DNA from: Candidatus Tectimicrobiota bacterium
GTDB lineage: Bacteria; JACPUC01
Assembly: GCA_016192455.1 (NCBI GenBank)
Contig: JACPUC010000028.1
Location: forward strand, 1 to 64,000
Direction of reading: 5' to 3'
DNA: 64,000 bases
Below are positions 1 through 64,000 of this stretch, in pieces (positions within the stretch are counted from its first letter, which is position 1; the number at the start of each line of letters is the position of its first letter). The position numbers were made by a program, and so were the translations under genes. The notes beneath the pieces were generated by a model that was not told where the DNA came from, did no database searches, and was given only the letters and a program-made list of their open reading frames with translations.

Positions 1-88
1 CTCCCTGGTTCATACCCAACGTCAGTCGAAATTCTCAGCGGTCTCCTCTGGTTCAGGTGGTTTCTCCTGCGTCGGGCTGGCTGCGGCG

Positions 89-1099
89 TTACTCCAGAGG
101 CGCGATGCCGGCAATGATGTTTTTTGCCGGGAAGGACTTGGTGATCATTCCCAGCCGAGCCGCCGCGTCGATGACCGGCTGCAGGTCGGTGAGGCGCAAC
201 GCGGTGGGGTGGAACGAGAGCACGGTTCGCCTCACCAGATCCTCCTTCATTCGCGTGTTGGCCGCGATGAGCGCCGGAACCTCCTCGGGATGGCTTTGGA
301 TGTACTTCAACGCCCCGGTCATGGCGCGGATGAAGGCCGCGGCCGTAGCGGTATTCTTGTCAATCCACGACTTCTTGCTGAACCAGCCGGAGATTTGCCA
401 GCTAGGGCCGATGGTGCCTCCCATGATGCCGCGCGCCAGGGCCTTGCCCTTCTTGTCCATGCCCAGCAGGGTGACGAACGGCTCCACTTGGCCGATGACG
501 TCGACGCGGTTCTCCAAGAGCGCCGGATTCATCTGCGGGAAGGGAATCTCGACAATCTGCAAGGCATTCAGAGGCACTCCCGCCTTCGCCAGCAAGGCGC
601 GCAAGCCGAGTTCCATGATGTTACCCATGTTATTGATCGCCACGCGCTTCCCAGCCAGGTCCTTTATGGAGGAGACCTTCGTATCATCCGCCCGCGCCAG
701 CCAGGCCGCGCCAACGTGCCCCGGTTCCAGCTCGAGGGGATGGCCAGGGGCGAAGAACTGCACGTCGAACCCCTTGTCGTGGGCCAGAATCACCGAGACC
801 ACGTTCGAATGGCCGACATCGAGCGAGCCCCCCTCCATGGCCGGAATCTGCACCGCGCCGCCGCTCATGACCTGCGCCGTTACCTCCAAGCCCTCCTGCT
901 TGAAGAAGCCACGATCCTTGGCAACGAAATACGGCAGGTGATCGGCAATCGGCAGATACGCCAAGCGTACTTTGTCGGCACGCGCCGTACCCGCCGACCC
1001 GGCCGTCGCCAGGTAGACGGCAAGGACGAACCAACCAGCCACTGCAAGCAGCTTTCTGCAGAGTTTCGAGAACCGGTAAAGTTGAGTTGAAGTCCGCAC
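89..1099 (-). CDS. NitT/TauT-type ABC transporter substrate-binding protein
   Basis: This is a periplasmic solute-binding protein of the SsuA/NMT1-like family, which normally delivers small organic ions to an ABC permease. I chose the GTG at 1099 because an AGGGG sits about 6 bases upstream and it places a Sec signal peptide at the N-terminus (KLCRK, hydrophobic core LLAVAGWFVLAVYLA, cleavage near TARA-DKV). The longer frame up to 1249 begins inside a dispersed palindrome and reads as low-complexity basic peptide. The mature part opens with KVRLAYLPIADHLPYFVAKD, the usual first strand and loop of the family. No permease or ATPase gene lies nearby in the window, so it is an orphan binding protein. 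The ligand cannot be predicted. Family assignment is firm and the exact start moderate. Confidence 0.85.
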   Translation of the reverse strand: MRTSTQLYRFSKLCRKLLAVAGWFVLAVYLATAGSAGTARADKVRLAYLPIADHLPYFVAKDRGFFKQEGLEVTAQVMSGGAVQIPAMEGGSLDVGHSNVVSVILAHDKGFDVQFFAPGHPLELEPGHVGAAWLARADDTKVSSIKDLAGKRVAINNMGNIMELGLRALLAKAGVPLNALQIVEIPFPQMNPALLENRVDVIGQVEPFVTLLGMDKKGKALARGIMGGTIGPSWQISGWFSKKSWIDKNTATAAAFIRAMTGALKYIQSHPEEVPALIAANTRMKEDLVRRTVLSFHPTALRLTDLQPVIDAAARLGMITKSFPAKNIIAGIAPLE

Positions 1100-1185
1100 C
1101 CTCTGCCCCTCCCCAAAAGGCTGTCCAAAGAGACATTGGAGTCGTTGTAGAGACATCCGCAGATTTCGCCGATGACGCAGATGCC

Positions 1186-1212
1186 GTGGGGCGGTTCGTG
1201 AACCGCCCCTAC
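1186..1212. repeat. dispersed palindrome, copy 1
   Basis: This is a near-perfect inverted repeat of the form GGGGCGGTTCG/CGAACCGCCCC, here with CGTG at the centre instead of CGCG. It lies between two minus-strand genes and supplies the TAG stop codon of the 1209-1556 gene. The same palindrome recurs at 14454, 33129 and 61399. Confidence 0.85.
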
Positions 1213-1556
1213 TTTTTCGTGACGGCCTCGGAGTAGGTCCAGAGCTCATGCGTTGAGCCGTCGAGGTAGACGCGGACGTGGGCTTTGCCCCAGGAGGAGC
1301 TCAGCAGGGAGACGGGGAGGCCGTCTTTCAGCATGAAGCAGGCGGCGGTGCTGCTGAGAAACTGAATGGCGCGGGAGTCCTTTTGAGTCTTGGCGCGCAC
1401 CGACTGGTCGAACGCCTGCTCCGAGAAGCAGGCGACGTTGGCGGCGGTGACGTACTCGGCGGCGGTGGCTGGAGTTGGCGCGTCGGACATGGCCAGCGCG
1501 ACGATGAGCGGCGTCAGGATGGCGGCGCCAACGATCAGCGCGGTCTTGGGTTTCAT
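1209..1556 (-). CDS. small exported protein of unknown function
   Basis: The gene encodes 115 residues starting at an ATG preceded by AGGAG with suitable spacing. Residues 5-24 form a hydrophobic segment followed by TPATAAEY, so the protein is probably secreted or anchored in the membrane. Two cysteines (C43 and C73) could form a disulfide bond in the periplasm. I recognise no catalytic motif. The upstream small open frame ends in an ATGA overlap with this start, which suggests translational coupling if that frame is real. The stop codon lies inside the dispersed palindrome at 1186-1212. Confidence 0.7.
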   Translation of the reverse strand: MKPKTALIVGAAILTPLIVALAMSDAPTPATAAEYVTAANVACFSEQAFDQSVRAKTQKDSRAIQFLSSTAACFMLKDGLPVSLLSSSWGKAHVRVYLDGSTHELWTYSEAVTKK

Positions 1557-1726
1557 GGGGTGCTCCTGTCAGGGCTGGCGGGAGGTCGGCGGTCCGCCGA
1601 GGAGGCGTTGCGGCCGTCAGCCTGGTGTTCGAGCCAGGCGAGGATGCGGCTGGGGCGCCAGCTCATCTGAACGTCAGCACCGTCAGCGAGTAGGGCATAA
1701 ACGCGAGCGGCCCCCTGCCCTGACAT
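1553..1726 (-). CDS. possible small protein coupled to the downstream gene
   Basis: This 57-residue frame starts at ATG 1726 behind GAGG at 5-base spacing. It ends in a TGA that overlaps the next ATG (ATGA), an arrangement typical of coupled genes. The first 36 residues (MSGQGAARVYALLADGADVQ and onward) look protein-like, while the tail is basic and proline-rich. No domain is recognised. GC-rich DNA gives many chance frames, so this is tentative. Confidence 0.3.
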   Translation of the reverse strand: MSGQGAARVYALLADGADVQMSWRPSRILAWLEHQADGRNASSADRRPPASPDRSTP

Positions 1727-2411
1727 GGCGGCCTCAGCCTCTCTCGCGCCCCTTCCTCCCCTGCCTGTCGGCAGACAGGCGCCCACACGTCATCGGCACG
1801 CCGCGACTCCTGGAACTCGCGCCACGGAACGCTGCTCGCCGCCAAGCTTGGCGAGAGGCGCCTCGGCGCCGCTGCCGAGGGCGTACCGGCCACTCCACTG
1901 CTGGCCCATCACGCCACGGCATACCCTTTGGCAGCGGGACAAGGTTCCCTCCCCGCGCCCGCAGACTTCTCGCCGCACGAACCCAGCGACCATGCTCGGC
2001 ACGAAGAATCGACTAACTTGCGCCACGATACTACCCGTGAAGTTACGAAAAAAACATGACTTATGTCAAGGTTTCGAGCGCGAAAAGTTGCTGGCTTCAG
2101 CTCTAGCATCATCCTCGGCTGTTCTTCCGTCGCGGCGGTGGTAGCGGCGGATCAGGGTCGGAGCCCAGCGCATTGCCATTTCCAGCCACGAGCGCTAGTA
2201 TGCCGCCATCTGCCTGGTCGCCGAGCATGCGGCGGCGGAATGGTGTTGCCACGGTGTCAACCGCGCCAGCGGCTCGTGCAGGAGGAGTTTGTGAGCCGCG
2301 GTACAAGGCAGTTCCCGTGAGGGTTTCTTCTCCGAAGTCCGTTTCCCTGGTGCACCTCACGAGCGGAGTGACATCGCACCCCCTAAAGATGCTGGCGTCT
2401 GGAGGTCCTTC
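1727..2411. other. long intergenic region before the first ubiD gene
   Basis: No convincing gene is seen here. The overlapping frames in both directions are arginine- and proline-rich chance frames. The stretch contains a local AT-rich patch near 2030-2070 with a dyad that is listed separately. Confidence 0.5.
2056..2069. promoter_or_regulatory. CRP/FNR-like dyad (candidate operator)
   Basis: The dyad TGAC-TTAT-GTCA lies in an AT-rich patch. On the reverse strand it reads TTGACATAAGTCAT, which resembles the half-site layout of CRP/FNR-family sites (TTGAN-N4-NTCAA). It is about 340 bases upstream of the first UbiD gene, so its target is unclear. This is a pattern match only. Confidence 0.25.
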
Positions 2412-3812
2412 ATGGCCTATGCCGACCTGCGGGAGTTTCTCGCTCGCCTGGAACAACTCAACGAGCTGACGCGGGTGAGCGTCGAGGTAGACCCCCGCTT
2501 CGAAGTCGGCGCCGTGGCGCGCCGCGCCCTCGACCTCGGCAGTCCGGCGCTCCTGTTCGAGCGTCCGAAGGGCTACCGCACCCCCCTGGTGGTAAACATG
2601 CTGGCCACGCGCCGACGGGTTGCCGTGGCCTTAGAGTGCCGCGAAGATGAGCTGCCGCAGGTGTGGGTGCGGCGCACCGCCACGCCCTTGCCGCCTGAAC
2701 TGGTACGCGACGGGCCCTGCAAGGAACACATCCTGCTCGGCGACGAGGTGGATATCTTCCGCTTCCCGATGCCGGTGTGGAATGAATTCGACGGCGGGCC
2801 CTTCATCAGCCTGCCCTGCCACATCAGCCGGGGGGAGCGGAGTCAGCGCCGCAACGCCGCGGTCTACCGCGCCCAGGTCCACGACCGGCAAACGTTGGGG
2901 CTTCTCGCCGCCCCCTACCGGCACATCCTCCACCAGCGCAATGAGGCCAAGGATCCGAGCCAGCCATTCCCGGTGGCCGTCTGTCTCGGTGTCGATCCCG
3001 TCATCACCCTGGCTGCCCTCGGCGGCTTCGAGCCGGGGGTGGACGAGCTGGCCATGGCCGGTGCTCTCCGCGGCGCCCCTCTCGACCTCGTCCCCTGCGA
3101 GACCATCCCCCTCGAGGTCCCCGCCACGGCGGAAATTGTCCTGGAGGGCGAGATACCGCCGGGCGAGCTGCGCGACGAAGGACCGTTCGGCGATGTGACC
3201 GGCTACTACGGGGTGGTGGCGCCGCGTCCAATCATCAGGATCAAGGCGATCACCCATCGCGGCGGCGCCATCCATGCCGGCAGCTACGACGGCCGGCCGC
3301 CGCAGGAGAATGCCGTCCTGCAGGGGCTGCAGACCGAGGTGGAACTCTTCCGCACCGTCAGCCTGCCAGGTCTGAAGAAGATCAACGTCAAACCCGGCGG
3401 CTCGGGCATGTTCACCGCGGTCGCCGCCATCGAGAAGAAATTCGAGGGCTATGGCAAGATGATGGCCCTGGCGATTCTCGGCTGCTGGGTGGGGCGCACC
3501 ATCAAGACCCTGGTGATCGTCGACGAGGACATCGATCCCTTCAACGAGGTGGAGGTCGACTGGGCGATCGCCACCCGCGTGCAGGCGCGCCGCGACGTCG
3601 ACATCATCGACAACCTCACCGGCATGCAGCTCGATCCCAGCCTCGACGAGCTGGAGCGCTCGGGGCCCTCCCGCACCTCGAAGCTCATCATCGACGCCAC
3701 GCGCTACAACGCCCACACGTTCGAACGGCCCGTCGAGCCGCCCCGCGAGGTGATGCAGCGGGTGCTGGCGCGGTGGGAAGCGTACGGCATTCCCGAGGCC
3801 GGCGTTCGTTGA
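2412..3812 (+). CDS. UbiD family decarboxylase (copy 1)
   Basis: The 466-residue product is a full-length UbiD-family protein, a class that uses prenylated FMN for reversible decarboxylation of aromatic or unsaturated acids. The ATG follows GGAGG at 5 bases. The cofactor and metal region includes N148 and R153, and the hallmark loop DEGPFGDVTGYYG places E256 and D261 at the two acidic catalytic positions (E/D, as in E. coli UbiD). No ubiX-like prenyltransferase is in the window, so the cofactor must be supplied from elsewhere. The gene is followed after about 115 bases by a molybdenum-hydroxylase subunit on the same strand, which suggests a shared catabolic unit. The substrate is unknown. Confidence 0.92.
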   Translation: MAYADLREFLARLEQLNELTRVSVEVDPRFEVGAVARRALDLGSPALLFERPKGYRTPLVVNMLATRRRVAVALECREDELPQVWVRRTATPLPPELVRDGPCKEHILLGDEVDIFRFPMPVWNEFDGGPFISLPCHISRGERSQRRNAAVYRAQVHDRQTLGLLAAPYRHILHQRNEAKDPSQPFPVAVCLGVDPVITLAALGGFEPGVDELAMAGALRGAPLDLVPCETIPLEVPATAEIVLEGEIPPGELRDEGPFGDVTGYYGVVAPRPIIRIKAITHRGGAIHAGSYDGRPPQENAVLQGLQTEVELFRTVSLPGLKKINVKPGGSGMFTAVAAIEKKFEGYGKMMALAILGCWVGRTIKTLVIVDEDIDPFNEVEVDWAIATRVQARRDVDIIDNLTGMQLDPSLDELERSGPSRTSKLIIDATRYNAHTFERPVEPPREVMQRVLARWEAYGIPEAGVR

Positions 3813-3927
3813 GTCCTCGCGCTTCGGCGCGCCGCGCCAGGGCGCAGCTCAGCCTCGGCGAACCGAGGGGCGGTGAAGCGAGCGGCCGGCGCGGCGACAG
3901 CCGCCAATCTCTTCCAGGGGGCACGCC

Positions 3928-6240
3928 ATGCAAAACGGGGCGCTCATCGGCGCGCGCGTCCTTCGCAAGGAAGACCCTCGCCTGCTGCGCGGCGAAGGGT
4001 GTTACGTCGCCGACCTGCGCTTCGAGAACGCCCTGCACGCCGCCATGGTGCGCTCGCAGCACGCCCATGCCCGCCTCACGCGCCTCGACGCCGCGCCGGC
4101 GGCGCGCCTGCCGGGGGTAACAGCGGTCGTCACTGCCGCGGACCTTGGCGCGGTTTCCAAACCGTTGCCGCAATCGCGCCCCCATGCCGCCTTGCGCTCC
4201 CGCACCTACCATCCCCTGGCGCGTCAGAAGGTGAAGTATGTCGGCGAGGTGATCGCCGTGGTGCTGGCGGCCTCGCGCTACACGGCGGAAGATGCCGCCG
4301 AAGCGGTGCTGGTCGACTACGAGCCCCTGCCGGCGATCACCTCGGCCGAACAGTCCATCCGCGCCGACGCCGCAGTCATCCATGACGACTACGGCGATAC
4401 CGACAACATCGCGGCCCACCTCACCGACGGCTACGGGGACGTCGCCGCCGCCCTGGCCCAGGCCGACCTGGTGTTCAAGGATCGCCTGCGGCTGGAACGC
4501 AGCGGCGGCCAGGCCATCGAGACGCGCGGCGTTGCGGCGTGCTACGACGAGGCGAGCGCCGCGCTCACCGTCTGGTCGGCCACGCAACAGCCGCATTTCC
4601 TGCGCGGCATTGTGAGCACCATGCTCGAGATGCCGGAATCTTCCATCCGCGTCGTGGCGCCTGACGTCGGGGGTGCGTTCGGCGCCAAGGCCACCGGCTA
4701 CGTCGAGGAGGTGCTCGCCGCCTTCCTATCGCGCCGCTTTCAGCGTCCGGTGATCTGGATCGAGGACCGGCGTGAGTCGCTGACCTGTTGCCACCAAGAA
4801 CATGAGCAGGTGCATGACTTCGAGGTGGGAGCCAGGCGCGACGGCAGGATCGTGGCGCTGCGCAATCGCCTCCTCACCGATACCGGCGCGTACGCCCCGA
4901 AGGGCCTGGTGGTGCCGGTGAACACCGCCAGCGCCACGCCGGGGCCGTACCGCGTCCCGAATTACGCGGTGGACCTGACGGTGACGTACAGCAACCGCGT
5001 GCCCGTTGCGCCGGTGCGGGGCGCCGGGCGACCGCAGGCCGCCGCCGTCATGGAGACTATCATCAATCGCGTGGCCCGCGAGCTGCGCCTGGACCCCATG
5101 GAGGTGCGCCGCATCAATCTCCTGCAGCCGCGCGACTTCCCGTACGAGTGCGGCCTGCGCGTCGAGAGCGGCAATCTCCTGCGCTACGACAGCGGCAACT
5201 ACCCCGGCCTGTTGGAGAAGATTCTCCGCGAGATTGGCTACGAGGAATTCCGCCGCGAGCAGGCGCGTGATCGTGAGCGGGGCGTCTACCGGGGCATCGG
5301 CGTCTCCCTCAGTCTGGAAGCGACCGGCATGGGGCCGTTCGAAGGGGCGCGGATTCGCCTCGATCGCCGCGGCGCGGCAACGGTGTACACCGGCGCCGCG
5401 GCGCAGGGGCAGGGTTCCGCGACGACCATCGCGCAGGTCACGGCGGCCTACCTGGGACTCCCCATGGACGAGATCACCGTCATTGCCGGCGACACCTCGA
5501 TGATCAGCAGGGGCTGCGGGGCATACGCCAGCCGCATCGCCGCGGTCGCGGCCTCGGCCGCCAAGCTGGCCAGCGAAAAGCTCCTGGAGCGTCTCGCCGG
5601 ACTCGCCGCCGAGAAGCTCGAAGCGAGTCCGAAGGATATCGAGTTGCGCGACGGCCACTTCCGGGTTCGCGGCATGGCGCGCCCGGGCGTCAGCCTGCGC
5701 GAGCTCGTGCTGGAACATGGGGACATGGACGAGACGGCGTACTTCGAGACGCAAGATCAGGCGTGGTCAGGCGGCGCGCAGGCGGCCATCGTGGAGGTCG
5801 ATACGCTGACCGGCACGGTGCGGCTGGTGCGCCATGCCGTGGTGCATGATTGCGGCGTCGTGCTCAACCCAATGATCGTCGAGGGCCAAGTGCTCGGCGG
5901 CATCGCCCACGGCATCGGCGAGACCCTCTTCGAGCGCACCATTTATGACGAGCGGGGGCAATACCTCTCGGCGAGCTTCATGGACTATCTGATGCCGACG
6001 GCGAACGATATCCCGCCCGTGTCGGTGGCGCATCAGGAAACCCCCTCGCCGAACAATCCCCTCGGCGTCAAGGGGGCCGGCGAGGGCGGCACCATCGGCG
6101 TCTGCGGCGCCGTGCTCGGGGCGATCGAGGATGCCCTGGGCCCCTTTGGCGTCACCCTTCGCGCCACGCCGGTCACCAGTGAAGCCCTGCTGAACGCCTT
6201 GCGCCAAGCCGCTGGGAGCAGACCCCAGGCTACGGCGTAA
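3928..6240 (+). CDS. molybdenum hydroxylase large subunit, xanthine dehydrogenase/CoxL-II family
   Basis: This is a 770-residue molybdopterin-binding subunit. The N-terminal aldehyde oxidase a/b hammerhead domain begins KEDPRLLRGEGCYVADL. The molybdopterin part has GGAFGAK at 248-254 and RGAGRP at 364-369, and the C-terminal KGAGEGG carries the glutamate conserved as catalytic base in the family. RGAGR in place of the CO-dehydrogenase cysteine loop makes it a form-II-type enzyme and not a CO dehydrogenase. No [2Fe-2S] or FAD subunit is adjacent, so partners must come from elsewhere, perhaps the set at 10.9-15.1 kb. It follows UbiD copy 1. The substrate is probably an aldehyde or N-heterocycle but is not determinable. 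Confidence 0.88.
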   Translation: MQNGALIGARVLRKEDPRLLRGEGCYVADLRFENALHAAMVRSQHAHARLTRLDAAPAARLPGVTAVVTAADLGAVSKPLPQSRPHAALRSRTYHPLARQKVKYVGEVIAVVLAASRYTAEDAAEAVLVDYEPLPAITSAEQSIRADAAVIHDDYGDTDNIAAHLTDGYGDVAAALAQADLVFKDRLRLERSGGQAIETRGVAACYDEASAALTVWSATQQPHFLRGIVSTMLEMPESSIRVVAPDVGGAFGAKATGYVEEVLAAFLSRRFQRPVIWIEDRRESLTCCHQEHEQVHDFEVGARRDGRIVALRNRLLTDTGAYAPKGLVVPVNTASATPGPYRVPNYAVDLTVTYSNRVPVAPVRGAGRPQAAAVMETIINRVARELRLDPMEVRRINLLQPRDFPYECGLRVESGNLLRYDSGNYPGLLEKILREIGYEEFRREQARDRERGVYRGIGVSLSLEATGMGPFEGARIRLDRRGAATVYTGAAAQGQGSATTIAQVTAAYLGLPMDEITVIAGDTSMISRGCGAYASRIAAVAASAAKLASEKLLERLAGLAAEKLEASPKDIELRDGHFRVRGMARPGVSLRELVLEHGDMDETAYFETQDQAWSGGAQAAIVEVDTLTGTVRLVRHAVVHDCGVVLNPMIVEGQVLGGIAHGIGETLFERTIYDERGQYLSASFMDYLMPTANDIPPVSVAHQETPSPNNPLGVKGAGEGGTIGVCGAVLGAIEDALGPFGVTLRATPVTSEALLNALRQAAGSRPQATA

Positions 6241-6734
6241 GGTCGCGGCAGGGCATCTCGGCCATGGGGCACAAGGGTCGGCTTCCGTCGGAGCGCAGAG
6301 ATCGCAGCTCGCGCAACGAGTGGAGGTGACGCGGCACACGGCACACCACTCCCTGATCAAGTGGACCCTGAATCGGCGGCACGAGGCAAGAGGGAGGTAT
6401 CCATCTCTCCAATGGACTCGCGAGTTCAGCGACATCGGCCGCCGCGGGAGCGTCAGCCGGTGATCCGGTTCCGGCCAGGTGAGGCGGCGGAGATGGTTTA
6501 CCGCAAGGTGCGTCCGGCCTATCTCTCGGCAACCAAGCCAGGCGCACGCGCACCTTCAGGCTTGCCTGCCCTGATCCCAGCGCGGCGTCGCAACGATTGT
6601 TTTCGCACCGCCTTGCCCGAAAGGTGCTTCTTTTCCCAATCAGCAATCGCTCAGGTTACGTGCGTGCAACCCCGCGATTTGAATGAAGCGCCATTGTGGG
6701 CCATGGCGCGTAACCTTGTGGAGCATTGAGACGG
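6241..6734. other. intergenic region, nothing recognised
   Basis: About 490 bases lie between the molybdenum-hydroxylase gene and the permease. Open frames here are short and compositionally biased. I see no RNA gene, terminator or mobile-element signature. Confidence 0.4.
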
Positions 6735-8732
6735 ATGGAATCCAAGCCACCGCTCATACAACGCATCAAAACGCTGGTCATCGGCGGCGCTCGCAGCCCG
6801 CAGGATAAGACACTCTTCCGCAAGCTTTCGCTCATCGCCTTCTTGGCCTGGGTGGGGCTCGGCGCCGATGGGCTCTCGTCGTCGGCCTACGGCCCGGAAG
6901 AGGCCTTCCTTGCGTTGTCCACTCACACGTACTTGGGAATTTTCGTGGCGCTCGCTTCGGCGTTAACCATCTTCGTCATCAGCACGAGTTATTCGCAAAT
7001 CATCGAGCTGTTCCCGAGCGGCGGCGGCGGCTATCTCGTCGCCAGCAAATTGCTGTCGCCGACCGTGGGCATGATCTCGGGTTGCGCACTGATCATCGAT
7101 TACGTGCTGACCATCACGATCTCTATCGCCAGCGGCGCCGATGCGCTCTTCAGCTTTGTTCCCAGCGAATGGTATTCTTTCAAGCTTGAGGTGGCCATCG
7201 CCGGTGTCGTTCTATTGACCATCTTGAACTTGCGCGGCATCAAAGAATCCGTGGTGCCCTTGACGCCGATTTTCTTGGCGTTCATCTTCACTCATGCGTT
7301 CGGCATTGCCTACGCGCTGGTGACGCACCTGACGAAGTTCCCTGCAGTGGTCGAAGCCACTCGGCAGGAGGTGCAACGCTCGCACCTTGAGATTGGCTAC
7401 GCCGGCCTCCTCTTCTTATTGCTGCGCGCCTATAGCGTCGGCGCCGGCACGTATACCGGCATCGAAGCCGTGAGCAATGGCTTGCCCATGTTGCGTGAGC
7501 CGAAGGTGCAGACCGCCAAGCGCACCATGACCTACATGGCGGCATCGTTGGCCATCACCGTCGTCGGCTTGATGTTTGCGTATGTGCTCTATCACGTGCA
7601 GTATCAGCCTGGAAAAACCTTGAACGCGGTGCTCTTCGAGCGCCTCAGCGAAGGTTGGTCGTCACAATGGAGCTCCACGTTTGTGCTGGTGACGCTCTTC
7701 TCCGAGGCGGCGCTGCTGTTCATCGCCGCGCAGGCCGGCTTTCTCGACGGGCCGCGCGTCCTTGCCAGCATGGCCCTCGACCGCTGGTTCCCCAGCCGCT
7801 TTGCCATGCTCAGCGATCGCTTCGTCACCCAAAACGGCATCTTGCTTATGGGTGGCGCCGCCATGATCATGTTGCTGCTGACGGGCGGTTCGGTGCATTT
7901 CCTGGTGGTGCTGTACAGCATCAACGTCTTCATCACCTTTGTGCTGTCGCAGCTCGGCATGGTGCGGCATTGGTGGAATGAGCGATCCGTCATCGGCCAA
8001 TGGCGGAAAAAACTGATCCTCAATGCAGTGGGCTTGGTGCTCACCACGTTTATTTTGATTTCGGTAACCACACTGAAGTTCCACGACGGCGGCTGGATCA
8101 CCCTGCTGGTCACTGGTCTCCTGATTCTCCTCGTGATCGTGATCAAACGCCACTACAATCAAACCTCTCGTTTGCTACGACGGCTGGATACGCTCGTAGC
8201 GACGGTGGATTCAGCAATCGCCAATGTTGCGGCCGACCGCGCGAGGAAGGCGAAGGAGCCTCCGCAACTTGATCCAGGTGAAAAAACCGCGGTGCTCTTT
8301 GTGAACGGATTCAATGGCTTGGGATTGCATACGTTGTTCAGCGTCATTCGCCTGTTCGGCACAACGTTCAAGAACTTTGTTTTTGTGCAGATCGGCTTGA
8401 TCGATGCCGGCAATTTCAAAGGTGTTGCGGAAATCGAGCGCTTGGAAAGCACGACGAAGAGCGCCATAGGTCGCTATGTCAATTACATGCTGCAAAAAGG
8501 GTACTATGCGGAGGGCTTTTCTTCAATCGGCACCGACGTGGTTGAGGAAGTGGATAAGCTGGTGCCGCAGATTCGAGATCGGTTTCCCCAAGTGGTCTTC
8601 TTTGGCGGGCAAATTGTTTTCCCAAAGGAATCACTGCTGTCGCGCTGGCTGCATAACTATACCGTCTTCAGCATGCAAAGAAAGTTGTACCATGAAGGCA
8701 TCCCGCTTGTCATCCTACCCATTCGTGTTTAG
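6735..8732 (+). CDS. APC-superfamily amino-acid permease with cytosolic C-terminal domain
   Basis: The 665-residue protein has about 12 hydrophobic segments between residues 25 and 480. It begins LFRKLSLIAFLAWVGLGADG and then GPEEAF, the first-helix pattern of APC transporters. A hydrophilic domain of about 180 residues follows. ATG 6735 is preferred to the TTG at 6726. The soluble tail (KTAVLFVNGFNGLGLHTLFS onward) looks like a folded regulatory domain; I do not know its function. The transporter should carry an amino acid, cation or related solute by secondary transport. Its last codons and 3' flank are duplicated at 10802, next to an IS remnant, so a second copy once existed downstream. 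Confidence 0.8.
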   Translation: MESKPPLIQRIKTLVIGGARSPQDKTLFRKLSLIAFLAWVGLGADGLSSSAYGPEEAFLALSTHTYLGIFVALASALTIFVISTSYSQIIELFPSGGGGYLVASKLLSPTVGMISGCALIIDYVLTITISIASGADALFSFVPSEWYSFKLEVAIAGVVLLTILNLRGIKESVVPLTPIFLAFIFTHAFGIAYALVTHLTKFPAVVEATRQEVQRSHLEIGYAGLLFLLLRAYSVGAGTYTGIEAVSNGLPMLREPKVQTAKRTMTYMAASLAITVVGLMFAYVLYHVQYQPGKTLNAVLFERLSEGWSSQWSSTFVLVTLFSEAALLFIAAQAGFLDGPRVLASMALDRWFPSRFAMLSDRFVTQNGILLMGGAAMIMLLLTGGSVHFLVVLYSINVFITFVLSQLGMVRHWWNERSVIGQWRKKLILNAVGLVLTTFILISVTTLKFHDGGWITLLVTGLLILLVIVIKRHYNQTSRLLRRLDTLVATVDSAIANVAADRARKAKEPPQLDPGEKTAVLFVNGFNGLGLHTLFSVIRLFGTTFKNFVFVQIGLIDAGNFKGVAEIERLESTTKSAIGRYVNYMLQKGYYAEGFSSIGTDVVEEVDKLVPQIRDRFPQVVFFGGQIVFPKESLLSRWLHNYTVFSMQRKLYHEGIPLVILPIRV

Positions 8733-8832
8733 GAGTGCAACGCATCCTTTTGCAGCGTCTTTAAGCAAGGAAGCGCTACGGTTGGGTTGGGGTTGGTTGA
8801 GGTACGCGACCGCAACTCTTACGCGGGCGAAG
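8708..8832 (+). repeat. duplicated permease tail and 3' flank, copy A
   Basis: The last eight codons of the permease plus about 100 bases of 3' flank align with 10802-10952 (shared TGTCATCCT, GCAAGGAA, GGTTGGGGTT and CCGCAAC blocks in the same order). Divergence and a short insertion in the other copy show that the duplication is old. Confidence 0.7.
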
Positions 8833-9107
8833 CGCGAGGGCAGCGCGGCAGGACCGTCCTCGGCGACGACCGGCTGATGCCGCGCTCCGCGGCGCACCCG
8901 CGTCGGCGGCCGCCTGCGGCGACTACCTACGGCCCGTGTCGAAGAAGTCCACGGCGATGCGCCTGACGCAGGAAGAGGAGTGCAGCGGCACCATTTCTAC
9001 GTAGGCCTGGCGCGTTTCATCGTGATAGAGTGAACCGGCGGGAGGTGCAGCCCCGCCAGCTTTCTCTGGATCGCCGCCCTGCACTTTGGCTTTCGAGGGA
9101 GGTCACC
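8733..9107. other. intergenic region before ubiD copy 2
   Basis: The left part is the duplicated permease flank. The remainder is GC-rich and I see no gene or hairpin terminator with a T-tract in it. Confidence 0.4.
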
Positions 9108-10553
9108 ATGGGCAAAGACTTGCGCAGTTTCCTCGCCATGTTGGAGCAGCGCAATAGGGGGGAGCTGCTGCGGATTACTCGGCAGGTCGATCCGGTCTAT
9201 GAGGTCTCGGTTATCCAGCAGAAACTCGCGGCGGCGGGACGGTATCCAGTGCTCTACTTCGAGGACGTGCGCGGCTCATCTCTGCCCTTGGTCACCAACC
9301 TCTTCGGCACGTACGACCTGTTGGGCTTGGCGCTCGACGTCGTTGAGCCGAAGAGCAAGGCCGATTATCTGGCTGAGTACCTGCGGCGCGAGAACGACCA
9401 CAAGGCGGTGAGGGAAGTGCCGATCAGGACAGCGCCGGTCAAACAGATTATCCTCACCGGCGACCAGGTGGACCTTTCGACCCTCCCCATCGCCTGGCAT
9501 GCCGAGAAGGACAGCGGGCGCTACATTGTCGTCGGCGGCATGGTCATGCGCGACCCGGAGACCGGCGTGATCAATGTAGGGATGTATCGCCACGAGGTGC
9601 GCGGGAACCGCGCCGTTCTCTGCATGTTCATCCCGGCCCATCATGCCGCGTATATCTATCGCCGCTACAAGGAGCTGAAGCGGCCGATGGAAGCAGCGCT
9701 GTTCATCGGCCATCATCCCGCCGTCTGTCTCGGCATGTGTACGCGCGAGCCCATCGAGGTCGATGAGTACGAGGTGATGGGAGGCTTTCTGGACGAAGCC
9801 CTCGAAGTGGTGCCGGCCGAGACCGTTGATCTGCCGGTGCCGGCCCGCGCCGAGATTGTCCTGGAAGGGACGTTTGACTTCGCCAAGGAGACCCTCGACG
9901 GGCCCTTTGCCGAGTATACCGGGTACTATGGCCACCGGGCGCTGTGCGCCTGGTTTGACGTGCGCTGCATCACCATGCGCCGCGATGCCATCTACCACGA
10001 CCTCGATCCGGCCCATCGCGAACATAACTACGCCGCTACCCTCGGCAACGAGTCAGCCGTCTACAAGGCGGTCAAGAACGTCGTCCCCTCGGTGCGGGCG
10101 GTGCATCGTCCGGCCTCGGGCTGCTGCGTCTACCACGTCTACGTCTCGATCAGCAAACGCCTCCAGGGCGAGGGGAAGATGGCGGGCTTGGCAGCCCTCT
10201 CGGCGGTGCACAACATCAAGCATGTCTTCGTCGTCGATGAGGACGTGGACATCTATAACGAGGAGGAGGTCTTGTGGGCCGTGGCCACACGCTTGGAAGC
10301 CGATCAGGACATCAGCATCATCTCCCACTGTCTGGGGGCCAACCTCGATCCTTCGGCTTACGGTGAGAGGCGTTTCGAGCCTGGCCACATGACGACGAAG
10401 GTGATTTTCGACGCCACGCGGCCCGTCACGCTGCCCTTCTCCGAACGCATCACGCCCCCAAAAGAGGTGTGGGACCGCATCAAGCTGGAAGACTACATCG
10501 ATGGCTGGAGCGCCAGGGAGCGTGCAACCGATCGGCCTTCCCTCGCGGTGTAG
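9108..10553 (+). CDS. UbiD family decarboxylase (copy 2)
   Basis: The start is ATG 9108 behind GAGGGAGG, giving 481 residues. The upstream in-frame codons have no ribosome site. The N-terminus MGKDLRSFLAMLEQ is the usual UbiD opening. The prenyl-FMN/metal region reads INVGMYRHEV (residues 155-164), and the catalytic loop is LDGPFAEYTGYYG, so the acid pair is D264 and E269. This swaps the pattern of copy 1 (E/D), which suggests a different subfamily and substrate. A UbiX partner is missing nearby. The gene is followed by the IS3 remnant and then the convergent molybdenum enzyme genes. Function as a decarboxylase or carboxylase is secure at family level only. Confidence 0.92.
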   Translation: MGKDLRSFLAMLEQRNRGELLRITRQVDPVYEVSVIQQKLAAAGRYPVLYFEDVRGSSLPLVTNLFGTYDLLGLALDVVEPKSKADYLAEYLRRENDHKAVREVPIRTAPVKQIILTGDQVDLSTLPIAWHAEKDSGRYIVVGGMVMRDPETGVINVGMYRHEVRGNRAVLCMFIPAHHAAYIYRRYKELKRPMEAALFIGHHPAVCLGMCTREPIEVDEYEVMGGFLDEALEVVPAETVDLPVPARAEIVLEGTFDFAKETLDGPFAEYTGYYGHRALCAWFDVRCITMRRDAIYHDLDPAHREHNYAATLGNESAVYKAVKNVVPSVRAVHRPASGCCVYHVYVSISKRLQGEGKMAGLAALSAVHNIKHVFVVDEDVDIYNEEEVLWAVATRLEADQDISIISHCLGANLDPSAYGERRFEPGHMTTKVIFDATRPVTLPFSERITPPKEVWDRIKLEDYIDGWSARERATDRPSLAV

Positions 10554-10624
10554 GGCAGGCCGTACGAGCGCTCGGCCAGCCGTTCGAGAACGGCGCAAGG
10601 CTCCTTGCGAGCGCGCCGCAACGG

Positions 10625-10747
10625 TCATGATTTCCCGCCGGGCGAACCAGGACCGCGTGCCGGCTCATCCGGGCTGCGCCCGGCACGCACCAGCTCCACC
10701 ATCTGACGGCGGAACTCCGGGGGATACGGTCGTCTCGTCTTGAGCAT
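10625..10747 (-). pseudogene. truncated IS3 OrfA transposase
   Basis: From ATG 10747 (AGGAGG upstream) the frame reads MLKTRRPYPPEFRRQMVELV and then RAGRSPDEPARG. The first 29 residues match the helix-turn-helix start of IS3-group OrfA proteins. After the expected ELAREF position the sequence turns into unrelated glycine/proline codons and stops at residue 40. A full OrfA has about 100 residues, so this is a dead fragment. Confidence 0.75.
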
Positions 10748-10801
10748 CGTGAACACCTCCTGCTCAAAGGATCGCGTGTCCACGAAACTGGGTCAACTCC
10801 A
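10625..10801 (-). mobile_element. IS3-family remnant (one end only)
   Basis: On the minus strand the element starts at a TGGAGTTGACCCAGTTTCGT terminus (10801 downward), of the kind seen at IS3-group ends. It continues through an AGGAGG ribosome site into the first 40 codons of an OrfA transposase. The other end, OrfB and most of OrfA are missing. The terminus abuts the tail of a lost permease copy exactly at 10801/10802, so it marks an old insertion followed by deletion. Confidence 0.75.
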
Positions 10802-10826
10802 TGTCATCCTGCCCATCCGCCTTTAG
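10802..10826 (+). pseudogene. 3' tail of a deleted permease copy
   Basis: The bases encode VILPIRL and a TAG stop, matching the VILPIRV end of the permease that stops at 8732. The similarity continues into the 3' flank. The rest of the gene is gone, replaced on its left by the IS3 terminus. Confidence 0.6.
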
Positions 10827-10952
10827 TGGTGCAACCCTTGCGTTTGCAACACCTTGTTCCCAAGGGTGATTCTCTTGCAAGCAAGGAACCGCTGCGGTGG
10901 GGTTGGGGTTAGGCGAAGTGAGGGGGCCGCAACCCTCATGCGGCCGAAGGGC
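10802..10952 (+). repeat. duplicated permease tail and 3' flank, copy B
   Basis: This is the partner of 8708-8832. It holds a roughly 20-base insertion around 10856-10876 that forms an imperfect CACCTTG/CAAGGGTG hairpin. The distal end runs into the last codons of the minus-strand FAD subunit gene. Confidence 0.65.
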
Positions 10953-11949
10953 TGGCGGGCTGTCCGAGGACCTCGCGGATTCCCTCCTGCACCAGCACGG
11001 CGATCATGCGCTTGCGATGCTGGGGGGTGTCGTGGGTGGTCTTGGCGGGGTGGGCTTGCTTGGCGGCGGCGGCACCGGCCTCCTGGATGATCTCCTCTGT
11101 AAGTTCGTTGCCTTTGAGGATGGCAATCGCCCGCTCGGCGACCACGGGCTGCGTATGGACGCCGGTGAGCACCACGCGGGCATCGAGGCAGCGGCGGCCG
11201 TCGGCAGCGAGGAGTAACGCCCCTGCCACCGCCGCCAGGGGGAAATCTATCGTCCCCCGCTGCCGGTACTTCTTGTAGAAGACCTTCCAAGGCTGCGTCG
11301 GCTCCGGCACGAAGACCTGCGCAATGATCTCCCCTGGCCGCAGAGTGAAGGGCGTCTTGCCGTCGCCGCTGTAAAGGTCGGTGAGGGGCGCCTGCCGGTC
11401 GCCGCGCGGCCCGGCGATGGTCAGGCGGGCCTGCATGGCGGCGAAGGCGGCCGCCGTGTCGCCCTGGTAGGCGGCCACGCAGAGCTGCCCGCCGCGCGCC
11501 ACGTAGCAAGCGTCCCCGCCCTGCTTGAAGCAGAGGCCGTACGACTCGCGCCAAAACTTCGTCTGGTTGTAGTACCAGCAGCGCGTATCGAGGCAGAGGT
11601 TGCCGCCGACGGTGCCCATGTGCTGGTGCAGGTTGCCGCCGACGACGCTCGCCGCCAGGGCGATGAGGGGGTAGGTGGCGCGTACGACGGGCGATTCGTA
11701 GAGCTGGTGGAGCCGCGTCGCCGGGCCGACGTACAGCCCCTCCCCCTCGACGTGGCGGATACCCTTGAGTTCATCGAGCCGGCGGCTGCTGACGACGAGG
11801 CTGGGGACGATGACCCGCTGCTTCACCGACACCAGAAGATCGGTGCCGCCGCCGAGCAGGAACCCCTTGCCGTCGGCCTCGAGGAGCAAACGGCTGGCTT
11901 CCCGGACATCGGCGGGGGCGACGTACTCGAACTTCGGCATCACCAGCAT
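10936..11949 (-). CDS. molybdenum enzyme FAD subunit, HcrB-like with [4Fe-4S] insert
   Basis: The 337-residue FAD-binding subunit belongs to the CoxM/HcrB family. FAD motifs are LLGGGTDLLV (residues 31-40) and GGNLHQHMGTVGGNLC (104-119). It carries an insert with cysteines C124, C140, C148 and C157. The 16-8-9 spacing is what I recall for the four ligands of the extra [4Fe-4S] cluster in Thauera 4-hydroxybenzoyl-CoA reductase beta subunit, an insert lacking in ordinary xanthine-dehydrogenase-type subunits. That cluster tunes electron flow toward substrate reduction. The genes for the [2Fe-2S] and molybdenum subunits lie just upstream on the same strand. Reductive dehydroxylation of a hydroxybenzoyl-CoA-like substrate is inferred. 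Confidence 0.88.
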   Translation of the reverse strand: MLVMPKFEYVAPADVREASRLLLEADGKGFLLGGGTDLLVSVKQRVIVPSLVVSSRRLDELKGIRHVEGEGLYVGPATRLHQLYESPVVRATYPLIALAASVVGGNLHQHMGTVGGNLCLDTRCWYYNQTKFWRESYGLCFKQGGDACYVARGGQLCVAAYQGDTAAAFAAMQARLTIAGPRGDRQAPLTDLYSGDGKTPFTLRPGEIIAQVFVPEPTQPWKVFYKKYRQRGTIDFPLAAVAGALLLAADGRRCLDARVVLTGVHTQPVVAERAIAILKGNELTEEIIQEAGAAAAKQAHPAKTTHDTPQHRKRMIAVLVQEGIREVLGQPASPSAA

Positions 11950-11990
11950 ACTGCGGTCTCACTTCCCTCGGGGCCTGCCGGCGCGCGCCC

Positions 11991-14321
11991 TCACGGGCTC
12001 GCGTTGCGCTTTTTCCTGGCGCCGTTGGTTTTCGCGCCGTTCACCCGCTCCTTCCCTTCAAGGGCCCGCAGAATGCGCGCCGGGGTGAGCGGCAGATCGT
12101 TGAACTGCACGCCGATGGCGTCGGCCACCGCGTTCACCGTCGCCGAGATGACCGCCAGGCCGATGGTCTCCGCCGCTTCCTTGGCGCCGAACGGCCCCTC
12201 CGGGTCGATGGACTCGACGAGGATCGACTTCACCGGCGGCATCTCCTGCGTCGTCGGGTACTTGTAATCCAGCAGGGTGGGATTCAGGTTCATGCCGCCG
12301 TCCCAAACCAGCCCCTCGTAGAGCGCCTGGCCGATGCCGAAGGCGAGGAACCCCTCGAGCTGCCCCTCGGCCGCCTTCGGATTCAACGCCCGGCCAAGGT
12401 CGTGCGCCGCGGTGATATCAAGAATCGTCACCTCGCCGGTGTCGCGGTTGACCTCGACCTCGACCGCCACCGCCCCGAAGCTGTAGGCCCCCGTCACCTG
12501 CCCCGTCTGCATCCCCGGCGCGATCCAGTCGCGCTTGAGGTTGAGCTTCGGCATGTAGATGCCGCTGCCGACGATCTCCTTGCCCCGCTGCCAGGCGCGC
12601 CAGATCACCTTCTCGATGGCCACGCTGGTGCCGGGGCTGCCCTGCACGGAGATGACGCCGTTGCGGGCGACGAGGTCCTCGGGGTTGCACTCGAGGTGCT
12701 CGGCCGCCAGCTTGAAGAGCTGCCGCCGGGCGTCGGCCGCGGCCTGGTAGACGCCGTTGACGCTGATGAAGGTGCTCGACATGCTGTAGGAACCGGGGTC
12801 CTGCGGGGTCAGGTCGGTGTCCGACGAGACGAGGCGGATTTTCTCCATCGGCAGGCCGAGCTCTTCGGCAGCCACTTGCACCGCCGCCGTCTCGTTCCCC
12901 TGGCCGGTGTCGTTGATGCCGCTGAAAACCGTGGCGCTGCCGTCCTCGTTGAACTTCACATAGGCCTGCGAGCCCGAGCGGGCGCCCATGTTGAAGCCGT
13001 TGATCATCGACGAGCAGCCGATGCCGACGCCGCGGCTCAGGTGGCGCTGCCGCCCCACCTTGTTTCGGAAGCCGCTCTCCTCCGCCACCCGTTGCAGCGT
13101 CTCCGTCAAGCCGCAGCTCGTGATCTTCGAGCCGCTGGGGAGCACCTCTCCTGCCTGCACGGCGTTGCGCAGGCGGATATCGACGGCGTCGAGGCCCAGG
13201 TCCTGCGCCAGGCGCTCGAGGTTACAGCTATCGGCGAAGTGGAGCTGCTGGCCGCCGTGGCCGCGCATGGCGCCGCAGATGGGGCGGTTGGTGTACACCC
13301 GGTAGCCTTCGTACTTCAGGTTCGGACAGCGGAAGGTCGATTCGATCATCGCCAGCGGCCAGCCGATGGCGATGGGTCCGGTGCTCATGTAGGCGCCGCC
13401 GCCGGCCCACACCTGGAAATGCCGCGCCACCAGGGTGCCGTCCTTCTTCGCGCCGCTCTTCACGGTGATGCGCATCTCGTGCTTCTGGCGCGTGGTCATG
13501 ATCGATTCTTCGCGGCTGAGGCCGATCTTCACCGGACGGTTGCTCTTCATCGACAGCATGGCGGCGATCCAGTCCGCCGGGAAGGTTTCGGAGCGCCCGC
13601 CGAAGGCGCCGCCGGTGTAGATTTTGTGCACGTGCACCTGGTTGAGCTCGAGCCCCAGCGCGTTCGACAGCGCCCGCCGGCGCGCGAACACCGAGGTGTT
13701 GGGCGCCCAGACGTTCAGGCGGCCGTTTTGGTAGTGGCAGAGGACGGCGTACGGCTCCATCTGGCAGTGCGCCAGGGCCGTGGTGGTGAAGGTGTCCTGG
13801 CGCACGTGGTCGGCGCGGCGGAAGCCTGCCTCCACGTCGCCGTACTCGGTGTGCAGCTCGGCGCCGACGTTGTTGGGAAAGGCCTCGTGCAGCGCCGGGG
13901 CGCCCTCCTTCATGGCCTCGTCGATGGTGAAGACCGCCGGCAGCGGTTCGTACTCCACGTCAATGAGATCGAGAGCCTCCTCGGCGGTGTCTTCGTCAAA
14001 CGCCGCCACGCCCACCACCTCCTCGCCGACGTAGCGCACCTTGTCGATGGCGATGAGCGATTGATCGCGGGTGCTGGGAAAGACGCCGAACTTCATGCCG
14101 GCGTACTCGGCGCCGGTGACGCAGACCTTCACCCCCGGCAGCGCCAAGGCGCGCGACACGTCGATGCACACGATGCGGGCATGCGGGTGGGGGCTGCGCA
14201 AAATCCTGCCGAGGAGCATGCCGGGGGGATTGAGGTCGGCGGTGTACTTGCCGGCCCCGGTTACCTTCTCCACGCCGTCATACTTGCGGGCGTTCGTGCC
14301 AACCACCGCGAACTCCGACAT
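11991..14321 (-). CDS. molybdenum enzyme large subunit, HcrA-like
   Basis: The 776-residue molybdopterin subunit starts at ATG 14321 after AAGGAG. The N-terminus (VVGTNARKYDGVEKVTGAGK) is the family a/b hammerhead. The cofactor loop GGAFGGR is at 237-243, MRGHGGQQ follows in the middle, and the C-terminal GAKEAAE loop holds the conserved glutamate. GGxFGGR and GAKEAxE are closer to 4-hydroxybenzoyl-CoA reductase alpha than to CO dehydrogenase (GGxFGxK, GVGE). It lies 41 bases upstream of the HcrB-like gene and downstream of the [2Fe-2S] gene, giving the order C-A-B. The exact acyl-CoA substrate is unproven. Confidence 0.88.
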   Translation of the reverse strand: MSEFAVVGTNARKYDGVEKVTGAGKYTADLNPPGMLLGRILRSPHPHARIVCIDVSRALALPGVKVCVTGAEYAGMKFGVFPSTRDQSLIAIDKVRYVGEEVVGVAAFDEDTAEEALDLIDVEYEPLPAVFTIDEAMKEGAPALHEAFPNNVGAELHTEYGDVEAGFRRADHVRQDTFTTTALAHCQMEPYAVLCHYQNGRLNVWAPNTSVFARRRALSNALGLELNQVHVHKIYTGGAFGGRSETFPADWIAAMLSMKSNRPVKIGLSREESIMTTRQKHEMRITVKSGAKKDGTLVARHFQVWAGGGAYMSTGPIAIGWPLAMIESTFRCPNLKYEGYRVYTNRPICGAMRGHGGQQLHFADSCNLERLAQDLGLDAVDIRLRNAVQAGEVLPSGSKITSCGLTETLQRVAEESGFRNKVGRQRHLSRGVGIGCSSMINGFNMGARSGSQAYVKFNEDGSATVFSGINDTGQGNETAAVQVAAEELGLPMEKIRLVSSDTDLTPQDPGSYSMSSTFISVNGVYQAAADARRQLFKLAAEHLECNPEDLVARNGVISVQGSPGTSVAIEKVIWRAWQRGKEIVGSGIYMPKLNLKRDWIAPGMQTGQVTGAYSFGAVAVEVEVNRDTGEVTILDITAAHDLGRALNPKAAEGQLEGFLAFGIGQALYEGLVWDGGMNLNPTLLDYKYPTTQEMPPVKSILVESIDPEGPFGAKEAAETIGLAVISATVNAVADAIGVQFNDLPLTPARILRALEGKERVNGAKTNGARKKRNASP

Positions 14322-14415
14322 TCGCGTTCTCCTTCGCCACCGGATGGGGGGCGCCTTGGAGCGGCTTGTGTCGCGACCCCTGCCGCGGCGTCTCGTACAT
14401 CACATCGCCTCTTTC

Positions 14416-14522
14416 TGCGAGGGAGCCGTGCCCTCTCTCGCACCCCCTTCGGCGTAAGGGCGGTTCGCGAACCGCCCCTACAATTGGGGGTGTGGGGGAG
14501 CAAGGGTCCCCCACAAGAAATG
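14416..14522 (+). repeat. extended intergenic repeat, copy A (palindrome at 14454-14481)
   Basis: The unit reads TGCGAGGGAGCC, then a CTCGCACCCC block, the palindromic core GTAAGGGCGGTTCG/CGAACCGCCCCTAC (14454-14481), then ATTGGGGGTGTGGGGGAGCA and a perfect GTGGGGGA/TCCCCCAC hairpin. The same outer blocks recur at 33054-33190 (inverted) and 40772-40880. It separates the [2Fe-2S] and large-subunit genes, so it may be transcribed inside that operon. Confidence 0.8.
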
Positions 14523-14568
14523 TCCTTTGCTCCCTACCTCTTGGTTAGCGAACTCAGGAGACATGCGG

Positions 14569-15057
14569 CTACGGCTGCGCCGCGGCGCGCTCGCGCTGCA
14601 TCTGCGCCGCCAGTATGACGGCATCGAATATCTTCACGTAGCCCGTGCAGCGGCAGAGGTTGCTGCCGAGCGCCCGGCGCACGTCGTCGAGGCTGGGGGT
14701 GGGGTTCTTCTCCAGCAGGGCGACCCCCGACATAATCATTCCCGGCGTGCAGAAGCCGCACTGCGTCGCCCAGGCGCGGATGAAGGCCTCCTGCAGCGGA
14801 TGCAGCACGTCCCCATCGGCCAGGCCCTCGATGGTCGTGATGTCGCGCTCCTGCGCCTCAACGGCCAGAGTCAAGCAGGAGAGCACCGCTTCGCCGTCGA
14901 TGAGCACCGTGCAGCAGCCGCAGTCGCCTTTGTCGCAGCCTTGCTTCGAGCCGGTGAGCAGCAGCTTGTCGCGCAGCACCTCGAGCAACGTCCGCTGCGG
15001 CGGCACAACGACGTCGTAGGCGTCACCGTTGACGCGCAGCGTTATGGCGGTTTTCAT
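14569..15057 (-). CDS. molybdenum enzyme [2Fe-2S] subunit, HcrC-like
   Basis: The 162-residue iron-sulfur subunit belongs to the xanthine dehydrogenase/HcrC family. The plant-type ferredoxin cluster uses C41, C46, C49 and C61 in QGCDKGDCGCCTVLIDG. The second cluster is in the helical domain (QCGFCTPGM and NLCRCTGY). ATG 15057 has AAGG eight bases upstream and is preferred to the GTG at 15066. The subunit passes electrons between the molybdenum site and the FAD subunit. It is the first gene of the three-gene set, and the next gene lies 247 bases away across a repeat. Confidence 0.9.
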   Translation of the reverse strand: MKTAITLRVNGDAYDVVVPPQRTLLEVLRDKLLLTGSKQGCDKGDCGCCTVLIDGEAVLSCLTLAVEAQERDITTIEGLADGDVLHPLQEAFIRAWATQCGFCTPGMIMSGVALLEKNPTPSLDDVRRALGSNLCRCTGYVKIFDAVILAAQMQRERAAAQP

Positions 15058-15548
15058 CACGGCCACCTTCTCGGATCATTGCCCCGCGGCATGGTCGAGG
15101 GCCAGCCCGGCCAGCCCCAAGGCTTGCCGACCTCGGCTAGCTGGGTAAACGATAACGCTTCTCAACTCGCAAGGCAAGGTTGAATCGCAGCGCGGCCCGA
15201 CACGGGTTTGGTTGGAGAAGAAAGGCAGACAACGAGAGGCGGGGATCTGCCGGCAGCCGAACGAAAGGGGTCGAGCAGCCTACCCGGCATCGCGAAGGAA
15301 CCACGGCCGAACGCAGAGGCACGCGCATGTCGGTGTGCCTCCGCGTCCCTCTGCGGTTCCTTCCCCTACCTTCTCCGTGTTCTCTGCGTCCCCGCGGTGC
15401 AATCTATTTAACCGCGGAGGCGCGGAGAACGCAGAGGTGAAGGACACCGGCCGCACGACCGTCAGCCTCGCCATCACATAAAATCAACCACGTAGACGCT
15501 TATTTTCGAGGCAGCCTCGAGATCAGGGCGGGAATTTCTCGACCAGCT
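15058..15548. other. intergenic region with inverted repeat
   Basis: No gene is seen between the molybdenum-enzyme set and proB. The right half is occupied by the inverted repeat at 15366-15450. Arginine-rich frames here are chance frames. Confidence 0.5.
15366..15450. repeat. imperfect inverted repeat of the CTCTGCG/CGCAGAG type
   Basis: The left arm CCTTCTCCGTGTTCTCTGCG continues to GTCCCCGCGGT. After an AT-rich centre (CAATCTATTTAA) the right arm ACCGCGGAGGCGCGGAGAAC runs on to GCAGAGGTGAAGG. The arms are about 80 percent complementary over roughly 30 bases. A related GAACGCAGAGGCACGCG stretch lies just to the left near 15310. Confidence 0.65.
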
Positions 15549-16715
15549 CTACAGATCATCCTGCTCCAGGAGGACGAGATCATCCCGGTGGATGACCTCA
15601 TCGTATTCCTTGGAGCCGAGGATTTCGGCGATCTTCGAGGTGTGCAGGCCGCGGATGCGGCGCAGCGCCTGGGCGTCGTAGTTTACGAGACCGCGGGCGA
15701 ACGCCTGCTTGTTCTTGTCGCAGCAAAGGACCGCATCGGCGAAGTGGAAGTTGCCCGTCACCTCGAGCACCCCGGAGGGGAGAAGACTGCGGCCCTGTTC
15801 GATCAGCGCCCGTTTGGCGCCGTCATCCACCTGCACCATTCCCTGGGGTTTCAGGGTATGGAGAATCCACCACTTGCGCCCCTTGAGGACGCGCGCCTGC
15901 GGCTCGAAGGTGGTGCCGACGGGCTCGCCGGCCAAGGCCCGGCGGACATTGGTGGGCGGCCGGCCATTGATCACCATGCAGCGAATCCCCGCCCTGGTGG
16001 CTCGTTTGGCGGCCTCGAGCTTGGCCCGCATGCCGCCGCGGCCGACGGCGTTCGCGCGCACGCTGGCGCTCTCCAGCATCTGGGGGGTGATGCTCCGCAC
16101 CCGGCTGATGAGCCGGGCGTCGGCGTTGGCGCGCGGATCGGCGCTGTAGAGTCCCTCCACGTCGGAGAGCATGAGGAGGAGATCGGCATCGAGGAGGCTC
16201 GCCACCAGGGCGGAGAGCGTGTCGTTATCGCCGAACTTGATCTCTTCGACGGAGACCGTGTCGTTCTCATTGATGATGGGGACGGCGCCGTAGGCGAGGA
16301 GCGTCTGCAGGGTGTTGCGGGCGTTCAGGTAGCGTTGACGGTCGCTGAAGTCGTCGTGGGTGAGGAGGAGCTGCGCCACCGTCAACCCGTGGCGCGTGAA
16401 GCAGCGCGCGTAGAGGCCGATGAGGCTGCTCTGCCCAACGGCTGCCGCCGCCTGCATCTCGGGGATGCTGCGGGCGCCCTCCGGCAGCCCGAGCGCGCCA
16501 CGGCCCGCTGCAATGGCGCCGGAGGAGACGAGCACCACTTCGTAGCCGGCCTGGCGCGCCGCCGCCACCTGGCCGGCCAGGCCGCGCAGGAACGGCACGT
16601 CGAGCTTGCCCTTGCCGCCGGTGAGGACGGCGCTGCCGACCTTCAGGACGAGGCGCTTCGCGCCTGCCTTGGAACCATGCGGAAGCTGCTGCGACCCGCG
16701 GTCTGGACGGCTCAC
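15549..16715 (-). CDS. proB: glutamate 5-kinase
   Basis: ProB phosphorylates glutamate with ATP in the first step of proline synthesis. The 388-residue length fits the form with a C-terminal PUA domain. The amino-acid-kinase start reads [16 protein letters not shown], followed by [17 protein letters not shown], and [17 protein letters not shown] marks the glutamate-binding region. The PUA domain covers about residues 285-375. Its ATG overlaps the obgE stop (ATGA), so it is the last gene of rplU-rpmA-obgE-proB and is translationally coupled. This gene order is common in deltaproteobacterial-type genomes. Confidence 0.95.
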
Positions 16716-17764
16716 CTGAACTCAGCATCCTCCTCATCAGCCGACGGCTCGGCTGCCATCGACGACGTCTGGGAAAGCCCCGCCTCGAGGCGCTGGAGGA
16801 GCTCCGGGAGACCCTCGCCGCTGTGCGCCGAGATGCCGACCACCTCAATGCCGGCGGCGGCGAAGTCCCGCTCGACCGCGGCGCAAGGCCCCGTCGAGGC
16901 AAGGGCATCGAGCTTCGTCAGGGCGACGAGCTGGGGCTTTGCGGCGAGCTGCGCGGAATAGGAACGCAGCTCCTCCTGGATGCGCTGGTAGCGCTCCCAG
17001 GGCGTGCCCTCCTCAGGCGGCGCCGAGAGGTCCACGAGGTGCAGCAGCAGGCGTGTCCGCTCGGCGTGGCGCAGGAACTGCAAGCCGAGCCCCCTGCCCA
17101 TGTGCGCCCCCTCGATGAGCCCCGGCAGATCGGCCATCACGCAGCTCCGCTCCTCCGACAGCCGCACCACACCTAGCTGCGGCTCCAGGGTCGTGAAGGG
17201 GTAGGAGGCGACTTTGGGACGCGCCGCCGACAGGCGGCCGAGCAGCGTTGATTTGCCCGCATTCGGCAGGCCGATAAGCCCGACCTCGGCGATCAGCTTC
17301 AGCTCCAGAAGCAGCCAGCGCTCCTCACCGCCGGCGCCCTCCTCGGCCTGGCGCGGGGCTCGATTCGTACTCGACTTGAAGCGCGCGTTGCCCCGCCCGC
17401 CGCGCCCGCCACGGGCGACGATCACCCGGCTCGCCGCCTCGGTGAGGTCCACCACCAGCGCGCCGCTTTCCGCTTCACGGACCATGGTGCCGCACGGCAC
17501 GCCGATGACGCAGTCGTCGCCGCTGCGACCGTGCCGGTCACTCCCCTCCCCATGCGCGCCACGTCGGGCGCGAAACTGGCTGCGGTACTGAAAATCCAGG
17601 AGGGTATGAAGACTTGGGGAAGCTACGACGACGACATCGCCACCATCGCCGCCGTCACCGCCGTTGGGGCCGCCTCGGGGGACAAACTTCTCGCGCCGAA
17701 AGCTGACGCAGCCATTGCCCCCCTTGCCGCCCTGCACGAAGACCTTCGCCACATCGACGAACAT
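16712..17764 (-). CDS. obgE: Obg family GTPase
   Basis: ObgE/CgtA is a ribosome-associated GTPase needed for 50S assembly and stress control. The 350-residue protein has the glycine-rich Obg fold at the N-terminus ([20 protein letters not shown], then [15 protein letters not shown]). The G domain has [11 protein letters not shown] (G1), a [10 protein letters not shown] switch, [10 protein letters not shown] (G3) and LTKLDAL (G4). There is no long C-terminal extension. The start overlaps the rpmA stop by one base, consistent with the operon. Confidence 0.96.
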
Positions 17765-18036
17765 TAAGGAGCCGCCGCTGCCTCGACGGGAAGGACGTTG
17801 ATGAAGCGGCGTTTGCTGTCCCGCGTATCGAACCGCACGACGCCGTCCACCTTGGCGTAAAGGGTGTAATCACGTCCCTGGCCGACGTTCCGGCCTGGCT
17901 TGAAGGTCGTGCCTCGTTGCCGCACCAGGATGCTTCCCGCCAGCACGCTCTGACCGGCGAACCGTTTCACCCCCAAGCGCTTGCCGATGCTATCCCGGCC
18001 ATTGGAAGAGCTGCCGCCAGCTTTCTTGTGCGCCAT
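17764..18036 (-). CDS. rpmA: 50S ribosomal protein L27
   Basis: The 90-residue protein starts [20 protein letters not shown], the standard L27 N-terminus that reaches the peptidyl-transferase centre. No extra leader peptide precedes AHKKAGG, so cleavage as in Firmicutes is not expected. It sits between rplU and obgE. Confidence 0.97.
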
Positions 18037-18100
18037 ACCTCACCTTCATGCGGCACGCGCCGCAAGACGCAGCGCGGAGCACGCGCCTGACCCTTCGCAC

Positions 18101-18430
18101 CTACGCCTGCGCAACCGGCGCCTGTTTTATCTCCACCACCTTGAGCACCGTCTGCTGCTGCCGATGCCCTTGCATGCGCCGGTACTTCTTCCGCCGCTTG
18201 TACTTGAAGACCTTGATCTTACGGGCCTTCGCCTGTTCCACGATGTCGGCCGCGACGCTGGCGCCGGCAACCAGGGGCCTGCCGACCGTGACGCTGTCAT
18301 CGCTGCCGACCACCAGCACCTCCGACAGCTCCACCCGTTCGCCTGCTTCCCCGGCAAGCTTCTCAACTCTCACCACATCTCCCGGCGCTACCTTGTATTG
18401 TTTGCCGCCGGTTTGTACGATGGCGAACAT
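18101..18430 (-). CDS. rplU: 50S ribosomal protein L21
   Basis: The 109-residue protein begins MFAIVQTGGKQYKVAPGD and has the basic KVFKYKRRKKYRRMQGHRQQ segment that binds 23S rRNA, followed by the usual short tail. It is the first gene of the operon, with a strong promoter about 200 bases upstream. Confidence 0.97.
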   Translation of the reverse strand: MFAIVQTGGKQYKVAPGDVVRVEKLAGEAGERVELSEVLVVGSDDSVTVGRPLVAGASVAADIVEQAKARKIKVFKYKRRKKYRRMQGHRQQQTVLKVVEIKQAPVAQA

Positions 18431-18629
18431 CGGCTCGCGACTCCTTCATCACTTCGGCACACCATGCAAGCCGGTCGGCATGCTGGCGGCAGCATGAACC
18501 TTGTCCAACCTTCCGACGCCTCGCTAGGGAACAGGGATACGCGGAGGCTACAACAGAGCTATACTAGGATAGTCCAGCAGGAGACGCAAGCCGCAAGATT
18601 CCTTGCTCGGTCCCAGGCACAGCAGAACT

Positions 18630-18658
18630 AATCTATCCGGTGACTGCCGCAAAGTCAA
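18630..18658 (-). promoter_or_regulatory. sigma-70-type promoter for rplU-rpmA-obgE-proB
   Basis: On the minus strand TTGACT (18653-18658) and TAGATT (18630-18635) are separated by 17 bases. Transcription would start near 18622 and leave a leader of about 190 bases before rplU, long enough for ribosomal-protein autoregulation, although I recognise no known leader fold. Confidence 0.6.
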
Positions 18659-18864
18659 GAAGATACGACAGCGGCTCTGCCACCCACGCAACACCAGCGT
18701 CCTGCTCGGCCGCCGTGCCCCGATGAGGCGCGATGAAACGGATGATGCGCGCCGGCCCCGGACGGCGCAAGGAGGCAGGCTGGAGCGCGGCTGCCGGGCA
18801 GCCATACCGGCAACGACATCCCAGCTCCCACTCGTGCTGGAGACGACAGGAGACAAATCCCGCC

Positions 18865-19569
18865 ATGCCCGCAGAACCACACCTGCCGCCGCAGCCCATT
18901 CCCATGCTTTCCGTGGTCGGAAAATCGGGGAGCGGCAAGACGACCTTGTTGGAGAAGCTCATCCCCGCCCTGCGTGACCTCGATCTGCGCCTGGCGGCCA
19001 TCAAGCATGACGCCCACAGCTTCGAGATCGACCAGCCGGGGAAGGATAGCTGGCGCCTGAAGCAGGCCGGCAGCGAGGCAATCATCATCTCCTCCGCGGA
19101 GAAGCTCGCCATCGTGCAGGACACCTCGGTGGACCTGCCGCCGCGCCTCCTGCAGGAGCGTTACCTGCACGGCGTTGACCTCATCCTGACGGAGGGATAC
19201 CGCGCCGAAGACCTGCCGAAGATCGAGGTGCATCGCCGGGCGCGCAGCTCGGACCTGCTGTGTGGTCCCGAGGATAACCTCATCGCCGTGGTGACGGATG
19301 AAGCGTTGCAGGTTGCGGTCCCCTGCTTCAACTTCGATGAGATTGGGCCGCTGGCGTTGTTCCTGCGCGACTACGTCCGGCGCCGCCAACAATCAACCCC
19401 GCCGCGCGAGGCACTCGAGCTCTACCTCGACGGCGTCCGCCTGCCCCTCAACCCGTTCATGCAACAGCTCGTGACCGACCTCATGGGCGCCGTGCTGAAG
19501 AACCTCAAGCAGGCGAGCTACCACTCGACCTTGCAGCTTATCTTGAGAGCGGGACCATACCCCGACTAG
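18865..19569 (+). CDS. mobB: MobB-like molybdopterin-guanine dinucleotide biosynthesis protein
   Basis: The 234-residue protein starts at ATG 18865, with AGGAGA upstream. The core reads PMLSVVGKSGSGKTTLLEKL (Walker A, about residues 13-32), then AAIKHDAHSFEIDQPGKDS, typical of MobB, a GTP-binding adaptor in guanylation of the molybdenum cofactor. After about residue 170 an extra C-terminal domain (LYLDGVRLPLNPFMQQLVTD) is present, as in some MobB homologues. The gene supports the three molybdenum-hydroxylase genes in the window, although many such hydroxylases use the cytosine form of the cofactor. The next gene starts 24 bases downstream. Confidence 0.85.
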   Translation: MPAEPHLPPQPIPMLSVVGKSGSGKTTLLEKLIPALRDLDLRLAAIKHDAHSFEIDQPGKDSWRLKQAGSEAIIISSAEKLAIVQDTSVDLPPRLLQERYLHGVDLILTEGYRAEDLPKIEVHRRARSSDLLCGPEDNLIAVVTDEALQVAVPCFNFDEIGPLALFLRDYVRRRQQSTPPREALELYLDGVRLPLNPFMQQLVTDLMGAVLKNLKQASYHSTLQLILRAGPYPD

Positions 19570-19593
19570 AGCGTAGGTCGGGCGAGGAGAATC

Positions 19594-20655
19594 ATGATTG
19601 AGTACGAGCTGCCGGAGGTCTCCGGCAACACCATCAACGGGCTGGGCGAGCGCCAGGTGCGGCGGCCGCGGCACGTCTACCACTCCCATCCCGACGATCT
19701 GGAGTGGAACGACCTCTTCAGCCGGCGCAGCGGCCGCGACACGACCCAGATCGAACGCTGCCTCATGCGCTGCTACTGGCAATTTCAGTACCGCAACGGA
19801 CCGGTGGCGGCGGAGCGCTCTCCCATCACCGATCCAGCCCGCCTGACCGCGCAGGTGAAGGCGAAGGCGCGCGAACTCGGCGCCGAGCTGGTGGGCGTCA
19901 CCAGCACACGGCCGGAGTGGGTCTTCCAGGATCACACCGCGCCCGGGCGCTTCTTCATCTCTTTGGGTGTGCGCATGGAGATGACGGAGCTGGAGAAGGC
20001 TCCCGAGCTTGCCGCCCAGGAGGAGGTGCTGCGCGTCTACGCCGTGGTGGCCCGCATCGCCGGCGACCTGGCCCGTCACATCCGCGCTTTGGGCTATCCC
20101 GCCATCGCCCATCCGGGGCCGTCGAGCGGCGACATCCTGCAGATTCCCGCGGCCATCGAGGCGGGTCTGGCGCAGCTCGGCAAACATGGCTCGTTGATCT
20201 CGGACGAGCTTGGCGCCGCCTTCCGCCTCGCCGGCGTCACCACGGACCTGCCGCTGGTCGTCGATGCCCCGCGGGACATCGGCGTGGACGACTTCTGCCG
20301 GAGCTGCCAGCTCTGCACCGAGAAATGCCCGCCGCAGGCGATCTTCCCGGAGAAGCAGTGGGTGCGGGGAGTGCTGAAGTGGTACGTCGATTTCGACACG
20401 TGCGCCCCCTACTTCACCGAAACCGACGGCTGCGCCATCTGCCTGAGCGTCTGTCCCTGGAGCAAGCCCGGCGTGGCGCCGAAGCTCTCCGCCAAGATGC
20501 TGAAGCAGCACGTTGGCAAGCAGGGCACCGACGCGCGGCCGGCGGCGCGGCCGCTGCGGGTGAGCCGCCCGCGCTCCTTCACCGAGACCCCCGTGGCGTC
20601 CGGCGGCACGGTAGCGGGGGACGGACCGAGGAGCGGGATCGAAACGGATGGGTAA
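19594..20655 (+). CDS. QueG/reductive-dehalogenase-like 4Fe-4S protein
   Basis: The 353-residue cytosolic protein starts after GAGGAG. It has two ferredoxin-type clusters near the C-terminus: CRSCQLCTEKCPPQAI (CxxCxxCxxxCP), then CAPYFTETDGCAICLSVCPW. The upstream part (AKARELGAELVGVTST, then YPAIAHPGPSSGDILQIP) resembles the cobalamin-binding half of epoxyqueuosine reductase and respiratory reductive dehalogenases. It lacks a Tat signal and the HEAT tail of long QueG proteins, and no RdhB anchor is present. A soluble cobalamin/Fe-S reductase is inferred, with unknown substrate. The following small gene overlaps its stop. Confidence 0.75.
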   Translation: MIEYELPEVSGNTINGLGERQVRRPRHVYHSHPDDLEWNDLFSRRSGRDTTQIERCLMRCYWQFQYRNGPVAAERSPITDPARLTAQVKAKARELGAELVGVTSTRPEWVFQDHTAPGRFFISLGVRMEMTELEKAPELAAQEEVLRVYAVVARIAGDLARHIRALGYPAIAHPGPSSGDILQIPAAIEAGLAQLGKHGSLISDELGAAFRLAGVTTDLPLVVDAPRDIGVDDFCRSCQLCTEKCPPQAIFPEKQWVRGVLKWYVDFDTCAPYFTETDGCAICLSVCPWSKPGVAPKLSAKMLKQHVGKQGTDARPAARPLRVSRPRSFTETPVASGGTVAGDGPRSGIETDG

Positions 20656-20902
20656 CCGCATGGGGAAGAAGGAATGCGACCGCTGCGGAGTCCCCTACCC
20701 TGCTGATCGGCTGCGCCATCTTACCATCGGGCTGGGACCATCCCCGCGCGGTCGCCCGGTTCTCTTGCAAGCCTACGTCTGTGACGCCTGCTACGGCAAC
20801 GCGACGTACAACCCCAGCCAGCGGACGCAGCTCGAAGGCGATCTCCTACAGGTGCGCGAGCGCCGCCGTCAGGGGGTGACGCCGCCCTACCTGCCAGGTT
20901 AA
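20648..20902 (+). CDS. small zinc-ribbon-like protein
   Basis: The gene encodes 84 residues, with ATG 20648 inside the end of the preceding gene (8-base overlap); a second in-frame ATG lies at 20660. Two CxxC knuckles (CDRCGVPY near residue 10 and CDACYGN near residue 45) suggest a zinc ribbon. The tail is basic. It is probably co-expressed with the QueG-like iron-sulfur protein. Function is not recognised. Confidence 0.65.
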   Translation: MGNRMGKKECDRCGVPYPADRLRHLTIGLGPSPRGRPVLLQAYVCDACYGNATYNPSQRTQLEGDLLQVRERRRQGVTPPYLPG

Positions 20903-21194
20903 CCCCCCTCTCCTCCCGCCGGCAGAGCCGCCGCTTCGGCTTGCCGAAGCAGTCTCCCCGCCAGGCATGCCGCCGCTTCCTCACGGCTTGGGACCTGGGT
21001 GCCGGGGCCGCCGCCCGCCGCGCCCAGCCTCGTCTCTCTCTGCCACTCGCCCTTTACAAACATGCTGGGGTCGGCTAGATTAAGAGGTCAAGTAGTTGAC
21101 TTTCTCTCGGCGCAACCAAGGCCACGCTCCTCGTCCGACCTTGCAATAAGGCGACCTGCAAGCGGGAGGCGTGGTGCAAGAGGGAGACTGGGAT

Positions 21195-22553
21195 ATGGAG
21201 CAGGATCTCCGCGCGGCGATGAAAAAGTTCGAGGCGGCAGGCGAGCTGTTGCAGGTGCGCAAGGAGGTTGACCCCGACTACGAGCTGTCGGCGGTGCTCT
21301 GGAGAGCGAAACGCGGTCCTGCCGTGCTGTTCGAGAAGGTCAAAGGCTCGAAGATGCGCGTCATCGGCAATGTCAACAACACCCGCGGCAAGTTCGCCAT
21401 CTCCCTCGATCTCCCCCGCTCCGAGATTCTGCCTCGCCTCGTGCATGGCATGGAGAAGCCGGTCAAGGTGGAAGTGGTGAGCAACGCGCCCTGCCAGCAG
21501 GTGGTCATCGAGCGCGACATCGATCTCGCCAAGCTCCTGCCGGCGCCGCGCGTCTCCGAGAAGGACGCCGGCCCCTACCTCACCGCGGGCATCCTCATCG
21601 CCAAGCACCCCGAGACGGGGCTGCGCAACTGCTCGATCCACCGCATGCAGGTGCACGGCCCCGACACCCTGGGCGTGAACATGGCGCCGACGCACCTGAG
21701 CAAGATGTACCAGCGGGCCGGCGAGCTGAACGAGCCGCTGCAGGTGGCGGTGTGCATCGGCAACCACCCGGCGGTGATGCTGGCCTCGAACATGTACGGC
21801 CGCCTGGGCAGCGATGAGCTGGAGATGGCCGGCGCGCTGTTCGGCAAGCCGCTGCAGGTGGCGAAGTGCAGGACGATCAATATGGAGGCGCCGGCGGGCT
21901 GCGAGATCGTGCTCGAGGGGGAGATGCGCCCCGGCGAGCTGAAGGAGGAGGGGCCCTTCGGCGAGCTGATGGGTTCCTACGCCTTCCGCGGCAAGCGCCA
22001 GGTCTTCCACTGCAAGGCGGTGACCATGCGCGAGGACGCCATCTACCACCATGTCGTCGGCAGCAACCACCCCGAGCACCTGCTGATCATGGCGATGCCC
22101 CGGGAGGCGAACATCTACAAATCGGCCAAGGTCACCTTCCCGCGTCTCGAGGATATCAACATGACCGAAGGCGGCTGCGGCCTCTTCCACGCCGTGGTGT
22201 CAATCCGCAAGACCGGCGAGGGGGAGGGGAAGAAGGCCATCCTTACCCTCCTGACGCTGAACGACCTCCTGAAGCAAGTCACCGTGGTGGACAGCGACAT
22301 CGACGTGCATGACCCGGTGATGGTGGAGTGGGCCATCGCCACGCGCGTGCGGGCGGAGAAGGACGTGGTTCTCTTCCCCGACCTGAAGACCAACAAGCTG
22401 GATCGCCTGGCCAACAAGGACGGCACCATCACCAAGTGGGGCATCGACGCCACGCGGCCCCTCGATCTGCCGGCGGAAGTTTACGAGTACGCCACGGTGC
22501 CTGCCGAGATTATGAAGAAGGTCGAGCGGGATTGGGAGCAGTACCTCTCATAA
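21195..22553 (+). CDS. UbiD family decarboxylase (copy 3)
   Basis: ATG 21195 is chosen because GAGGGAG lies eight bases upstream; the GTG at 21171 has its purine run too close. The 452-residue protein has the UbiD N-terminus (MEQDLRAAMKKFEAAGELLQ), LRNCSIHRMQVHG at the cofactor/metal site (143-155), and EEGPFGELMGSYAF with E252 and E257, the E/E pair found in Fdc1-like enzymes. GSYAF replaces the GYY of the other two copies, so this is a third subfamily. The gene follows the QueG-like/zinc-ribbon pair by about 290 bases and is followed by a perfect hairpin. Confidence 0.92.
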   Translation: MEQDLRAAMKKFEAAGELLQVRKEVDPDYELSAVLWRAKRGPAVLFEKVKGSKMRVIGNVNNTRGKFAISLDLPRSEILPRLVHGMEKPVKVEVVSNAPCQQVVIERDIDLAKLLPAPRVSEKDAGPYLTAGILIAKHPETGLRNCSIHRMQVHGPDTLGVNMAPTHLSKMYQRAGELNEPLQVAVCIGNHPAVMLASNMYGRLGSDELEMAGALFGKPLQVAKCRTINMEAPAGCEIVLEGEMRPGELKEEGPFGELMGSYAFRGKRQVFHCKAVTMREDAIYHHVVGSNHPEHLLIMAMPREANIYKSAKVTFPRLEDINMTEGGCGLFHAVVSIRKTGEGEGKKAILTLLTLNDLLKQVTVVDSDIDVHDPVMVEWAIATRVRAEKDVVLFPDLKTNKLDRLANKDGTITKWGIDATRPLDLPAEVYEYATVPAEIMKKVERDWEQYLS

Positions 22554-22578
22554 CGCCGACGCCTTCGCCTCGACTGCA

Positions 22579-22616
22579 GCATGAAGCCCCTGGAGGTTCC
22601 TCCAGGGGCTTCATGC
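22579..22616. terminator. perfect 18-bp hairpin after ubiD copy 3
   Basis: GCATGAAGCCCCTGGAGG is followed by TT and its exact reverse complement. It lies 25 bases after the UbiD stop and before the convergent zinc-ribbon gene, so it probably serves as a bidirectional terminator. No T-tract follows in either direction, so termination efficiency is uncertain. Confidence 0.6.
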
Positions 22617-22698
22617 ACGTCCAGCGGCTGCAACGACTGCTCGGCAAGCGGTACACGTCACCGACCGGGACGCGCCAATCCTCCACCTTGCCGAGATT

Positions 22699-22914
22699 CT
22701 AATGCTCCGGCCCGCTTGCCAGGGTTTTGTTGTACTGCAGGTACTTGTAGAGGCGATCCCCCCAGAGGCAGCAATCGCAGACCATTGCCGAGGTGAAGTC
22801 TGAGTCCACCTCCTGCGAGCAGATGATGCAGCGCTCCTTTGGCAGGGCTTCGCTGAGCTTCTCGAGATTCTCCTGCTCATCCCAGTCGTGAATGATTGTC
22901 ACCTCTTCCTCCAT
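22699..22914 (-). CDS. small zinc-ribbon protein
   Basis: The frame encodes 71 residues from ATG 22914 (a GTG at 22947 would add 11 basic residues). CIICSQEVDSDFTSAMVCDC contains CxxC and CxCC pairs about 14 residues apart, a probable metal-binding knuckle. The N-terminal third is acidic. It is the last minus-strand gene after the LivK-like binding protein. Function is unknown. Confidence 0.6.
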   Translation of the reverse strand: MEEEVTIIHDWDEQENLEKLSEALPKERCIICSQEVDSDFTSAMVCDCCLWGDRLYKYLQYNKTLASGPEH

Positions 22915-23006
22915 CCTCAAGGCGCGCCGACTGCGCCGCACCGCCACGCTGCCGCCATGGCGCGCGACGTCCGTTGTCGGCCGCGCAAAAACCCGCGCGC
23001 CGCGCG

Positions 23007-24203
23007 TTACTGGAGGCGCTTGAATTTCCCCCCCTCGGCCAGCAGGACGAAGACCTCCTTCTGGGCGGCGCCATCGGAACCGATCGTCGTCAGGCCCATG
23101 ACTCCTTCATAGTTCTTCACCTTGCTCCAGCCCTCCATGAGCTTCTTGCGGCTGGCGGCGAGGTCGTCACCCGGCTTGATCCCCAAATCCTGGATGAGCT
23201 TCATGGTAATCTGGAAGGCATCGTAGATCGTGGCGGCGATAAAGAAGGGAGCCTTGCCGTAGCGCTTCTCGAAGGTCTCGGTGAACGCCTTCGCCTTCGG
23301 CTCCGGGCTCTCGGTCCAGAAGAAGGTTGAGGCGATGCTCCCCTCCATGACGCCGGCGCCGGCCAGCTCCACGAACTTACGATCCGCCAGGCTGATACCG
23401 CCGAGGACCGGCGCGGTGATGCCCTGCTTGCGCAGCTCGCGCAGGATGTTCGCCCCTTCCGGCGGCCAGGCGACCAGGACAATGCCATCCGGGTTCAGGC
23501 TCTTGATCTTCGTCACCTGGGCGCTGAAGTCGAGATCACCGGTCAGGAACGGCATCGATCCCACCACCTCAATGCCGGCTTTCTTCAGGATCGGCGGGAA
23601 AATCGCCGTGCCATCAATGTTGAAGAGCCGTTCCTTCGAGTCGTAGATCACGGCCATGCGCTTCGGCTTGTAACGCTTCACAAAGGCCTGCGTGGCCGGC
23701 GCGTAGAGGACATCAGAGGTCTGCATGTTGAGGAAGGCGAAGGGACGGCTCTTCGCCCCCAGCCCCGGCGAGGCGCACGACCCTGTGACGGAAACGATCC
23801 CCGCCTTGTTGATGACCGGGAAAACCACCTCGCACTGGCCGCTGGTAAACGGCCCCATGATGGTCAGCACCTTCTCCGTGGCGATCAGGCGGCGCGCCCC
23901 AGTCACGGCCTCATCCGGCTTGACGCTCGTATCGTGGATGATGAGCTTCACCGGCACGCCGTTGATGCCGCCCTTGGCGTTGATCGCTTCCACGGCGATG
24001 TTCAGGGCCGCCTCCTGCTGCTTGCCGTAGGCCGCCGCGGGTCCCGTGATGGGGATGAGCGCGCCGATGCGATACTCGGCGGCGAGCGCGCCGGGCGGGG
24101 AGACGACCATCAGCAGCGCGGCAACGATGAGCGCCGCCGCCAGCGCGCTGCCCAGCCTCGCCGACCGGGCCCGTTTCGCATGCCAACTCCAGCGATGCTT
24201 CAT
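23007..24203 (-). CDS. branched-chain amino acid-type ABC transporter substrate-binding protein (LivK-like)
   Basis: ATG 24203 follows GGAGGAGAG and gives 398 residues with a clear signal peptide (KRARSARLG, hydrophobic core, cleavage after GALAA). The mature protein starts EYRIGALIPITGPAAAYGKQ, the type-I periplasmic-binding-fold opening of LivK/amidase-type receptors. LMVVSPPGALAA is the end of the leader. No LivH/M/G/F genes are present. The neighbours (enoyl-CoA hydratase, hydrolases) suggest an aromatic or carboxylic acid ligand more than leucine, but this is inference. Confidence 0.88.
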   Translation of the reverse strand: MKHRWSWHAKRARSARLGSALAAALIVAALLMVVSPPGALAAEYRIGALIPITGPAAAYGKQQEAALNIAVEAINAKGGINGVPVKLIIHDTSVKPDEAVTGARRLIATEKVLTIMGPFTSGQCEVVFPVINKAGIVSVTGSCASPGLGAKSRPFAFLNMQTSDVLYAPATQAFVKRYKPKRMAVIYDSKERLFNIDGTAIFPPILKKAGIEVVGSMPFLTGDLDFSAQVTKIKSLNPDGIVLVAWPPEGANILRELRKQGITAPVLGGISLADRKFVELAGAGVMEGSIASTFFWTESPEPKAKAFTETFEKRYGKAPFFIAATIYDAFQITMKLIQDLGIKPGDDLAASRKKLMEGWSKVKNYEGVMGLTTIGSDGAAQKEVFVLLAEGGKFKRLQ

Positions 24204-24649
24204 GTGCCTCTCTCCTCCACCTTGCGTTGGGGCTGGAACGTCTGCCGAAGCCACGCCGCCGCAGGCCGCCAAACAGGCTCCACCAGCCGCGCCTCGCCAG
24301 ACCTCCGGCATCTCCAGCCTTCCTCTGCCTCACCGGCCCAGGCGCAAACCCCGCGGGCAGGTTTTCGGGCGCGATGGGAGACTGTCGCGCCGATCAGCAG
24401 CGGCACCGCGACCGCCACGGTCTCCCCCGCCTCCCGCACTGCTTCAAACCCATTGTATCAATCGGGGAGGCGTCGTGTCATGTCCGAAAAACAGTGGCGC
24501 GAACCTGAGGAGCGGAGGGAGGAGGTGCGCAGGAGGCTCTCTAGCGCGGCGCCCGCGTACCCCCGCCCCACACGCCTTGGGGACGGCTCCGCGGGTTGCG
24601 AGGAGATCGGCTCGCCCAGGGGGCGGCGTTCAGCTCCGCGGCGCGCGGA
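24204..24649. other. intergenic region, nothing recognised
   Basis: About 450 bases of GC-rich DNA lie between the enoyl-CoA hydratase and the binding-protein gene. A plus-strand frame from 24480 has a fair ribosome site but unconvincing sequence and overlaps the hydratase gene. Confidence 0.4.
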
Positions 24650-25441
24650 TCAGCGGCCGCTGAACTTCGGGGACCGTTTCCCCCGGAAGGCGGCCAATCC
24701 CTCCTTGTGATCGCGGGTGGTCACAAGGATGCTCTGCGCCAAGGTCTCGAAGACGCGCGCCGTCGAAGCGTCCACATTGCCGGCGCTCCAGGCCACGCGC
24801 TTCACCAGCCCCAGCGCGATGGGCGCCTTGGCAAGGAGGAGATCGAGCACCTCGTTCGTTTTGGCGGCGAGCTGGTCGCTCGGCACTACATGATTCACGA
24901 GTCCAATCTGTCGGGCCTCCGCCGCGTCGAAGATGCGCCCGGTCATGAGCAGCTCCTTGGCGATGCCCATGCCGACCATCTTCACCAGGCGGGAGCACCC
25001 TCCGACGCCGGGGATGACGCCGATGTTATTCTCCGGGAAGCCGAAGCGCGCCCCCTCCGCGGCGAGGCGCAAATCGCACGCCAGCGCCAGCTCCAGGCCG
25101 CCGCCGACGCAGGTGCCGTTGATGGCGGCGAGCACCGGCTTCTCCAGCTCCTCGAGGCTGTCAAAGAAGCGGGTGAGAATGCGCGTAAAAGCGCGCAGAG
25201 TCGGCGAGCGCCAGTCGCGCTCGAAGTACTCCACATCCGCCCCCACGCAGAAGGCTCGCCCCTTGGCGGTGATCACCACTGCACGGATCGTTTCATTGCG
25301 GGCCAGCTCATCCGCCAGGGCCGGCAGCTCGTAGCGCACCTCCATGCTGATGGCGTTGAGCTTCTCGGGACGGTTCAAGGTCACCGTCGCCACGCCACGC
25401 TCGTCAACGTTGAACAAGAACGAATGGAATGTCGCCGCCAT
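24650..25441 (-). CDS. enoyl-CoA hydratase/isomerase family protein
   Basis: The 263-residue crotonase-fold protein starts at ATG 25441 (a TTG three bases earlier is ignored). The oxyanion-hole segments are GRAFCVGADVEYF and NGTCVGGGLELALACDLRLA. The active-site loop reads GARFGFPENNIGVIPGVGG; the glutamate of FPENN is near the usual catalytic position, while the second acidic position is not obvious. The enzyme should act on a 2-enoyl-CoA or related thioester. Its place between the UPF0173 hydrolase and the LivK-like receptor on the same strand suggests a catabolic operon. Confidence 0.9.
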   Translation of the reverse strand: MAATFHSFLFNVDERGVATVTLNRPEKLNAISMEVRYELPALADELARNETIRAVVITAKGRAFCVGADVEYFERDWRSPTLRAFTRILTRFFDSLEELEKPVLAAINGTCVGGGLELALACDLRLAAEGARFGFPENNIGVIPGVGGCSRLVKMVGMGIAKELLMTGRIFDAAEARQIGLVNHVVPSDQLAAKTNEVLDLLLAKAPIALGLVKRVAWSAGNVDASTARVFETLAQSILVTTRDHKEGLAAFRGKRSPKFSGR

Positions 25442-25479
25442 CAAGGTCCTCGCTCTCGTCTCGATCCACCGCGTCTCCG

Positions 25480-26193
25480 CTAGGCGAGCTTCTCGCCGGG
25501 CTTCAACGGCAGGACCTCCATCTTGGTCAAATCGCTGGTCAATTTCCTCAGCTCCTCCGGCGTGCCGGTGAGGATGGGGAAGGTGCCGTAGTGCATGGGA
25601 ATCACATACTTCGGCTGCAGCAGGCGGCAGGCGTAGGCTGCTTCGCGCGGGCTCATCGTGTACATGTTGCCGATCGGCAGCATCGCCAGGTCAGGCCCGT
25701 AGAGCTCGGCAATGATCTTCATGTCGCCGAAGACGTTGGTGTCGCCGGCGTGGTAGAGCTTGAAGCCGTTCTCCAGCTCAATCACGTAGCCGCAGGGGTC
25801 GCCGCCGTAAATGATCTTGCCGTCATCGAGGATGCCGCAGCTATGGTCGGCATGCACCATGGTGACCTTCACGCCCGCCACCTCAACGGTTCCGCCCTTG
25901 TTCATCCCCATGGCCTTCTTCACGCCCTTGCCGTTCAGCCAGACGCCGGTCTCGAAGATGCAGACGGCGGTGACCTCGTGGCTGCCGTAAATCTTCACCG
26001 TATCGCCGATGTGATCGAAATGCCCATGCGTAATCAGCATCGCGTCAAGCCGGTCGAACGTCTTCAGCCTCTCCGGGCAGGCGGGGTTGCCCTGCACCCA
26101 CGGATCGATGAGCAGCACCTTGCCACCGGGGGTGGTCACCTTGAAGGTCGAGTGTCCCAGGAATTCAATGGTCACGTCGCGATTCAAGTTCAT
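25480..26193 (-). CDS. UPF0173-type metal-dependent hydrolase, metallo-beta-lactamase fold
   Basis: ATG 26193 has GGAGG at seven bases; longer upstream frames are chance. The 237-residue protein reads VTIEFLGHSTFKVTTPGGKV and has HxHxDH at residues 56-61 (HGHFDH), then HADHSCGI and AGDTNVFGDM with further metal ligands. This fits the YtkL/UPF0173 family, predicted to bind two zinc ions. Substrate is unknown. The gene lies 38 bases upstream of the hydratase gene. Confidence 0.88.
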   Translation of the reverse strand: MNLNRDVTIEFLGHSTFKVTTPGGKVLLIDPWVQGNPACPERLKTFDRLDAMLITHGHFDHIGDTVKIYGSHEVTAVCIFETGVWLNGKGVKKAMGMNKGGTVEVAGVKVTMVHADHSCGILDDGKIIYGGDPCGYVIELENGFKLYHAGDTNVFGDMKIIAELYGPDLAMLPIGNMYTMSPREAAYACRLLQPKYVIPMHYGTFPILTGTPEELRKLTSDLTKMEVLPLKPGEKLA

Positions 26194-26521
26194 GGCTGCC
26201 TCCGCTGCATTTGCAAGGATGCGCATAGAACCGTGGCCCTGGCGTGGCTCCGCTCGACGCAGAGCCGCGGCCGCCCGGACCCCCCTCCCGCGGGGCACAG
26301 GGTCGCTCCCGTCTGGTGTCGCTGCCAGCGGCGCAGGAGGATGAGATCGGCAGACAGTTTCAGGCCGCCGGCCGCCTTTGCCGCTCCCCTCCCTCGAGGG
26401 CGAGCACCGCAGGTGGACAGGCCCGGAAAGGGGCGCCCCTCCCTCTCCCGGAGAAGGAGAAGGCCGGACACGCATCGCCAGCCGCGTCCCTGCCGCCGCC
26501 CCAGGCGCCGGCTCCACGGAC
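26194..26521. other. intergenic spacer, nothing recognised
   Basis: About 330 bases separate the PIG-L and UPF0173 genes. The sequence is GC-rich with no gene, hairpin or repeat that I can support. Confidence 0.4.
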
Positions 26522-27256
26522 CTACCGCGGAATCTCCAGGCGCCGGTAGGCATCGGCATACGGCAGGTTGCGCTCGCTGCCCACCTGCTCGGCACGCTCC
26601 CGCACGTACTTGCTGATCTCGCCGGCGCGCTCCGGGCCGATCTGGCTCTCGTGGCAGAGCAGCGCTCTCATCTTCAGACCGATGGTGTCGCTGATGTCGA
26701 TCCAGACGTTCGGCTTCTCGGTGCCGAAAAAGTAGACCTCGCGCGGGGTATGGGGGAGATACCCCAGCTCGATGAGGTGGGGGAAAAAGTGGGGGTTGCC
26801 GACGGCGGGGTAGAGGGCGTCGTAGAGCGCCACGGCCGCGGCGCGGTGATCGGGATGGAAGCGGTAGAAGCTGTCGAACGCCTGGTTGGCCGGATCGGCG
26901 GCCATCACCCGCGTCGGGCGGTAGCGCCGCATCACCTTCACCAGGTCTTCCTGCAGCTTCGGCGTGTTGGCCAGCTCGCCATCGGTATGGCCCAGGAAGA
27001 TCACATCCTTGGCGCCGACGGTCTGGGCCGCGGCGCGCTGCTCCTCCCGGCGGAGGTGGATGCGCTCGCTGATCGGCAGCTCCTCCTGGAAGCCCCGCTC
27101 GCCGTCGGTGCACACGACGTAGTAAACCTCGGCGCCCTGGCGCGCCCACAGGGCCACCGTGGCGGAGACGGAAAAGTCTAAATCGTCAGGGTGCGCGGCT
27201 ACCGCCAGAACCACCTCGTGGCCCTGCTCGCCGCTGTCCCTGCGGTCGAATCCCAT
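26522..27256 (-). CDS. PIG-L/LmbE-type deacetylase
   Basis: ATG 27256 follows GGAGAGAAG, giving 244 residues. The metal motif AHPDDLDF (H22, D24, D25) and a later HPDHRAAA histidine pair are the zinc ligands and base of the PIG-L family, which removes acetyl groups from N-acetylglucosamine conjugates. HTDGELANTPKLQEDLVKVM and RPTRVMAADP are typical of the core. It is the first gene of a minus-strand run with the UPF0173 hydrolase and hydratase. The substrate could be a sugar thiol or a small amide. Confidence 0.87.
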   Translation of the reverse strand: MGFDRRDSGEQGHEVVLAVAAHPDDLDFSVSATVALWARQGAEVYYVVCTDGERGFQEELPISERIHLRREEQRAAAQTVGAKDVIFLGHTDGELANTPKLQEDLVKVMRRYRPTRVMAADPANQAFDSFYRFHPDHRAAAVALYDALYPAVGNPHFFPHLIELGYLPHTPREVYFFGTEKPNVWIDISDTIGLKMRALLCHESQIGPERAGEISKYVRERAEQVGSERNLPYADAYRRLEIPR

Positions 27257-27556
27257 GGTTGCTTCTCTCCTTCGTATGGTTTCGAGGGCGCCGAGCACCC
27301 CCCCAGGTTGCCATGCGGTCTCCGTGCGATAACGCCTTCAATCGCAGCCCTCAGTATATGAAGAGCCTTGCGCGACTGTCAACGAAGCGTCAGGCGCTCC
27401 AAGATGCGGCGGAGAGAATGCGGTAGGCGGGCTCCGGATAGCTGTGGTAAAATAAGGGAACGGCGTAAATAGAAATACGTCTGTCTGGAAGCTCCGTTTC
27501 AGCAGAAGATTTCCGGGGTGGCTTATTCGAGCATATGGCGATGAGAAGGAGAATCC
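27257..27556. other. divergent intergenic region between PIG-L and nitrilase genes
   Basis: This AT-richer region between two divergent genes must contain promoters for both. A plus-strand extended -10 is listed separately. I do not see a convincing minus-strand promoter or an operator dyad. Confidence 0.5.
27445..27453 (+). promoter_or_regulatory. extended -10 element for the double nitrilase gene
   Basis: TGG followed by TAAAAT forms an extended -10 without a good -35. Transcription would start near 27460, leaving a leader of about 97 bases. Confidence 0.35.
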
Positions 27557-29263
27557 ATGGCAACGGTGAGAGTCGCCAGCGCACAGTTTTACTCCGGTGA
27601 TGACACCGAGGAGAACCTGAAGCTCTGCCAGGACTTTATCGAACGGGCCGCGGCCGGGGGCGCCCAGCTCGTCGTGCTGCCGGAGAACTCCAATCGCAAC
27701 CGCAGCTACGCCAACCCGGCGGAATGCTACCAGCACGCCGTCACCCTGCCGGGTCCTTTCTTCGATCCGATCATCGAGCAGGTGCGGCGTCTGAAGATGT
27801 ACCTGGTGATCAACACCGACCTCCGCGGCAGCCGCGCGCCGGAGGTGTTCATCACCTCGGTCCTCATCGGTCCCAAGGGGGTCATCGGCAGGCACCGCAA
27901 GCACATCCTGTGGGACTACGAGTACACTCTCTTCGTGCCCGGCGAGGAGGAGTGCCAGGTCTTCGACACCGAGCTGGGCCGCATCGGCATGCAGATTTGC
28001 GGCGACGGCATCCTGCCCGAGACGCCGCGCTGCCTGGCCCTGCTCGGGGCGCAGATGCTTTGCAACTCCCTGAACTCGCGCGGGCCGGACGAGAAGCGCC
28101 TGCACATCCCCTGCAGGGCGATTGAGAACCGCTGCTGGCACATCTCCTCCAACTCCGTCGGCAACCCCCTGCCCGAGGTTCCCTGGACGGGGGGCAGCCA
28201 GGTGGTGGCGCCCGACGGCAGCGTGCTCGTCTGCGCCAGCGAGACCGAGCCGGACCTCGTCTTCGCCGACATTGAACCGGAGCTGGCCGATGACAAGCGC
28301 TGCGCGGTGACGGACCACATCTTCGCCTGGCGGCGCCCGGACCTCTACCGCATCCTCGAGGAGCCGGTGGAGAGCCTGCCGGCCGCTCCCTTCTATGGCA
28401 AGCTCGCCGACGACGATCGCCCCGCGCCGGTGCGGGCCGCCGCCATGCAGCTCAGCCTCTACCACGACTACGGCTACACCCTGCGGCGCGCCGAGGGGCA
28501 GATCGCCTACGCCGGCTTCCGGGGCGCGCAACTTGGCGTCCTGCCGCAGCTCTTCCCCTTCGCGCCGGACGAACCCCAGCGCGATGCCGCCGGCTGCGCG
28601 CGGAAGTCGTGGGACATCCTGCCGCGCCTCCAGGGGAAGGTGCGCGAGGTGGGAATATGGCTCGCCACCAGTCTCGTTGAGGAAGAGAACGGCTCGTTCT
28701 TCCACACCGCCTACCTGCTGAGTCCGAGAGGCGAGATCGCCGGGCGCTATCGCAAGACGCACCTGAACTCGGGCGAGCAGCGCTGGGCGAGCGCGGGCGA
28801 CGACCTGCCGGTATTCCAGACGGAGATCGGCATCCTGGGGATCATCATCGGCGATGAAATCTGGGTGCCGGAGGTGGCCCGCTGCCTGGCGCTGAAGGGG
28901 TGCGAAATCTACCTCCATCCCTGCTCCTGGGCCACCGAGCAGGAGGCGCGGATTCTGGCGGTGCAGCGTGTGGAAGAGAACAAGGTGCACCTCGTCTCCG
29001 CCAACCGTCTTGACTCCCCGGCGCCCTGCGGCAGCCAGATCGTCATGCCCGACCTGCCCTTCCCCGGGCAGCCGATCGCCCTGCAGCGCTACCCGATGGC
29101 GTACATGTCGCGCTACGGCTTCGAAGAGGAGCTGATCCTCGACCTGGACCGCCGCGTCACGCACTCGAAGCTCATGGGCTTCCACCTCGACTGCCTGAAG
29201 AAGCGCATGCCGCACATCTACCACGTCATGTGCGCCGAGCAGACAGCGCCCGTGGCGCGGTAA
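27557..29263 (+). CDS. fused double-domain nitrilase-family hydrolase, second domain probably inactive
   Basis: The 568-residue protein is two carbon-nitrogen hydrolase domains in tandem (about 1-270 and 295-560). In domain 1 the catalytic triad is present: E43 (LPENS), K115 (RKH) and C148 (ICGD). In domain 2 the glutamate position is Q331 (LPQLF), the lysine K400 remains (RKTHL), and the cysteine aligned on the following PE is G432 (IIIGDE). So the second copy keeps the fold but should not hydrolyse C-N bonds. Single-domain members form dimers of the same interface, so this fusion probably makes an internal pseudo-dimer. The substrate, an amide or nitrile, is unknown. ATG follows AAGGAG. Confidence 0.88.
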   Translation: MATVRVASAQFYSGDDTEENLKLCQDFIERAAAGGAQLVVLPENSNRNRSYANPAECYQHAVTLPGPFFDPIIEQVRRLKMYLVINTDLRGSRAPEVFITSVLIGPKGVIGRHRKHILWDYEYTLFVPGEEECQVFDTELGRIGMQICGDGILPETPRCLALLGAQMLCNSLNSRGPDEKRLHIPCRAIENRCWHISSNSVGNPLPEVPWTGGSQVVAPDGSVLVCASETEPDLVFADIEPELADDKRCAVTDHIFAWRRPDLYRILEEPVESLPAAPFYGKLADDDRPAPVRAAAMQLSLYHDYGYTLRRAEGQIAYAGFRGAQLGVLPQLFPFAPDEPQRDAAGCARKSWDILPRLQGKVREVGIWLATSLVEEENGSFFHTAYLLSPRGEIAGRYRKTHLNSGEQRWASAGDDLPVFQTEIGILGIIIGDEIWVPEVARCLALKGCEIYLHPCSWATEQEARILAVQRVEENKVHLVSANRLDSPAPCGSQIVMPDLPFPGQPIALQRYPMAYMSRYGFEEELILDLDRRVTHSKLMGFHLDCLKKRMPHIYHVMCAEQTAPVAR

Positions 29264-29338
29264 GCAGGTGAGTCCGCCAGGGAGGCAGGGAGGAAGTGGC
29301 GCGGCCCGCTGCCCTGCCGCTTCCCTGCCGGCGCCCCC

Positions 29339-30721
29339 ATGGAAGTCTCAGCGATGCAGCCTTCCTGCCCTCTGCTCGGCCACCTCCACGATCAGCTTCA
29401 GGCAGCGGGCGCCGGGGCAAGCCGCCGATGCTTGCTCTTGGCGCTGGCTGCTCTGCTCGTTGCAGGTCTCCTCTCTCCCCGCCTCATTGCAGACGTAGCG
29501 CCGCAGGAAGTCTCGGTCCAGCAATTCCTGGAGAAGCACTGGCAGCGCCCGCTGCGGCCGCAGGGCGAGCCTCCCGCGGAGTACACGCCGCTGGAGACCT
29601 CCTTGCTGCCGAAGGACTGCGGCGCCTGCCACCCCGTGCAGTACCGTGATTGGCAGACCTCCCTGCACAGCAAGAGCATGGGACCCGGAGTCGCGGGGCA
29701 GATCATCGACATGCTGCCCGATGATCCCGAGCAGGCGACACTCTGCCTGAGCTGCCATGCGCCCCTCGCGGAGCAGAACGCCCACCGCCGCGCGCCTGCC
29801 TCCGGCGCGGCCGCGACGTTCGTTCCGAACCCGTCGTTCAACGCCGAGCTGCAGCGGCACGGCATGCTGTGCGCCGCCTGCCACGCGCGGCAGCGGCGCG
29901 TCTCTGGCCCGCCCCGTCGGCCGGGGCTGGCGCCGCCGCCGGGCGGGCGGCCGGTGCACGGCGGCGTGCAGCGCACCCCGGCGTTCCGTGACTCGGGGTT
30001 CTGCAAAAGTTGCCACCAGTTTGAGGCGGACGGCTACGCCCTCAACGGCAAGCTGCTCGAGAACACGTACAACGAGTGGGCGGCCGGGCCTGACGCCGGG
30101 GAGGGAAAAGAGTGCCAGGACTGCCACATGCCGGATCGCCGCCACCTCTGGCGCGGCATCCACGATGAGGAGATGGTGCGCCAGGCCATCACCGTCACCG
30201 TCACCCCCGCGCAGCCCAGCTACAGACCGGGCGACACCGTGCGGGCCACGATCGCGGTGCGCAACAGCGGCGCCGGGCACTACTTCCCAACCTATGTCAC
30301 CCCCAAGGTGTTCGTGCGCGCCAAGCTTGTCGGAGCGGACAATCAAACACTCGAAGGGACGGAGCAGGTTGCGACGATTGGCCGCGAGGTAAGCCTCGAC
30401 CTCTCCCGCGAGGTCTACGACACGCGCATTCCGCCGCGGCAAGAGATGAGGTTCACCTATGCCGCGAAGCTTCCTGCCGCGCCCCTCGCGCCAGACCCCG
30501 CCGGGGCCAGCAGAACCCTGTCCGCCATGTCGGCGGAGGCTGGCCCGGCGACGTTGCAGGTGCGCGTCGTCGTTGAGCCGGATCACTTTTACGAGCGTTT
30601 CTTCATCTCTATCCTTGCGCAGAACGGCGCCTTGAAGGGACGAGCGATGCTGCAGCAGGCGCTCGAGGCGGCCCGCTCAGCGCGATTCACGGTCTTTGCG
30701 CAGGATATCCCAGTCTCGTAG
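29339..30721 (+). CDS. five-heme cytochrome c
   Basis: The 460-residue exported protein has five CxxCH motifs: CGACH, CLSCH, CAACH, CKSCH and CQDCH, all between about residues 95 and 265. The N-terminal hydrophobic stretch (CLLLALAALLVAGLLSP, about 31-47) is a signal or anchor. The C-terminal 190 residues (VTVTPAQPSYRPGDTVRATI) look like a beta-sandwich without hemes. Order and spacing resemble cytochrome c554-type multiheme proteins. It should carry electrons in the periplasm. It lies 75 bases downstream of the nitrilase on the same strand, but a functional link is not evident. Confidence 0.83.
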   Translation: MEVSAMQPSCPLLGHLHDQLQAAGAGASRRCLLLALAALLVAGLLSPRLIADVAPQEVSVQQFLEKHWQRPLRPQGEPPAEYTPLETSLLPKDCGACHPVQYRDWQTSLHSKSMGPGVAGQIIDMLPDDPEQATLCLSCHAPLAEQNAHRRAPASGAAATFVPNPSFNAELQRHGMLCAACHARQRRVSGPPRRPGLAPPPGGRPVHGGVQRTPAFRDSGFCKSCHQFEADGYALNGKLLENTYNEWAAGPDAGEGKECQDCHMPDRRHLWRGIHDEEMVRQAITVTVTPAQPSYRPGDTVRATIAVRNSGAGHYFPTYVTPKVFVRAKLVGADNQTLEGTEQVATIGREVSLDLSREVYDTRIPPRQEMRFTYAAKLPAAPLAPDPAGASRTLSAMSAEAGPATLQVRVVVEPDHFYERFFISILAQNGALKGRAMLQQALEAARSARFTVFAQDIPVS

Positions 30722-30876
30722 CGCCTCCCTTTCCTCCCCTCCACGCGGGACGTGACGGCGCCCGACCAGCAACGCTTCATCCCCCGCGACGGCTTGCCGC
30801 GGCGGCCTGCGGCGGGGAACGCGCCTGCCCGAGCATGGGGCATGGGCGAACGGCGCGCTCGAGGGGCGAGCGCCTC

Positions 30877-31380
30877 GTGACCGCGCCCCAGGAAGCGCCT
30901 CCCATCATGGCTCCAGCCCAGCGCCATTTCCACAGCAGATCGCCCGCCGAGACCTTACGGCTGGGGGCGGAGCTTGGCCGCCGCCTCCCTCCCGGCAGCT
31001 TCGTCGGTCTGCGCGGCGACCTCGGCAGCGGCAAGACGACCTTCTGCCAGGGGCTGGCGATCGGGCTGGGGGTGCAGGACCCCGCGGCCGTGCACAGCCC
31101 GAGCTTCACCCTCGTCAATCTCTACGAAGGCCCCGTGCCCCTTGCTCACCTCGACTTCTACCGCTTGAGCAGCAGCGATGAGCTGGAAACCATCGGCTGG
31201 CGAGACCTGTTCGACGATCAGACCGTCATCGTCGTTGAGTGGGTGGAGAAGATCCTCGCTGCCGTTCCGCCTTCCTGGCTGGAGGTGACGCTGAACTTCG
31301 GGGAGGGGGATGAGCGCCACATCCGCTACACGCCGCACGGCAGCGCCTCCGCTGCCTGGCTGCCGCCGGACGAACGGTGA
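30877..31380 (+). CDS. tsaE: tRNA threonylcarbamoyladenosine biosynthesis ATPase TsaE
   Basis: TsaE is the small ATPase that drives the TsaB-TsaD complex in making t6A37 in tRNA. The product has Walker A GDLGSGKTTF, HSPSFTLVNLYEG, HLDFYRLSS and ETIGWRDLFDD, and the late VVEWVEK, all characteristic. I use GTG 30877, with GAGGGG upstream; an internal ATG at 30907 would give 157 residues and is equally possible. No tsaB or tsaD is in the window. The lpt promoter lies downstream. Confidence 0.92.
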   Translation: MTAPQEAPPIMAPAQRHFHSRSPAETLRLGAELGRRLPPGSFVGLRGDLGSGKTTFCQGLAIGLGVQDPAAVHSPSFTLVNLYEGPVPLAHLDFYRLSSSDELETIGWRDLFDDQTVIVVEWVEKILAAVPPSWLEVTLNFGEGDERHIRYTPHGSASAAWLPPDER

Positions 31381-31542
31381 AGGAGAGGGGTTGATCGACC
31401 GCCGGCGGCCAGGCTCTCCCTCCTCCCCTTGTCCGACCCCCATTCGCACCCCGGCCGCACCGTAAGGGAGGCCCTGCCTGAGAGGAAAACGCCACGCATC
31501 TCCTCCCCAGGGCTGGCGGGTGGGGAGGAGGAATTTTGAACC

Positions 31543-31571
31543 TTTACAGTTCACCCATGAAGTGGCATAAT
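31543..31571 (+). promoter_or_regulatory. sigma-70-type promoter for the lptC-lptA-lptB-rpoN region
   Basis: TTTACA (31543-31548) and CATAAT (31566-31571) are separated by 17 bases, and TGG before the -10 makes it an extended element. Each hexamer matches five of six consensus bases. It is 63 bases upstream of the lptC GTG. Confidence 0.65.
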
Positions 31572-31633
31572 GTTTGCTAACAAGTTTGGGGCTGCGTGGC
31601 CAAACCCCGGCTCAGGTGAGGTAGCGATCCCTC

Positions 31634-32380
31634 GTGCACCGATCGAGAACGCTTCGCGCCGCACTCCTCCTCTTCATGGCGGGGCTGCTTGCCGCCAGCG
31701 GCTTCTTCCTCTACACGAACACGACCGAGACGGATGTGACGCCGGACCCCGACCTCCTCAAGCCGGTTGAGAAGGGGATGGACCTGCGGATGGGCGGCAT
31801 CCAGCTCGTGGAGAACCGAGAAGGCCGGCGCCTCTGGAGCCTGGAGGCGCGGAGCGCCGAGAACCGTGTTGGGGAGCCGACCATCGCTCTGCATGATCTC
31901 ACTATTCACTTCTACAGTGAGCGGACGCAGGGTGTTCCCGTGGTCATGACTGCCGATGAAGGCATCTTCAACCGGGCCAGCCACGATCTCACCGTGTGGG
32001 GCAACGTGCTGGTCCAGAAGCGCGACAGTCAATCCGACTTCCGCACCATGGAGATGACCTGGGTAGCAAAAACCGATCGCATCGAGACCACCAAGCCTGT
32101 TTCCATCCGGACGCCGCGCTATACGGTCGATGCCTTGGGCCTCTCCTCCACGACCGACCTTGAGACGGTGGAGCTGAAGGAGCAGGTGCGGGCCGTTTTT
32201 TTCGCCCTTGACACGACGGAACGCGCGGCCGCGCTGCAGGGCGAGGGCCCACCTCTCGCCACCAAGGGTGCCACGCCGCAGGGTTTGCCCGCGGCGTCGA
32301 ACGGCGGCGGCTCAAGCCATCGCGCCAGCCCCAGCCCGAGCGACGGCCGTGCTCGTACCCCTGGCAGGGAGAAGCTATGA
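31634..32380 (+). CDS. lptC: LPS export ABC transporter periplasmic protein LptC
   Basis: LptC is the inner-membrane-anchored bridge component that receives lipopolysaccharide from LptBFG. The 248-residue product starts at GTG 31634 behind GGTGAGG. One N-terminal helix (LRAALLLFMAGLLAASGFFL) anchors it, followed by the beta-jellyroll (DLRMGGIQLVENREGRRLWS, then ARSAENRVGEPTIALHDLTI). A C-terminal serine/glycine-rich tail of about 60 residues is longer than usual. Its stop overlaps the lptA start (ATGA). Confidence 0.88.
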   Translation: MHRSRTLRAALLLFMAGLLAASGFFLYTNTTETDVTPDPDLLKPVEKGMDLRMGGIQLVENREGRRLWSLEARSAENRVGEPTIALHDLTIHFYSERTQGVPVVMTADEGIFNRASHDLTVWGNVLVQKRDSQSDFRTMEMTWVAKTDRIETTKPVSIRTPRYTVDALGLSSTTDLETVELKEQVRAVFFALDTTERAAALQGEGPPLATKGATPQGLPAASNGGGSSHRASPSPSDGRARTPGREKL

Positions 32381-32994
32381 GGTATGCTTGCGCTCAGTTC
32401 CAGGTCGTCATGCGCCGCGCCGCCGCAGCCGCTGGCGCGCGGCGTGTGGGATCTCTGGTCGTGCTCCTTGTCGGCCTCGGCATGCTCCTCTTGCCTTGCA
32501 GCGCCGCGCAGGCGCAGCAGAAACAACAAGGCGAGGCCGCGCAGCAACGGGTTCCTATCAATGTCACCTCGGATCGCATGGAAGTGAACAACCGCGCTAA
32601 TTCCATTACATTTCTTGGTAATGTCATCGTCACGCGCGAAGACATGAGGATGACGGCGGATCAGCTCGTGGTGCAGAACGAGCAGCAGACGAACCAATTG
32701 CAGAGCATCACCGCGACGGGGAACGTGACGATCACGCAGGGAGAACGCCGGGCTACGGGGAAGGAGGCATTCTTCATCGAGCGGGAGGAGAAGATCATTT
32801 TGAAAGGGAACGCGCGCGCTACCGAGGGGGAGAACATCATCACCGGCGAGGAGATGACGCTCTTTCTCCGCACCAATCGCACCATCATTACGGGCACACC
32901 GCAGCGGCGCGTGCACGTCGTCTTCCACCCCAAGTCGCAGTCAATGAAGAAGCTCGGTACCCCAGACGGAAAACAGCCGTCGGAGAAGCGCTAG
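32377..32994 (+). CDS. lptA: lipopolysaccharide transport protein LptA
   Basis: LptA forms the periplasmic beta-strand bridge for lipopolysaccharide. The 205-residue product has a signal peptide (VVLLVGLGMLLLPCSAAQAQ) and the OstA-like repeat domain with INVTSDRMEVNN, ITFLGNVIVTREDMRMTADQ and GNVTITQGERRATGKEA. The start overlaps lptC by four bases. LptB is separated from it by a 570-base gap, which is unusual for this operon. Confidence 0.9.
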   Translation: MRYACAQFQVVMRRAAAAAGARRVGSLVVLLVGLGMLLLPCSAAQAQQKQQGEAAQQRVPINVTSDRMEVNNRANSITFLGNVIVTREDMRMTADQLVVQNEQQTNQLQSITATGNVTITQGERRATGKEAFFIEREEKIILKGNARATEGENIITGEEMTLFLRTNRTIITGTPQRRVHVVFHPKSQSMKKLGTPDGKQPSEKR

Positions 32995-33564
32995 CGTCGC
33001 GTCCCACAAGTTCCTGATAAATTCGGTGCAGTACTCGTGGCAGTGGGAGAGGGATTTCTTGTGGAGGACCCTTGCTCGCCTCCCTGCCTCTCGCCCAGCG
33101 GGGCAGGCAGGCGCCCCCAGTCCCTTTTGTAGGTGCGATTCGCGAACCGCCCTGACGATCACGGGTGCGCGAGGGGACGTGGTTCCCTCCATGAGACCCT
33201 CCCGAGCTTGGCAACGATAGCGCCAATCAGGTGAACGAAGTTAGGGGACGCCAGAGGAGGGAGGGGTCACGGGCGGCCGCCCGCTCGCTCGCGCCAACCC
33301 CCTTCGGAATGCCGCCAACAGCACCGCCGCGCCCTTCCTCCCATAAGGGTCGGCACGGCGCGGTGGAGCCATCAGCGGCCGGCGCCGCGACAGGGGCGAG
33401 GCGTTGCCGGAGGGTGCAGATTCTTCTTCTTCCGCTGCGGTCCTGGTGGGGGCGTGGAACCGCGGAGGGGCTGGAGGCCGTGTTGTTGACGCAAGTCCGA
33501 TGTAGCCGCCGCGACAGGGGCAGGTCCCCCCTGCGCTGTCGGGATGTGGTGAGGATACAGCATC
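32995..33564. other. unusually long spacer inside the lpt cluster
   Basis: This region holds copy B of the extended repeat (33054-33190) and then about 370 bases with no convincing gene. Arginine/proline-rich frames on both strands are considered chance. Confidence 0.5.
33054..33190 (-). repeat. extended intergenic repeat, copy B (palindrome at 33129-33156)
   Basis: In inverted orientation relative to copy A it has the same ATTTCTTGTGG...GACCCTTGCTC block, a degenerate palindrome (GTAGGTGCGATTCG/CGAACCGCCCTGAC) and then a GGGTGCGCGAGGGG block. About 35 extra bases (GGCAGGCAGGCGCC-rich) are inserted between block and palindrome. Confidence 0.7.
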
Positions 33565-34608
33565 GTGCAAGGCTTGCTGGCGATTGAGCTGGTGAAATCG
33601 TACCGCAAGCGGCGCGTCGTGAACCGCGTCAGCCTCAGCGTGCGCGAAGGGGAGATCGTCGGCCTGCTGGGGCCGAACGGGGCGGGCAAGACGACGGTGT
33701 TCTCGATGGTGGTGGGGCTGGAGCGGCCGGAGTCTGGTCGCATCTTCCTGCAAGGGCAGGACGTGACCCACCTCCCCATGTCGGAGCGGGCGCGGCGTGG
33801 TATCGGCTACCTGCCGCAGGAGCCTTCGATCTTCCGCAAGCTGACGGTCTACGAGAACCTCATGGCGGTGCTGGAGATGACCGCCCTGTCGCGGTTGGAG
33901 CAGCAGCGCAAAGCGGAAGCGCTCATGGAAGAGCTCGACTTGGCGGGGCTGCGCGGCGCCTACGGCTATGCGCTCTCCGGCGGCGAGCGGCGGCGCGTTG
34001 AGATTTGCCGCGCCCTGGCTACCTCGCCGGCCTTCATCCTCCTGGACGAGCCCTTCTCCGGCATCGATCCCATCGCCGTCCAGGAGCTGCAACGCATTCT
34101 CGGCGAGCAACGCCGCAAACGCATCGGCCTCCTGATTACGGACCATAACGTCCACGAAACGTTGGCAGTAACCGACCGAGCCTATATTATTAGCGAAGGA
34201 AACATCCTCGTCAGCGGGACGCCGGGCGAGGTTGCGGCAAGCGAGAAGGCGCGTCGCATCTACTTCGGCGAGAAGTTTCAGATGCCAGCCGCGGGGCACG
34301 CCGGCCAGCCAGGCCTGCCGCACGAGCTGGGGGCTGAAGCGCTTTTCGAGCAGACACTCCTGAAGCTGCTGCATGGCCAAGAGGAGATCACCGTCGCCGC
34401 GCAGGAGATCATCCGCGTCGCCGAAGAGCTTGGCGGCCAGCGGGACTTCCTCACCGAGACCTGGATCCAGGAGCAGATGGTGAAACGCGGTCTGGTGGGC
34501 AACCATGGGGGCGGCGTGTACCGCAAGTACGTGGCCCGAGCGGGTCGCCGCACGAGCATCCCCCACTATCGTGTCCGTAGGAGCTCGCTGAAGCAGCCTG
34601 CCGTGTGA
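33565..34608 (+). CDS. lptB: LPS export ABC ATPase LptB with C-terminal extension
   Basis: LptB powers lipopolysaccharide extraction from the inner membrane. The ATPase domain (1-240) has Walker A GPNGAGKTT (36-44), signature LSGGE (137-141), Walker B FILLDEP (157-163) and H-loop H194. Ordinary LptB proteins end at the RRIYFGEKF segment (residues 230-238). Here about 107 further residues follow (EALFEQTLLKLLHGQEEITV, then TETWIQEQMVKRGLVGNHGG), mostly helical and charged, with no domain I recognise. The start is GTG 33565. rpoN follows after 24 bases. The assignment of the ATPase part is secure and the role of the extension unknown. Confidence 0.92.
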   Translation: MQGLLAIELVKSYRKRRVVNRVSLSVREGEIVGLLGPNGAGKTTVFSMVVGLERPESGRIFLQGQDVTHLPMSERARRGIGYLPQEPSIFRKLTVYENLMAVLEMTALSRLEQQRKAEALMEELDLAGLRGAYGYALSGGERRRVEICRALATSPAFILLDEPFSGIDPIAVQELQRILGEQRRKRIGLLITDHNVHETLAVTDRAYIISEGNILVSGTPGEVAASEKARRIYFGEKFQMPAAGHAGQPGLPHELGAEALFEQTLLKLLHGQEEITVAAQEIIRVAEELGGQRDFLTETWIQEQMVKRGLVGNHGGGVYRKYVARAGRRTSIPHYRVRRSSLKQPAV

Positions 34609-34632
34609 GAAGCCGAACGAGCGAGGGTCGGG

Positions 34633-36042
34633 ATGGCGCTGGAACCCAGGCTTCAACTGAAGCAGACGCAGAAGCTGGTGATGACGGCCATGTTGCAGCA
34701 GGCCATCAAGCTTCTGCCGCTTACCAAGCTGGAGCTGGTGGAGCTCATCGTCCGCGAGCTGCAGGAGAACCCCTTCCTGGATGAGGAGACGGCGGACGAA
34801 GACGGCGCCGAAGTGGCAAGCAGCGATCAGGAGAACACCGCCGACGAGTCCCAGGAGCTGCGCGAGCGCATCGATGAGTGGGAGCAATACTTCAACGACT
34901 CGAGCGAGCTCGGCATGCCGTCGGAGCCCGTCGACGAGAGCCAGAGCCGCGAGAGCACCCTCAGCCGGCCGCAGACGCTCACGGAGCATCTCCTCTGGCA
35001 GCTCCACATGAGCTTCACCGAGAATCTCGACAAGGAGATCGGCGCCTATCTCATCTCCAACCTGAACGAAGACGGCTACCTCACCCTGTCGCCGGAGGAG
35101 GTGGTTCTCGAGCTTGGCGTGCCGCTTGAACGGGTGCTGGAAGTGCTGCGGAAGGTGCAGCTCTTCGACCCGGTGGGCGTCGGGGCGCGGGACTTACGCG
35201 AATGCTTGCTCATCCAGCTCGAGCAGCTCGACGGCGCCAACACCGTCACCAAGAAGCTCATCGAGGAGTACCTCCCCCTCCTCGAGGAGCGCAACTACGG
35301 CAAGATCGCCAAGGAACTCGGCATCTCCGGCGAAGAGCTGCGGCTTGCGGTCCGCCTGATCCAGGAGCTTGACCCGAAGCCCGGCAGCCGGTTCCGGGAG
35401 GATGAGACCGTCTACATCGTGCCGGACCTCTATATCATCAAGATGCACGGCGAGTACCAGGTGCTCCTCAATGACGAGGGCATCCCTCGCCTGCGCGTGC
35501 ACCCTTACTACCGCAGCATCCTGAAAGACAAGCGCCAGATCGAAGGCTCGACACGGCAGTACATCGAAGAGAAGTTCCGCTCCGCCATGTGGCTGATCAA
35601 GAGCATCGAGCAGCGCCAGCAGACGCTCCTCAAGGTGGCCCGCAGCATCGTGACGTTCCAGCGCGAGTTCCTCGATCAAGGGGTGTCGCATCTGCGGCCC
35701 CTCGTCTTGCGGGACGTGGCTGATGACATCGAGATGCACGAGTCAACCGTCAGCCGGGTCACCACCCGCAAGTACATGCACACACCCCAGGGCATCTTCG
35801 AGCTCAAGTACTTCTTCCATAGCGGCATCGGTTCGGACAGTGGCGAGAACCTCTCGTCCGTGACCGTGAAGGAGAAGATCAGAAAGCTCGTCCAGCAGGA
35901 GAGTGGGAACCAGCCGCTTACCGACCAGCAGATCGTCGACATCCTTGGCAAGGACGGCATCCGCATCGCGCGGCGCACCGTGACGAAGTACCGCAAAGAG
36001 CTCAAGCTCCCTCCCTCCAGCCGGCGCAAGCGCCTCGGCTGA
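34633..36042 (+). CDS. rpoN: RNA polymerase sigma-54 factor
   Basis: RpoN directs transcription from -24/-12 promoters with enhancer-binding ATPases. The 469-residue protein begins LEPRLQLKQTQKLVMTAMLQ (region I, activator contact), has an acidic linker to about 110, the core-binding region, the helix-turn-helix DVADDIEMHESTVSRVTTRK, and the RpoN box ARRTVTKYRKEL near the C-terminus. It is directly downstream of lptB, the usual place. The ribosome-hibernation factor gene that often follows rpoN is absent here. Confidence 0.97.
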   Translation: MALEPRLQLKQTQKLVMTAMLQQAIKLLPLTKLELVELIVRELQENPFLDEETADEDGAEVASSDQENTADESQELRERIDEWEQYFNDSSELGMPSEPVDESQSRESTLSRPQTLTEHLLWQLHMSFTENLDKEIGAYLISNLNEDGYLTLSPEEVVLELGVPLERVLEVLRKVQLFDPVGVGARDLRECLLIQLEQLDGANTVTKKLIEEYLPLLEERNYGKIAKELGISGEELRLAVRLIQELDPKPGSRFREDETVYIVPDLYIIKMHGEYQVLLNDEGIPRLRVHPYYRSILKDKRQIEGSTRQYIEEKFRSAMWLIKSIEQRQQTLLKVARSIVTFQREFLDQGVSHLRPLVLRDVADDIEMHESTVSRVTTRKYMHTPQGIFELKYFFHSGIGSDSGENLSSVTVKEKIRKLVQQESGNQPLTDQQIVDILGKDGIRIARRTVTKYRKELKLPPSSRRKRLG

Positions 36043-36448
36043 GTCGCCGCGGCTGGCTGGCAAACGCACGGCGGCAGGAAGCAGGACGCTGGCCGACGAG
36101 AGCAGAGCTTCGCCGAGTCTGTCGCGGGCTGGGCCACGATGAGCGAGGCTGCCGCCGAGGTCGGTGAGAGGCCCGCGGCGCTGAGGAGCCAAAGCGGCTG
36201 CGCTTGCTGTCTCCGCCAAGCCAGGCCTGACGGGCGTGGGAAGACGCGAGAGGCCCCGCGGTCCGGCGCCGGGGGAGGCCGCGCCGCTACCTCCCGCAAC
36301 TCGGAGGGGAGGTGTTCGTGCTGTCTGCCGCCTCAGGGGGAGAGGCTGCCGCGCAGCGTCTGCTCGGTGCGCGATGGGGAGTTGTGCCGCGGATGATTGA
36401 TGGTGAAGACCCTCCCTTACCCGCAGCGCGGGCGCCGAGGAGACCGCC
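36043..36448. other. spacer between rpoN and ptsN
   Basis: About 400 bases occupy the place where a hibernation-promoting factor gene is often found. I see no remnant of that protein in any frame. A plus-strand frame at 36139 is cysteine- and arginine-rich chance sequence. Confidence 0.45.
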
Positions 36449-36910
36449 ATGCGAATCGGCCAGATTCTGCGACAGGAGTGCCTGGTCCCGGATGTGAAAG
36501 CGCGCGATAAAGCGGGCGTCTTGGCCGAGCTGGCGCAGCGTCTGGTGCAGGTTGATCCCACGCTCGAACTTGAGGTCCTCATCACCTCGCTGCTGGAGCG
36601 GGAAAGCCTCGGCAGCACGGGCATCGGCGACTCCATCGCCATCCCGCACAGCCGCTTGCCGGGCCTGCGCCAGACGATGGCTGCCTTTGGACGCTCGGGG
36701 CAGGGGGTGGAGTTCGATTCGCTGGACGGCAAGCCGGTGCACCTCATCTTTCTCTTGATCGCTCCGGAGCACGCTTCGCGCCAGCACCTCATGGCGTTGG
36801 CGCGCATCTCGCGCTTGTGCCAGAAGGAATCCCTGCGCAGCCGGCTTATGCGGGAGCCCTCGGCCGATCGTCTCTACCAGCTCATTGTGGAAGAAGATGG
36901 AAAGCTCTGA
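36449..36910 (+). CDS. ptsN: PTS IIA component of the nitrogen/regulatory type
   Basis: The 153-residue EIIA(Ntr)-type protein has its phosphorylated histidine H67 in GDSIAIPHSRL, then LDGKPVHLIFLLIAPE, all typical. It receives phosphate from HPr and regulates partner proteins; it does not carry sugar. The start ATG is preceded by GAGGAGAC. hprK overlaps its end by 14 bases, and no EIIB/EIIC genes follow. Confidence 0.93.
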   Translation: MRIGQILRQECLVPDVKARDKAGVLAELAQRLVQVDPTLELEVLITSLLERESLGSTGIGDSIAIPHSRLPGLRQTMAAFGRSGQGVEFDSLDGKPVHLIFLLIAPEHASRQHLMALARISRLCQKESLRSRLMREPSADRLYQLIVEEDGKL

Positions 36911-37895
36911 GAACATCAACGACCTGAGCGGCAAGACCTTAACCATCGAGCAGATTCTCGACGAGGAGTCGGCCGCCCTGTGCCTGGAGGTCTTAGCCGG
37001 CCAGGCGGGCCTGCAGCGTCACCTGAGTGAGTCGCGCATCCAGAAATACAGCCTAGCCTTCACCGGCTACTTTGCCTACCTGCAGCCGACCCGCCTGCAG
37101 ATCCTGGGGGAAACCGAGATTTCCTACCTGCAGACCCTGGAGCTGGAACGCCAGGAGCACGTGAGCCGCGAGCTGTTCGCCCACCGCATCCCCTGCGCCA
37201 TCGTCACCAAAGGGCTGGCGGTGCCCGACTGCATCCTGCGGCAGGCGGAACGCCAGGGTGTGCCCCTGCTGCGCTCCTCCCTGGCGACCGGCGAGCTGAT
37301 CCTCAGGCTGACCGCCTACCTGGAGAGGCGCCTGGCTCCGGAGACCACGGTGCATGGCGTGCTCATCGACGTCTACGGCATCGGCGTGCTGATCATCGGC
37401 AAGAGTGGTATCGGCAAGAGCGAATGTGCCCTGCACCTGGTGGTGCGCGGGCACCGGCTGGTCGCCGACGACGTCATCACCGTGCGGCGCCTTGGCAGCA
37501 TTCTCTTGGGATCGAGCAACGCCGTCCTGCACCATAACATGGAGATCAGAGGCCTCGGCATCATCAACGTCAGGGACCTCTTCGGCATTGCCGCCATCCG
37601 CTACCGCAAGAAGATCGAACTGGTGGTGCTTCTGGAGATGTGGGAGACTGGCACGGAGTACGAGCGGCTGGGGCTCGAGGAGAGCTACCACACCATGCTG
37701 GGCGTCAACGTGCCGTTGCTGCGCACCCCGGTGTTGCCAGGCCGGAATATCCCCACGATCATCGAGGTCGCCGCGCGCAACCAGATTTTGAAGATCATGG
37801 GGAGTCACTCAGCGCGCGTCTTCGAAGCGCAGCTCGCCCAGCAGCTCGCGCGGCCAAGCCTGCAGCCCATGTACCTCGAGGACGAGGCGGAGTAA
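36897..37895 (+). CDS. hprK: HPr kinase/phosphorylase
   Basis: HprK phosphorylates and dephosphorylates HPr on Ser46 in response to ATP and metabolites. The 332-residue product has Walker A GKSGIGKSE, then RGHRLVADDVI and the family signature LGSSNAVLHHNMEIRGLGII. The N-terminal domain (LEVLAGQAGLQRHLSESRIQ) is intact. ATG 36897 is used and a TTG at 36885 rejected. The target serine is present in the HPr encoded 0.8 kb downstream. The rapZ gene that often follows is missing. Confidence 0.95.
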   Translation: MESSENINDLSGKTLTIEQILDEESAALCLEVLAGQAGLQRHLSESRIQKYSLAFTGYFAYLQPTRLQILGETEISYLQTLELERQEHVSRELFAHRIPCAIVTKGLAVPDCILRQAERQGVPLLRSSLATGELILRLTAYLERRLAPETTVHGVLIDVYGIGVLIIGKSGIGKSECALHLVVRGHRLVADDVITVRRLGSILLGSSNAVLHHNMEIRGLGIINVRDLFGIAAIRYRKKIELVVLLEMWETGTEYERLGLEESYHTMLGVNVPLLRTPVLPGRNIPTIIEVAARNQILKIMGSHSARVFEAQLAQQLARPSLQPMYLEDEAE

Positions 37896-37986
37896 CGCCG
37901 TCATCCTCGCCGCTGGCGGGACGGCCGGCAGCGCGAGCCGTTCGGGCCGGGCAGGTCCGGCTCCCAGAAAGGGAGGCACACCGCGC

Positions 37987-38412
37987 ATGGTACCCGTGCT
38001 CATTGTCGCCCATGAGAATCTTGCCGAGGCCTTTTTGCAAACCTGCCGCGCCATCCTCCAGGATACGGCGTCAATCAGTTGCATCTCGGTGCATGCCAAC
38101 GACGATGTCGATGAGGCGCGCAAGACGATCCGGCACAAGATCCATCAGCTTGACAAAGGCCGCGGCGTCCTCATCCTCACAGATCTGTTCGGGGGAACGC
38201 CTTCCAACCTCAGCCTCTCATTCCTGGACGAACTGAACGTCGAGGTGGTGACAGGTCTCAACCTGCCCATGCTCATCAAGCTGCCGTTCCTCGATGAGAA
38301 CGCGGACCTGCGGAGCATCGCCACCACGATCATGGAGTACGGGCGCCGCAACATCAACGTCGCCAGCCAGGTGCTGGCCGGCGGCTCGGGCGGCAGCCCG
38401 AAGCAGAAGTGA
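37987..38412 (+). CDS. PTS mannose-type IIA component
   Basis: The 141-residue protein has phospho-acceptor H9 (VPVLIVAHENLAE) and the DLFGGTPSN loop, both hallmarks of EIIA of the mannose family. No IIB, IIC or IID genes are present, so a regulatory or phosphate-relay role is likely, as in other bacteria with this cluster. The start follows GGGAGG. Confidence 0.9.
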   Translation: MVPVLIVAHENLAEAFLQTCRAILQDTASISCISVHANDDVDEARKTIRHKIHQLDKGRGVLILTDLFGGTPSNLSLSFLDELNVEVVTGLNLPMLIKLPFLDENADLRSIATTIMEYGRRNINVASQVLAGGSGGSPKQK

Positions 38413-38680
38413 AACATCCGGGGAGGATGCACGCACCCTGCCACCGTGGCAGCTCTCGATGTTCCCCGGCTACTGAGCTGGTGCGATGGTGGAAACAAGC
38501 TGGACCCACTCGTCAAGCGTAGGCGGCGGGCCGCCCATGGCAGGCCTCTCAAGTCTCAGCAAGGGAAGACTCAGGTCATCCCCACGCCGTCGGCCGCATG
38601 GCGCTGCCAGCGAGGGGAGCGAAGGGCGAGCGAGCGCGCCGAACGAGGCGGCTCCTTGGCGGCGGAAGGTGACCGTTGCG

Positions 38681-38947
38681 ATGCCGAGTATCATGGTGAC
38701 GATTCAGAATAAGCTCGGCCTGCATGCTCGGGCCGCCGCCCAGTTTGTCAAACTCACGAACCGCTACAAAGCAGAGGTGGTCGTCGCCAAGCAAGGGCGG
38801 CAGGTGAACGGCAAGAGCATCATGGGCGTGATGATGCTGGCCGCCAGCAAGGGGAGCCAGCTCATGATTTCCGCCGACGGCCCCGATGCCGATGAGATAC
38901 TCGCCAGGCTGAGTGATCTCATCCAGAACAAGTTTGGAGAAGAGTAG
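38681..38947 (+). CDS. ptsH: phosphocarrier protein HPr
   Basis: The 88-residue HPr has H15 in NKLGLHARAAA (phosphorylated by EI) and S46 in NGKSIMGVMML (target of HprK), both at canonical positions. ATG 38681 is preferred because upstream in-frame sequence is chance. The EI gene begins two bases after its stop, so the two are co-translated. Confidence 0.95.
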   Translation: MPSIMVTIQNKLGLHARAAAQFVKLTNRYKAEVVVAKQGRQVNGKSIMGVMMLAASKGSQLMISADGPDADEILARLSDLIQNKFGEE

Positions 38948-38949
38948 GC

Positions 38950-40722
38950 GTGAACGAACGAGCAGCGGAGCGCGTTGCGGACACGGTGAAGGTGGTCGGG
39001 CTCGGAGTCTCCCCCGGCATTGCCCAGGGGCCGGCCTACCTGCTCGACCGCAGCCAGCCGAAGATCCACAAGTACAGCCTGCAGAGCCACAACGTCGATG
39101 CCGAGGTGGAGCGTTTCGAGCGCGCCATCGAGGAATCGCGCCTGCAACTCCAGGATATCCGCGAGCGGCTGGCGCGCGACTTCGGCACCGAGCACCTCTA
39201 CATCATCGACTCGCATATCCTGCTCTTGCAAGACGAGCTTCTCATCACCAACACCATCGCCACCATCCGCCAGATGGAGATCAACGCCGAATGGGCCTTG
39301 AAGCGCTCCATCGAGCACTTCCAGACGATCTTCTCAAGCTTTGATGACGACTACCTGCGGGCCCGCCGCGCCGACCTCCAGTACCTCGGCAATCGCGTCC
39401 TGCGCAACCTTATGGGTCAGGGGATCGAGCGCATGGCGGCCGACGGTGAGCCGGTGGTCATCATTGCTCACGATCTCTCCCCTGATGACACCATCCAGCT
39501 CACGCGCGAGCGGGTCCTCGGCTTCGCCACCGAGGTCGGCGGCCACACCTCCCACACCGCCATCATGGCGCGCTCGCTCGAGATTCCGGCGGTGGTCGGC
39601 GTGCATGACCTGTTGCGAACCGTTCACACGGGCGATTTCTTGATCATCGACGGCCAGGACGGCACGCTCCTCGTCAACCCCACCGCCGAGCAGCAGGCGG
39701 AGTATCAAGCGAAGCGCCAGCAGTACCTCCTGCACGAGGAGGAGCTCCTGACCCTCACCGAGCTGCCCAGCGTCACCCTCGATGGGCACCGCCTGCGCCT
39801 CGACGGCAACATCGAGACCCCCGAGGAGATTGCCTCGCTGCGGGTGCACGGCGCCGAAGGGATCGGCCTCTACCGCACCGAGTACCTGTGCATGAACCGC
39901 AATGGTTTTCCCAGCGAAGAGGAGCAGTACCTCGTCTATCAGGAGGTGGCGCGGCGCATCGCCCCGAATAAGGTGGTCTTCCGGACGTTCGATCTGGGGG
40001 GTGACAAGTTCCTCTCTCTCCCTCCGGAGCACCCCGCCATCCGCGGCAGCATGGGGCTGCGAGCCATTCGGCTCTGCCTGCGCAACCAGGCCATGTTCAA
40101 GAGCCAGTTACGCGCCGTGTTGCGCGCCAGCAGCAAAGAGAATGTGCGCCTCCTCTACCCCCTTATCACCTCCGTCGATGAGGTCCTCGCCAGCCAGGCG
40201 CTCCTCGAGGAGGCGCGCGCAGAGCTGCGCCAAGAGGGACAAAGCTTCGACGAGCACCTGGAGGTGGGGTTGATGATTGAAACCCCCGCCGCCGCCGGCA
40301 TCGCCGATCTGCTGGCCAAAGAGGTTGACTTCTTCAGCATCGGCACCAACGACCTCATCCAGTACGCCATGGCCATCGACCGCACCAACGACGAGGTGGC
40401 CGGGTACTACGACCCCCTCCACCCCTATGTCCTGCGCTGCATCCAGGACGTGGTGCGGAAAGCGCAGGAGGGCGGCATCTGGGTTGGCGTCTGCGGCGAG
40501 ATGGCTGCTGATGCGGAGAGCATCCCGCTGCTGATCGGCATGGGCGTGCATGAGCTGAGCGTCAACCCGGTGGCGATCCCCCACGTGAAACAGATCATCC
40601 GCGCCCTCTCCAGGAAGCACTGCGAGGAGTTAACGCAGCAGGCCCTGAGCCTTGGCAGCGCCACGGCCGTGCGTCACCTTGTAAAGGAGACGCTGGCGTC
40701 GCTCTTTGATTGCGGCGAATGA
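38950..40722 (+). CDS. ptsI: phosphoenolpyruvate-protein phosphotransferase (enzyme I)
   Basis: EI takes phosphate from phosphoenolpyruvate and passes it to HPr. The 590-residue product has active H202 (GGHTSHTAIMARS), the PEP-binding FRTFDLGGDKFL and GVCGEMAAD with the catalytic cysteine. It lacks the GAF domain of PtsP, so it is the ordinary short type. The start is GTG 38950 behind GGAGAAG. It ends the PTS cluster, followed by a repeat. Confidence 0.95.
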   Translation: MNERAAERVADTVKVVGLGVSPGIAQGPAYLLDRSQPKIHKYSLQSHNVDAEVERFERAIEESRLQLQDIRERLARDFGTEHLYIIDSHILLLQDELLITNTIATIRQMEINAEWALKRSIEHFQTIFSSFDDDYLRARRADLQYLGNRVLRNLMGQGIERMAADGEPVVIIAHDLSPDDTIQLTRERVLGFATEVGGHTSHTAIMARSLEIPAVVGVHDLLRTVHTGDFLIIDGQDGTLLVNPTAEQQAEYQAKRQQYLLHEEELLTLTELPSVTLDGHRLRLDGNIETPEEIASLRVHGAEGIGLYRTEYLCMNRNGFPSEEEQYLVYQEVARRIAPNKVVFRTFDLGGDKFLSLPPEHPAIRGSMGLRAIRLCLRNQAMFKSQLRAVLRASSKENVRLLYPLITSVDEVLASQALLEEARAELRQEGQSFDEHLEVGLMIETPAAAGIADLLAKEVDFFSIGTNDLIQYAMAIDRTNDEVAGYYDPLHPYVLRCIQDVVRKAQEGGIWVGVCGEMAADAESIPLLIGMGVHELSVNPVAIPHVKQIIRALSRKHCEELTQQALSLGSATAVRHLVKETLASLFDCGE

Positions 40723-40771
40723 AACGCGCTTGTCCCCAGTGTGCTGTTTCACAAATTCTATCGCCAGAATT

Positions 40772-40880
40772 TGCGAGGGAGCCTCGCCCCCTCGCGCACC
40801 CCGACTACGCGAGCTGCTGCGCAGCTCGCGGGGATTGGGGGTCTGGGGAAGCAAAGGTCTTGCGCAAAAGCTCCCCCACC
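40772..40880 (+). repeat. extended intergenic repeat, copy C (exchanged core palindrome)
   Basis: The outer blocks match copy A: TGCGAGGGAGCC, CTCGCGCACCCC, then GATTGGGGGTCTGGGGAAGC. The core is a different palindrome, CGCGAGCTGC-TGC-GCAGCTCGCG (40808-40830). A further CAAATTCT/AGAATTTG hairpin lies at its left edge (40752-40773). Confidence 0.75.
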
Positions 40881-41118
40881 ACATGGCCCGCAGAAGGCGT
40901 CCGATTAAGGATGGAATTTGTGTGACGCAACACTAGGCGCTGCCCGTCGCCGACCTCGGTTGCATCTCCCCTCAGCCCCGCCGCGTGCCGGCACCACGGC
41001 GTCGCACGACGCCCCCTGACAGAGGCCGGGAAGCGCCGCAATGCTCGTCTCCTTCAGCAGGCTCGAGGTTCGTGGACGTGCCGTAAAGGCGCGTCTCATG
41101 ACGCAGGTGGTAAAGACA

Positions 41119-41147
41119 TTGACAAGTTGAGAGCGTCTTACTATGGT
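41119..41147 (+). promoter_or_regulatory. sigma-70-type promoter for metK-ahcY
   Basis: A perfect TTGACA (41119-41124) is followed after 17 bases by TATGGT (41142-41147). The start site would be near 41154, leaving a leader of about 100 bases. Confidence 0.65.
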
Positions 41148-41254
41148 AGATTGCTTGCGCGCGGCGCGGCAAGGGGGGCAGGCAGCGTGGCTGACCCAAG
41201 TGCGGCGCGTGCCGGTGGTGGCGGCTGAAATGGTGGTTGAAAGCGGAGAACTCC

Positions 41255-42424
41255 ATGTCAAGAAGTTACTTGTTTACCTCTGAATCAGTTTCCGAAGGTC
41301 ATCCCGACAAAGTTGCCGATCAAATCTCCGACGGGGTGCTCGACGCCATCATCGCCAAGGACCCGGTCGCGCGCGTCGCCTGTGAGACGCTCATCACCAC
41401 GGGCATGGTGCTTGTCGCCGGTGAGATCACCACCACCGCCACCATTGACGTGCAGAAGGTCGTCCGCAACACCGTGCGTGAGATCGGCTATACCGATCCC
41501 GCCTATGGTTTCGATTGCAACTCGTGCGCCGTGCTGGTGGCCCTGGACGAGCAGTCGCCGGACATTTCCATGGGAGTGACCGAAGGCGTTGGCCTGCACA
41601 AGGAGGCAGGCGCCGGCGATCAGGGCCTCATGTTCGGCTACGCCACGAATGAAACGCCGGAGTTGATGCCCCTGCCGATCATGGTCGCCCACCGTCTCGT
41701 GAAGAAGCTCTCCGAGCTGCGCAAGAACGGCACCCTCGAGTACCTCCGCCCGGATGCCAAGTCGCAGGTGACCATCGAGTACCGCGACAGCGTGCCGGTG
41801 AAGCTGCACACCATCGTCCTCTCCGCCCAGCACGCCCCCGAGGTGACCCTCGACGTCATCCGCGAAGACCTGCGCAACATGGTCATCATGCCCACGGTGC
41901 CGAAGCAGCTCCTCGATACCGACAACTATAAGCTCTACGTCAACCCCACGGGACGCTTCGTGAATGGCGGCCCCCAGGCCGACTGCGGTCTCACTGGACG
42001 CAAGATCATCGTGGACACCTACGGTGGCTACGGCCGGCACGGCGGCGGCGCCTTCTCCGGAAAAGACCCCACCAAAGTCGATCGCTCCGCCTCCTACATG
42101 GCGCGCTACGTGGCGAAGAACATCGTCGCCGCCGGCCTGGCCGATCGCTGCGAAGTGCAGATCGCCTATGCGATCGGCCTGGCGGAGCCGGTCTCCCTCT
42201 ACGTCGACACCTTCGGCACCGGCAAGGTTGACCACGAACTCATCGAGCGGCTTGTCCGGCAGATCTTCCCGTTGAAGCCAGCCGAGATCATTCAAACCCT
42301 CAATCTGCGCCGCGCCATTTTCCGCAAGACCGCCGCCTATGGGCACTTCGGGCGCGAGGAGCCGGAGTTCACCTGGGAGCGTACGGATCGGGCCGAGGAG
42401 CTGCGGCGGGCGGCGGGATTGTAA
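41255..42424 (+). CDS. metK: S-adenosylmethionine synthetase
   Basis: MetK makes SAM from methionine and ATP. The 389-residue protein starts [20 protein letters not shown] after GGAG, with [14 protein letters not shown], the phosphate-binding [18 protein letters not shown] and [16 protein letters not shown]. All three family regions are intact. ahcY follows after 120 bases, so SAM production and removal of its by-product are linked. Confidence 0.97.
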
Positions 42425-42508
42425 CCTCAGGCACGACCCCGCGCGGGCGCCCCTTTTCCAGGCGCCAGGGCGGCGCGGCGCATCATCACGGCTGCCACCA
42501 CTCCGTGA

Positions 42509-43813
<1,305 letters not shown>

Positions 43814-43866
43814 CGGCCCACTCCGCGCCTCAGGCGGACCTGGGGGCAAACCTGGGCGAGAGAAGT

Positions 43867-45612
43867 GTGAGTGTGAGAAGAGTCGCGCTGCCGAACCGAG
43901 GCTGCTTCGCCTGCCTGGCGTTGCTCACCCTGCTGCTGAGCTTGGCGGCATACCGCGCCACCGCCCAGTCGGGCCGATCCCTCTACGAGCAAGCCCGGGC
44001 GGCGTACTTCGAGACCGCCCGGGACGCCGCCCTGCGGAGCCAGCGCCAGAGTTGGGAACGCGTCCTCGACGCCTACCGTGAGGTGCTGCGTCAAGAGCCA
44101 CGACACGCCGATGCGCCCGCGGCCCTCTACATGCTGGGCAAGCTGCACTCCCGCCTCTACGATGACTTTCGCTCCACCCACGACCTCGATCTGGCGCTGC
44201 AAGCCTTCCAGCATCTGTCGCAGGAGTATCCGCAAAGCCGCCTGGCCGATGACGCCCTCTACCGCGCCGGGGTGATCTACCTGAAGGAGAAGCGCACCCC
44301 CAGCCTGGCCCTCGCCGCGCTCAATCGCCTCATAGAGCAGTACCCGCAGGGGGACATGCGTGCCGAGGCGCGCGCCCTGCGCGAGACGATCTTGCAGGAC
44401 CACGGCCAGCCCAACCCTGCCAGCAGCAGCACCGCGGCCCTCCCCTTCATCAGCCGCATCACGCAGTGGTCCAACCCGCGCGACACCCGCGTCGTCATCC
44501 ACGCCGACCGCGAGCTCAAGTTCGCCAGCCAGCAGCTCTCCAATCCCGACCGGCTGGTCTTCGACCTCAGTCCAGCGTACCTGGCGCCGGAGCTGCACGA
44601 GCGCTCCATCAGCATCGATAACGGCGTCCTGGAGCGGGTACGGAGTGCGCAGCATGACAAGGAGATCGTGCGGGTCGTCCTCGACCTGAAGAACATTGAC
44701 ACCTATCAGGTATTCTCCCTTCACGACCCCTACCGCGTGGTGATCGACGTGCAGGCGCAATCACCACCTGCCGAGGCCCCGGCTCCGCCGCCGCGGCCAA
44801 CCCCGCCGCCGATCGCCGGGAAACGCCCCCCGAGCGACCAGAGGGTGGACACGCGGGCTTTGAAGATCATCATCGATCCCGGCCACGGCGGCAAGGACAG
44901 CGGGGCAATCAGCCAGCGGGGATTCGCCGAGAAAACCGTCACCCTCGACATCGCCAAGCGGCTGGGGTGGCTCCTCCAACAGCAACGAGAGACAGGCTTC
45001 CAGCCCGTCCTGACGCGCAGCCGGGATGTCTTCGTCCCCCTTGAAGAGCGCACCGCGCTGGCCAATGCGGAGAACGGCAACCTCTTCATTTCCATCCACG
45101 CGAACGCGGCGGAGAACAGCTCGCTGCGCGGCATCGAGACCTACTTCCTGAACCGGGCCTCAAGCGAGCGCGAGCGCCGGGTGGCCGCCCGCGAGAACAA
45201 CACCTCGCTGCAGCGCTTGAGCGATCTCGAGTTCATCCTCAATGATCTGCTGCTCAACTCCAAGCTGCGCGGCTCGAGCCTGCTGGCCAAGATGGTGCAG
45301 GACTCGCTGATCGGGCGCCTGCAGGACCGCTACCAGGAGGTGCGCGACCTGGGCGTGAAGCGCGCCCCTTTCTACGTCCTTTTGGGCGCCCGCATGCCGA
45401 GCATCCTCGTCGAGGCGGCGTTCCTGACGAACCCCGTCGAGGAGCAGCGCCTGCGGTCGCGCGCCTACCGGCAGATCATTGCGGACGCCATCGGCAAGGC
45501 TGTCACGGTCTATGCCCACCGCCTGAAAGCGGGCCAACCCACCGATACTCCCCGGAGGCAGCATCGCACCCTGGATGAGTTCCTCGCTGATCTCGACCGC
45601 CATGAGAACTAG
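43867..45612 (+). CDS. N-acetylmuramoyl-L-alanine amidase with AMIN and tetratricopeptide-like domains
   Basis: The exported 581-residue cell-wall amidase cleaves the peptide stem from muramic acid. It has a signal peptide (LALLTLLLSLAAYRATAQ), a tetratricopeptide/YbgF-like helical region (about 40-175), an AMIN domain (about 190-290), a proline-rich linker (PPAEAPAPPPRPTPPP) and an Amidase_3 domain with IIIDPGHGGKDSG, NLFISIHANA and ILVEAAFLTNPVEE carrying the zinc ligands and catalytic glutamate. The frame is open 660 bases further upstream inside ahcY, but that part is a shadow. GTG 43867 is chosen; GTG 43873 is possible. Confidence 0.92.
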   Translation: MSVRRVALPNRGCFACLALLTLLLSLAAYRATAQSGRSLYEQARAAYFETARDAALRSQRQSWERVLDAYREVLRQEPRHADAPAALYMLGKLHSRLYDDFRSTHDLDLALQAFQHLSQEYPQSRLADDALYRAGVIYLKEKRTPSLALAALNRLIEQYPQGDMRAEARALRETILQDHGQPNPASSSTAALPFISRITQWSNPRDTRVVIHADRELKFASQQLSNPDRLVFDLSPAYLAPELHERSISIDNGVLERVRSAQHDKEIVRVVLDLKNIDTYQVFSLHDPYRVVIDVQAQSPPAEAPAPPPRPTPPPIAGKRPPSDQRVDTRALKIIIDPGHGGKDSGAISQRGFAEKTVTLDIAKRLGWLLQQQRETGFQPVLTRSRDVFVPLEERTALANAENGNLFISIHANAAENSSLRGIETYFLNRASSERERRVAARENNTSLQRLSDLEFILNDLLLNSKLRGSSLLAKMVQDSLIGRLQDRYQEVRDLGVKRAPFYVLLGARMPSILVEAAFLTNPVEEQRLRSRAYRQIIADAIGKAVTVYAHRLKAGQPTDTPRRQHRTLDEFLADLDRHEN

Positions 45613-45805
45613 ATGACGGTCCGCCACGGCGCCTCTCTCCCGTGCCATGGCGCGAAGCGCTTCACCACGCTGCGCGACGCGCCGCGGGGGCGCCGCTTGC
45701 GAGGACGCCCCAGGGGACGCATCCCTTGCGCTGGGAGCCATGAGGCGTCCCTCCGTTCTCTGCCATGCGGCGGGCCCGCGGCGCATCCCAGGGTGGATCA
45801 CACTG

Positions 45806-47230
45806 ATGACCCCTCCCCCCACCGAGCAACCCGCTCAGGACGCGGCGCCGCAGCCGACCCCGCCGGCGCCGAGCGCGCGCGCCAGGCGCGCCCGTCCGCG
45901 GGCGCTCCCCGTCGTCGCCATCATCGGCCGGCCGAACGTCGGCAAGTCCACCCTATTTAACCGCATCATCCAGCGCCGGCAAGCCATCGTCGAGCCCACC
46001 CCAGGTGTGACGCGCGACCGTAACTACGCCATTGCGGAGTGGCACGGCAGGCAGTTTCAGCTCGTCGATACCGGCGGCTTCGAGCCCACCGCCACCGAAA
46101 CGCTCCTGGCGCAGGTGCGGGAGCAGGCGCGCCTGGCAATCGACGAGGCGGACCTCCTCCTTTTCCTCGGCGATGCCAGGAGCGGCCTTACCCCGATGGA
46201 CGAAGAGATCATCGCGGAGCTGCGGCGGAGCGACAAGCCGCTCCTCGCCGCGATCAATAAGGTCGAGGGTCCGAGCCAGGAGACCGCCGCGGCGGAGTTC
46301 TACCGCCTGGGGCTGAGCCCGATGCTGCCGGTGTCGGCGGAGCACGGTCGCGGCGTGGGCGATCTGCTCGATGCCGTCCTGGCGTTACTGCCGCGGGCGC
46401 CGACCCAGGAAGTCGTCGAACCTGAGGTCCGGCATCGCATCTGCGTCCTGGGGCGGCCCAACGTCGGCAAGTCCTCGCTCATCAACTACCTGCTGCGGCA
46501 GCCGCGCCACCTCGTCGATCACCGTCCCGGCACGACGCATGACGCCATCGACACCATCATTCGCTACCACGGCTTGGAGTACCTCTTCATCGACACCGCG
46601 GGGATACGCCGCAAAGGGCGCGTCAGTCAGGCGGTGGAGAAGTTCAGCGTGGTAATGGCCTTGAAGAGCCTGCGCCGGGCGGATATCGCCCTCCTCATGA
46701 TCGACGCGGTGGAAGGGGTGACGGACCAGGACGCCACCATCGCCGGCTACGTCCACGAGGCCGGCAAGGCGTGTATCGTCCTGGTAAACAAGTGGGACTC
46801 CATTGAACGAGATACCCATACCTTCCGCGGCTACGTCGACACCGTTCGAGAGCACCTGAAGTTTTTCCCTGACGCGCCGGTGCTGACGATCTCCGCCAAA
46901 ACGGGGCAGCGCGTCATGAAGATCTTCGCCGCGATCGAGCGCGTCGGGGCCGCCCATGAGAAGCTGGTGCCGACCCCGGTGTTGAACGATGTGCTGCACG
47001 CCGCCTTGCAACGCCACCCCCTTCCCGTTCCGCGTGGTCAACCGGTGCGCTTCTACTACGCCACCCAGTGTGATGTCCGCCCTCCTACCTTCATCCTTTT
47101 TGTGAACAACCCGAAAGGGGTGCATTTCTCTTCGACGCGCTACGTCGTCAACCAGATCCGCGAAGCCTTCGGGTTTGTCGGCACCCCCCTGCGCGTCATC
47201 TGGCGTCGCAGCCGTTCTGCAAAGAGGTGA
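45806..47230 (+). CDS. der: ribosome biogenesis GTPase Der
   Basis: Der (EngA) has two tandem G domains and a KH-like tail and helps 50S maturation. In this 474-residue protein domain 1 has GRPNVGKSTLF, VDTGGFEP and INKVEG. Domain 2 has GRPNVGKSSLINYLL, IDTAGIRRKG and VNKWDS. The tail includes PTFILFVNNPKGVHFS and a basic end. ATG 45806 is preferred to upstream in-frame codons that read as low-complexity. A proline/alanine-rich leader of about 30 residues precedes the first domain. Confidence 0.95.
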   Translation: MTPPPTEQPAQDAAPQPTPPAPSARARRARPRALPVVAIIGRPNVGKSTLFNRIIQRRQAIVEPTPGVTRDRNYAIAEWHGRQFQLVDTGGFEPTATETLLAQVREQARLAIDEADLLLFLGDARSGLTPMDEEIIAELRRSDKPLLAAINKVEGPSQETAAAEFYRLGLSPMLPVSAEHGRGVGDLLDAVLALLPRAPTQEVVEPEVRHRICVLGRPNVGKSSLINYLLRQPRHLVDHRPGTTHDAIDTIIRYHGLEYLFIDTAGIRRKGRVSQAVEKFSVVMALKSLRRADIALLMIDAVEGVTDQDATIAGYVHEAGKACIVLVNKWDSIERDTHTFRGYVDTVREHLKFFPDAPVLTISAKTGQRVMKIFAAIERVGAAHEKLVPTPVLNDVLHAALQRHPLPVPRGQPVRFYYATQCDVRPPTFILFVNNPKGVHFSSTRYVVNQIREAFGFVGTPLRVIWRRSRSAKR

Positions 47231-47516
47231 TGAAAGTTCTCTTTTTTTAAGTGCTTGACATATTTTTCTTCAAGTGTTACTGATAGGCTCTGCGTCTACT
47301 TCGATCAACTGCCAAGCATCGAGCGCCGCCGGGACCCGCAGAGATCCTTACCCTCTCCCTTGCCCGCGTGGCTGGGATGATGTGTTGGGGAGGACTTGCA
47401 GGTTTTCCGCCACGGTTTCCTCGTTGCCAGGGGCGCGGGGTAGAGAGGCAGGTTCGCCGAGTCAGAATAACGGCACGAGGTCCAGTTGCTGGGTCGACGC
47501 AGAAAGGTGACGCTGT

Positions 47517-49601
47517 ATGAAGGTTCAACGGGTGGCGTTGCGCAATGTGGGACTCCTGGGCGATACGGGAAGCGGCAAGACCTCTCTGGCGGAGGCTCTC
47601 TTGTTCAGCGCCGGAGCGATCGAGCGCTTGGGGTCCGTGCTGGACGGCACCACCACCATGGACTTCGATGCCGATGAACAGAAACGTTCACGATCCCTAA
47701 GCTCCGCGCTTGCAACCCTCTCCTGGAAGAAGACCAAGATCAACCTCATCGATACCCCGGGCGCTGGCAACTTCGTGGCCGACGCCTTCGCCTGTTTGCG
47801 GGTGCTGGACGCCGCCATCTTCGTCATCCATGCGGGATCAGGCGTGCGCGTGCAGACGCAACGGCTCTGGCAGGCGTGCAAAGAGCTGGGTGTGGTTCGT
47901 CTGGTTTACATCAATGCCATGGATGCGGAGCGCGCAGACTTCGACCAAATCATGAATGATCTTACTGCAACTATTGAAGATAACTCAATTATTCCATTTC
48001 ACCTCCCACTCGGCAAGGGGCCTGCGTTTGCTGGTGTAGTGGACGTGGTGCGGCAGCGCGGGCTGAGCTTTCAGGCCGGCGGGCGAGGCGAGGTGAAACC
48101 CTGTGAGGTGCCTGAGGCGCTCGCCGACAGCCTCGCGGCGACGCGCGAGCGGCTTACCGAAGCAGTGGCCGAGGCGGACGACGCACTGCTGGAAAAGTAC
48201 CTCGAGGCGGGGACCTTAAATGACGACGAGCTGGTGGAAAGCCTGCGGGCGGCGGTACGCCAGGGGAGCGTGACGCCGGTGGTGTGTGGCGTCGCCACGC
48301 AGTGCCTGGGGGCGCAAGCACTGCTCGACCTCATCCTCGACTATCTCCCCGCCCCCAACGAGCGGCCTCCGCTGCGCGGCGCCGCCCCGGGCAACGGCGC
48401 GGAGGTGCTGCGCCAGCCCATCGACGAGGCTCCCTTCTCAGCCCTCGTCTTCAAGACGATGGCCGACCCTTACTCCGGCAAGCTGACGCTCTTCCGCGTC
48501 ATGTCCGGCATCCTCACTCCGGACAAGGTCGTCTTGAACGCTAACACGGGCGAGAAGGAACGCCTCGGCCAGCTCAATAACCTGCTCGGCAAGAACCAGC
48601 TCACCGTGACGCAGGTCAGCGCCGGAGACCTCGCGGTGGTGGCGAAGCTGAAGAGCACCACCACCGGGCACACGCTCTGCGATGAGAAAGAGCCCATCCT
48701 CTACCCCGTCATCGAATTCCCCAAACCGGTCATCAGCATTGCCGTGGTGCCGAAATCGAAGGGCGACGAGGAGAAGGTGAGCAGCGGCCTGCGCCGCCTC
48801 AGCGAGGAGGACCTCACCCTGCAGTTCTCCGTTGATCACGAGAGCAAGCAGCTCGTCATCTCCGGCATGGGGGAGGACCACCTGGACGTCGTCATCGACC
48901 GCTTGAAGCGCAAGTTCGGGGTGGAGGTGGAAGCGGAGGAGATGCAGGTGCCGTACCGCGAAACCATCCGCTCCAGCGTCAAGGTGCAGGGACGGCACAA
49001 GAAGCAGTCGGGCGGCCGCGGCCAGTTCGGCGATACCTGGCTGGAGATCGAACCGCGCGAGCGCGGCAGCGGTTTCGAGTTCGTCGACAAGATCGTCGGC
49101 GGGGCCATCCCGCGCCAGTACATCCCGTCGGTGGAGAAGGGCATCGTGGAGGCCATGAAGCGCGGCTCCCTGGCGGGGTTTCCGGTGGTGGACCTGACGG
49201 TCACCCTCTACGACGGCTCGTACCACTCCGTCGACTCGTCGGACATGGCCTTCCAGATCGCCGGCTCCATCGGCTTCAAGAAGGGAGTTGAGCAGGCAGA
49301 CCCCGTGCTGCTCGAGCCCATCGTCAACATGGAGGTGTTCGTTCCCGAAGACGCCATGGGGGACGTGATCGGTGATTTGAATGCGAAGCGCGGCAAGGTC
49401 TTAGGCATGGACTCGCGCGGCAAGCTGCAAGTGATCCGGGCCCAGGTGCCGCTGGCCGAGGTCTTGAAGTATGCCACGGTGCTGAAGTCCATGACCGGTG
49501 ATCGGGGCTCCTTCAGCATGGAGTTCTCTCACTACGAGATGCTGCCGCCGCACCTCTCCGAAAAGGTGATCGCCACCAGCAAGAAGCGGGGAGAGGCCTG
49601 A
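47517..49601 (+). CDS. elongation factor G-like GTPase with altered G motifs
   Basis: The 694-residue protein has the full EF-G domain order and length, and belongs to the EF-G-like (EF-G2 type) group. The G1 loop is GDTGSGKTS (15-23) instead of GHIDAGKTT. G3 is DTPGAGNF (79-86), so the position of the catalytic histidine (DTPGHVDF) is alanine 83. G4 reads NAMD (133-136) where canonical EF-G has NKMD. Domain IV (GRHKKQSGGRGQFGDTWLEI) and the C-terminal domain are conserved. It probably acts in ribosome recycling, stress or a specialised step and is not the main translocase. The start ATG follows AAGGTGA. Confidence 0.9.
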   Translation: MKVQRVALRNVGLLGDTGSGKTSLAEALLFSAGAIERLGSVLDGTTTMDFDADEQKRSRSLSSALATLSWKKTKINLIDTPGAGNFVADAFACLRVLDAAIFVIHAGSGVRVQTQRLWQACKELGVVRLVYINAMDAERADFDQIMNDLTATIEDNSIIPFHLPLGKGPAFAGVVDVVRQRGLSFQAGGRGEVKPCEVPEALADSLAATRERLTEAVAEADDALLEKYLEAGTLNDDELVESLRAAVRQGSVTPVVCGVATQCLGAQALLDLILDYLPAPNERPPLRGAAPGNGAEVLRQPIDEAPFSALVFKTMADPYSGKLTLFRVMSGILTPDKVVLNANTGEKERLGQLNNLLGKNQLTVTQVSAGDLAVVAKLKSTTTGHTLCDEKEPILYPVIEFPKPVISIAVVPKSKGDEEKVSSGLRRLSEEDLTLQFSVDHESKQLVISGMGEDHLDVVIDRLKRKFGVEVEAEEMQVPYRETIRSSVKVQGRHKKQSGGRGQFGDTWLEIEPRERGSGFEFVDKIVGGAIPRQYIPSVEKGIVEAMKRGSLAGFPVVDLTVTLYDGSYHSVDSSDMAFQIAGSIGFKKGVEQADPVLLEPIVNMEVFVPEDAMGDVIGDLNAKRGKVLGMDSRGKLQVIRAQVPLAEVLKYATVLKSMTGDRGSFSMEFSHYEMLPPHLSEKVIATSKKRGEA

Positions 49602-49709
49602 GGGAGCGCCGGGGAGTCTTGTGCCGCGCGCCGCGGCGCCGCCGCGTGGATGGTGGTTGGCGCAAGCATCGCCACCGCCAGCGGGCAGACGTGGAGAGGC
49701 GAGAGCAGC

Positions 49710-50018
49710 GTGATTAAAGCCGATCTCGTAGACACCGTGTACCAAAAGGTAGGTCTGTCACGAAACGAGGCTGCCCATATCGTCGAGGTCATCTTCTCGG
49801 TTATGAAGGAAGCGCTGCGCAACGGTGAGGATGTGCAGGTTGTCGGTTTCGGCAACTTTAAGATTCGCCAGAAGAGGACGCGCGTCGGGCGGAATCCCAA
49901 GACCGGCGAGGAGATCATGATCACCTCGCGCAAGGTGCTCACCTTCAAACCCAGCAGAAACCTGCGCGACATTGCGAACGGCAAGGTTGGCAGGCCCCAT
50001 GAGGCGCCGCTGGCCTGA
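49710..50018 (+). CDS. ihfA: integration host factor alpha subunit
   Basis: The 102-residue HU/IHF protein reads IKADLVDTVYQKVGLSRNEA, with the DNA-intercalating beta-arm VGRNPKTGEEIMI and the FKPSRNLRD end. The gene pair with a downstream MerR regulator is the usual ihfA context. The start is GTG 49710 behind GGAGAGG. It bends DNA at promoters, often sigma-54-type ones, and RpoN is also encoded in this window. Confidence 0.93.
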   Translation: MIKADLVDTVYQKVGLSRNEAAHIVEVIFSVMKEALRNGEDVQVVGFGNFKIRQKRTRVGRNPKTGEEIMITSRKVLTFKPSRNLRDIANGKVGRPHEAPLA

Positions 50019-50168
50019 ACGCGCGGCGGCGTCGGCCGTTGCAACCATGCGGGTGGGTAACGGTTGACAGAACCGAGGGGAGCTGACGTTCAGTGGTGAG
50101 GGTGCGGCCTCGGCGTCGCCCCGGACGACCAGTGCGGCAGGCTGCCGTGCCGCTGGATGCCAGGAAAC

Positions 50169-50522
50169 ATGGCTAGTACTATCCCGGATAAGATGTTCTT
50201 CAAGATCGGCGAAGTCGCTGACATCACCGGCATCAAGCCCCATGTGCTGCGCTACTGGGAGTCCGAGTTCAAGCTCCTGAAGCCGGCGAAGAATAAGTCG
50301 GGGCAACGCATCTACCGCCGTCGCGATGTCGAGGTTGTGCAGCAGATCAAGCAGCTTCTCTACGAGGAGTCGTATACCATCGCAGGGGCGAAGAAGAAGA
50401 TCGCGCGGCGCTTCGGCGAGGAAGTTGAGAATGGCAATGGCGCCGACCTCGCCGTGGCTCGTCGCGTTTTCCAGGAGGTGCGAGGAGAGCTAATGGAAAT
50501 TCTAAGTATTTTAAAGAATTAG
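50169..50522 (+). CDS. MerR family transcriptional regulator
   Basis: The 117-residue protein has a winged helix-turn-helix at the N-terminus ([20 protein letters not shown], then [16 protein letters not shown]) and a short helical tail for dimerisation. No effector-binding cysteines are seen. This is the small MerR gene that commonly follows ihfA. ATG 50169 is used; ATG 50157 in frame is an alternative. The target is unknown. Confidence 0.9.
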
Positions 50523-50599
50523 GAGAGTAAACTTAAGAAGTTCCTTTATAATTGTTCCGCATCCGCAGCCAGTATCGAGAGGTTCGCTCTCCGCTCCCC

Positions 50600-51421
50600 T
50601 CAGGGCCGCCCTCCGTCGCCCCCCGTAAGCTGGTGGCCCAGGTAGAACGTCCGCAGCTCAGCTTCCCAAGCGCGACTGCCGGAAGCCTCCCATTGGAACG
50701 GCAGATCGACGATCTCCCCCGCTTGGGTGATGCCGGGCGCGGCTTCGAGCGCGGCCCGCAGAATGCGCCGTTGCTCATCCGCCTCTCCAGGTCTCCCCAC
50801 CGTATGCCCCATGGGGAAATCAAGGAAGGCAGCACGAGGCATCCGTACCAATGCCGCGATGTCCCGCGCCAGCACCAGGCAAATGGTGGGAATCCCCCGC
50901 TCCTCGATGCCGCGCGCAACCAGACCCACGGTCTGGTGGCAGACGGGTCAAAGCGGCAGGAGGAGCACCAGGTCAGTGTGCTGCGCGGCGAGCTGCTTGG
51001 CGAGCTCTGGCGTGACGAGCTGCAGCAGCTTTGTGCGCTGGTAAAACTGCCCGGTGATGGAGAAGTGCCAGGGCGCAACCTCGCCGATCACCCCCTGAGT
51101 TTCCAGCTCGAGCAGGCGCGTCAAGGGGAAGATGCAGTTGATGTCCCGCTCGCCAACATAGCGCACCGGCGCCGTATGCGCAAAGGTCAGCTCCTGCGGC
51201 GGGACCTGCCGAGGCAGGCGCACGACTCTGGGGTCGTTCTTGCTTTGCAGCGGCGTCTCACCGTTGCAGTAGATGGCCGCGGTGCTGATCATCGCCACGC
51301 GACACTCGGCCAGCGGTTTCGTGAGCGCGGCCCAGGGAGCCTCGTCGTGCACCGACCAGGCATAGGGGCCATAGGTCTTCGTGAAGAGCTCATCCACGAG
51401 TTGCAGGTAGTTGAACGGCAC
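50600..51421 (-). CDS. probable selenoprotein, GrdB/PrdB-like reductase family (in-frame UGA at 50948-50950)
   Basis: A single protein of 273 residues is interrupted at codon 158 by TGA in one unbroken frame. Before it reads QHTDLVLLLPL and after it PVCHQTVGLVARGIEERGIP, so the site is U-x-x-C, a redox motif. The flanks match the glycine/sarcosine/betaine/proline reductase selenoprotein B-like family, where Sec sits at the end of this strand. A 19-base hairpin 3' to the UGA fits a bacterial SECIS. The GTG start (51421) follows AGGGG; frame is open up to 51538. Automatic calling would give two genes of 196 and 109 residues. The neighbouring genes do not tell the substrate, and selA/selB/selC are not in the window. 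The alternative is a nonsense-mutated gene. Confidence 0.82.
50919..50937 (-). promoter_or_regulatory. SECIS-like hairpin in the selenoprotein gene
   Basis: On the minus strand ACCAGACC and GGTCTGGT form an eight-pair stem around a GTG loop. The loop begins 18 bases after the UGA. A loop starting with G and located 16-37 bases from the UGA meets the published general description of bacterial SECIS elements. It lies entirely inside the coding sequence, as expected in bacteria. Confidence 0.7.
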
Positions 51422-51707
51422 GGCGCGACATCCCCTGAGGTGAATGGAGTCCTCGGCGCTCTCCTTTCCGCTGACCAGAACGGCCTGGTCGAGAGTAGCC
51501 GGGGGTCGTATGGTAGCTCCCTTCCGGCAGCTTGCCAAGCGAAGTTCGCATCGTCGTCTTGCCCTACCTGGCGCCTATCGCTATGATCAGGGTGCGGATG
51601 GACACCTGCCCGGAACCGCGCCGACCGCGGAGTTCCTTCTCCTTCCCATTCCCTCGGCGCGACGCGCCGGTCGTAGGCGAGCGTCAGGGCTTTGAGGCGC
51701 AGTACGG

Positions 51708-52145
51708 ATGAGCTCCACCGTCATGCTGTTCGTGCAGGGGTTCCATCTGCTCGCCGCCATGGTGGTGGTGGGCGGCGTCATCTTCCTGCGCGCTCTGCTC
51801 ATTCCAGCAACACGGCGGCTCGAGGCGCCCGCGGGAGATGTTCTCTTGCAACGCGTCCATCGTCGCTTCCGCATCCTCCTCTGGGTTGCCATGCCCGTGC
51901 TTTTCGCCAGCGGCGTGTTCAACATGCTCGACAAGGCATTCAAGGGGATTCAGGCGCCGAGTTACATCGGGACCTTGGGTGTGAAGATCATGCTCGCTCT
52001 CCTCGTCTTCAGCATCCTCCTGCTGCTGACGCTGCCGGTCAGAAGCTTCGCACCCTTCCAGGCGCAGCGAGATCGCTGGCTCGTCATCTCCATCATCCTC
52101 GCGGTTCTCGTCGTCGGCCTGGCCGGTTACCTGCGGTTGATGTAG
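51708..52145 (+). CDS. CopD-like four-helix membrane protein
   Basis: The 145-residue protein has four hydrophobic helices (about 5-27, 50-70, 83-105 and 122-143). The first contains VQGFHLLAAMVVVGGVIFLR with a histidine as in CopD-type proteins and short copper- or heme-associated membrane proteins. A function in copper or heme handling is possible, but no metal site beyond that is clear. The c-type cytochrome gene 300 bases downstream is on the same strand. Confidence 0.7.
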   Translation: MSSTVMLFVQGFHLLAAMVVVGGVIFLRALLIPATRRLEAPAGDVLLQRVHRRFRILLWVAMPVLFASGVFNMLDKAFKGIQAPSYIGTLGVKIMLALLVFSILLLLTLPVRSFAPFQAQRDRWLVISIILAVLVVGLAGYLRLM

Positions 52146-52450
52146 GGCGCTCCCCGCCTACCCCGTTCGCCTTACCTTCCTGCCTCGGCGCCGCTTCACC
52201 TTGCCGGCCTGGCGCCGGGCGTGGCGGGGGTGGCATCCGGCGATTCCGCACCACGCTTCCTCGCCAGACTCGGGTTATTGCTCCAACGTAACAGGCGGCG
52301 CCTGAGAGAACTGCGGAGGCGGGAATAAGGTGCTGCGCATCAGTGTTATAGAACATCGGATTGGCTGCAGCACCGGCAAACCCTGAACCCCACAGCCAGG
52401 CATGGCGCCAAAATTTCGGCATAGGGTCGAATCGAGGAGGAAAACGTATC

Positions 52451-53137
52451 ATGAGATCGAAGCGAACCATCTCCGCACTCCTGACATTGATCGCGCTGCT
52501 GCTGGTGGTGTCCCAGCCTGGCACAGCCGAGATGTTGTCGCCCCAGGCCACGCGGCAGGCTGAGAGGGTGCCGGTTGTTGCCATGCAGCCTGGTGCCACG
52601 CCAGCGCTGCAGGTAGCCCAAGGCATGAACCCCTGCGCCGCAAAAGCCAACCCTTGCGCCGCGAAGGCAAACCCCTGCGCCGCAAAAGCGAACCCCTGTG
52701 GGGCGGCGGCGAACCCCTGCGCCGCGAAGAGCGGTGGTCCCACGCCGATCCGCGCCGACTCCATTCGTGACCATGGCAAGCTCGTCGCCATGGGGAAGGA
52801 CTTGTGGAATGATCGCAAGCTCGGCACCTCCGGCCTTACCTGCATGAACTGCCACGTGAACCATGCGCTGCTCAACCTCGACATGACGAAAGGCCGCTTC
52901 CCCCACTTCGTGAAGATGCCGAACGACATCGTGACGCTCGATCAGATGATCAACTTCTGCATGGTGAACCCCATGAAAGCCAAGCCTCTCGAGGCCAACA
53001 GCATCACCATGACCGCCATTGCGGCCTATTTCAACCAGCTCGTCGATGAGTACAACGCGAAGCCTGCCGCAGCCCCGGGCGCCAGCAAGGGCAAGGCGAA
53101 AACGAGCGGACCAGCCAACCCCTGCGCAGCCAAATAA
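52451..53137 (+). CDS. exported monoheme cytochrome c with NPCAAK repeats
   Basis: The 228-residue protein starts behind GAGGAGGAAAA and has a signal peptide (ISALLTLIALLLVVSQPGTA). Residues 60-94 are five tandem seven-residue units of the form NPCAAKA; a sixth NPCAAK forms the C-terminus. One CMNCH (about residue 135) binds a single heme, and MGKDLWNDRKLGTSGLTC before it is typical of c-type cytochromes. The cysteine-rich repeats may bind metal or crosslink. The encoding DNA is a 21-base tandem repeat. Its redox partner is unknown. Confidence 0.85.
   Translation: MRSKRTISALLTLIALLLVVSQPGTAEMLSPQATRQAERVPVVAMQPGATPALQVAQGMNPCAAKANPCAAKANPCAAKANPCGAAANPCAAKSGGPTPIRADSIRDHGKLVAMGKDLWNDRKLGTSGLTCMNCHVNHALLNLDMTKGRFPHFVKMPNDIVTLDQMINFCMVNPMKAKPLEANSITMTAIAAYFNQLVDEYNAKPAAAPGASKGKAKTSGPANPCAAK
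52628..52732 (+). repeat. five 21-bp tandem units encoding NPCAAKA
   Basis: Five units of AACCCCTGCGCCGCAAAAGC type follow one another exactly in frame; unit 4 differs (NPCGAAA). Synonymous differences between units show that they are not a recent expansion. Confidence 0.9.
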
Positions 53138-53159
53138 CAGCCTGCGAAGCCGCACCTTT

Positions 53160-53182
53160 GGTGGGGGGCCTCGCCCCCCACC
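53160..53182 (+). terminator. GC-rich hairpin after the cytochrome gene
   Basis: GGTGGGGGGC-CTC-GCCCCCCACC is a perfect ten-pair hairpin 22 bases after the cytochrome stop, followed by CCTTTG. It is a likely transcription terminator with only a weak T-tract. Confidence 0.5.
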
Positions 53183-53682
53183 CTTTGCGCCCGCATCCCT
53201 CCTCTCACTCTCGTGGGTCAGACGCTTCGGGTTCACCCTGCCATCGTGGCGACAGATTCCCCGCCGCCGCACCGGGCCCGGTTCAGCCCACGCCTCCTTT
53301 TCCAGCGCCGCGCAGTCTGCCACGGCTGCTCCGCTCGGGTGCGCTCCCATTGACTGCATGCAGGACTTGCCGGCCTGGCTGCGTGCGACGCGCGGACAGG
53401 CGTGAGCTGCCCTGCCGCGAGGTTGCGCCGCACCCTGGCGGTGCTCGGGGTGTTGGCCTTGGCTGGCTCGCGGTAGCTGCGGCGGCGGCTGTCGGCGCCC
53501 GCTGTCGGGGTGGCCAGCGCGATGAGGGCGATCGTCCGCCGCGGCCAGCCGCCAGCCGGGCCGACACTCCTCCCGTTCTCCATCTTCAACCGCCAGCTCC
53601 GCTTGCGCACGTCGTCTCCCGAGTCGCGCGCCACCTCGACACCCATGGGCACCACCTCTCGCGGCCCCGCCCCACAAGGTTC

Positions 53683-53711
53683 TTGACGCTTCCTGGCTAT
53701 TGGCACATAGT
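53683..53711 (+). promoter_or_regulatory. sigma-70-type promoter for the binding-protein gene
   Basis: TTGACG (53683-53688) and CATAGT (53706-53711) lie 17 bases apart. The start would be near 53718, about 200 bases upstream of the ATG. Confidence 0.45.
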
Positions 53712-53920
53712 GGCCATGTTGACGCAGTACCGTCTCCAGCGGTACAAGAGCCCTGTTGGCGGAGGTGTGACACATCTCGGTGCTGCGTCAGCTTGCCGAG
53801 GGGTGGTCAGTGTGTCCCTCGCGGTCGAGATAGAGTAGCGGACTTTGAACCCGCTGGACGGACGGGTCATCCCGGAGACCGGGCTTGGTCTCGCATTCTA
53901 CGAGGTGAGGGGGGTAGACG

Positions 53921-54934
53921 ATGAAGGCTATCGTCCAGGATGGCGCGAGGAAGAGACTTTTCAGAACGTTCATCGTTGTAGCTCTGTTTACAGTGTTCCT
54001 GGCGTCTCAGGTTGGCGCCGTGGACAAGGTGAAAGTCGCATATCTCCCTGCTCTTTCCTTCTCGCCGTTGTTCCTTGCCATCGAAAAAGGTTTCCTGAAA
54101 GAGCAAGGAATCGAGGCGGAAATGCTCGACATGGGCGGTGGCCAGCAAATGATGCTCGCCCTGGCGGCAGGCGAGATTCAAGTCGCTTCCGCCGCGGCGA
54201 CCGCTGGATTCTACAACCTCATTGCCAAAGCCACCGACCTCAGGATTGTTGCGGATAAAGGGCAAATAAGTAAGCAGGAGAACTTCGTTCCAGTCGTCGT
54301 CAGAAAGGAGTTGTATGATTCCGGCGAGGTGCGCACGCCGAAAGACCTCATGAAGTTGAAGATCGCGCAGTTCAACAAGGCATCAATCAGTGAATTCGTA
54401 CTTTGGAAGCTCATCGAACCGTATGGGAAGCGCTATCAGGATCTGAATCTCGTCTACCTCTTTCCTCCCCAGCAATACACCGCATTGAAAACAGGCGCGG
54501 TCCAGGCCGCCGTTACCGTTGAACCATGGGGATCGCGCATGGAGGCGGAAGGATTCGGAAAGATCCTCGAGCGTGGAACTTCGTGGCTTACGCGACCGGT
54601 CTTCCAGATCGCCGTGATCATGTATTCCGGCAAGTTCATCGGCTCCTCCCCGCAAGTGGCGCAACGCATGATGAACGCCTACGTTCGGGGCTTGAAGTAC
54701 CACAATGCGAAAGGCTACGGCGACGCGGACGTGCAGATGGCTGTGAGCAAATGGACCAAGGTCGCCCCTGACGTCATCGGCAAAGCAATCCCCACGGTGT
54801 TCTCGAAAGACGGCCGCGTGGACGTGCCATCGTTGGATGAGCAACAGCGCTGGTTCCTCGCCATGGGCTATCTGAAAGAGCTGCTCCCCACTGAGAAATG
54901 GGTCGACATGAGCTTCGTCGACAAGGCGCAATGA
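53921..54934 (+). CDS. NitT/TauT-type ABC transporter substrate-binding protein
   Basis: The 337-residue protein has a signal peptide (RLFRTFIVVALFTVFLASQV, cleavage near GAVD) and the family opening KVKVAYLPALSFSPLFLAIE followed by KGFLKEQGIEAEMLDMGGGQ. ATG 53921 is preceded by a GAGGGGGG run. It belongs to the same superfamily as the protein at 89-1099 but is clearly diverged. No permease or ATPase is near. The local AT content is higher than in neighbouring genes, a possible sign of separate origin. It is followed by an isochorismatase-family gene. Confidence 0.87.
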   Translation: MKAIVQDGARKRLFRTFIVVALFTVFLASQVGAVDKVKVAYLPALSFSPLFLAIEKGFLKEQGIEAEMLDMGGGQQMMLALAAGEIQVASAAATAGFYNLIAKATDLRIVADKGQISKQENFVPVVVRKELYDSGEVRTPKDLMKLKIAQFNKASISEFVLWKLIEPYGKRYQDLNLVYLFPPQQYTALKTGAVQAAVTVEPWGSRMEAEGFGKILERGTSWLTRPVFQIAVIMYSGKFIGSSPQVAQRMMNAYVRGLKYHNAKGYGDADVQMAVSKWTKVAPDVIGKAIPTVFSKDGRVDVPSLDEQQRWFLAMGYLKELLPTEKWVDMSFVDKAQ

Positions 54935-55248
54935 GCGCTGGCGAGCCCCCCGGCATGCGGCGTCCTGTCGGCAACCATGTTGCCTGGAGGGCGATCCGCA
55001 GGTCAGCCGCGGTTCGCAACCCCGGGGTGGAGGAAGACCACTGGCGTTCTCCTCCACCAGCAGGAGTGGCCTTCGAAACCACTCGCGGGTGATGACGCAA
55101 GAGAGCGGGCCGTGCGTGCTGCAAGAGGTGGTCGCCGCGCACCTGATCGCCACTCGGAGCACACATGGCGACCCGAGCGGAACGTCGGCCTATGAAACGG
55201 GGTGAAAAGGCAAACCCACGGCACCTCAAGAGACAAGGTGAAAAAATC
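54935..55248. other. intergenic spacer, nothing recognised
   Basis: About 310 bases lie between the binding protein and the hydrolase. I see no gene, hairpin or convincing promoter. Confidence 0.4.
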
Positions 55249-55908
55249 ATGAGTATCGCGCTCGATCCAGCCAAGACCGGTCTGTTGCTGGTGGATTATC
55301 AAAACGGCTTCCTGAGTCCGGAGGGAAGACTAGCTCAAGAAGGCGAAAACGTCGAACTCATGCGCGCGATCATCGAACCAACCAAACGGCTTCTCGAGGA
55401 CTGCCGGCAGGCGGGGATCGTCGATTTCTGGTCCATCCAGGAACATTACGCTGAAGACAAGGCGCGCGAGAAGCATAAGGTAACCCCGCACCTGAAGAAA
55501 CGCAAGGCTCCTCCTTGCCTGCACGGCACCTGGGAGACGAAGATCATCGATGAACTGCAAGGTTATCTCAGCGATTCGAGCCAGGTCTTTGTAAAGAACA
55601 AGTGGAGCTGTTTCTTTAACACCAACCTGGAATTTCTCCTTCGCCGCTTAGATATTGACACCCTGCTGGTTTGCGGCGTTTCCACCTGCATCTGTGTTGA
55701 GACGACGGTGCGCGACGCCTACATGCGCGACTACGACGTCATCCTGGTGGAAGAGTGCACCAGCCACTACGATCCTGAAGCCCACCGCGCCACCCTGAAG
55801 TTCATCAACCGCTTCGCCGGCATGACGGCGACCGTGGAGGATGTTCGCCGGATGCTGGCGCGCCACCCCCAGGAGGTGCTGGCCCCTGCCTCGTCGGCAC
55901 GGTGCTGA
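55249..55908 (+). CDS. isochorismatase-family cysteine hydrolase
   Basis: The 219-residue protein starts at ATG 55249 behind AAGGTGA. The family triad is D16 (LLLVDYQNG), K116 (VFVKNKWSCFF) and C149 (STCICVETT). It probably hydrolyses a small amide or related bond, as in nicotinamidase- or carbamoylsarcosine amidase-like enzymes. It follows the orphan binding protein and may act on the same imported compound. An unusually high number of cysteines lies around the active site (C142, C147, C149). Confidence 0.88.
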   Translation: MSIALDPAKTGLLLVDYQNGFLSPEGRLAQEGENVELMRAIIEPTKRLLEDCRQAGIVDFWSIQEHYAEDKAREKHKVTPHLKKRKAPPCLHGTWETKIIDELQGYLSDSSQVFVKNKWSCFFNTNLEFLLRRLDIDTLLVCGVSTCICVETTVRDAYMRDYDVILVEECTSHYDPEAHRATLKFINRFAGMTATVEDVRRMLARHPQEVLAPASSARC

Positions 55909-56080
55909 GGAACGGTGGTGGCGCTTCTCGCGTCGGCGTCGGCGGGGGATATGGAGAAGGAGCACGCCGCGAACGAGAGCGGCGCCACCGCATTTCACGG
56001 CTTCCCCGTCGAGAAGCTCCCCAGCAACAAGCGAAGGTTTCATTCTTACCCCTGGCCGTAGGGTGAGGAGAGCGCTCGGC

Positions 56081-57094
56081 ATGCTCTCGTGGAGGCGTCT
56101 GCGGCGATTGTTGCTGCCCAGCTCTCCGCCGCGTCGCCGGTGGGTGGCGACGCTCCTCCTCGCCTTCATCGCCACCGTCGGCTGGTCTACCGCCGCGAGC
56201 GCGGCGCAGGCTGCCGCACCCACCCCGCCAGCTCCTGCAGCTCAGGAACCGATGGTGGTCATCCCGGCCGGCCCCTTCATCATGGGGAGCACACGGTCCG
56301 AGCGCGACTACGGCTATCGCCTCGATGAGACACTCCACAACAGCGCGACGGCCCGCACCTATGGCTGGTTCGAAACAGAAACACGTCAAACTGTAGAGCT
56401 GCCAACCTACTCTATCGACCGCCTGCTCGTCACCAACGAGCAGTACCAGCGCTTCGTCACAGGTGCGGCTCACCCCGCCCCCTTTGTCGATGAAGCAACC
56501 TGGAAGAGCTACGGCCTCATCCACCCGTACAAGACCGCGCAGCGGTTCCTCTGGCAGGAGACCTCCTTCCCCGTTGATCGCGGCAAGCACCCCGTGGTCC
56601 TCGTCAGCCATGCCGATGCCGCGGCCTTCTGCGCCTGGCGCGGCAAGCGGGAGGCCCGGCCCTTGCGCCTGCCAACCGAGGCGGAGTGGGAGAAGGCGGC
56701 GCGCGGCACGGACGGCCGCGCCTTCCCGTGGGGAAACGAGTTTGACCCAACGCGGCTGAACAGCTTCGACCGGGGACCTTACGACACATTGCCGGTAGGA
56801 AGCTACCCGCGCGGGGTAAGCCCATACGGGGTGCACGATATGGCGGGGATGGTCTTCGAGTGGACGGCGACCGCCGGCGCGAGGCCGGGGACATTCATGG
56901 TGAAGGGAGGATCGTGGGATGACCTGCCCGGCGTCACGCGGAGCGCCGCCCGCCACGATCGCCCGGCGGCCCTCAAGCACGTCCTGATCGGCTTCCGCTG
57001 CGCCGCCGAGGGCGCGGTGCGCGGCGCCCTGCCCAGCACCGCGACCGGCACGCCTGCCGGCGGCCCGCAGCCTCCGCCCTTGCCGCTACGTTAG
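56081..57094 (+). CDS. SUMF1-fold (formylglycine-generating enzyme-like) exported protein
   Basis: The 337-residue protein has a signal peptide (WVATLLLAFIATVGWSTAAS), then a SUMF1 domain: MVVIPAGPFIMGS, DRLLVTNEQYQRFV, PTEAEWEKAARG, YGVHDMAGMVFEWT and VKGGSWDD, ending IGFRCAAE. In true formylglycine-generating enzymes two copper-binding cysteines lie just after GGS(Y/W). Here those positions are D/L and V/T, so the catalytic pair is absent and the protein is not expected to make formylglycine. ATG 56081 follows GAGGAG. Its last four bases overlap the convergent VOC gene. Confidence 0.88.
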   Translation: MLSWRRLRRLLLPSSPPRRRWVATLLLAFIATVGWSTAASAAQAAAPTPPAPAAQEPMVVIPAGPFIMGSTRSERDYGYRLDETLHNSATARTYGWFETETRQTVELPTYSIDRLLVTNEQYQRFVTGAAHPAPFVDEATWKSYGLIHPYKTAQRFLWQETSFPVDRGKHPVVLVSHADAAAFCAWRGKREARPLRLPTEAEWEKAARGTDGRAFPWGNEFDPTRLNSFDRGPYDTLPVGSYPRGVSPYGVHDMAGMVFEWTATAGARPGTFMVKGGSWDDLPGVTRSAARHDRPAALKHVLIGFRCAAEGAVRGALPSTATGTPAGGPQPPPLPLR

Positions 57095-57591
57095 TCCGGG
57101 AACTCCTCGGGGATGTTATGGCGATGCAGCCCGCGTTTATCGGCTTCGTCTCTCCAGGCCTGGGCATCCCAGCCGTCTGGAACCTCTTTCGGCGATGAGA
57201 TTTCGAGGACGTTCCCGTCGGGGTCCTCGAAGTAGGTGATCGTGGTCAGGTCCTCGATGTGCAGGTGAGGCCCCTTGAGCACCTTCACCCCCTTCTCGCG
57301 CAGCCATTCCGTCGCCTTCTCCACCGCCTCGGCGCTCTCCAGCTCAAACGCCACATGATTCAGGCCCGGCCGCTGGCGGTGGTTGTCCGCTTTCTCCCCC
57401 GGCACCTGGTAGAGCGCAATGTTGTGGAAGAAGAGCTCCGCCTTGCCATGCTGACCCCAGTTCATCCAGACGACGCGGCCGGGCACCCGCCCCGCCGGCT
57501 TCAGACCGAGGATGTCGCGGTAGAACTTCTCGGAGCGCTCCAGGTCCGTCACATTGATGTTGACGTGAGCCAGCCCGAGAGGCTTGATCAT
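57091..57591 (-). CDS. VOC-family dioxygenase/glyoxalase-like protein
   Basis: ATG 57591 has a strong GGAGGTGA. The 166-residue single-module protein reads LGLAHVNINVTDLERSEKFY, with metal-ligand candidates H9, a later H in GLNHVAFEL and E in NVLEISSP, the usual 2-His-1-Glu set of the vicinal oxygen chelate fold. It could be a ring-cleavage dioxygenase or an isomerase/lyase; length suits the small single-domain type. It is followed upstream by the alpha/beta hydrolase gene on the same strand. Confidence 0.87.
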   Translation of the reverse strand: MIKPLGLAHVNINVTDLERSEKFYRDILGLKPAGRVPGRVVWMNWGQHGKAELFFHNIALYQVPGEKADNHRQRPGLNHVAFELESAEAVEKATEWLREKGVKVLKGPHLHIEDLTTITYFEDPDGNVLEISSPKEVPDGWDAQAWRDEADKRGLHRHNIPEEFPD

Positions 57592-57788
57592 CGGTTCACC
57601 TCCACTCGCCGGCGCCTGCATCCCTGGTCCCCAGCCGCAACGACGGGCTCTCCCGCCCCACCTCGCGCGCCGAAAAAGACCGGTCCAGGCGACCTGCCGG
57701 CATTGTCTTCAGTAGATGATGGTCGTGGAAACGATAGGCAATGGCGTCCCCGGCGTCAAGCCGCGGCGCGGGCCGCGCAGATGCGCCT

Positions 57789-58601
57789 TCAGGCCATGGG
57801 ATGGCGGCGCATGAAATCGAGGGTCACGCGGTTGAACTCGTCCGCCTGCTCCATGAGCGCCAGATGCCCGCCTTGCGGGAAGAGGTGGAACTCGGACCCC
57901 GGAATCAGCTCATGGACCCGCCGCGAATAGCTCGGCAGGGTGATCTGGTCCTCGGAGCCGACGGTCACCAACGTCGGGCAGGCAATCCGCCGCAGGCGAT
58001 CGGCGGTGTCATGCAGGAGGTCCGCCTCGTACTGCCGGATGACCGGCGTGAGCGGCTGCGTCTCGAGCCGCTGGCGCGACCTCGCGATGGCCAGCTCCAC
58101 CAGCTCCGGGTGGGCGTTCTGGAAGCTGGCGGAGAAGAGCCAGGTGGCGCTGTTGAGGGCCATGAGGTCGCGATCTCCGATCTCCAGGAGGCGCCTTCGC
58201 ACCTGCATCTGAAAGCGCAGGTGCGGCAGGCGCGGACCGTCGGCATAGGTGCTGTGCAGGGCCAGGGTGTGCACCATCGCCGGCTCGTTCAGCGCCAGCT
58301 CCTGGCCGATGAGCGAGCCGAGGGAGAGGCCGCCGATGTGGGCGCGCTCGATGCCGACGGCGCGCATGAGGGCCGCCGTGTCCTCCGCCATGAGCCGCAC
58401 GGTGTACGGCGTCTCCGGCGCGTCTGACAAGCCGATGCCGCGGTGATCGAAGATGAGGCAGCGGTGCTCTTTCGTGTAGTCGCGAAGCTGCAATGCCCAG
58501 AGCGTGTGGTCGCAGCCTGTTCCCATGATGAGGACGAGGGGCTCGCCTTCGCCGTGCAGCTCGTAGTACATGCGGATGCCATTCGCCTCGGCGTGCGGCA
58601 T
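57789..58601 (-). CDS. alpha/beta hydrolase
   Basis: ATG 58601 follows GGGAGG. The 270-residue protein has HGEGEPLVLIMGTGCDHTLW, the nucleophile elbow GLSLGS with S93, then VTVGSEDQITLP (acid) and PQGGHLALMEQAD (histidine). This is the full Ser-Asp-His set. The size matches 3-oxoadipate enol-lactonase-like and esterase members. With the VOC gene 200 bases downstream it could form a small degradation unit, but the substrate is unknown. Confidence 0.88.
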   Translation of the reverse strand: MPHAEANGIRMYYELHGEGEPLVLIMGTGCDHTLWALQLRDYTKEHRCLIFDHRGIGLSDAPETPYTVRLMAEDTAALMRAVGIERAHIGGLSLGSLIGQELALNEPAMVHTLALHSTYADGPRLPHLRFQMQVRRRLLEIGDRDLMALNSATWLFSASFQNAHPELVELAIARSRQRLETQPLTPVIRQYEADLLHDTADRLRRIACPTLVTVGSEDQITLPSYSRRVHELIPGSEFHLFPQGGHLALMEQADEFNRVTLDFMRRHPMA

Positions 58602-58909
58602 ACGTTCCTCCCGGCCCGTTCGCGGCCCAGCCGCCTCCACCACCGTCGCCACGCCGGCGGCGAAGCCCGGCGCCCACCTCCGTGACAGCTCTGCGTCTTA
58701 TACCGTCCCGCGCCGGGCTCGGTCAAGGAAGGCCATCCGGCCGAGGTCGGTCCGGCCCGGCGCCGTAGCCGCGTTCCCCGAACAATCCCGCGTGCCGCCT
58801 CGCCATCGCGGCTGCCTTGACATGCAGAGCACGGCCATGAATACTTGCCCGCAGTGGTGCCGCCTCGCCCCCCCTGGCGGGTTGTCAAGTTTGCAGAAGG
58901 AGAGCCCCC
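58602..58909. other. divergent intergenic region
   Basis: About 310 bases lie between the divergent hydrolase and molybdenum-hydroxylase genes. It must hold promoters, but no pair of hexamers stands out. Confidence 0.4.
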
Positions 58910-61216
58910 ATGGCGTCGTACTCGGTGGTTGGCCAGCGCCAGCCCTGGAAGAACGCCCAGAGCCGCGCGCTGGGGATCGAACGCTATGCGGCGGACCTCA
59001 AGCTGGCGGGAATGCTGCATGCCAAGCTGCTGCGCAGCCCCGTGCCGCACGCCGCCATCCGCGCCATCGACACCAGCCGGGCAAAGCGCCTGCCGGGGGT
59101 GCGGGCGGTGCTCTGCGCCGGGGATATTCCGCGCGTCCTCTTCGGGCACTACGGCAACATCATCCAGGATCAGCCGCTCCTGGCCTACGACCGCGTCCGC
59201 TTCATCGGCGAGCCGGTGGCTGCCGTGGCGGCCATCGATGCCGACATCGCCGAGGAGGCCTGCGACCTCATCGACGTTGAGTACGACGAGTTGCCCGCCC
59301 TCTTCGACCCCATCGCCGCCATGCAGCCCGGCGCCTTGCTCATCCATGAGCACGCGGAGCAGTACGCTATTTTCCGGCCGCTCATCCGGCAGGGGAATGT
59401 CTGTTCCACCACGATCATCACGCATGGTGACGTCGAGCAAGGCTTCGCCGCCGCCGAGCACCTCTTCGAGCAGACGTACGAGACGCAGATGGCGCATCAG
59501 ACCTATGTCGAGCCCCGCGCCCAGCTCGCGGCGGTCGAGCCCGATGGGCGCGTCACGGTCTGGACCTCCACGCAGGCCGCCTTCGTCGTGCGCGCCGAGC
59601 TGGCGCACGTGCTGCAGCTTCCCGTGTCACGCATCCGCGTCATCGCCACCAGCGTCGGCGGCAGCTTCGGCGCCAAGGGGAAGATGGACTGGGAGCCTTA
59701 CTGCGTCCTCTTGTCGCAGGCCGCCGGCGCGCCGGTGCGCTTCGTCATGACGCGCGAGGAAGAGCTGAGCACCGCCACACCCCGGCACCCCTGCACCATC
59801 ACGATCAAGTCGGGCGTGAAGCGCGACGGCACCATCATCGCGCGCGCGGTGAAGCTCGTCTACGATACCGGCGCCTATGCCAGCTTCGGTCCGGTGGTGG
59901 CCTCGGAGGGCGCCCAGCAGGCGCGCGGTCCCTACCGCATCCCGAACCTGCACCTGGAGTCCCACGCTGTCTACACGAACAAGGTGAGCGCCGCCTGCAT
60001 GCGCTGCCACGGCACGCCGCAGCCGACCTTCGCCTTCGAGTCGCATATGGACAGCATTGCGGCCGAGCTCGGCATCGATCCTTTGGAGTTCCGCCTTCGC
60101 CACGCCGTGCAGGATGGCGACCTCCACACCACCGGCTTGCGGTACAAGGACATCGGCCTCATCGACACCCTGCACCAGCTTGAGGCGCACCACGACCCCG
60201 GCCGCCTGAGCCTGCCTCCAGGCCGCGGACGCGGCGTGGCGAGCGGCCAGTGGATGAGCGGCGGGCGGGCCTCCAGCGCCTTCGTGAAGCTCATCGAGGA
60301 CGGCACCGTGCAGGTGCAGACCGGCGCGGTGGACGTGACCGGAGCAAATATCGTCATCGCCCAGGTGGCGGCGGAGGAGCTCGGCCTGCCCGTCGAGTCC
60401 GTCAACACCACCGCGGTGGACACCGAATTAAGCCCCTTCGACGCCGGCAGCTCCGGCAGCCGCATCGCCTACTGCATGGGGCATGCGGTCCGCGAAGCCG
60501 CGCAGGACGCGCGCCGGCAGGTCCTCGCCGTCGCCGCCAAACGGTTCGGCGTGGCGCCGCAGGAGCTGGTGCTACGTGACGGCGCCGTGCGGGTGGCGGC
60601 TGATCCGACGCGGCGGCTGCCGCTCGACGAGCTGGCGCGCTACAGCATGGTGGTCGGAGGCGGGCCCATCATCGGGCGCGGCTCCTTCGTCGGCCCGCCG
60701 TCGGAGTTCGATGCCAACCTGGTGCAGGGCCTCTGCTACAGCTCCGCGCAGGACTTCGCTTACGTCAGCCAGCTCGCCGAGGTGACGGTGGATCGGGAGA
60801 CCGGGCAGGTGCGCGTGGAGAAGATCGTCTCCACCCACGACATCGGCTTCGCCATCAACCCCATGAGCGTCGAGGGGCAGATCGAGGGGGGAGTGGCGCA
60901 GGGACTCGGCTACGCGCTGATGGAGGAGGTGCGCCTGCAGGAGGGCAGAGTGGTCTATCCGAGCCTGCTCGAGTACCGCCCCCCGACGGCCATGGATGTG
61001 CCGAAGATCGTCCCCGTGCTCGTCGAATCGCATCCCAGCAAGGGACCGTACGGGGCCAAGGGCATCGGCGAGCCGCCCATCATCCCCACCAGCGCCGCCA
61101 TCGCCAACGCCATTCGCCACGCCACCGGCGTGCGGGTGACCGCGCTGCCGATGACCCCGGAGCGCGTCTGGCGGGCGTTGCAAGCGGCGTCGCCAGCCGC
61201 TTGGAGGGCAGGCTAG
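58910..61216 (+). CDS. molybdenum hydroxylase large subunit (third copy)
   Basis: The 768-residue molybdopterin subunit has the hammerhead domain at the N-terminus, GGSFGAK at 250-256 and GAKGIGEPP near the C-terminus with the catalytic glutamate. The loop that normally reads R-G-F-G is RCHG (365-368), an unusual cysteine at that position. As with the copy at 3928, no [2Fe-2S] or FAD partner is adjacent. The start follows AAGGAGAG. It is divergent from the alpha/beta hydrolase. Substrate is not predictable. Confidence 0.86.
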   Translation: MASYSVVGQRQPWKNAQSRALGIERYAADLKLAGMLHAKLLRSPVPHAAIRAIDTSRAKRLPGVRAVLCAGDIPRVLFGHYGNIIQDQPLLAYDRVRFIGEPVAAVAAIDADIAEEACDLIDVEYDELPALFDPIAAMQPGALLIHEHAEQYAIFRPLIRQGNVCSTTIITHGDVEQGFAAAEHLFEQTYETQMAHQTYVEPRAQLAAVEPDGRVTVWTSTQAAFVVRAELAHVLQLPVSRIRVIATSVGGSFGAKGKMDWEPYCVLLSQAAGAPVRFVMTREEELSTATPRHPCTITIKSGVKRDGTIIARAVKLVYDTGAYASFGPVVASEGAQQARGPYRIPNLHLESHAVYTNKVSAACMRCHGTPQPTFAFESHMDSIAAELGIDPLEFRLRHAVQDGDLHTTGLRYKDIGLIDTLHQLEAHHDPGRLSLPPGRGRGVASGQWMSGGRASSAFVKLIEDGTVQVQTGAVDVTGANIVIAQVAAEELGLPVESVNTTAVDTELSPFDAGSSGSRIAYCMGHAVREAAQDARRQVLAVAAKRFGVAPQELVLRDGAVRVAADPTRRLPLDELARYSMVVGGGPIIGRGSFVGPPSEFDANLVQGLCYSSAQDFAYVSQLAEVTVDRETGQVRVEKIVSTHDIGFAINPMSVEGQIEGGVAQGLGYALMEEVRLQEGRVVYPSLLEYRPPTAMDVPKIVPVLVESHPSKGPYGAKGIGEPPIIPTSAAIANAIRHATGVRVTALPMTPERVWRALQAASPAAWRAG

Positions 61217-61564
61217 GCGGGCATAGGAGGAAGCCGCAAGCTCACGCCGTTAGCCCTCGGCGAAAGAGCACCTCCGTGGCAGCCGGGAATGCCGAACCTC
61301 TCCACCGGCCTGCCGGGAGCCGGTGCCGCTTGGCGCGCTACGCGGCCGACGGCAACCTCGCCCGGCGGCTCTGAAGCCACTCGCTACAGCGTATCTCCGT
61401 AGGGGCGGTTCGCGAACCGCCCCTACCATCTCCGCGGCGCCCGGCAGGTCCGCCCGCGGGCCCGAAATACCGTGCCTCATGGAAGCGCGCCGATCGAAAC
61501 CCCTCACCAGCCCTCCTCAGCCGTACCAAGATATCCAGCCAAACCTCGATGACAGGACCGCACC
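61217..61564. other. intergenic region containing palindrome copy 4
   Basis: Apart from the perfect palindrome at 61399-61426, no gene or promoter is seen in this 350-base stretch. Confidence 0.5.
61399..61426. repeat. dispersed palindrome, copy 4 (perfect)
   Basis: GTAGGGGCGGTTCG followed by its exact reverse complement gives a 28-base perfect palindrome. Unlike copies A and B it lacks the outer repeat blocks, so the core can occur alone. Confidence 0.9.
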
Positions 61565-61756
61565 ATGACCTCCAAACCGCTCAACAGCCTCTTGGACATC
61601 GAGCCCCTGCTGCAGCGGCAGCTCCGCGATCCCGGCGGAGAGATCATCGAGATCCACTGGCAGAACGGCCCCCTGGTCGCCAGGCTGAAGGTCATGGAAA
61701 CCAGGCAGGGAGACCCCGGCCTCAAGTATGCCATGCTAATTGACGATCAGATGTAA
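61565..61756 (+). CDS. small protein of unknown function
   Basis: The 63-residue frame begins MTSKPLNSLLDIEPLLQRQL behind an AGGA site and ends ...MLIDDQM. It is acidic, without membrane segment or cysteines. Composition looks like a real protein, unlike the arginine-rich chance frames nearby, but I do not recognise it. Confidence 0.55.
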   Translation: MTSKPLNSLLDIEPLLQRQLRDPGGEIIEIHWQNGPLVARLKVMETRQGDPGLKYAMLIDDQM

Positions 61757-61887
61757 GAGGGTATCCTTCCGCCCCAAGCTCCTCTGCTGAAAAGCGCCTT
61801 CGGGGGATGTCCGCGGCGGTCTTCCCGGTCGCTGCCCGTGCGTCCCTTGGCGCGGCAGGAGTCCGTGGGTGTCGGGCACACGCGGGG

Positions 61888-63345
61888 CTACCCCCCCGTC
61901 GGCGGATGCAGCAGGGCGGGGCCGGGGCGCAACCGCACCAGGCATTCGACGTGGTAGGTCTGCGGGAAGAGATCGAGGGGCTGGACCTCGATGACCTCGT
62001 AGCCGAGGGCCGCGAGGGCCTTCAGATCACGCGCCAGGGTCGGCGGGCTGCAGGAGACGTAGAGCAGCTCGCGGGCGGGAAAGCGGGGCAGCAGCTCAAT
62101 GACCTTCGGGTGGCAGCCGCTGCGCGGCGGATCGAGCACGACGAGCGACGCTTTCAGCCCCTCGGCCCAGAGCTTGCGCAGCATCTTCTCCGCCAGGCCG
62201 CTGCGGAAGCTACAGTTCAGCAGGCCGTTGCGGCGGGCGTTCATCTGCCCGTCGAGAATGGCGGAGTAGGCGCTTTCGACCCCCAGCACCGCGGCGCAGC
62301 GTTGCGCCAGCGGCAGCGACAGGCCGCCGCAGCCGGCGTAGAGGTCGAGAATCAGATCGTCCGGGCGCGGGTTCAGCCACTGCACCACCAGGTCCATGAG
62401 CAGGCCGGCCTGGCGGGTATTGGTCTGGAAGAAGGTCTCGGGCAGGAGCTCGTAGCTCAGCCCGCGAACACTCTCGCGCATGGTCTGCGGGCCGTGGATG
62501 TGGTGCGAGTCGCGGCCGAAGTGCTCGTCCCACGGGCGGCGCATGACGTTGAACCAAATCGAGGCGCCCTCCGGCAGCGCCGCGATGAGCGGCTGCCAGC
62601 GCTGCCGCTGCTCCGCCGCGGCGAGTTCCGGCACGGCCACCCCGAGCATCGCCATGGGGTGCCCCGTGCCGACGCCGAGGCGCAGCATAAGGTGGCCGAA
62701 CGACTCGTGCGGCGGCGTGTCCGGGCCGTCGCCGAGCATCCGCGTCAGCGCCGCGTTGAGGGCGGGGATCAGGGCGTTCGCGCGCGCATCAAGAATGGCG
62801 CAGGCGTCGATGGCGATTTGCTGGCGGTTCGTCTGGTAGGGAGCCTTGCCGCGCCCGCCGCGAGCGACAGCGCCGCCGCCGGCGCTTCGCCCCACCAGGG
62901 AGAGCGACACCGCGCCGGCCCGCCGCATGAGGTGGAAGACCATCTTATTGCGGTACCCAAGCGTTTCTTGGGCGCCGATGATCGGGCGCAGGGGAAGGTT
63001 CTCCAGCCCGCCGATCTTCTCCAGGGCCTCGGCAACCTCGGCCTGCTTGTTGGCAAGCTGGGCCGCGTAGGAGAGGTGCTGGAGCTGGCAGCCGCCGCAG
63101 CGGGCGTAGTACGGGCAGGGAGGCTCGACGCGATCAGGCGCCGCCTCCAGGACCTCCTCCAGCTCGGCGGTGGCGTACTGCCGCTTGCGCCTCAGCACGC
63201 GCGCCCTGACGCGCTCGCCCGGAACAGAGCGGGGAACGAAGACGACGAAGCCGTCGTGGCGCCCTACCCCCTCGCCTCCGTAAGAGAGGCGCTCGATCCG
63301 TAGGTCGAGGAGCTGATCTTGCTGCACCGCGGGCATCCTGGTCAT
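61888..63345 (-). CDS. class I SAM-dependent RNA methyltransferase of the TrmA/RlmD family
   Basis: The 485-residue protein methylates uridine C5 in rRNA or tRNA. It has an N-terminal TRAM domain (LRIERLSYGGEGVGRHDGFV), the iron-sulfur motif CPYYARCGGCQLQHL, the SAM-binding DLYAGCGGLSLPLA, and the catalytic region LDPPRSG and YVSCSPPTLARDL with the nucleophilic cysteine. RlmD-type activity (U1939 of 23S rRNA) is most likely from length and domain order. Some members are RlmCD, so I leave the symbol open. The start is ATG 63345. Confidence 0.92.
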   Translation of the reverse strand: MTRMPAVQQDQLLDLRIERLSYGGEGVGRHDGFVVFVPRSVPGERVRARVLRRKRQYATAELEEVLEAAPDRVEPPCPYYARCGGCQLQHLSYAAQLANKQAEVAEALEKIGGLENLPLRPIIGAQETLGYRNKMVFHLMRRAGAVSLSLVGRSAGGGAVARGGRGKAPYQTNRQQIAIDACAILDARANALIPALNAALTRMLGDGPDTPPHESFGHLMLRLGVGTGHPMAMLGVAVPELAAAEQRQRWQPLIAALPEGASIWFNVMRRPWDEHFGRDSHHIHGPQTMRESVRGLSYELLPETFFQTNTRQAGLLMDLVVQWLNPRPDDLILDLYAGCGGLSLPLAQRCAAVLGVESAYSAILDGQMNARRNGLLNCSFRSGLAEKMLRKLWAEGLKASLVVLDPPRSGCHPKVIELLPRFPARELLYVSCSPPTLARDLKALAALGYEVIEVQPLDLFPQTYHVECLVRLRPGPALLHPPTGG

Positions 63346-63678
63346 CGCGGCCTCTTCGAGCTTCTCTCCAGATCTTCCGCGGCGGGGAGGCGATTTCCTG
63401 CACGCCTACTGTGTCGTAAGAGGAGCAGCTCGCCTCGCAAGGGGACGGCCGACGCCCCCCTCGCGGCAGCGATGCCGGCTCGGATCAAGGGGAACGGCAG
63501 GAGGAGCCGCGACGCCCACCCCGCACGCAGCGGGGCGACCGCAACGGCGCGACGCGAGGCGATGGAGCGTCTTCCCGGCGCGCTCCCCCGCCCTTTTCTA
63601 AGCATTGCAGCGGACGAGGCGCACGGCGACAGCGGGCTGAGGCAAAAGAGGTGAAGAACGGACGACGGCGGATCGTTC
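63346..63678. other. intergenic spacer, nothing recognised
   Basis: About 330 bases of GC-rich sequence separate the methyltransferase and CBS-domain genes. I see no gene or hairpin. Confidence 0.4.
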
Positions 63679-64000
63679 TCAACTATAGGTTGAGATCACC
63701 TTGTACTGCTTCCTCTTCAGGGCGTCCACGATCGTGGCGAGGTTCTTTCCCTTAATGCGGAAATAGTAGATGCGCCGCTCGAGATCCTCGTCCGGAGACA
63801 TGCCGACGCTCAAGACCTCACTCCCCTCCTGAGAGATCGTCGCGGAGACATCCTCGAAGGCGCCCTTGCGGTTGCCGAGAATGAGGTCAATCCGCTCGCT
63901 GCCGCTGATGATGCGCATCATCTCGATGAAGACGTCGAGGATATCAGACTCGGTGATGATGCCGACAAGCTCGTCGTGCTCGACCACCGGCAGGCAACCG
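63679..64000 (-). CDS. CBS-domain protein, C-terminal part (truncated by the window edge)
   Basis: The frame is open to the window end and reads CLPVVEHDELVGIITESDIL, the second half of a CBS domain. About 75 residues with an ACT-like pattern follow (ERIDLILGNRKGAFEDVSAT, then LERRIYYFRIKGKNLATIVD). The CBS-plus-ACT arrangement resembles AcuB-type proteins, which sense adenylate-type ligands. The N-terminal part lies outside the window. Confidence 0.8.
   Translation of the reverse strand, partial: GCLPVVEHDELVGIITESDILDVFIEMMRIISGSERIDLILGNRKGAFEDVSATISQEGSEVLSVGMSPDEDLERRIYYFRIKGKNLATIVDALKRKQYKVISTYS

Follow-up and report, generated by a model that had tools for sequence, protein, structure and literature searches.

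A predicted stand-alone selenoprotein of the PrdB/GrdB superfamily in a Candidatus Tectimicrobiota genome

The locus and its reading frame

The window analyzed here is a 64,000-nucleotide stretch of a Candidatus Tectimicrobiota contig. Its minus strand carries a gene in which a single reading frame continues through an internal TGA codon. The features of the locus are the following:

50600..51421, minus strand: PrdB-like selenoprotein gene, 273 aa, with a GTG start at 51421 and a TGA stop at 50602-50600
51432..51436, minus strand: putative ribosome-binding site AGGGG, read from the sequence, 10 nt upstream of the GTG codon
50948..50950, minus strand: in-frame UGA, predicted Sec158 (homologue column and Sec machinery in the genome)
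50939..50941, minus strand: codon of Cys161, the second redox residue of the UxxC motif (more than 90% conserved in 38 aligned homologues)
50919..50937, minus strand: core SECIS hairpin with an 8 bp stem and a GUG apical loop (folding, conservation and covariation)
50905..50950, minus strand: extended SECIS fold with flanking lower pairs, -23.2 kcal/mol (folding)

The TGA at 50950-50948 is the only interruption of the frame running from 51421 to 50600. When it is read as Sec, the motif becomes LLLPL-U-PVCHQTVGL. The first-pass annotation had interpreted two adjacent minus-strand frames as one protein split by this TGA and had read the PVCHQT that follows as completing a U-x-x-C motif; the frame, the position and the motif are all exactly as it described them. 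It had also expected ordinary annotation to split or truncate the gene, and an ordinary ORF listing does cut it into frames of 196 aa and 109 aa. Automatic annotation would probably enter this locus as a pair of fragments or as a shortened protein. The GTG start is backed by the alignment, since the homologues begin at the same place, with MPxxY or MAFFRY. Codon statistics are neutral for the second half of the gene taken alone (score -0.4), and this same half is strongly conserved. As many other genes of the window end normally in TGA, the code of this genome is not reassigned. At the level of sequence, the apparently broken gene is confirmed as one intact gene, with an internal UGA predicted to encode selenocysteine.

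The residue at column 158 in homologues

A homologue search unconditioned on column 158 was run over 386 diverse genomes, 29 of which had homologues. At 27 of the 28 loci from those other genomes the column is TGA, and at the remaining one it is Gly (GGC). A second scan, whose patterns contained Cys at this position, shows that Cys forms exist but not how frequent they are; it yielded 18 Cys and two further Sec homologues. Pooled over the 50 aligned loci, window gene included, column 158 contains 31 TGA codons, 18 Cys codons and one Gly codon. Sec or Cys at this position is what the selenocysteine call of the first-pass annotation predicts, and with the single Gly exception this is what the alignment contains. 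The Cys homologues belong to Acidimicrobiia and Alphaproteobacteria. On a tree of 47 proteins, the Sec versus Cys state switched at least two times. A search within the same phylum found only this genome, hence the comparison is made without close relatives.

Some relatives have not retained both redox residues: the U-x-x-C motif is replaced by Gly-x-x-Gly in one homologue (locus L066) and by U-x-x-D in another (locus L049).

Selenocysteine decoding system

The first-pass annotation had proposed a search of the genome for selA, selB, selC and selD. All four are present in the assembly (4.46 Mb, 31 contigs, 88% complete). The selC gene gives a selenocysteine tRNA score of 75.5 bits, above the cut-off, and is called tRNA-SeC(tca) by ARAGORN. 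The selB (366 bits) and selA (596 bits) genes are adjacent. The selD gene (389 bits; contig C3:190907-191827, locus L023) itself carries one in-frame TGA, and the SelD of this genome is probably also a selenoprotein.

SECIS hairpin

An eight-pair stem with a GTG loop had been placed 18 bases past the UGA. Both stem and loop exist, but the offset of 18 nt fits the start of the apical loop, whereas the stem begins 10 nt past the UGA. With the U of UGA counted as 1, bases 14-21 pair with bases 25-32 around the GUG loop. The published bacterial SECIS model has an apical loop 16-37 nt after the UGA with a G in the first two loop positions, a stem of 4-16 bp and an MFE of -7.5 or lower (PMC13188914). 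The window hairpin conforms to it, with its GUG loop at +18, its 8 bp stem and a core energy of -11.7. Testing the fold against such a model had been suggested as a check of the initial call; the hairpin not only fits the model but holds its offset in almost every Sec homologue, with the apical loop at +17/18. A scan of the window against Rfam gave no match, as expected for the variable bacterial SECIS.

The energy of the 19-nt hairpin (-11.7 kcal/mol) is equalled by only 0.9% of 2000 synonymous-codon shuffles (p 0.009). The whole 48 nt following the UGA are not significant against synonymous shuffles (p 0.15), because GC-rich shuffles also fold well. Comparison of the homologues shows that 89% of the stem cells are paired across the 31 Sec sequences, compared to 64% in the 18 Cys sequences. 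The covariation score is 0.261 versus 0.141 in shuffles, and none of 500 shuffles scored as high. The best single test of SECIS conservation is the pair 19:27, which sets the first position of a Ser, Thr or Ala codon against the wobble position of a Gly codon, where changes are synonymous. This pair is Watson-Crick in 28 of 31 Sec sequences versus 2 of 18 Cys sequences (p = 4e-8) and, when limited to GGN glycine codons, in 26 of 28 versus 1 of 9 (p = 1e-5), both p-values being inflated somewhat by kinship among the sequences. The clear contrast between Sec and Cys forms, together with the covarying SECIS, makes this family well suited for studying how Sec is exchanged for Cys.

Family assignment

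The best curated profile for the window protein is that of PrdB (TIGR04483), which matches residues 26-245 with an E of 9e-37 and scores 126.8 bits against a cut-off of 300. This significant domain match and the presence of UxxC at the superfamily-wide column place the protein in the broad PrdB/GrdB superfamily. The GrdB models (PF07355, TIGR01918) match more weakly and also remain below their cut-offs, with 15.7 vs 22 and 32.6 vs 65.45 bits. The GrdB/PrdB-like assignment of the first-pass annotation thus stands at the superfamily level, on the strength of the PrdB profile, but does not extend to either curated family.

The window protein resembles the D-proline reductase subunit PrdB in consisting of a single domain of ~240-270 aa with U-x-x-C at the same column. 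It differs from it in its motif, P-L-U-P-V-C-H-Q instead of the A-G-U-G-T-C-H-R of authentic PrdB, and in its gene neighborhood. Authentic prdB adjoins prdA in all three records considered (Terrisporobacter, Enterococcus and Ligilactobacillus), while neither the window nor any of 68 homologue loci, a number of them overlapping within one genome, contains a PrdA-like gene. A PrdA profile run against the genome, 88% complete, gave nothing above the cut-off, the best matches being GrdE genes. With GrdB, GrdF and GrdH (PF07355, TIGR01918) the protein shares a homologous C-terminal domain and a Sec motif. However, at 273 aa versus ~430 aa for full-length GrdB, it lacks the N-terminal half of these proteins, and no GrdE gene adjoins it: all three GrdE genes lie elsewhere, beside other GrdB copies. 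Among the closest known proteins are stand-alone homologues from Roseomonas and Haematobacter, 32-35% identical, in which the aligned motif is C-P-x-C-H-Q, with Cys where the window protein has Sec.

The 47-protein tree places the window protein in a 9-row clade (support 100/99) that leaves PrdB outside. The remaining members of this clade are the second copy of the same genome, a further Sec protein and six Cys proteins of Acidimicrobiia. Judged by the low profile scores, the lack of a PrdA neighbor and the separate clade, the window protein is a member of the superfamily but neither a D-proline reductase (PrdB) nor a glycine reductase (GrdB).

Other Prd/Grd-type genes of the genome

The genome contains five PrdB/GrdB-type genes, with exactly one TGA in each. 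One is a second stand-alone PrdB-like copy (contig C25:22704-23477; L002:1399-2283), 43% identical to the window protein, with a UPACHQ motif and with the same TGA column and SECIS offset. Three others belong to GrdE/GrdB-type pairs (C5:54622-57342, C30:92669-95302 and C31:28227-30969; loci L074-L077 with GrdA), and the GrdB of each pair has an in-frame TGA. A GrdA gene (contig C1:114841) also carries a TGA, in the motif CFVUTAAGAMDLENQ, and adjoins a gene for the component C beta subunit. All three GrdE proteins score below the curated cut-offs for sarcosine and fluoroacetate reductases. The three GrdE/GrdB pairs, GrdA and component C beta make up a predicted glycine/sarcosine/betaine reductase-type system that is carried by this genome.

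Alternative explanations

An in-frame stop is by default the sign of a broken gene, and the weak codon signal of the second half would agree with a pseudogene or a sequencing error. The paralogue and many unrelated genomes nevertheless have TGA at the same column, the genome has the full Sec machinery, and the SECIS covaries; a genome-wide use of TGA as a plain sense codon is contradicted by the many window genes that use it as an ordinary stop. Readings of this kind have a negligible probability. It is very improbable, though less so, that the gene encodes the PrdB subunit of a true D-proline reductase. Its best curated family is indeed TIGR04483, and authentic PrdB shares the position of the U-x-x-C motif, but the score is less than the cut-off, the prdA gene that accompanies authentic prdB is missing from the window and the homologue loci, the genome has GrdE genes as its top PrdA matches, and the protein branches in a separate clade.

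A further alternative is that the protein serves as an extra substrate-specific B component, acting in trans with GrdA, GrdC and the three GrdE/GrdB pairs. The presence of a TGA-containing GrdA, component C beta and three GrdE-like genes indicates that selenoether-type chemistry exists in the cell. Yet each GrdE is already paired with an adjacent GrdB, the window gene has no counterpart of the GrdB N-terminal half and is adjacent to no GrdE/GrdB pair, and the Cys homologues in the Roseomonas and Haematobacter records stand alone too. We consider this explanation unlikely, if the least improbable of the three. It is instead highly probable that the gene is complete and functional, that it encodes a selenoprotein with UGA-158 read as Sec, and that the product is a stand-alone, single-domain member of the PrdB/GrdB superfamily with a predicted selenol/thiol redox chemistry.

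Predicted structure and proposed mechanism

In the fold model (pLDDT 90), a β-strand formed by residues 151-155 precedes a helix formed by residues 159-174. Residue 158 is thus placed at the N-terminal end of this helix, with Cys161 one turn further. Sec/Cys redox pairs usually have this arrangement. Neither sequence nor fold searches found a convincing solved relative: the best Foldseek E was 0.013 and the best VIA Z 8.6 (12% identity), to unrelated α/β folds, a result that does not establish a new fold.

In the mechanism that we propose, SelB and the selenocysteine tRNA would read UGA-158 as selenocysteine, with the hairpin just downstream of the UGA directing the insertion. The Sec158 selenolate would most likely act as a nucleophile and attack an electrophilic substrate. 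Cys161 could then resolve the Sec158 adduct by formation of an Se-S bridge, which a thioredoxin-like donor would reduce. Family resemblance and the motif suggest a reductase function, and the window protein is most likely a stand-alone selenol reductase. Whether the gene and its relatives form a family of such reductases, distinct from D-proline and glycine reductases and working without a pyruvoyl subunit, is in our estimation evenly balanced; with an assembly completeness of 88%, the gene for a partner encoded at a distance may have escaped it.

Relation to known selenoproteins

The first-pass annotation had presented the gene as an unannotated type of selenoprotein. This is not the case: catalogues have included PrdB/GrdB-like UxxC selenoproteins since 2005, and the window gene is not a new kind. 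Forty-two PrdB-type selenoprotein genes were counted in the Sargasso Sea (PMC1088965), 235 PrdB-type UxxC selenoprotein sequences were reported from the Global Ocean Sampling (PMC2398784), and reviews list them as an established family (PMC9312934; PMC13188914). The marine metagenome 'PrdB' family (PMC1088965, PMC2398784), Sec-containing and environmentally abundant, is very probably the same broad family. The Cys homologues are already named 'glycine/sarcosine/betaine reductase selenoprotein B family protein' by NCBI. Literature searches brought up no work on the function of stand-alone PrdB-like proteins.

The PrdB profile matches at E <= 1e-12 in 43 of the 386 sampled genomes, with none above the D-proline reductase cut-off. 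The family is therefore common, usually with Sec, and 'proline reductase' is a misleading name for stand-alone PrdB-like proteins. The family constitutes a defined target for substrate discovery.

Genomic context

Neighboring genes encode a MerR regulator (convergent), a CopD-like membrane protein (divergent, below the Pfam gathering score) and a SoxA/TsdA-type cytochrome c. The first-pass annotation had described it as next to UbiD and molybdenum enzymes. These enzymes are encoded in the same window but are not adjacent: the UbiD genes start at 2412, 9108 and 21171, 28-48 kb from the window gene, and the nearest molybdenum hydroxylase gene starts at 58925, about 7.5 kb away, most of the molybdenum enzymes being encoded tens of kilobases from the gene. 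At such distances they are not evidence for the role of the window gene, and the genomic link is weak. In all, the 64-kb window holds three genes of the UbiD family and three for large subunits of molybdenum hydroxylases (2412-22553 and 58925-61216).

Clustering of the neighborhoods of 40 loci, based on simple ORF calls with many spurious frames, revealed no neighbor common to the whole group of Sec homologues; the single cluster to emerge was an Acidimicrobial one of acyl-CoA type. In Acidimicrobiia (loci L026-L034), an enoyl-CoA hydratase-like gene often sits immediately upstream of the Cys homologue, with acyl-CoA synthetase and short-chain dehydrogenase genes in the vicinity. These acyl-CoA-type clusters may point to the substrate class. 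In Roseomonas (locus L111), the Cys homologue is located tail to tail with a SelO gene.
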